22,586 nucleotides of DNA. Origin: Calditrichota bacterium (GTDB lineage: Bacteria; CLD3). Position 1 is the stretch's first letter, and every line of letters starts with the position of its first letter. Below, in pieces: positions 1 through 22,586 of the stretch. The stretch lies in assembly GCA_008501735.1 (NCBI GenBank), contig QQUF01000014.1, positions 1 through 22,586 of the forward strand. The letters run 5' to 3'. The position numbers were made by a program, and so were the translations under genes. The notes beneath the pieces were generated by a model. It had not been told where the DNA came from. It worked only from the letters and a program-made list of their open reading frames with translations, and ran no database searches.

Positions 1-257
1 GCATTCACAATGTCTGCGTAAGAAGTCAGTGAAGCCATCATTACAGCCATTGAAAAAACAACAGAAACACCTAGTTTGAACTGAGTTAGGTTTGCACCTT
101 CAAAAGGACTTGTTGAGTCAGAATCTTTTTTGTTAACAAGGTCGTAAGAAACCTGACAACCGAAACAACAAAATGCTTCTTCAAATTCTTTCGAGACAGT
201 GGTTCTAACGGGTAAACCGCAATGTGAACAGGTTGTAACTTTTTGTGAGTTTTCCAA
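1..257 (-). CDS. Heavy-metal translocating P-type ATPase, N-terminal part (cut by window start)
   Basis: I translated this leftward frame by hand; only the first 85 residues lie in the window. It opens with a cysteine cluster, C-x2-C-G-L-P followed about 20 residues later by CCFGC. This is the metal-binding N-terminal module of copper-type P-type ATPases of the CcoI/FixI kind. A hydrophobic stretch follows (GVSVVFSMAVMMASLTSY), resembling the first membrane helix of those pumps (compare the usual 'MNVMM' motif). No ferredoxin-like HMA domain lies between them. An in-frame TAG sits two codons upstream of a TTG at 255-257, and the next ATG is inside the first helix, so TTG is the only sensible start. 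The likely role is export of Cu or a similar soft metal across the inner membrane, possibly for haem-copper oxidase assembly. Metal specificity cannot be judged without the rest of the protein. It is divergent from the PerR-like gene. Confidence 0.8.
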   Translation of the reverse strand, partial: MENSQKVTTCSHCGLPVRTTVSKEFEEAFCCFGCQVSYDLVNKKDSDSTSPFEGANLTQFKLGVSVVFSMAVMMASLTSYADIVN

Positions 258-266
258 AAACTAATT

Positions 267-281
267 TTCAAAATTTGTGAA
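267..281. promoter_or_regulatory. Candidate operator: imperfect 7-1-7 inverted repeat before the ATPase
   Basis: TTCAAAATTTGTGAA pairs at 6 of 7 positions around a central T. It lies 10 bases upstream of the ATPase TTG start. Its size and symmetry resemble Fur/PerR-type operators, but the sequence is not the textbook PerR box. The region is AT-rich, so chance is a real alternative. Confidence 0.25.
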
Positions 282-425
282 TTTAAAAGTGCTAAAACTA
301 AGCAACTATCAAGCCAAAGATAAAATGTTTGACTTCCGAATTAGAAGGGATTTTGGGTTTTATGACTAAAAATTTTTCTCCTTTTTTTCTTGCGTTTGCA
401 TTCTTTTCAAATTAAATTCCTTATC

Positions 426-441
426 AATAACAATTACTATT
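426..441. promoter_or_regulatory. Candidate autoregulatory operator upstream of perR
   Basis: AATAACAATTACTATT is an interrupted palindrome (AATA..AATT..TATT). It ends 18 bases before the ATG of the Fur-family gene, where an autoregulatory site would be expected. It is only loosely like a Fur/PerR box. No convincing -35/-10 pair could be assigned in the 258-459 intergenic stretch. Confidence 0.3.
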
Positions 442-459
442 AGCATTAAAGATTTCAAA

Positions 460-882
460 ATGTCAAAAAATATTTCTAAAATTCACGAATCAATGAAGAG
501 TCAAGGAAAACGAATGACTCAACAAAAGAAAATTATTCTTGAACTCGTGAAAGGAACAAAAGCTCACCCTACTGCTGATTGGATTTACGAAGAGTCTCGG
601 AAGCAATTACCTAAGATTAGTCTTGGAACAGTTTACAGAGTTCTTAACGAGCTTTCGGAAAGTGGGTTGATAAAAGGCTTAAATTTGGGAAACCAAAAAC
701 ACTTTGATGGTTTCACTGCCCCGCACAGCCACGTAATTTGTCGCTCTTGCGGGAAAATTGAAGATGTTGTTTTGGAGAGCGATTCCGGACTTCAGACAAC
801 TATTCAAAACTTGACTAACTACACAATTTCAGAACAGAATTATGAATTTTATGGACTTTGTCCGATTTGTCAAAATAAATAA
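460..882 (+). CDS. perR: Fur-family peroxide-responsive repressor, PerR type
   Basis: The protein has 140 residues, normal for the family. The N-terminal winged helix includes HPTADWIYEE (from residue 36) and the recognition-helix motif SLGTVYRVLNELSESGLI (54-71). The dimerisation half has two CxxC pairs, C94/C97 and C134/C137, forming the structural zinc site. The regulatory metal ligands of Bacillus PerR have clear counterparts in H36, D83, H89, H91 and D102. An Asp rather than Glu at the last position favours PerR over Fur. In PerR, Fe-catalysed oxidation of His ligands releases DNA, which derepresses peroxide defence genes. The next gene is a peroxiredoxin 35 bases on with no terminator between, and rubrerythrin is nearby, which supports the assignment. 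Whether the regulator binds Fe or Mn in vivo cannot be read from the sequence. Confidence 0.9.
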   Translation: MSKNISKIHESMKSQGKRMTQQKKIILELVKGTKAHPTADWIYEESRKQLPKISLGTVYRVLNELSESGLIKGLNLGNQKHFDGFTAPHSHVICRSCGKIEDVVLESDSGLQTTIQNLTNYTISEQNYEFYGLCPICQNK

Positions 883-917
883 ACGTCAAATAACTAAACT
901 CAAAAAAGGAACTAAAA

Positions 918-1505
918 ATGACTTTACAAGTTCAACAAACAGCCCCAGAATTCACTGCACAAGCTGTTATCGAAAATGGATTCAAAGAGATTAAACTTTC
1001 AGACTACAAAGGAAAATACGTAGTTTTATTTTTCTACCCACTTGATTTTACTTTTGTTTGCCCAACTGAAATTATTGCTTTTTCGGACAGAATTGAAGAA
1101 TTTGAGAAAAGAGGAGTCCAATTACTTGGAACTTCTGTTGACTCTCACTTTTCGCACTTAGCTTGGAAAAATACTCCAAGAAAACAAGGTGGAATCGGAG
1201 ACATTAAATATCCATTAGTTTCAGATTTAAATAAATCAATTGCAAAAGATTACGGAGTTTTACTTGAAGATGCAGGAATCGCACTCAGAGGGCTTTTCTT
1301 AATCGACAAAGAAGGTATTTTAAGACACCAATTGGTTAACGATTTACCACTTGGAAGAAGTGTTGACGAAGTTATCCGTATGGTTGACGCTCTCCAATTC
1401 TTTGAAGAAAACGGAGAAGTTTGTCCTGCAAACTGGAAACCTGGTTCAGACACAATCAAACCTGACCCTGAAAATTCAAAAGAGTATTTTTCAAAAGCAA
1501 ACTAA
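918..1505 (+). CDS. Typical 2-Cys peroxiredoxin (Prx1/AhpC subfamily)
   Basis: A thiol peroxidase of 195 residues that should reduce H2O2 and organic hydroperoxides in the cytoplasm. The thioredoxin fold carries the peroxidatic Cys48 in FTFVCPTE and the resolving Cys169 in EVCPANW, the typical 2-Cys arrangement that makes intersubunit disulfides. Two features linked to over-oxidation sensitivity in this family are present: GGIG at 91-94 and a C-terminal YF at 190-191 (KEYFSKAN), very like eukaryotic Prx1. The reductant (thioredoxin or AhpF) is not in the window. The gene directly follows the PerR-like regulator and ends at a hairpin terminator. The ATG is preceded by an AAAAAGGAA ribosome site. 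Confidence is high for the family; the subfamily rests on motif reading. Confidence 0.95.
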
Positions 1506-1513
1506 AATTATTT

Positions 1514-1541
1514 TCCACAGGAATTTTCTTGTGGACTTTTT
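1514..1541 (+). terminator. Intrinsic terminator after the peroxiredoxin gene
   Basis: TCCACAGGAA (1514-1523) faces TTCTTGTGGA (1526-1535), pairing along the stem with one G-U and opening to a small loop. The run CTTTTT follows. This should end the perR-peroxiredoxin transcript, so the following gene depends on read-through or its own promoter. Confidence 0.75.
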
Positions 1542-1560
1542 AAAACTTTATAGAAAAATT

Positions 1561-1950
1561 ATGAAAAGAACTAACATTTCTTCTGGTGCAAAATGGGAAG
1601 ACATTGTCGGCTACTCAAGAGCTGTAAAAGTCGGAAATTTAATTTTTGTTTCGGGAACGACAGCCACAAATGAAAATGGAGAAATTGTTGGCATTGGCGA
1701 TGTTTACAAACAAACAGTTCAGATTTTCAAAAACATCGAAAAGGCTTTAAAACAAGCTGGTAGTTCTTTGGAAGATGTTGTTAGAACAAGAATGTTTGTA
1801 ACCAATATTGATGATTGGGAAAAGGTTGGAAAAGCTCATTCGGAGTTCTTCGGTAAAATTAAACCCGCTGCAACAATGGTTGAAGTTAGCAAGTTAATTT
1901 CACCTGAAATTTTAGTCGAAATTGAAGTTGAAGCAGTGCAAAAAACTTAA
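1561..1950 (+). CDS. Rid/YjgF/YER057c/UK114 family protein (non-canonical)
   Basis: A 129-residue protein. The frame is open further upstream, but the homologous region begins at the ATG at 1561 (MKRTNISSG), and the longer version would overlap the peroxiredoxin gene and its terminator. Family hallmarks are visible: the IFVSGTTAT strand, a [13 protein letters not shown] helix, [15 protein letters not shown] and [11 protein letters not shown]...LVEIEVEA at the end. RidA proteins hydrolyse reactive enamine/imine intermediates and use an Arg in the PAR motif. Here that position is Ala (A104), while the later Glu (E120) is kept. It is therefore probably one of the Rid subgroups without the classical deaminase Arg, and its reaction is unknown. 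Its place between peroxide-defence genes suggests a stress role, which is inference. Confidence 0.85.
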
Positions 1951-1953
1951 CAA

Positions 1954-1976
1954 TTTGCTAAATTATAATTAGCAAA
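1954..1976. promoter_or_regulatory. 23-bp palindrome between the Rid gene and rubrerythrin
   Basis: TTTGCTAA (1954-1961) is mirrored by TTAGCAAA (1969-1976) around a TTATAA core. It starts three bases after the Rid stop codon. It could be a weak AT-rich terminator, or an operator for rubrerythrin: TTATAAT matches one half of the PerR box TTATAATnATTATAA, but the other half fits poorly. I cannot decide between the two. Confidence 0.4.
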
Positions 1977-1978
1977 AA

Positions 1979-2002
1979 GGGGCAAGCACAAGGCTTTTCC
2001 CC
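1979..2002 (+). other. GC-richer hairpin in the rubrerythrin upstream region
   Basis: GGGG (1979-1982) and AAGC (1984-1987) pair with GCTT (1993-1996) and CCCC (1999-2002), leaving a small internal bulge. No T-run follows, so it is not a standard terminator in this direction. It is the second of three hairpins in the 131-base gap before rubrerythrin. Confidence 0.4.
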
Positions 2003-2021
2003 AACAAATAAAAACTCGTAA

Positions 2022-2042
2022 GGGTTTCTCTTGTGGAAACCC
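2022..2042 (+). other. Perfect 7-bp hairpin in the probable rubrerythrin 5' leader
   Basis: GGGTTTC (2022-2028) and GAAACCC (2036-2042) flank a 7-base loop, ending 27 bases before the AGGAGG ribosome site. No T-run follows. The position suits an mRNA 5'-leader stem-loop that affects stability or translation, but the transcription start is unknown. Confidence 0.45.
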
Positions 2043-2081
2043 AAAATAAACTTTTTAACTCAAACTTACAGGAGGCATAAA

Positions 2082-2501
2082 ATGCCAAATTTAGACGGTT
2101 CAAAAACTCACCAAAACCTCAAAGATGCTTTTGCTGGTGAATCTCAAGCTAACAGAAGATACCTTTACTTTGCAAAAGTTGCTGACGTAGAAGGCTACCC
2201 AGAAATTGCTGCTAACTTCCGCGATACTGCAGAAGGTGAAACTGGTCACGCTCACGGACACCTTGATTACATCAAAAAAGTTGGTGATCCAGCAACTGGT
2301 CTTCCACTCGGCGACAGTGTTGACAACTTAAAAGCAGCAGTTGCAGGTGAAACTCACGAATACACAGATATGTACCCTGGAATGGCTAAAACTGCTCGTG
2401 AAGAAGGTTTTGACGAAATCGCAGATTGGTTCGAGACTTTAGCAAAAGCTGAAAAATCTCACGCTGGTAGATTCCAACAGTTATTGGACACAATTAACTA
2501 A
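2082..2501 (+). CDS. rbr: Rubrerythrin-family diiron protein lacking the rubredoxin domain
   Basis: A 139-residue ferritin-like four-helix protein. The ATG at 2082 is chosen because AGGAGG lies 6 bases upstream; the open frame extends further but has no homologous content there. The diiron ligand set matches Desulfovibrio rubrerythrin: E20 (GESQANRRY), E53 and H56 (EGETGH), E90 and E93 (GETHE), and E124 with H127 (AEKSH). Rubrerythrins reduce H2O2 to water using electrons normally delivered through a C-terminal rubredoxin [Fe(SCys)4] domain. Here the protein stops right after the last ligand helix and contains no cysteine, so electrons must come from another protein. The Fe-S oxidoreductase just downstream is the obvious local candidate. 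The strong ribosome site and own terminator suggest high expression as a separate unit. Confidence 0.93.
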
Positions 2502-2513
2502 GAATCTTTCAGT

Positions 2514-2539
2514 AAAAGTTGGACTCAAGCCAACTTTTT
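2514..2539 (+). terminator. Intrinsic terminator after rubrerythrin
   Basis: AAAAGTTGG (2514-2522) pairs perfectly with CCAACTTTT (2530-2538) around a 7-base loop, and the right arm runs into a T-tract. It lies 13 bases after the rubrerythrin stop codon. Confidence 0.85.
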
Positions 2540-2553
2540 AAAATTTTGATTTT

Positions 2554-2586
2554 ACCTATCCGATGGCTTTGAGCAATCGGATAGGT
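2554..2586 (+). terminator. Second strong hairpin after rubrerythrin
   Basis: ACCTATCCGAT (2554-2564) and ATCGGATAGGT (2576-2586) form a perfect 11-bp stem with an 11-base loop, followed by the T-rich GATTTTAG. It may be a back-up terminator or a 3'-end stabilising structure, and it further separates rubrerythrin from the Fe-S oxidoreductase gene. Confidence 0.6.
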
Positions 2587-2675
2587 GATTTTAGATTTCT
2601 TGAGAAAACCACAACACACAAAAGAACTCAAAAAAACTCTAAGTTTTTACCACAAAAGAAAGCGAGATTTTTTTT

Positions 2676-4022
2676 ATGAGTAACGAAATAATTTCTTACT
2701 TACCAACTGACGGACTTACTTACGACACCGAAGATGCAAAGTATTGGGACAAAGAAATGCTCGACAAAGAAGTTACAAGAGCATTTGAAATTTGTCACGG
2801 TTGCAGAATGTGTTTTAAGTACTGCGACAGTTTCCCCGATTTATTTTCATTTATTGACGACACCCACGACGGAAACGTTACCAAGTTAACCGATTCAGAA
2901 ATTGACAATGTTATGGACTCTTGTTTCCAATGCAAACTTTGTGAAGTGCAATGTCCTTACACTCCTCGTGACAGTCACGAATTCCAACTTGATTTTCCAC
3001 GTTTAGTTCACCGTTACAAAGCCGTTACAACAAAAGATAAACCAAAACCACTTCGCGATAAACTTCTCGGCGACCCTGATTTGTCAGGAAAATTAGCTCG
3101 TGCAAGTTTTGGAATGGCAAACACAATGAACAAAGTCCAACTTCACCGTTGGTTTATGGAAAAAGTAATTGGAATTCACCAAGACAAACTTTTACCAGAT
3201 TTTAGTTCAACAACTTTTGAAGGTTGGGCTGACAAAAATGGTAAAATTAAAACTGACCCAAATTCCGAAACTGTTCTTTTCCAGACTTGTTACGTTCAAA
3301 ACAATGAACCTGAAATTGGAAAAGATACTTTGGAAGTCCTTGAAAAAAGCAAAGTTGATTGTGCTTGTACAAAAGGTCTTGAATGTTGCGGAATGCCAGC
3401 TTGGGAATCAGGAGATTTGGAAAAACTAAGAAAACACGCAAAAAACAATTTAGATATTTTGATGCCTTACGTAGAAAAAGGTGCAAAAGTATTAGCAATT
3501 AATCCGACTTGCGGAATGATGATGAGACGCGAATATCCCGAACTTCTTGCAGGCGAAGACAGAGAACGTGCAAAAAAACTTGCAGAAGCAATTAACGACC
3601 CTTCAGAATACTTGTGGTCAATTCGTAACGAAGAACGTTTTAACACAGATTTTAAGAGTAAACCTTCAGGAGACAGCGTTGCTTATCACGCTCCTTGTCA
3701 TCTTCGAGCTCAAGCAGTTGGGTTTAAAGGACGCGATTTACTTCGCAAAATTCCGGGCGTAAAACCAAAAATGACAATGGAATGTTGCGGACACGACGGA
3801 ACTTACGCAATGAAAGTTGAATCTTACGAATCATCAATCAAAATCGGGAAGAAATCCTTTGAAGGAATGCAAGAAGCAGAATCAGAAATTTGGGCAACAG
3901 ATTGTCCTTTAGCAGCGATTCAGTTTGAACAACACGCAGGAGTAAAACCGATGCATCCAATGAGTATTCTTGCAAAAGCCTACAAAGAAGATGGATTTCC
4001 TGAAAAAGTAAAAAAGGAATAA
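2676..4022 (+). CDS. Fe-S oxidoreductase with two ferredoxin-type clusters and two CCG domains (rubrerythrin-associated)
   Basis: A 448-residue protein of the GlpC/HdrB-like class. Residues 40-50 (CHGCRMCFKYC) and 83-94 (CFQCKLCEVQCP) are two [4Fe-4S] ferredoxin motifs. The C-terminal half has two cysteine-rich CCG domains as in heterodisulfide reductase subunit B. The first has C205, CCG at 237-239 and NPTCGMM. The second has APCHLRA, CCG at 370-372 and TDCPLAA. Such proteins pass electrons from quinones, flavoproteins or disulfides; no flavin or membrane segment is seen, so a partner is expected. The DUF3501 gene starts 2 bases after the stop codon, so the two are co-transcribed. From memory, this pair next to rubrerythrin recurs in several bacterial lineages and is named after rubrerythrin in the SEED subsystems. 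An electron route to rubrerythrin is inferred, not shown. The ribosome site (GCGAGA) is weak. Confidence 0.88.
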   Translation: MSNEIISYLPTDGLTYDTEDAKYWDKEMLDKEVTRAFEICHGCRMCFKYCDSFPDLFSFIDDTHDGNVTKLTDSEIDNVMDSCFQCKLCEVQCPYTPRDSHEFQLDFPRLVHRYKAVTTKDKPKPLRDKLLGDPDLSGKLARASFGMANTMNKVQLHRWFMEKVIGIHQDKLLPDFSSTTFEGWADKNGKIKTDPNSETVLFQTCYVQNNEPEIGKDTLEVLEKSKVDCACTKGLECCGMPAWESGDLEKLRKHAKNNLDILMPYVEKGAKVLAINPTCGMMMRREYPELLAGEDRERAKKLAEAINDPSEYLWSIRNEERFNTDFKSKPSGDSVAYHAPCHLRAQAVGFKGRDLLRKIPGVKPKMTMECCGHDGTYAMKVESYESSIKIGKKSFEGMQEAESEIWATDCPLAAIQFEQHAGVKPMHPMSILAKAYKEDGFPEKVKKE

Positions 4023-4024
4023 AA

Positions 4025-4585
4025 ATGAAACCGATGCATAGAAACGAAATTCTTGACTTTGTTACTTACGGTGAACAAAGAGACGGAATTCGTGCAAAAA
4101 TTATGGAGCTCAAAAAGCCACGCAGAATTCACGTTGGCGATAACTTGACTTTTCTTTTTGAAAACACCGACACAATTCGTTACCAAGTTCAAGAAATGGT
4201 TCGAGTTGAAAGAACGGTTAAAGAAGCTGACATTCAACAAGAAGTTGACACCTACAACGAACTTCTTGGTGGAAAAGGTGAGCTTGGCTGTACTTTGATG
4301 ATTGAAATTGACAACGAAGAAGAAAGAAACGTGAAGCTAAGAAAGTGGCTTCCTTTGACAAAACATCTTTATTTAAAACTTGAAGACGGAACAAAAATCA
4401 GAGCGACTTACGATTCTCGCCAAGTTGGTGAAGACAGGCTTTCTTCGGTTCAGTACCTAAAATTCGACACAAAGGGAAAAACTCCTGTCGCAATCGGAAG
4501 TGATTTCTCTGAGCTCAATGTCGAAGCCAAACTCAACGAAGCTCAATTCCGAGCCTTAGACCAAGACTTAAAATCCGACCTTTAA
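4025..4585 (+). CDS. DUF3501 family protein, partner of the Fe-S oxidoreductase
   Basis: A soluble 186-residue protein with no signal peptide, membrane helix or cysteine cluster; its only Cys is in LGCTLMIEI. It starts MKPMHRNEILDFVTYGEQRD and contains PRRIHVGDNLTFLFENTDTIRYQVQEM, which I recognise as the DUF3501 family. No biochemical function is established for that family as far as I know. The two-base gap to the Fe-S oxidoreductase and the AAGGAA ribosome site inside that gene's end point to tight co-expression, probably in a complex or the same pathway. Members are found beside rubrerythrin and Fe-S oxidoreductases, so a peroxide-response accessory role is plausible. A strong hairpin follows. 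The gene uses GAC over GAT for Asp (12 to 3 by my count), the contrast I use for the foreign-looking gene at 14107. Confidence 0.82.
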   Translation: MKPMHRNEILDFVTYGEQRDGIRAKIMELKKPRRIHVGDNLTFLFENTDTIRYQVQEMVRVERTVKEADIQQEVDTYNELLGGKGELGCTLMIEIDNEEERNVKLRKWLPLTKHLYLKLEDGTKIRATYDSRQVGEDRLSSVQYLKFDTKGKTPVAIGSDFSELNVEAKLNEAQFRALDQDLKSDL

Positions 4586-4603
4586 ATTCTTAATTTGATT
4601 TCT

Positions 4604-4631
4604 GTAGGGAACAAAGATTTTTGTTCCCTAC
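4604..4631 (+). terminator. 12-bp hairpin terminator after the DUF3501 gene
   Basis: GTAGGGAACAAA (4604-4615) pairs perfectly with TTTGTTCCCTAC (4620-4631) around a 4-base loop. The last 8 bases of the right arm, TTCCCTAC, recur at 4633-4640, so two alternative stems are possible. No clean T-run follows on this strand. Confidence 0.7.
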
Positions 4632-4686
4632 TTTCCCTACCTACATTAAAATCAAAAATTTAAATTCAAAAAGAAAGTGAAATAAG

Positions 4687-4986
4687 ATGGCTTTAGAGAT
4701 GCTTGTTGGTTTAAATGTTACAGACGACAATTCTTACCAAAATTACCGAAACGAAATGACACCGATTCTTGAAGAATTTGGTGGTGGATTTGGTTACGAC
4801 TTCAAAGTTTCAGAAGTTCTCAAATCTCAAACGGAAGCATCGATTAATCGTGTGTTTACAATCTATTTTTCAAGTGAGGACTCAATGAATGAGTTCTTTA
4901 CAAATGAAGAGTATTTGAAAATTAAGAAAAGACATTTTGAAGCTTCTGTTTCCGATACAACAATTATTGCAACTTATGAACGGTAA
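4687..4986 (+). CDS. DUF1330-type dimeric alpha-beta barrel protein
   Basis: A 99-residue cytoplasmic protein. The sequence has the DUF1330 pattern of the ferredoxin-like dimeric alpha-beta barrel superfamily: an opening beta strand (ALEMLVGLNV), a Y-x2-Y-R helix (YQNYRNEMTPILEEFGGGFGYDF), then RVFTIYFSSEDSMNEFFTNEEYLKIKKRHFEA, which matches the usual 'ieFps...a..w..s.eY......R' region. Related folds include monooxygenases and stress proteins, but the substrate of this group is unknown. It has its own upstream terminator and an AAAGAAAGTGA ribosome region, and 150 bases follow before the next gene, so it is probably monocistronic. I see no terminator or promoter I would defend in 4987-5136. 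A role with the oxidative stress block is only positional inference. Confidence 0.72.
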   Translation: MALEMLVGLNVTDDNSYQNYRNEMTPILEEFGGGFGYDFKVSEVLKSQTEASINRVFTIYFSSEDSMNEFFTNEEYLKIKKRHFEASVSDTTIIATYER

Positions 4987-5136
4987 AAGTTACTTACTTT
5001 CATCATAAAAATAAATTTCTTTTCTCAAACTCTGCCTCATTGATTACATTTGTTTTTTAACAACTTAATTGACTTTTGTTGGCGAGAATGAGTCTTTCGT
5101 CAATGACTTTTTAATCAAAATTCGAGAGGTAAAAGA

Positions 5137-6306
5137 ATGAAACAATTACTATTAATTTCTTCATTTTTTGTGTTGGCAACTACGAGTGCATTTTGTCAGC
5201 AAACAACAGAGATTTACGTTAGTGATGCAGCAAACTTCAACGTTCCTCCTTGGAAAATCCTAAAGTTTGACGAGAACGGGCAGAATCCTGAAGTTTTCAT
5301 TGACACAAATTTAGCTTGGCCCCAAGACATTCTTTTCTTTGAGGAAGAAGGTGAAGTCCTAATTTCAAACTTTAGTTCCAATCAAATCACAAAGTTCGAC
5401 GCAAACACAGGAGCTTACATCGGAGCTTTTGCAACAGGAATTCTCGGACCAACAAGAATGAAAATAGGTGCTGACAGTTTGCTTTACGTTTTGCAGTGGA
5501 ATGGAACAGGAAAAGTAAAGAGATACCAATTAGACGGAACTTTTGTCGATGATTTCACAAGTGTTGGAGTTCCTCAAAGCATTGGAATTGATTGGGATAG
5601 TTTGGGCAATTTGTACGTTTCTACTTACTACGGAGGTTTTGTCCAAAAATTCGATACGAGCGGAAATGATTTGGGTATTTTTATCAGTGATACAGACTTA
5701 CAAGGTCCAACAAACATTTGGTTTGATACAAACGGCGATTTGTTAGTTTTAGATTACGATGGAACTTCTGTAAAAAGGTTCGACTCGAATGGAAATTTCT
5801 TGGGGGATTTTTTAACAGGTTTGGACAATTGTGAAGGTGTTGATTTTTTACCTAACGGAAATATTTTAATCGGAAACGGTGGAACAAGTTCCGTCAAAAT
5901 GTTTGACAGTAGTGGAAATTACATCAGCGATTTTATCCCAAGTGGTTCTGGAAATCTCATAAATCCCAATGCCGTTGTGATTCGAGAAAATCCTAATGTT
6001 TCTATTCCTCAAGAAAAAGAGCCTTTGGTTAAAAGTTTTTCTTTAAGCCAAAACTACCCAAATCCTTTCAACCCAACAACTACGATTAATTACGAATTGG
6101 AAATTACGAATTACGAATTTGGGAAACTTAGTATTTTTAACATTCTTGGCGAAAAGGTTAAAAGTTTTGCCTTGAGCGAGAAAAAAGGCTCTGTTGTTTG
6201 GAATGGAACTAATGAGCTTGGAAATCAAGTCGCAAGTGGAATTTATGTTTACAAATTGCAAGTTGGTAATTTTGAAGAAAGCCGTAAAATGTTGCTTTTG
6301 AAATAA
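5137..6306 (+). CDS. Secreted six-repeat (NHL-like) beta-propeller protein with T9SS C-terminal sorting domain
   Basis: A 389-residue exported protein. An N-terminal Sec signal peptide covers about residues 1-21 (MKQLLLISSFFVLATTSAFC, then QQTT). The body has six repeats with the strand KFD-x-NG-x-FIGDF: KFDENGQNPEVF, KFDANTGAYIGAF, RYQLDGTFVDDF, KFDTSGNDLGIF, RFDSNGNFLGDF and MFDSSGNYISDF. They fit a six-bladed NHL-type propeller. The last 90 or so residues are the type A sorting domain: SFSLSQNYPNPFNPTTTI, KLSIFNILGEKVKSF, VVWNGTNELGNQVASGIYVYKLQ, ending KMLLLK. The protein should cross the inner membrane by Sec and the outer membrane by T9SS, and become surface-attached or released. The ligand or enzymatic role is unknown. 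A heptanucleotide repeat interrupts the sorting-domain coding sequence. GAGAGG lies 10 bases before the ATG. The VOC gene starts 21 bases after the stop. Confidence 0.88.
   Translation: MKQLLLISSFFVLATTSAFCQQTTEIYVSDAANFNVPPWKILKFDENGQNPEVFIDTNLAWPQDILFFEEEGEVLISNFSSNQITKFDANTGAYIGAFATGILGPTRMKIGADSLLYVLQWNGTGKVKRYQLDGTFVDDFTSVGVPQSIGIDWDSLGNLYVSTYYGGFVQKFDTSGNDLGIFISDTDLQGPTNIWFDTNGDLLVLDYDGTSVKRFDSNGNFLGDFLTGLDNCEGVDFLPNGNILIGNGGTSSVKMFDSSGNYISDFIPSGSGNLINPNAVVIRENPNVSIPQEKEPLVKSFSLSQNYPNPFNPTTTINYELEITNYEFGKLSIFNILGEKVKSFALSEKKGSVVWNGTNELGNQVASGIYVYKLQVGNFEESRKMLLLK
6088..6119 (+). repeat. Tandem AATTACG heptanucleotide repeat inside the sorting-domain coding region
   Basis: Four seven-base units plus half a unit run in strict register: AATTACG, AATTGGA (imperfect), AATTACG, AATTACG, AATT. 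Three units make 21 bases, so the protein reads NYELEITNYEF with a seven-residue period. It lies at the turn between two sorting-domain strands, where extra residues should be tolerated. Confidence 0.85.
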
Positions 6307-6327
6307 ATTTTAAAACAAAGGAAAGTT

Positions 6328-6699
6328 ATGAAATTAGGTGCATTCTCCGTAAGTCTTGCAGTCAAAGACATTGAAAAGTCGAAACAATTTTATGAAAAAT
6401 TAGGCTTTGAAATCTTTGGTGGCGACCAATCGCAAAATTGGTTAATTATGAAAAATGATGACAAAGTCATTGGTTTGTTTCAAGGAATGTTTGACGAGAA
6501 CATTCTAACTTTTAATCCGGGTTGGGACCAAAACTGTAACAAACTTGAATCTTTTTCCGACGTTCGAGAAATTCATAAGAAATTAAAATCTGACGGCATC
6601 GAAATGGCAAGCGAATCAATTTCTGGCGATTCAGGTCCATCAAACTTTTCAATTAAAGATCCAGACGGAAATACAATTTTAATTGACCAGCACGTTTAA
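6328..6699 (+). CDS. VOC-superfamily (glyoxalase/extradiol dioxygenase fold) protein
   Basis: A single-module 123-residue VOC protein. The family layout is clear: opening strand FSVSLAVKDIEKSKQFYEKLGFE (helix then G-F), a middle stretch WLIMKNDDKVIGLFQG, and the closing SIKDPDGNTILIDQ strand. VOC proteins use a metal or a bound thiol or aromatic ligand for very different reactions. The first-strand position often held by His or Gln is Ser here, so it is not a canonical glyoxalase I. The role and substrate are not predictable. It follows the secreted propeller gene by 21 bases with a GGAAAG ribosome site, so it is probably co-transcribed although it is cytoplasmic. A terminator closes the unit. 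Confidence 0.85.
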   Translation: MKLGAFSVSLAVKDIEKSKQFYEKLGFEIFGGDQSQNWLIMKNDDKVIGLFQGMFDENILTFNPGWDQNCNKLESFSDVREIHKKLKSDGIEMASESISGDSGPSNFSIKDPDGNTILIDQHV

Positions 6700-6718
6700 A
6701 TTAATCTAAAAAGATTTT

Positions 6719-6753
6719 ACAGAACCACCTTTTAAAATTTGAGGTGGTTCTGT
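6719..6753 (+). terminator. 12-bp hairpin terminator after the VOC gene
   Basis: ACAGAACCACCT (6719-6730) pairs perfectly with AGGTGGTTCTGT (6742-6753). The 11-base AT loop can pair partly within itself. A pyrimidine-rich TTCTCTC follows. It ends the unit that starts at 5137. Confidence 0.8.
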
Positions 6754-6861
6754 TTCTCTCAAATAATTTTGTGAGTTAGAGTTTCTTTTGATTACCTTAG
6801 CATTGCTTTTTGAAAAAGAGGTTTTAAAAGTAAACGGTAACTTGAACTTGGACAAAATTTT

Positions 6862-9258
6862 ATGAGCGGAAAAATAATCTGTAAAGGAAGCGGTGGTAAT
6901 AACGACAAGTTTATTCGCCGATTTAAGACCTTAATAAATTCCTCTAATCACTCCGACCCGAAAGTAAGAAAATCTAAAAAAATCCTTCTGATTACAGCTG
7001 CTTGGCAAAAATCTGAGTTCGAGGAAGGACACCTCAAAAAAGTTTTGAATGAAATTGGAATACCTTCTTCTTTTGACGAAAATGGTTACGATGTGAACAT
7101 TCAGAATCTTTCGATTTATTTTATGTTCAACAACTTCAAAAAAAAATGCCCTGAACTTTACGACCTTTACCACGAAAAACAAGAAACCATAATTCGCATC
7201 AAAGATTTTTACAGAACTAAGAATCTTGGAATGATTGAGACTTATTGGGAACAGGTCAAACTTCTGCAAAAACACTACCCCAAAATGACTTTGCACGAAA
7301 TATTGAACTACAAACTTGATGAAAAAATCATTGACCACAAAAAATTAACGCCTCAAGAATTGGAAAAACTTTTCTTCTGTCGCCAAGTCCAAAACACAAT
7401 GCAAAACATAATCACTTACGACCAAAAAATGGTTAATGTTGTTGAAGAAATGGACGAGCATTTTACCTCTTACTCTAAATTAAAAGAAAATCTAGTTTAT
7501 CAGGAAAAACGAAAAAGGCTTGAAGAACGTATTCTTACCTCCAATTCTATTTTTATTTTGGACGGACACATTTCAGTTCTGATGAACAGGCTTAGATTTT
7601 TCGATTTACGAGATGCTTTTGTGGAAGCTTTGAACAGAGGTACTAATTTCTATTTAGTTGGTTCAGGTGCGGAAATTCTTTGCGACAAAATGATTCTTTT
7701 TAATTCCGATAAAAAACTCGGTGACAATCAGACTGAGCATTTTGAATTTTATGACAACGGTTTCGGTATCATAAAAAACATTCAAATTATGCCAAAAAAC
7801 ATTGACGAAATTGACTTTTCAAATAAAGAACTTTTGACTCACCTTGCAAATCGCTTCAATTCTCACACTTCGGTTTTCCTAAACAAAGGTTCTTACCTTT
7901 TTATGGAAAACCAAATTGATGAAGAAGCTAATTCACAAGAAGTAAAATACATTTCGATTGGAGGTTCAAAGGATTACTTACAAGTTTTCTCTAAAGACGG
8001 TGTCGTTGAGAAAGTCAAAACAGGTGAGGAAATTTTCCCAAGCCGAGAACACAAAAGATTCCAAAACCTAATCGAAAGACACACATCGAAAAACCTTGCT
8101 GAATTGCTCAAAAGAGTTTTCAGACTTTCAAAAATACACCCTTCTGGAATTGAAAAGGCTGTCGAAAATTTTATCGTTGAAAATTCTTTCCCTTTGCGTG
8201 AAAAATTAGTTACGACATTTTTTTACTACGACCCAACAGGCAAAGTAGAATCTGTTTACTTGGAAAGTGCTTTAGGTTTTAGAGGCGATAACAACGTTTT
8301 TTTTCAATATCAAAACACAGGCATTTTTTACTTTCCACTAGAATTTCAGCCGAACTCAAGATTAGAGTACAAAATTGCTTTAGACTTCGGAAATGGGCAA
8401 AGAGAAATTTTAGACCCTTACAATCCGAACTTGGCTAACGCTCCTTTTGGTCCAAAATCAGTAATGACAACTTTAGACTACAAACCAACTATATTTTCTA
8501 TTAGCGAAGAAAGAACTGAGAGTTACATCGAAAGATTTGAGTTTGACAGCAAAATAATGAAGGACAAAAGAGAGTTTCAAATTTACACTCCGAAAGAGTT
8601 TGAAAATGAGGCTTTGCCAATTGTTGTTTTTCACGACGGTTACGACTACCTAAGATTTTCAAACTTGCAAAAAATACTAGATAGTATGATTTACGAAAAA
8701 GCAATAAAACCTATTCGTGGGATTTTTACAAAACCAATTGACCGAAGAAATGAGTATGCGGCAAGTCCTGATTACGCAAAATTTATTTCTGAAGAATTAA
8801 TCGAAGAAATTGGAAAGCACAAAAAACTACCTTCTGGTAAAGAAAACTTTTGTACTGTTGGAGCAAGTTTTGGTGGTTTAATTTCTCTTTATTTAATGGA
8901 TTCCTACCCAAAAGTTTTTGGAAATGCTTTGTGTCAATCAGGTTCATTTTTTATGAAACTTCACGGATTCGATTACTATACTTCACATTTTCCCAAAATT
9001 AATAAATTTGTAAACTCATTCGTAAAATCGAAGACAAAGATTGATTCCAAAGTTGTACTGACTTGCGGTAGATTTGAAAGTTTAGTTTACCTAAACCGTG
9101 AAATGGTTGAAGTTCTTGACAAGCGTAATTGTGATTACAAATATTTTGAAAACAACGACGGACACACTTGGACTGGTTGGGCGAACTCAATGCCGCAAGG
9201 TTTGATAAATATTTTTGGAAATCCTAAAAAGGTTAAATTAAGGAAGGTAGGAAGCTAA
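6862..9258 (+). CDS. Peptidase S51/cyanophycinase-like domain fused to an enterochelin-esterase-like hydrolase
   Basis: A 798-residue soluble protein without a signal peptide. Residues 1-390 look like a class I glutamine-amidotransferase fold of the S51/cyanophycinase type: GSGGNNDKFIRRF, the strand KKILLITAAWQK (39-50), SIFILDGHISVLMNRL (236 region) and the elbow LVGSGAE with Ser268, then a GFGIIKNIQIMPKN region. A helical insertion of about 140 residues (roughly 80-225) splits it. The usual later catalytic His (as in QHF) is not obvious, so this half may be inactive. Residues about 450-540 resemble the N-terminal beta domain of Fes-type esterases (FYYDPTG, ILDPYNPN 516-523). Residues about 560-790 are an alpha/beta hydrolase with HDG 591-593, GASFGG with nucleophile Ser669, candidate acid Glu739 (GRFES) and His768 (NDGHTW). 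It probably cleaves esters or a peptide-like conjugate; the substrate is unknown. It appears monocistronic. Confidence 0.72.
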   Translation: MSGKIICKGSGGNNDKFIRRFKTLINSSNHSDPKVRKSKKILLITAAWQKSEFEEGHLKKVLNEIGIPSSFDENGYDVNIQNLSIYFMFNNFKKKCPELYDLYHEKQETIIRIKDFYRTKNLGMIETYWEQVKLLQKHYPKMTLHEILNYKLDEKIIDHKKLTPQELEKLFFCRQVQNTMQNIITYDQKMVNVVEEMDEHFTSYSKLKENLVYQEKRKRLEERILTSNSIFILDGHISVLMNRLRFFDLRDAFVEALNRGTNFYLVGSGAEILCDKMILFNSDKKLGDNQTEHFEFYDNGFGIIKNIQIMPKNIDEIDFSNKELLTHLANRFNSHTSVFLNKGSYLFMENQIDEEANSQEVKYISIGGSKDYLQVFSKDGVVEKVKTGEEIFPSREHKRFQNLIERHTSKNLAELLKRVFRLSKIHPSGIEKAVENFIVENSFPLREKLVTTFFYYDPTGKVESVYLESALGFRGDNNVFFQYQNTGIFYFPLEFQPNSRLEYKIALDFGNGQREILDPYNPNLANAPFGPKSVMTTLDYKPTIFSISEERTESYIERFEFDSKIMKDKREFQIYTPKEFENEALPIVVFHDGYDYLRFSNLQKILDSMIYEKAIKPIRGIFTKPIDRRNEYAASPDYAKFISEELIEEIGKHKKLPSGKENFCTVGASFGGLISLYLMDSYPKVFGNALCQSGSFFMKLHGFDYYTSHFPKINKFVNSFVKSKTKIDSKVVLTCGRFESLVYLNREMVEVLDKRNCDYKYFENNDGHTWTGWANSMPQGLINIFGNPKKVKLRKVGS

Positions 9259-9287
9259 TTTACTTTCTTAACCCAAAGAAACTTTGA

Positions 9288-9524
9288 CTAAAAGAAGTTT
9301 TGAAGTGTAAAGAGACCGAGAATAATTCCTGCAACAATTACAATAATTTTAATTGCACTTTCTTGCAGGGCATTGTTTCGTCTTTTGCTATTTGAAGATG
9401 TTCCGTGATAACCACAATTTTCGCACTTAAAATATTTACGAAAAGTACTGTAAGTTATTTCTAATGGTTCGCCACATTCTGGACAATCCATATAACCGAA
9501 CATTTCTTTAAGTCTATCGAACAT
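9288..9524 (-). CDS. Small zinc-ribbon protein with a C-terminal membrane helix
   Basis: A 78-residue protein. Two CPxCG-like knuckles, C14-x2-C17 (DCPECGEPLE) and C34-x2-C37 (KCENCGYHG), form a zinc ribbon. A polar linker (SSNSKRRNNALQES) leads to a single hydrophobic helix at about 58-77 (IKIIVIVAGIILGLFTLQ). It is likely tail-anchored, with the ribbon in the cytoplasm. Proteins of this plan often act as small adaptors, but I recognise no specific family. It lies 33 bases downstream of the M61 peptidase gene on the same strand, so the two probably form an operon. It converges on the gene ending at 9258, with 29 bases between stop codons and no convincing terminator. Confidence 0.75.
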   Translation of the reverse strand: MFDRLKEMFGYMDCPECGEPLEITYSTFRKYFKCENCGYHGTSSNSKRRNNALQESAIKIIVIVAGIILGLFTLQNFF

Positions 9525-9557
9525 TTAGATAATTTCCTCTTTTCTAAACTAAACCTG

Positions 9558-11288
9558 TTAGCCAATCCATTTTTGGAAAATTTGCTCGGCTAACTCGCTA
9601 ACGTCTTCCTTTTTGACCAATTTATAATTTTCTTCTCGTAGGCTTGTTGCTTCAAGTTCAACTTCTCTAATTTCTAAATCACGTGCAATTAAAAATTTAA
9701 ACTTTTGTCCACTTTCAGATTTTGTTAAAAACTTTTCAAGCAAAGTTTTGTTCACTCTAATTCCGTCGATAGCAATAATTTCGTCGTTAACGTTAATATC
9801 CGAATCCCAAGAAGGTGTTCCTTGATAAATTCTATTAACCGTTAGTGTACCTTCTTTTTCAGAAAAATCAAGACCTAAGTTACGAGGTAGAGCTTCATCT
9901 TTTACAAACTCAACTCCTGCGTAACCCAAGTATTTTTCGTAATCAATTTCTTCCGTTGTCTCAAGATAGTTTACAAGGATTTCAGGAAAGTCACTTCCAA
10001 CAACTTCCTTTACCATTTCTTTGAACTCCTCTTTCGTAAAACCTCGTTTTTCTTCTTTGTAAAACTTGTTAAATCTCAAAAGAACATCGTCAAAAGATTT
10101 TTCGTTTTTAGAGTAGTTGCGAATTGCTAAATCAAGACACATTATTAATAAAGCACCTTTGTTATAGTAAGAACAAATTGTGTTTGACGAGTTTTCGTTT
10201 TGCCTGTAAAATTTTATCCAAGCATCAAAACTTGATTCTTCAAGCGTACAAATATTTCTACCATAATTCGTTTGTAATCTTTTGATGTTCTTGGAAACAA
10301 CTTCCAAATATTCTTCTGTCGTGTAAAAGCCTGTCTTTAAAACTAAAAAATCATCATAGTAGCTCGTAATTCCTTCTGCAACCCAAAGCAATTTTGTGTA
10401 AATCTCTTGGTCATAGTCGAAAGGTCCTAACTCAATCGGTCGGATTCGTTTCACATTCCAAAGATGAAAAAACTCGTGTGCAATCAGTGCTAACCAATCC
10501 TTGTAACGTTTCTCATCAACAAGTTCAAATGGGTCAAAAACAACTGCCATTGAATTTAGGTGTTCGAGTCCGCCATATTTTCCGGGTGAGAAAATGCAAA
10601 TAAAAGTATAATCTTTGTAAGGAAGTTCACCGAAAAGTTCAAACTCTGTTTCGACAATTTTTTTGATGTCAGAGACAAAAGTGTTTTTATCATTTTTAAA
10701 AATCCCTTGAACTGCGATTTCGTGATTTTTACCATCAACTTCAAAATCAAAAGTTTGGTAATTTCCGCAAAGAAGAGGTGAATCTACGAGAATGTCGTAA
10801 TTTTCAATTTGGAAAGTGTTAGTTCTTCCTTCAATTCTTTTAAGTCCTGTCGAAACTTTTTCCCAACCTTCGGGAAGCTCAACTTTTAGCAAAGCCTTTT
10901 CATTTTTAAATTCCTCCAAGTAAACAAAAGTCGCGGAAGGAGTAACGAAAGCGTAAGAGGAGTTTAGGAAATTTGTTCTAACTGTTAGGTCGAAAGAGTA
11001 AACCAAGTAGGAAACTTGAACCGACTCTTCCAAGCCTTTAAAAATCCGCCAAGTATTTTTGTTAATTTTTTCAAAATTTAAATTTTGGTCTGAAAAGTCG
11101 TTTGCTGTAAATTCGTGAACGTGTTGTGCGTACTCACGCACCATATACGAACCAGGAGTCCAAACAGGAATTTTTACGTCAATGAATTCTTTGTCAGCAG
11201 GAAGTTTGTTAAACGAAACTTCTACCTTTAGGTAGTGCCTGTGAGGATTTTCCATTGATAATTTGTAAACAGTTTTATACTCTTTCAT
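9558..11288 (-). CDS. M61-family metallopeptidase (glycyl aminopeptidase type) with C-terminal PDZ domain
   Basis: A zinc peptidase of 576 residues from the ATG at 11286-11288 (MKEYKTVYKLSM). The frame is open 33 bases further, but homologous sequence begins at this Met and TAGAGAA lies 6 bases before it. The N-terminal third is a beta-rich M61 domain (SMENPHRHYLKVEV, IPVWTPGSYMVREYA). The gluzincin motif HEFFH is at 271-275 in IAHEFFHLWNVKRIRP, with the third ligand E305 in WVAEGITSYYDD. A PDZ domain covers roughly 475-555 (LGLDFSEKEGTLTVNRI, DEIIAIDGIRVN). No signal peptide is seen, so it is probably cytoplasmic and cleaves peptides with N-terminal Gly or Ala, as described for the family. 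It is divergent from the LEA14-like gene across about 50 bases and heads an apparent operon with the zinc-ribbon gene. Confidence 0.93.
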   Translation of the reverse strand: MKEYKTVYKLSMENPHRHYLKVEVSFNKLPADKEFIDVKIPVWTPGSYMVREYAQHVHEFTANDFSDQNLNFEKINKNTWRIFKGLEESVQVSYLVYSFDLTVRTNFLNSSYAFVTPSATFVYLEEFKNEKALLKVELPEGWEKVSTGLKRIEGRTNTFQIENYDILVDSPLLCGNYQTFDFEVDGKNHEIAVQGIFKNDKNTFVSDIKKIVETEFELFGELPYKDYTFICIFSPGKYGGLEHLNSMAVVFDPFELVDEKRYKDWLALIAHEFFHLWNVKRIRPIELGPFDYDQEIYTKLLWVAEGITSYYDDFLVLKTGFYTTEEYLEVVSKNIKRLQTNYGRNICTLEESSFDAWIKFYRQNENSSNTICSYYNKGALLIMCLDLAIRNYSKNEKSFDDVLLRFNKFYKEEKRGFTKEEFKEMVKEVVGSDFPEILVNYLETTEEIDYEKYLGYAGVEFVKDEALPRNLGLDFSEKEGTLTVNRIYQGTPSWDSDINVNDEIIAIDGIRVNKTLLEKFLTKSESGQKFKFLIARDLEIREVELEATSLREENYKLVKKEDVSELAEQIFQKWIG

Positions 11289-11341
11289 AAAATTCTCTAA
11301 GTGTTTTAAATTCATTAACAAAAATTGAAAGATTTTCTAAA

Positions 11342-11791
11342 ATGCGAAAAAGAAAAGTTAACCTTTTTTTCCTAATTTTTTTAAACTTTTTACTCTTTTC
11401 TTGCGGTAAGCCTTACAAGAAAGTTGAAATCCGAAACGTCTCGAACATCAAAATCGAAAATTTTTCTTTCAGTGGAATCACTTCAAAAGTCGAAGTTGAA
11501 GTTTTTAATCCAAATCCTTACAACATCGAAATTAAAGAAATTGAGTACGATTTGTATTTTCAAGATAAGCTTTTTACCTCGGGAATTTCAGAGATTAACC
11601 AAACCTTGAAAAGCAAAAAAATTACCTTTGTCGAAGTGCCTTTTACACTAAAACTTTCAAAAGCATTTCAAGGAGGAATCAAACAATTTGAAGGAGAAAA
11701 TTTCAGTTACCGAGTCGAAGGAAAAGCAAAAGTTAAAGCCTTAGGAAAAACCCTCACACGAAAATTCAATTTTGAAAAATCACTCAAATGA
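11342..11791 (+). CDS. LEA14-like (LEA type 2) lipoprotein
   Basis: A 149-residue lipoprotein. The signal sequence has a basic start (MRKRK), a hydrophobic core and the lipobox LLFSC with lipidated Cys21. The mature part fits the LEA type 2/water-stress fold: ITSKVEVEVFNPNPYNIEIKEIEYDLYFQDKLF with the typical 'NPNPY' motif, then FVEVPFTLKLSKAF and YRVEGKAKVKALG near the end. The family is a small beta sandwich in the envelope; a role in desiccation or envelope stress is suggested for relatives but not established here. The stop codon overlaps the uvrC start by four bases (ATGA), so the two are translationally coupled, although the functional link is unclear. There is no strong Shine-Dalgarno site, and the divergent promoter region shared with the M61 gene is very short. 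Confidence 0.85.
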   Translation: MRKRKVNLFFLIFLNFLLFSCGKPYKKVEIRNVSNIKIENFSFSGITSKVEVEVFNPNPYNIEIKEIEYDLYFQDKLFTSGISEINQTLKSKKITFVEVPFTLKLSKAFQGGIKQFEGENFSYRVEGKAKVKALGKTLTRKFNFEKSLK

Positions 11792-13614
11792 AACTAAAAT
11801 CACAGTTAGAAGAAAAGCTCAAAAACCTGCCCCAAAACCCTGGCGTTTACGTTTACAGAGATTCCAAAGGCAAAATAATTTACATCGGGAAAGCGAAAGT
11901 TCTGAAAAACCGAGTGCGTTCTTACTTCACTTCAACTCACAAAAAAGACGGTAAAACACGAACTCTTGTCAAAAAAATTTCCGATCTCGAAACAATCATT
12001 ACTGACAACGAAGTCGAAGCTCTCATTCTCGAAGCAAACTTGATTTACAAACACCAACCTCGTTACAATATTCTTCTAAAAAAAGACAACTCTTACCCGT
12101 ACATAAAAATTACGAAAGAAGTTTATCCAAGAATTTTTTACACCCGAAACATCGTTCAAGACGGCTCAAAATATTTTGGACCTTACACAAATCGCTTCCT
12201 TTTGAACTCGCAGCTTGAAGTGATTAAAAAAATCTTCAAAACAAGAATTTGCCACCACAAATTTGATGAAAAATATTTGAAAAAAATGACTGTTCCTGTT
12301 TGCCTTGAATTTCATTTAAACAAATGTTTCGGACAGTGCCAAGGACACATTTCAGTTGAAGAAGAGCAAGAAAATTTCAAAAGAATCGCAAAATTTCTTA
12401 ACGGACACACTCGCGAAGTCATCATTGAAATGAAAGAAAAAATGGACTCGCTTGCGAAAAAATTTGCCTTTGAAAAAGCCGCAGAAATCCGCGATTACAT
12501 TGCAATTTTGGAGAATTTTTCTAATAAACAAAAAGTGGTTTCAAACGACTTTGTTGACCGCGACATTGTTGCAATTGCAGTCGAAGGAGATGACGCTTGT
12601 GGAGTAATTTTCAAAGTTCGTGGCGGAAAATTGCTCGGAAGAATACACTACTACTTAGCCAACGTTCTTGAAAAAACAGAAGGCGAAATCCTTGAAACAA
12701 TCATTGAACAGTACTACTTAAAAGCCGATTTTATCCCTCAAGAACTAATGCTTTCAAACGACTTTGAAGAAGGAACGGAAACTTTCGGGAAGTGGCTTTC
12801 GGAAAAACGAGGCACAAAAGTAAAAATTGTGATTCCTCAAATTGGCGAAAAGTCTCAACTAATCGAAATGACTCGCAAAAACGCCGAACTTCTTCTGAAC
12901 GAACTGAAATTGAAAAAGCTCAAAAACAAAGACTTTGTGCCTCGTGCAATTTCTGCTTTGCAAAGAGATTTACACCTTGAAAATCCACCGCGAAGAATGG
13001 AGTGCTTTGACAATTCAAACATTCAAGGAAGCGACCCTGTTGCTTCGATGGTTGTTTTTGTGAACGGAAAACCTTTGAAAAATGATTACAGAAAATTCAA
13101 AATCAAAACTGTTGTCGGTCCTGACGACTTCGCAAGTATGTTTGAAATCGTTACAAGACGATACAAACGAGTTCTTGAAGAAAAGCAAAAAATGCCGGAT
13201 TTGATTGTGATTGACGGAGGAAAAGGACAGCTCAGCAGTGCAGTAAGTGCTTTGAAAAATCTTGGAATTGAAAACCAACCTATTATCGGTTTGGCAAAAA
13301 GGCTCGAAGAAGTTTTTCTGCCCGAACACACTGACCCACAGAACATTCCGCGAACTTCTTCCGGGTTAAAACTTTTGCAACAAATCCGAGACGAAGCTCA
13401 CCGTTTTGCGATAACTTTTCACAGAGATTTGAGAGCCAAAAGAATGACTCACTCAAAACTCGACGAAATTCCCGGAGTCGGTGGAAAAAGAAAAATGGCA
13501 CTCTTGCAGCACTTCGGCTCAATCAAACAAATCAAAGAAGCAACTCCCGCAGAAATTCAGAAAATAGGTAGAATTCCTTTGAAGTTAGCTGAGAGGATTT
13601 TAGCGGAAATTTGA
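11788..13614 (+). CDS. uvrC: UvrABC excinuclease subunit C
   Basis: The dual-incision nuclease of nucleotide excision repair, 608 residues, full length. Domains in order: GIY-YIG nuclease (GVYVYRDSKGKIIYIGKAKVL, residues 19-39) for the 3' cut; a cysteine-bearing segment (CHHKF...CLEFHLNKCFGQCQGH) typical of many UvrC proteins and possibly an Fe-S site; the UVR/UvrB-binding helix (FAFEKAAEIRDYI, around 230); the RNase H-like endonuclease for the 5' cut with MECFDNSNIQG, LIVIDGGKGQLSSA and RDEAHRFAITFHR; and C-terminal helix-hairpin-helix repeats (LDEIPGVGGKRKMALLQHFG). The start overlaps the preceding lipoprotein gene by ATGA. The last 83 bases are also covered by the minus-strand VOC gene. 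Confidence is very high. Confidence 0.98.
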   Translation: MKLKSQLEEKLKNLPQNPGVYVYRDSKGKIIYIGKAKVLKNRVRSYFTSTHKKDGKTRTLVKKISDLETIITDNEVEALILEANLIYKHQPRYNILLKKDNSYPYIKITKEVYPRIFYTRNIVQDGSKYFGPYTNRFLLNSQLEVIKKIFKTRICHHKFDEKYLKKMTVPVCLEFHLNKCFGQCQGHISVEEEQENFKRIAKFLNGHTREVIIEMKEKMDSLAKKFAFEKAAEIRDYIAILENFSNKQKVVSNDFVDRDIVAIAVEGDDACGVIFKVRGGKLLGRIHYYLANVLEKTEGEILETIIEQYYLKADFIPQELMLSNDFEEGTETFGKWLSEKRGTKVKIVIPQIGEKSQLIEMTRKNAELLLNELKLKKLKNKDFVPRAISALQRDLHLENPPRRMECFDNSNIQGSDPVASMVVFVNGKPLKNDYRKFKIKTVVGPDDFASMFEIVTRRYKRVLEEKQKMPDLIVIDGGKGQLSSAVSALKNLGIENQPIIGLAKRLEEVFLPEHTDPQNIPRTSSGLKLLQQIRDEAHRFAITFHRDLRAKRMTHSKLDEIPGVGGKRKMALLQHFGSIKQIKEATPAEIQKIGRIPLKLAERILAEI

Positions 13615-14011
13615 ACAAATTGAGTGTTACGACCGCTTTGAGCGTTCGCACCGCAATTTTTTGGTGGTCATTCGGATTGACTAACTGAAACCAATTTCCG
13701 TCTAAATCTGTGAAAATTAGGCATTTTTCCGAACCATCAATTCCTTGAAAATTCAAACCGTTTGTCTTTAAACTTTCAGCAGTTTTTGTGAGATTTTCTG
13801 TGTAAAGAACGAAACCTGTTTTTGCGGTTTGGTAAGTTTCTGAATCCGAAGTATTTTTACCTTTTCTTAAAAGAAATTCTTGTCCTTCTGTTGCAACCCA
13901 AACTAAGTTTTCACTCTGCTCTGCAACAATTTTAAAGCCTAAAATTTTTGTGTAAAACTCTTTAGCTTTCTGAACATCTTTTGTAAAAATTTCGATGTGT
14001 CCGAATTTCAT
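13532..14011 (-). CDS. VOC-superfamily protein with a C-terminal extension overlapping uvrC
   Basis: A 159-residue protein. Residues 1-115 are a complete VOC module: FGHIEIFTKDVQKAKEFYTKILGF at the start, TGFVLYTENLTKTAESLKTNG in the middle and FTDLDGNWFQLVNPND as the last strand. His5 could be a metal ligand; the usual final Glu is Gln109. The next 44 residues (KIAVRTLKAVVTLNLF onward) have no VOC character and run antisense through the 3' end of uvrC. They are probably a read-through extension after loss of an earlier stop codon. Function and substrate are unknown. AGAGGAG lies 6 bases before the ATG, a good ribosome site. The gene is divergent from the nuclease-like gene at 14107. Confidence 0.8.
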   Translation of the reverse strand: MKFGHIEIFTKDVQKAKEFYTKILGFKIVAEQSENLVWVATEGQEFLLRKGKNTSDSETYQTAKTGFVLYTENLTKTAESLKTNGLNFQGIDGSEKCLIFTDLDGNWFQLVNPNDHQKIAVRTLKAVVTLNLFKFPLKSSQLTSKEFYLFSEFLRELLL

Positions 14012-14049
14012 TTTTTCTCCTCTGGGTTAAGGTTTTTGGTTAAGTTTCT

Positions 14050-14078
14050 TTTTATTATTCATTCCACAAATAATAAAA
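14050..14078. repeat. 10-bp AT-only inverted repeat in the promoter region of the nuclease-like gene
   Basis: TTTTATTATT (14050-14059) and AATAATAAAA (14069-14078) are perfect inverted copies separated by 9 bases, ending 28 bases before the ATG at 14107. It could be an operator or part of a promoter, but the arms contain only A and T, so chance is not excluded. Confidence 0.35.
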
Positions 14079-14106
14079 TAAAATCATAAAGTAAGGAAAA
14101 ATTAAA

Positions 14107-15081
14107 ATGAGTAAAAATTATTGGTGTTACAGAATTGATAAAAGCAACATTGAATTCTTTAAGGATGAACTCTTTAATGAAGGAAGACTTAGACAAGGTT
14201 GGGGTAGGAAACAAGATTTAAGAAATCTTCAATTAGATGAGGGTGCAGGCAGAAATAAATCAATGTTCAACAAGGTTAAGAAAAATGATATTCTTTTAGT
14301 TCCTCAACTTCCAGATCTAGGAAAAGTTGCAATTGTTGAGGCAACTGAGGACTGGTCAAAAGGTTATGATTTTAGGGTTGAGGAAAACTTGAAGGATTTC
14401 GGACATATTTTCCCTGCTAAATTCTTAAAATCCTTTACTAGAAATAGTAAAGAAGTAACAGGTAATTTACGCTCTACCTTAAGAAACCCTTCTCGATTTT
14501 GGAATATTAATCATTACACAGAAGATGTTGAAAATCTAATAAACTCTAATCAAAATGAATTGGACAAAAAACAAGATTACGAAAGTAGGTTGTTAAGTAC
14601 TATCGGCTCAGTATTCAATGAGTCTTTTATAGAAAAAGACTTCAAAAACGATCTTTATGACAAGCTTAATGACCAATTTACAAGCGAGGAGTGGGAATTC
14701 ATATTAGTAAATGGTTTGAGGAAAATATTTCCATTTTACCAGATTGAACGTGTAGGTGGAAAAGAAGAAAAGAAACACGGTACTGATATTCTAATAAAAA
14801 TGCCTTCCTTAATTTCTAGTTATGAGTATGGAATTTCTATTCAAGTAAAAGATTATGAAGGAGTAGTCGGTGAGGAAGTTATTCAACAAATAAACAAAGC
14901 TGATGAATATTGGAATAACGAGAACTTTAAATTAATTGAGAAATGGGTTATAGTTACACGTACCTCTAAAGAAGAGAATAATGGGCTAGTATCAAATACT
15001 AGTAATGTTAAGTTTATATTTGCAAATGGGTTAAAAGAGTTGTTAAACACAATGGCAAAAAGTTTTATAGGTATAAATTAA
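14107..15081 (+). CDS. PUA/EVE-like plus Mrr-type nuclease protein (candidate modification-dependent restriction enzyme)
   Basis: A soluble 324-residue protein with two parts. Residues 1-145 (WCYRIDKSNIEFFKDELFNE, LRQGWG, MFNKVKKNDILLVPQLPDLGKVAIVEATEDW, FGHIFPAKFLKSF, NPSRFWNI) have the strand pattern of a PUA/EVE-like domain, a fold that can read modified bases. Residues about 195-320 fit an Mrr-like PD-(D/E)xK nuclease: a helix TSEEWEFILVNGLRKIF, then GGKEEKKHGTDILI with Asp227, YGISIQVKDY with Gln246-x-Lys248 (the Q-x-K variant seen in Mrr), and VVGEEVIQQINKADEYW. The architecture suggests a type IV-like restriction enzyme acting on modified foreign DNA. No methyltransferase lies nearby. 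Asp codons are GAT 14, GAC 5, Asn codons AAT 22, AAC 10, and ATA is frequent, unlike its neighbours, so recent acquisition is likely. The N-terminal fold is the less certain part. Confidence 0.7.
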   Translation: MSKNYWCYRIDKSNIEFFKDELFNEGRLRQGWGRKQDLRNLQLDEGAGRNKSMFNKVKKNDILLVPQLPDLGKVAIVEATEDWSKGYDFRVEENLKDFGHIFPAKFLKSFTRNSKEVTGNLRSTLRNPSRFWNINHYTEDVENLINSNQNELDKKQDYESRLLSTIGSVFNESFIEKDFKNDLYDKLNDQFTSEEWEFILVNGLRKIFPFYQIERVGGKEEKKHGTDILIKMPSLISSYEYGISIQVKDYEGVVGEEVIQQINKADEYWNNENFKLIEKWVIVTRTSKEENNGLVSNTSNVKFIFANGLKELLNTMAKSFIGIN

Positions 15082-15122
15082 TATTCCTCTATTAAACTAG
15101 TAATTTGTTATCAATTAGTTTT

Positions 15123-15596
15123 ATGAAAAAAAGCAAAGAAAGCAACACCTTAAAAATGACTTTCGAGGAATCAATTTTCATTGAAGCAACTCCGGAAGTT
15201 GTTTGGGATTTTACTCAAGACTACTCAAAAAGACCAAATTGGGATTCCGCTGTAATCAAAACAGAAGTTATTTCTGAAAAACCTCACCGAGTTGTTCGTG
15301 TTTTTGTAAAAGGCGGAACAACAACTGCTTTCCAGTACAAACTTGACCGTCGTCCGGAAAAAACAAGTTTACAAGCAATCGAAATGAAATCTTTATTTTT
15401 TGCGAGTGGAGGAGGTTCTTGGGTTTACAAATCAAGGTCGAACGGAACAATTTGGACACAAAGAAACACTTTAGCTTTTAAGAACAAATTTTTGACTTTA
15501 CTTTTTAAACCTTTATTTTCTTGGCAAATTACCAAACTCACAAGGCAATCAATGCACGAAGCAAAAAAACAAATTGAGAACGAACTCACAAAATGA
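15123..15596 (+). CDS. SRPBCC (START/Bet v1-like) ligand-binding protein
   Basis: A 157-residue protein from the ATG at 15123. A TTG 18 bases upstream and an ATG at 15156 are other possible starts. It has the helix-grip pattern of polyketide-cyclase/SRPBCC proteins: FEESIFIEATPEVVWDFTQDYSKRPNWDSAV at the start, VVRVFVKGG and FQYKLDRRPEKTSLQAIEM strands, SGGGSWVYKS, then a long C-terminal helix (LTRQSMHEAKKQIENEL). Members bind hydrophobic ligands; a few are cyclases or hydrolases. No catalytic residue can be assigned. A hydrophobic stretch near residue 125 (FLTLLFKPLFSWQITKL) may contact membrane. The last codon overlaps the Nudix gene start (ATGA), so they are translationally coupled and may act on the same compound. 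Confidence 0.8.
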   Translation: MKKSKESNTLKMTFEESIFIEATPEVVWDFTQDYSKRPNWDSAVIKTEVISEKPHRVVRVFVKGGTTTAFQYKLDRRPEKTSLQAIEMKSLFFASGGGSWVYKSRSNGTIWTQRNTLAFKNKFLTLLFKPLFSWQITKLTRQSMHEAKKQIENELTK

Positions 15597-16042
15597 AAAA
15601 AATCCTTAAAGTCTGTCCTTGTATTTTGAAAGAAGAAAAAGGGAAATGGTTCATTTTGGCTTTTAAACACCCGATTGCAGGAAACCAAATTCCAAAAGGA
15701 ACTGTCGAACCAAACGAAGAAATTGAAAAAGCGACTTTGAGAGAACTCAAAGAAGAGTCAGGAATTTCAGAAGCAAGAATTGAAAACTTTATTGGAAAAT
15801 TTGACAGAGTTGTTGAAAATGAAGACGGAAATTTGGAACACCACGAATGGCATTTGTTTGACGTTAGAGCTGAAAACAATTTGCCGAAAAATTGGAATCA
15901 CAACGCAGAAGGAAGCTCAGAAGAAAATGGACTTGTTTTCCATTTTTTTTGGCAAGAGCTTTCGGTAGACTATAAAAACTACCACGAATATTTTTTGAAA
16001 GTCTTAGAGCTTGTTGAAAATTACCTAAAATATAAATTTTAA
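15593..16042 (+). CDS. Nudix hydrolase
   Basis: A 149-residue enzyme. A perfect Nudix box, G-x5-E-x7-REUxEExGU, lies at residues 36-58 (GTVEPNEE then RELKEESGI), with catalytic E51, E54 and E55. Family members hydrolyse a nucleoside diphosphate linked to another group, such as oxidised dNTPs, ADP-ribose or diadenosine polyphosphates, using Mg or Mn. The substrate cannot be read from the box; IAGNQIPKGTVEPNE and HHEWHLFDV resemble small house-cleaning members. The start overlaps the SRPBCC stop (ATGA). The stop lies two bases from the stop of the convergent LRR gene, leaving no room for a separate terminator. Confidence 0.92.
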   Translation: MKKILKVCPCILKEEKGKWFILAFKHPIAGNQIPKGTVEPNEEIEKATLRELKEESGISEARIENFIGKFDRVVENEDGNLEHHEWHLFDVRAENNLPKNWNHNAEGSSEENGLVFHFFWQELSVDYKNYHEYFLKVLELVENYLKYKF

Positions 16043-16044
16043 TT

Positions 16045-16788
16045 TTACGGGCAAATCTGTTGGTCAAATCCTTGGCACACTCTTAGAAAATTTGTGAAAT
16101 TTTCGATATTCTGTAATTCTTGTGGACTACAAATTCGGTTGTTTCCAATCAGCATGTTATTTAGCGAATTCATATTTCCAAGAGATGACGGCAAACCTGT
16201 CAACAAATTATCTGACAAATCCATATGAAAAAGATTGGGCAAAGAACCAAGAGAAGAAGGAATTGAAGTGATTTTATTTTTATTAAGCTCAAGATTCATC
16301 AAACTTGACAACTGAGAAACTCCACTCGGAATACTTGAAAATTCATTTTCGCCAAAATAAAGTTCTTCCAAATTACTCAATTTTTGGATTTCACTCGGCA
16401 AAAAAGAAAGTTTGTTTTGTCCCAAATCCAAAAGTTTGAGACTTGACAACTCGCCGATTTCAGAAGGTAAAACCTCAAGTAAATTGTCGTCTAATTCCAA
16501 AAGTTCAAGTTTTGTGAGATTTTTAATTTCCGTTGGTAAAGTTGTAATTCCCAAACTGTAAAACCCTAATTTTGTAACATTTCCCGAACTGTTTGTACTC
16601 ATTCTGTTTGAGTTAGAGAATTCCTCAAAAGTCATTGAAACGGAATTTTCTTCCAAAATTTGTTGAACGATTTCCGCTTCACTTAAAGTTGGAGTTATGT
16701 TATTGTTTGCCGAATCTTTGTCTTCGCTACTGCACGAAAGAACAAAAATTGAAAAAATGAAAGTAGAGGCTATTTTAAAAGAATTCAT
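16045..16788 (-). CDS. Leucine-rich-repeat lipoprotein
   Basis: A 247-residue lipoprotein. The signal has lipobox FVLSC with lipidated Cys19, then a Ser/Glu/Asp-rich stalk. From about residue 70 there are roughly six LRRs of 23 residues with the consensus LPxEIxxLxxLxxLxLxxNxL: TTLPTEIKNLTKLELLELDD, EVLPSEIGELSSLKLLDLGQ, SFLPSEIQKLSNLEELYFGE, SSIPSGVSQLSSLMNLELNK, TSIPSSLGSLPNLFHMDLSD, TGLPSSLGNMNSLNNMLIGN. A Cys-containing cap follows (NRICSPQEL...VCQGFDQQICP). It lies on the cell envelope and probably mediates protein contact. No T9SS tail is present. CGGAGAA precedes the ATG. It lies 106 bases downstream of ygiQ on the same strand; shared transcription is possible but the functions do not match. 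Confidence 0.88.
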   Translation of the reverse strand: MNSFKIASTFIFSIFVLSCSSEDKDSANNNITPTLSEAEIVQQILEENSVSMTFEEFSNSNRMSTNSSGNVTKLGFYSLGITTLPTEIKNLTKLELLELDDNLLEVLPSEIGELSSLKLLDLGQNKLSFLPSEIQKLSNLEELYFGENEFSSIPSGVSQLSSLMNLELNKNKITSIPSSLGSLPNLFHMDLSDNLLTGLPSSLGNMNSLNNMLIGNNRICSPQELQNIENFTNFLRVCQGFDQQICP

Positions 16789-16894
16789 TTTGGACTTCTC
16801 CGAGAAAGTTGCTGGAATTAAGTAACGGAAAACTTTAACGGAGAGAGATTTCTTTTATTCCTTTTGGAACCTTAAAAAGTTAGTCTCAATTTTA

Positions 16895-18817
16895 CTATTT
16901 TCTAAACTTTTGCTTCCATCTTTTCTTGTCCTTTTTTCTTGTCTTTTCGCGTGTTTCGTGGGCAAAAGAGCTTTTTTGTTTCCTTGCCAAAAGCCTATCC
17001 GCTAAGCTTCCGTAGTTTATTTTTTCTAAAGTTTGTCGAATCCACTTTTGGTTTTCGGGTTTGTACCAAAAAAAGAATTTTCTTTGGTTTTGTTTCTCAT
17101 CTTTGGACTTAGCTGTCGAAATAGGAGCAAGTTTGTAAGGATGAAAACCTGAATAGTAAATCACTGTCGCAACAGTCATCGGAGTTGGTGTAAAATCCTG
17201 AACTTGCTCAAGTTGAAAACCTAAATCTTTAGTTTCACAAGCAAGATTCGCCATATCTTTTGTTTCGCAACCTGGATGACTTGAGATGAAATAAGGAATG
17301 ATTTGTTGGTTCAAATCTTTCTTTTTACAGACCTCTTCAAACTTCTCTTTGAATTTGTGAAAAAGTTGAAAAGAAGGTTTTCTCATAATTTTTAAAACCG
17401 AATCGGAAGTGTGTTCGGGAGCGACTTTTAATCTCCCTGAAACGTGATGAGTTACAAGTTGGTCAATGTATTCATCGTAATGATTTTCTTTTGCTTCTTG
17501 CTTGTCGTCAGTTACAAAAAGGTCGTAACGCAACCCACTTGAAACAAATGCTTTTTTGACATTTGGGTGAGCAGAAGCCTTTTTGTAAACTTCAACCATT
17601 GGCTGATGATTTGTGTCAAGATTATGGCAAACGCTTGGCCAAATGCACGAAGAACTAACACAACGGTCGCAAATTTCCTGAATTTTACCTTTCATTTTGT
17701 ACATATTCGCAGAAGGTCCACCAAGGTCGCTGATGTAACCTTTGAAGTCCGGCATTTTTGTAATCTCGTCAACTTCTTTTAAAATCGATTCTTCCGAGCG
17801 GCTTGCGACCATTTTGCCTTGATGGGCTGAAATTGTGCAAAAACTACAACCACCAAAACAACCTCTGTGCATATTTACCGAGAATTTAATCATTTCAAAA
17901 GCTGGAATTTCGCCACGTTTTTTGTACTTCGGATGAGGAAGTCTAGTGAAAGGTAAATCGAAAGAAGTGTCGATTTCCTTTTCAGTCATCGTTTGAAAAG
18001 GAGGATTTATTACTAAAGTTTTGTTCTTAACATTCTGAATGAGCCTTTTTGCAAACTGCTTGTTTGACTCCATTTCGATGTGCTTGAAATTTGCGGCGAA
18101 AGTCCGTTTGTCCCTCAAACACGCTTCGTGGGAACTTAACTCGAATGTTTCCCAATTTTTATTTTTAGGTAAGTTGTCATTCTTGTCAATCAAAACTGCT
18201 GTTTGTGGAATTGTCTTGAGTGAGGAAATCGGAACGCCTTTCCGCAAGAGTTTTAAAATTTCTCTCAAAGATTGTTCTCCCATTCCGTAAACCAAAATAT
18301 CTGCTCCACTTTCTTCCAAAATCGAAGGTTTAAGTTTGTCAGCCCAATAATCGTAGTGAGTTACTCGGCGAAGTGAAGCCTCAATCCCACCGATTAAAAC
18401 AGGAACTTCAGGATAAATTTTCTTGAGAATTTGTGTGTAAACAATCGTTGCGTAATCGGGTCTAAAACCTGATTTTCCTCCCGGAGTGTAAGCATCTGTT
18501 GAGCGGAGCCTTTTTCCTGCTGTGTAATGATTTACCATCGAATCCATACAACCCGAAGTAACTCCAAAGAAATATTTTGGTTTTCCAAATTTTCTAAAAT
18601 CACGCAGGTCGTCTTGCCAGTTCGGTTGAGGAATAATTCCTACTTTGAAGCCTTCACTTTCGATGATTCTTCCAATTACTGAGTGTCCAAAAGCTGGATG
18701 GTCAACGTATGCGTCACCAGAAATCAAAATTACATCAAGTTCTGACCAGCCTCTTTTTTCAACTTCATTTTTGGTAATCGGAAGCCAATCTGTAATTGGA
18801 CGTTGTTCAAAATTCAT
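16895..18817 (-). CDS. ygiQ: YgiQ family (UPF0313) radical SAM protein
   Basis: A 640-residue protein from the ATG at 18815-18817; a TTG two codons upstream is less likely. The N-terminal part has the family motifs WLPITKNEVEKRGW, VILISGDAYVDHPAFG and RVTHYDYWADKLKPSILEES. The radical SAM cluster is C320-x3-C324-x2-C327 in HRGCFGGCSFCTIS, binding the [4Fe-4S] that cleaves S-adenosylmethionine. LKVAPEHTSDSVLKIMRKP and FTPTPMTVATVIYYSGFHP are further family signatures. The C-terminus is very basic (TREKTRKKDKKRWKQKFRK), which suggests nucleic acid or ribosome contact. The reaction of YgiQ proteins is not established. The upstream region is shared with the divergent ABM gene. Confidence 0.95.
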   Translation of the reverse strand: MNFEQRPITDWLPITKNEVEKRGWSELDVILISGDAYVDHPAFGHSVIGRIIESEGFKVGIIPQPNWQDDLRDFRKFGKPKYFFGVTSGCMDSMVNHYTAGKRLRSTDAYTPGGKSGFRPDYATIVYTQILKKIYPEVPVLIGGIEASLRRVTHYDYWADKLKPSILEESGADILVYGMGEQSLREILKLLRKGVPISSLKTIPQTAVLIDKNDNLPKNKNWETFELSSHEACLRDKRTFAANFKHIEMESNKQFAKRLIQNVKNKTLVINPPFQTMTEKEIDTSFDLPFTRLPHPKYKKRGEIPAFEMIKFSVNMHRGCFGGCSFCTISAHQGKMVASRSEESILKEVDEITKMPDFKGYISDLGGPSANMYKMKGKIQEICDRCVSSSCIWPSVCHNLDTNHQPMVEVYKKASAHPNVKKAFVSSGLRYDLFVTDDKQEAKENHYDEYIDQLVTHHVSGRLKVAPEHTSDSVLKIMRKPSFQLFHKFKEKFEEVCKKKDLNQQIIPYFISSHPGCETKDMANLACETKDLGFQLEQVQDFTPTPMTVATVIYYSGFHPYKLAPISTAKSKDEKQNQRKFFFWYKPENQKWIRQTLEKINYGSLADRLLARKQKSSFAHETREKTRKKDKKRWKQKFRK

Positions 18818-18867
18818 TTTCAATCTTTGTTAAGTAAAAATTTGGTGGAATATAAAACAATGAAAAA

Positions 18868-18886
18868 TTAACGATGGTTAATTAAC
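18868..18886. promoter_or_regulatory. Three-half-site TTAAC palindrome in the ygiQ/ABM divergent region
   Basis: TTAAC, four bases, then the perfect palindrome GTTAATTAAC gives three inverted half-sites in 19 bases. It lies between two divergent starts, 51 bases from ygiQ and 67 bases from the ABM gene. It could be an operator for either or both. No regulator is identified. Confidence 0.35.
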
Positions 18887-18952
18887 ATTAAAATCATAAC
18901 TTGTCGTGGAATTTATAAACATCTACAAAATTAACCTAAAAAGGGAAATAAA

Positions 18953-19258
18953 ATGATTGTACTTAGGGTGAAACTTGACGTTCAAAAAGAACATTTAGCA
19001 GAAACTATTGAGTTATTCAAAATTTTAGTAAAAGCAAGTCGTTCTGCCGAAGGAACTATCGCTTATGATATTTGCCAAGATATTTTATGTGATACTACTT
19101 TGATTGTTACTGAAGTTTATGAAGATGAAGAAGCACTACAAAGGCACTTCGCAATGCCCGAATTCGGTGAAGTTCTTGGAAAAGTTGAACCATTTTTATC
19201 AGCTAAACCTGACGGCACAATTTTCAATGTGGAAAGTTCTAAGCCATTAGATTTATAA
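18953..19258 (+). CDS. ABM-family (antibiotic biosynthesis monooxygenase fold) protein, YgiN-like
   Basis: A 101-residue dimeric alpha-beta barrel protein. The family layout is clear: the opening strand MIVLRVKLDVQKEHLAETIELFKILVKASRSAEGTIAYDI, then TTLIVTEVYEDEEALQRHFAMPEFGEVLGKVEPFLS, with the 'eVYeD..a...H...p.f' pattern typical of putative quinol monooxygenases. These enzymes use no cofactor or act on quinols; the substrate here is unknown. AAGGGAA lies 8 bases before the ATG. It stands alone: ygiQ is divergent, methionine aminopeptidase converges, and a shared terminator lies between. A link to quinone redox balance would fit the stress genes of the left half, but that is only inference. 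Confidence 0.85.
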   Translation: MIVLRVKLDVQKEHLAETIELFKILVKASRSAEGTIAYDICQDILCDTTLIVTEVYEDEEALQRHFAMPEFGEVLGKVEPFLSAKPDGTIFNVESSKPLDL

Positions 19259-19265
19259 AAACGTC

Positions 19266-19298
19266 TGCCGCTTAAATTTATTAATAAATTAAGCGGCA
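19266..19298. terminator. Bidirectional hairpin terminator between the ABM and map genes
   Basis: TGCCGCTTAA (19266-19275) pairs perfectly with TTAAGCGGCA (19289-19298), and the 13-base AT loop can extend the stem. T-rich sequence lies on the right for the plus-strand gene, and the mirrored A/T sequence suits the minus-strand gene that ends at 19304. Confidence 0.8.
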
Positions 19299-19303
19299 TT
19301 AAT

Positions 19304-20113
19304 CTAATTTTCTAAAATTCTTTCTGCACCGTTGTCAATTGTCAAAATTTCGTATCCGTCTTCCGTTACCAAAATCGTATGTTCAAATTGTGCAGATAGT
19401 TTTCCGTCAGTTGTAATTGCTGTCCAATCGTCTTTCAAAATTCGGCATTTGTAAGTGCCTTGATTAATCATTGGTTCGATTGTAAAAGTCATTCCAGGGC
19501 GAAGTCTCATTCCCTTTCCGGCTTTTCCGTAATGAGCAATTACAGGGTCTTCGTGAAATTCTTTTCCGATTCCGTGCCCTGTGAAATCCCGTACAACTGA
19601 GTAACCTTTCGGCTCTACAAACTTCTGGATTGCAGCACCGATGTCACCGATTCTTGCATTTGGCTTAACTTGTTCAATTCCAAGAAGCATTGACTTGTAA
19701 GTTGTTTCAACAAGTTTTTTTGCTTCAGGAGAAGGAGTTCCAACGTAAAAAGTTCGGCTTGTGTCTCCGAAATAACCGTCCAAAGTTGTAGTAATGTCAA
19801 CATTGACTATGTCGCCATTTTTGAGGATTTTCTTGCTTGAAGGAATCCCGTGACAGATTACTTCATTCACAGAAGTACAAATGCTTTTTGGAAAACCGTT
19901 GTATTTGAGGGGTGAAGGGTAAGCACCATTCTTTACGATAAATTCGTGGCAAATTGTATTTAATTCTTCAGTAGAAACACCCGCTTTTATGTGAGGTTCA
20001 ATCATTTTCAAAACTGATGCAGCAAGTTTGCACGTTTTTCGCATTGCCTCAATTTCGCTTGGGCTTTTTACTCTAATCACTTTTGTAAACCTTTGTCTTA
20101 AAAATTCTAACAT
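19304..20113 (-). CDS. map: Methionine aminopeptidase, type I
   Basis: A 269-residue enzyme that removes the initiator Met from nascent proteins. The ATG at 20111-20113 is preferred to a TTG 27 bases upstream, since homology begins near KSPSEIEAMRKTCKLAA. The five metal ligands are in place: D106 (VNVDITT), D117 (FGDTSRTF), H180 (TGHGIG), E213 (FTIEPM) and E244 (QFEHT), plus the substrate-site His88 in EVICHGIP. There is no zinc-finger N-terminal extension, so it is a plain bacterial type Ia enzyme with about 12 extra N-terminal residues. The gene is not in the ribosomal-protein operon setting seen in many bacteria; the subtilase gene is divergent from it. It is probably essential unless a second copy exists. 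Confidence 0.97.
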   Translation of the reverse strand: MLEFLRQRFTKVIRVKSPSEIEAMRKTCKLAASVLKMIEPHIKAGVSTEELNTICHEFIVKNGAYPSPLKYNGFPKSICTSVNEVICHGIPSSKKILKNGDIVNVDITTTLDGYFGDTSRTFYVGTPSPEAKKLVETTYKSMLLGIEQVKPNARIGDIGAAIQKFVEPKGYSVVRDFTGHGIGKEFHEDPVIAHYGKAGKGMRLRPGMTFTIEPMINQGTYKCRILKDDWTAITTDGKLSAQFEHTILVTEDGYEILTIDNGAERILEN

Positions 20114-20218
20114 TATTTTTCTTAAAAAAATTCGCACCAAAGATATTCAAAAAGTTTTCTAAGTCTAAGAAAAACTTATCTTTTAAAATAAGGGTTTAAA
20201 AACTCAACTTAAAACTTT

Positions 20219-20260
20219 AAATTTCAGTTGGATTGGAATAACTTTCACGAATTGAAATTT
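20219..20260. repeat. 8-bp inverted repeat in the map/subtilase intergenic region
   Basis: AAATTTCA (20219-20226) and TGAAATTT (20253-20260) are perfect inverted copies 26 bases apart, in the 204-base divergent region. They may be regulatory half-sites. I see no clear promoter consensus in the rest of this stretch. Confidence 0.25.
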
Positions 20261-20317
20261 TAGTTGTTAGACTTTTCAAAACTCACAAACCTTAACCCTT
20301 CACGGAGGATAACTTTA

Positions 20318-22586
20318 ATGAATCACAATAAGATTCTTTCCCTTGTAAAAAAAGGCACTTCCCTTGCACTTTTTTTATTTAGCGGAATTCTTTTTGCAGG
20401 AGAAACCGAATACGTCCAAGGTGACTTGTTAGTGCAATTTCATAAAAACACTGACGTAGAAACCTTTACAAAAAACTTTGGTGACATCGGACTTCGCACC
20501 GAAAAACTTCTTACACGCCGAATGAATATTTGGCTTGTAAAATTCGACCCGTCACAAGTTTCTGACGAGGATGCACTTTTGCTAATGAAATCTCACCCGC
20601 TCGTTCAAGAAGCTCAATTTAACCACTTGGTTCAAGAAAGAGCAACAACTCCAAACGACGCAAGTTTTAGCAATCAATGGGGAATGAACAACACTGGACA
20701 AAGTGGTGGAACTGCTGACGCTGATATTGATGCTCCTGAAGCTTGGGACATTACAACTGGTGGAATGACAGTTACAGGTGAACAAATTGTTGTCGCAATT
20801 GTTGACGGTGGTTTTGACATTGGACACCCTGACATTGATTACTTCAAAAATACAAATGAAGTGCCTGGAAATGGAATCGACGACGATAACAATGGTTATG
20901 TTGACGATTACGATGGTTGGGACGCGTATTCAAGTGACGGAACAATTCCTAATGGAAACCACGGAACTCACGTAGCCGGAATTGCTGCTGCTATCGGAGA
21001 CAACAACATCGGAGTTGCTGGAGTTAGTTGGGGAGCGAAAGTAATGCCAATTGCAGGTTCGTCGGGAAACGAGTCAGTTGTTCTTGAGGCTTACGGTTAT
21101 GCTCTTGAAATGCGTAAAAAATATGACGAAACAAATGGTGTTGAAGGTGCTTTTGTAGTCTCGACTAATGCTTCTTTTGGGATTGATTTTGGAGACCCTG
21201 CGAACTCACCGCTTTGGTGTGCTTTTTATGACTCACTTGGAGCAGCAGGAATCCTTAATGCTGGTGCAACAGCAAACATAAATATTGACATTGACGTTGA
21301 CGGAGATGTTCCAACAGCTTGTCCAAGCGATTTTATGATTGCCGTTACTAACACAAGAGATAATGACACAAAAAATAATGGTGCTGCTTACGGGCTTACA
21401 ACTATTGATTTAGGAGCTCCTGGAACTGCTGTTTACTCAACAACTCAAGGGAGCAGTTACGGAAACTTAACAGGAACTTCGATGGCAACTCCTCACGTTT
21501 GTGGAGCAATTGCTTTCCTTTATGCTGGAGCTTCTGCTACTGCAATAGCCGAATATAAAGCAAATCCTAACCAAGTTGCTCTTGACTTTAGACAAATGCT
21601 TTTTGACGGAACTGACCCAATCAATGCTTTAAATGGAATCACTGTTACAGGTGGAAGATTGAACATTTTTAATAGTATTCAACTTGTTCAAAATTATTTC
21701 CCATTTGACCCACTTGACCCTGCAACACCAACAAATACTGTTGCTTTTTCTGATTTCCAAACACCGAATTCAGTTACTTTGACTTGGGACGATCCTGACA
21801 CACTTTCTGGAGGTGACCCAATCACTACTCCTTTTTCAGTTCGAGTTTTTAGAGATGGAAATATGTTAATGGAAGTAGCTGAAGGAACTGAGACATTCAC
21901 TGAAGCAAATTTGACCGATGGAGATTGGTACGAGTACACTTTGATTACAAGATTGCTTTCAAACGATAGTTTGAGTATGGAATCAGAATCTTTCGGAGCT
22001 TTTGCTGGAGGTTCGAGAACTCCTGCGGCTCCGACAAACGTTCAGTGTTCTTTCACAAACACAGACATTACAATTTCTTGGGACGACCCAACAACTCAAG
22101 ACGACGGAACCTCACTTGACGATTTGCAAGATATTGAAATTTTTAGAGACGGAACTTCTGTCGCAATCATTCAACCTGGAACTCAAACTTTTATTGACGT
22201 TCCTCCAACATCAGGTGTTTTTTACGATTACACTCTTCGTGCTTTGGACAACGAAACCCCTCAAAACGCAAGTATAAACTCAGATACTATCAAGTGTTTT
22301 ATGGGAGATTTAGTAAGTCTTAATGGAAATATTATTGACGAAGTTACTTTGGCAGGAATTACTGGTGAAGTTGAACTCGGAATGACTTTGCTTGGTGAAG
22401 AAATTATTAGTTCAGCAACCACAGACGCCAACGGTAACTTCTCTTTTGCACAAATCCCTGTTTTACAAGGTGGAGTTTTGGTTTACGATTACGTAAAAGT
22501 AACTCCTGACGACTTTAATTACGCAACAACTGTTTTTCCTGACACTTCTTTAAACTCAGGTGGAAATCCTGTTTCGGTTACTTACT
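20318..22586 (+). CDS. Secreted subtilisin-family (S8) serine protease with FN3 domains (runs off window end)
   Basis: The first 756 residues of a large exported protease; the frame is still open at the right edge. GGAGG lies 9 bases before the ATG. A signal peptide ends near residue 28 (LFLFSGILFAGETE). A pro-domain of about 80 residues (EYVQGDLLVQFHKNTDVE onward) precedes the catalytic domain. The triad is D163 (AIVDGGFDIGHPD), H215 (GNHGTHVAGI) and S388 (GTSMATPHVCGA), with oxyanion N284 (STNASFG). Two fibronectin type III-like domains follow (SVTLTWDDPDTLSGGDP and DITISWDDPTTQDDG mark their strands), then the start of a carboxypeptidase-regulatory-like beta domain (LVSLNGNIIDEVTLAG, TTDANGNFSFAQIP). 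By analogy with the propeller protein at 5137, a T9SS tail may lie beyond the window. It should degrade extracellular protein. Confidence 0.94.
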   Translation, partial: MNHNKILSLVKKGTSLALFLFSGILFAGETEYVQGDLLVQFHKNTDVETFTKNFGDIGLRTEKLLTRRMNIWLVKFDPSQVSDEDALLLMKSHPLVQEAQFNHLVQERATTPNDASFSNQWGMNNTGQSGGTADADIDAPEAWDITTGGMTVTGEQIVVAIVDGGFDIGHPDIDYFKNTNEVPGNGIDDDNNGYVDDYDGWDAYSSDGTIPNGNHGTHVAGIAAAIGDNNIGVAGVSWGAKVMPIAGSSGNESVVLEAYGYALEMRKKYDETNGVEGAFVVSTNASFGIDFGDPANSPLWCAFYDSLGAAGILNAGATANINIDIDVDGDVPTACPSDFMIAVTNTRDNDTKNNGAAYGLTTIDLGAPGTAVYSTTQGSSYGNLTGTSMATPHVCGAIAFLYAGASATAIAEYKANPNQVALDFRQMLFDGTDPINALNGITVTGGRLNIFNSIQLVQNYFPFDPLDPATPTNTVAFSDFQTPNSVTLTWDDPDTLSGGDPITTPFSVRVFRDGNMLMEVAEGTETFTEANLTDGDWYEYTLITRLLSNDSLSMESESFGAFAGGSRTPAAPTNVQCSFTNTDITISWDDPTTQDDGTSLDDLQDIEIFRDGTSVAIIQPGTQTFIDVPPTSGVFYDYTLRALDNETPQNASINSDTIKCFMGDLVSLNGNIIDEVTLAGITGEVELGMTLLGEEIISSATTDANGNFSFAQIPVLQGGVLVYDYVKVTPDDFNYATTVFPDTSLNSGGNPVSVTY

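Follow-up and report, generated by a model that had tools for sequence, protein, structure and literature searches.

Modification-dependent restriction enzymes are built in several ways. MspJI and AspBHI are modification-dependent enzymes that combine an SRA reader with an Mrr-family nuclease. Proteins that join an EVE- or YTH-like domain to a PD(D/E)XK nuclease have been catalogued and proposed as Type IV enzymes (Bell et al. 2020; PMC7641849), and the single-chain Type IV enzyme VcaM4I restricts DNA containing 5mC or 5hmC (PMC12707154). A further group, COG4127, exemplified by STM4490-type proteins, has been predicted to consist of restriction enzymes since 2005; its members have a Mrr-related C-terminal domain and a similar-sized N-terminal domain of then-unknown fold, some carry another second domain, and Type I restriction-modification (RM) genes occur among their neighbours (Feder and Bujnicki 2005; PMC1189080). 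COG4127 also appears among the McrB aliases in Bell et al. 2024 (PMC11090510).

The gene analysed here lies in a stretch of DNA of 22,586 nucleotides, referred to as the window, and we consider it likely to encode a stand-alone modification-dependent (Type IV) restriction enzyme. Its features are collected in Table 1.

Table 1. Features of the reader-nuclease gene and their positions in the window.
Feature	Position	Strand	Basis
Reader-nuclease gene, 324 aa, single-gene candidate Type IV restriction enzyme	14107..15081	+	ATG start; full-length relatives; purifying selection
AAGGA, likely ribosome-binding site, 9 nt 5' of the ATG	14093..14097	+	sequence reading
YTH/EVE-like (PUA-superfamily) putative modified-base reader, residues 1-150	14107..14556	+	AlphaFold model and VIA-align
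RQGWG signature, residues 29-33, after the second strand	14191..14205	+	invariant in 12 family members
D97-x-G99-H100-x-x-P103 motif of the reader domain	14395..14415	+	invariant in 12 family members
Helical linker, residues 151-190	14557..14676	+	secondary structure of the AlphaFold model
Mrr-type PD-(D/Q)xK nuclease domain, residues 191-320	14677..15066	+	Mrr_cat matches, AlphaFold superposition
Active-site codons D227 (14785-14787, GAT), Q246 (14842-14844, CAA) and K248 (14848-14850, AAA)	14785..14850	+	invariant in 12 of 12 aligned members

Domain architecture and active site

The open reading frame proposed by an earlier, sequence-only reading was recovered with exactly the same coordinates, on the + strand and with 324 aa, and its relatives, at 26-64% identity in several phyla, show that it is not a chance frame. 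AlphaFold predicted two domains, both for the window protein (pLDDT 80) and for an independent relative, L063 (pLDDT 86). Residues invariant in 12 family members are, in the N-terminal domain, R9, E21, R29-Q30-G31-W32-G33, L38, D61, D97, G99, H100, P103, R130 and W132, and, after it, R161, E197, G218, E221, G225, D227 and Q246-V247-K248. The nuclease site that had been proposed beforehand, Asp227 with Gln246-x-Lys248, is therefore present where it was placed and invariant throughout; the glutamate of the first helix, E197, and the RQGWG motif, both absent from that proposal, are equally invariant.

At the level of profiles, the assignment of the C-terminal domain to the Mrr nucleases held for the relatives and not directly for the window protein, which missed the Mrr_cat (PF04471) cut-off (16 bits versus 21) while L063 (34.9) and L120 (42.8) passed it, so that the link runs through intermediates. 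Superposition of the window model using VIA-align placed residues 192-318 on the Mrr-type protein AF1548 (1y88) with a Z of 10.6 (10.6-10.9 across both models), and residues 175-324 on MspJI with a Z of 9.2. MspJI was also the top Foldseek match for both models (E 9e-7 and 6e-7), followed by AspBHI for the L063 model; the large rmsd of these matches indicates that the domains are placed differently relative to each other. The nuclease call as such stands, since structure prediction yielded a PD-(D/Q)xK fold with an intact active site rather than a chain lacking the PD-(D/E)xK core. Searches of PDB sequences, by phmmer and by profile, gave no significant match. Two other matches of the window protein were discounted, namely, PADLOC ZorD, which reflects the Mrr-like C-terminal domain only, and NCBIfam TIGR04540, which is far below its cut-off.

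The call of the N-terminal domain as a modified-base reader also held, with a qualification. The YTH/EVE fold was found in both models, but none of the Pfam profiles EVE (PF01878), YTH (PF04146), PUA and ASCH matched the N-terminal domains of the window protein and its relatives at E values up to 5, so the reader is placed by its fold only. In the window model, residues 1-150 superposed on YTHDF2 (9qem_A) with a Z of 10.1 and an rmsd of 2.9 Å over 122 aligned residues, and on the archaeal EVE-type protein MJECL36 (2p5d) with a Z of 9.6; the domain of L063 matched YTHDC2 (Z 9.5), EVE-type PH1033 (Z 9.1) and VcaM4I (6yex; Z 9.0 over 136 residues), all by VIA-align. The two models thus agree on the PUA-superfamily YTH/EVE fold (Z 9-10, 116-136 residues, rmsd about 3-4 Å), with YTH and EVE structures tying within 1 Z, which does not discriminate between them. 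The Gly-Trp of RQGWG is retained in most COG4127-like proteins and in distant relatives, and W32 is a candidate pocket residue; a low-confidence stretch of the window model, residues 33-52, adjoins this presumed pocket.

Relatives, selection and genomic context

Members of the family are scattered and partly mobile. A full-length relative annotated as a 'restriction endonuclease' was found by tblastn on plasmid pNHAL01 of Nitrosococcus halophilus (27.9%, E 1e-30), and a two-sequence profile search added eight further loci, namely, the nearest relative in an Elusimicrobiota MAG (64%), two in Fibrobacter (45%), and others in Campylobacterota, Planctomycetota, a 'Proteobacteria' MAG, a deltaproteobacterial MAG (Myxococcota in the tree) and, as a broken copy, Bartonella. 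Another candidate, L082, proved to be a false match, a histidine kinase. The only copy among nine genomes of its own phylum is the window itself, and single genomes carry the gene in the Elusimicrobiota sample (1 of 294) and in the phylum of L063 (1 of 25). Matches were present in 10 of the 167 genomes of the Fibrobacterota sample, where close relatives account for seven, one of them frameshifted; the Planctomycetota sample held a few divergent relatives. In the tree, the window clusters with the Elusimicrobiota copy and a single copy from the Fibrobacterota sample (96/96), and grouping does not follow phylum. This patchy distribution resembles that of horizontally spread defence genes. Sequence searches of phage genomes and viral contigs found no relatives, and the GRLRQGWG DNA pattern retrieved only short chance open reading frames from viral contigs.

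Where dS is measurable, the Fibrobacterota copies have dN/dS values of about 0.05-0.07, that is, they are under strong purifying selection, with a dS of 1.22 and a dN of 0.083 for the Fibrobacter pair L113/L114. Between the window and L060 synonymous sites are saturated (pS 0.77) at a pN of 0.24. Thus, the protein is constrained. Frameshifted or truncated copies also exist, in L062 (7869-8946; Fibrobacter intestinalis), L064 and L067 (7600-8474; Bartonella MAG), and those of L067 and L062 suggest repeated gain and decay of the gene family.

Within the window, the nearest genes encode a divergently oriented glyoxalase (13532-14011), an SRPBCC protein (from 15123) and a NUDIX protein (15593-16042), with uvrC further upstream. 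Ten neighbours, which include genes for an M61 peptidase, an LEA_2 lipoprotein, UvrC, glyoxalase, SRPBCC, NUDIX, LRR, radical SAM and MetAP proteins, were examined with Pfam and PADLOC; no methyltransferase or convincing defence gene was found among them, as the sequence-only reading had maintained for the adjoining genes, and the sole PADLOC signal was a marginal match of the NUDIX protein (E 1e-4). The reader-nuclease gene has the lowest GC (0.31) and GC3 (0.26) among ten window genes compared. The order of M61 peptidase, LEA_2 lipoprotein and UvrC genes (window 9558-13614) is kept in a genome of the same family, G001. All sequence downstream of uvrC differs between the two, so an empty-site test could define no clean insertion site. 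Repeats near the gene amounted to weak, chance-like matches, and scans for promoters and terminators gave signals at chance level.

No recurrent neighbour emerged from an all-against-all comparison across the related loci and the window, and the sole neighbour shared outside the family occurred in two Fibrobacter genomes. Since no neighbour recurs, the reader-nuclease probably acts alone, which backs the earlier idea of a one-gene system. Several relatives have defence-type genes beside them: CAP12/Pycsar TIR in L002, a YhcG nuclease and an AbiH-like protein in L116, and ResIII/helicase and HsdR-like genes in L113. The stretch upstream of the nuclease in the last of these (L113 1-7984; Fibrobacterota sample, G485) holds an HsdR-like gene, a 1171-aa helicase gene and two genes with uncharacterised products (421 and 642 aa); together they may form a helicase-based defence cluster not described so far.

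Two further loci stand out, each of them a single observation. In L115 (G504:C3:109917-126879) the relative, at 8001-8978, sits inside a prophage. One flank holds genes for ParB, a DpdA-like member of the queuine transglycosylase family, QueC, a radical-SAM QueE-like protein, FolE, terminase and portal, and the other an endolysin and tail genes; this phage probably modifies its own DNA with a 7-deazaguanine, and it also carries the nuclease. In L126 (G942:C5, 15608-16060) an RQGWG reader without nuclease is fused behind a deoxyribosyltransferase/TIR-like domain, whose likeness to nucleoside deoxyribosyltransferases is weak (PF05014, E 0.002), in what may be a sensor-effector protein of another type; the arrangement suggests that the reader is modular. 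A bolder reading would take the RQGWG reader for an exchangeable sensor of some uncommon modified base of phages, perhaps derived from 7-deazaguanine, joined to different effectors, that is, the Mrr nuclease, the deoxyribosyltransferase/TIR-like domain of L126 and, via a COG4127-type cousin, McrB GTPases. The Fibrobacterota prophage nuclease, between its own deazaguanine cassette and the lysis gene, would then be a weapon against competing phages. To this extended picture we give little credence.

Proposed function and rival explanations

The stand-alone restriction enzyme that we favour would act in two steps. The YTH/EVE-like domain would flip a modified base out of the DNA into a pocket of conserved aromatics, with W32 of RQGWG and perhaps W132 or aromatic residues near 87-98, and the Mrr-type domain (D227, Q246-x-K248, and E197 on the first helix) would then cut close to it, probably in a dimeric or higher-order form like that of MspJI. 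Phage or plasmid DNA bearing the modification would be restricted in this way. A partner protein or methyltransferase would be dispensable if the host DNA lacked the trigger modification, or bore it solely in contexts that the reader ignores. Neither 5mC nor m6A as such is likely to suffice as the trigger, because the genome itself carries at least one C5-methyltransferase-like gene and several N6-methyltransferase-like genes, though sequence context could rescue either. Besides the missing Pfam match of the reader and the low-confidence stretch beside its presumed pocket, two points count against a restriction enzyme, namely, that a shared fold is not a shared function, and that the surroundings of the gene in the window are housekeeping in character and not a defence island.

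The second of these points, together with the frameshifted or truncated state of L062, L064 and L067, would fit a nuclease that has degenerated or serves housekeeping and plays no part in defence. Such a nuclease is nonetheless highly improbable here, given that the window copy is unbroken and keeps every catalytic residue, that purifying selection is strong, and that presence is sporadic even in near relatives, unlike that of a housekeeping gene. Modified RNA, for instance m6A-containing transcripts or tRNA, is a very unlikely target. The top structural neighbours of the N-terminal domain are indeed eukaryotic YTH readers of m6A in RNA, but EVE and VcaM4I structures tie with them in Z, which makes the likeness to RNA readers not specific; and while Bell et al. 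2024 (PMC11090510) predict that certain Type IV relatives act on RNA, the C-terminal domain is Mrr/MspJI-like and its closest solved nucleases are DNA enzymes.

The trigger might also be something other than a modified base, either unmodified DNA of a particular sequence or structure or a small nucleotide ligand, in the manner of Type II enzymes or of CARF/SAVED-nuclease effectors that share the catalytic fold. The C-terminal domain superposes on FokI, EcoT38I, Avs4 and Can2/Cap4-like effectors too, a ligand is not readable from sequence, and the frequent location of COG4127 relatives beside Type I RM genes makes an accessory role possible there. We still regard such a trigger as unlikely: the N-terminal fold is that of base readers, not of CARF or SAVED domains, and the gene is not accompanied by the methyltransferase that a Type II enzyme would need.

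If the restriction enzyme functions as predicted, it would be a compact single-gene cutter of modified DNA, pairing a YTH/EVE-like reader with an Mrr nuclease. To our knowledge, no such pairing has a solved structure or a published activity. It would also provide a test case for the modifications read by the large COG4127/PDC-S02 group and, possibly, a reagent for mapping modified bases. The analysis is of use in that it assigns a reader fold to the COG4127-type N-terminal domain, as argued below, and records the prophage/deazaguanine and TIR-like associations.

Comparison with known systems

The EVE/YTH-PD(D/E)XK fusions of Bell et al. 2020 have the same architecture as the window protein, a PUA-superfamily reader with a PD-(D/E)XK nuclease. 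However, that catalogue was built by PSI-BLAST/HHpred similarity to EVE and YTH, and the window reader has no Pfam EVE or YTH match. VcaM4I (EVE-HNH, 6YEX) shares the fold of its N-terminal domain with L063 (Z 9.0), but its nuclease is HNH and not Mrr-type. MspJI and AspBHI show the same domain order, nuclease class and logic; their reader, however, is an SRA domain rather than a YTH/EVE-like one, and sequence similarity to the window protein is not detectable. E. coli Mrr shares the nuclease class with its D...QxK site, and its N-terminal domain is a winged helix, not a PUA-type reader.

The closest link is with COG4127. Through one weak match, L083, a set of plasmid 'restriction endonucleases' came into view; several lie beside Type I RM or toxin-antitoxin genes, and PADLOC assigns the three that were tested to PDC-S02 (best model E 2e-87 or better, down to 1e-145). 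This set, assigned to COG4127 by the described features and by the PDC-S02 matches, was aligned as a profile (A5) with that of the window family (A3) using hhalign; the match (97.9%, E 6e-13) is full-length and collinear over 305 columns. Both groups have equal size and domain order, an Mrr-type C-terminal domain and a Gly-Trp...Asp-Leu motif in the N-terminal domain, and both are found in many phyla and on plasmids. They differ in that identity is about 16%, that the RQGWG and DxGH signatures are specific to the window family, and that COG4127 genes often adjoin Type I RM genes, which the window gene does not. Moreover, the PDC-S02 models gave no match to the window protein, P0001 or L060, and weak partial matches to L063, so that the PADLOC model set misses the window subfamily. 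Judged from these alignments, the window family is a sister subfamily of COG4127/PDC-S02, a divergent new member of a predicted class.

In known Type IV systems the reader sits at the N-terminus of the McrB GTPase. On plasmid p_4-4_A of Rhodococcus pyridinivorans (L091 3001-6334), a COG4127-type N-terminal domain precedes an McrB GTPase in one protein, and an McrC-like gene follows immediately downstream; the annotations of the two genes read no more than 'AAA family ATPase' and 'hypothetical protein'. Given this fusion and its McrC-like neighbour, and the full-length profile alignment with the window family, the COG4127-type N-terminal domain, of unknown function in 2005, has the look of a YTH/EVE-type reader serving Type IV systems.
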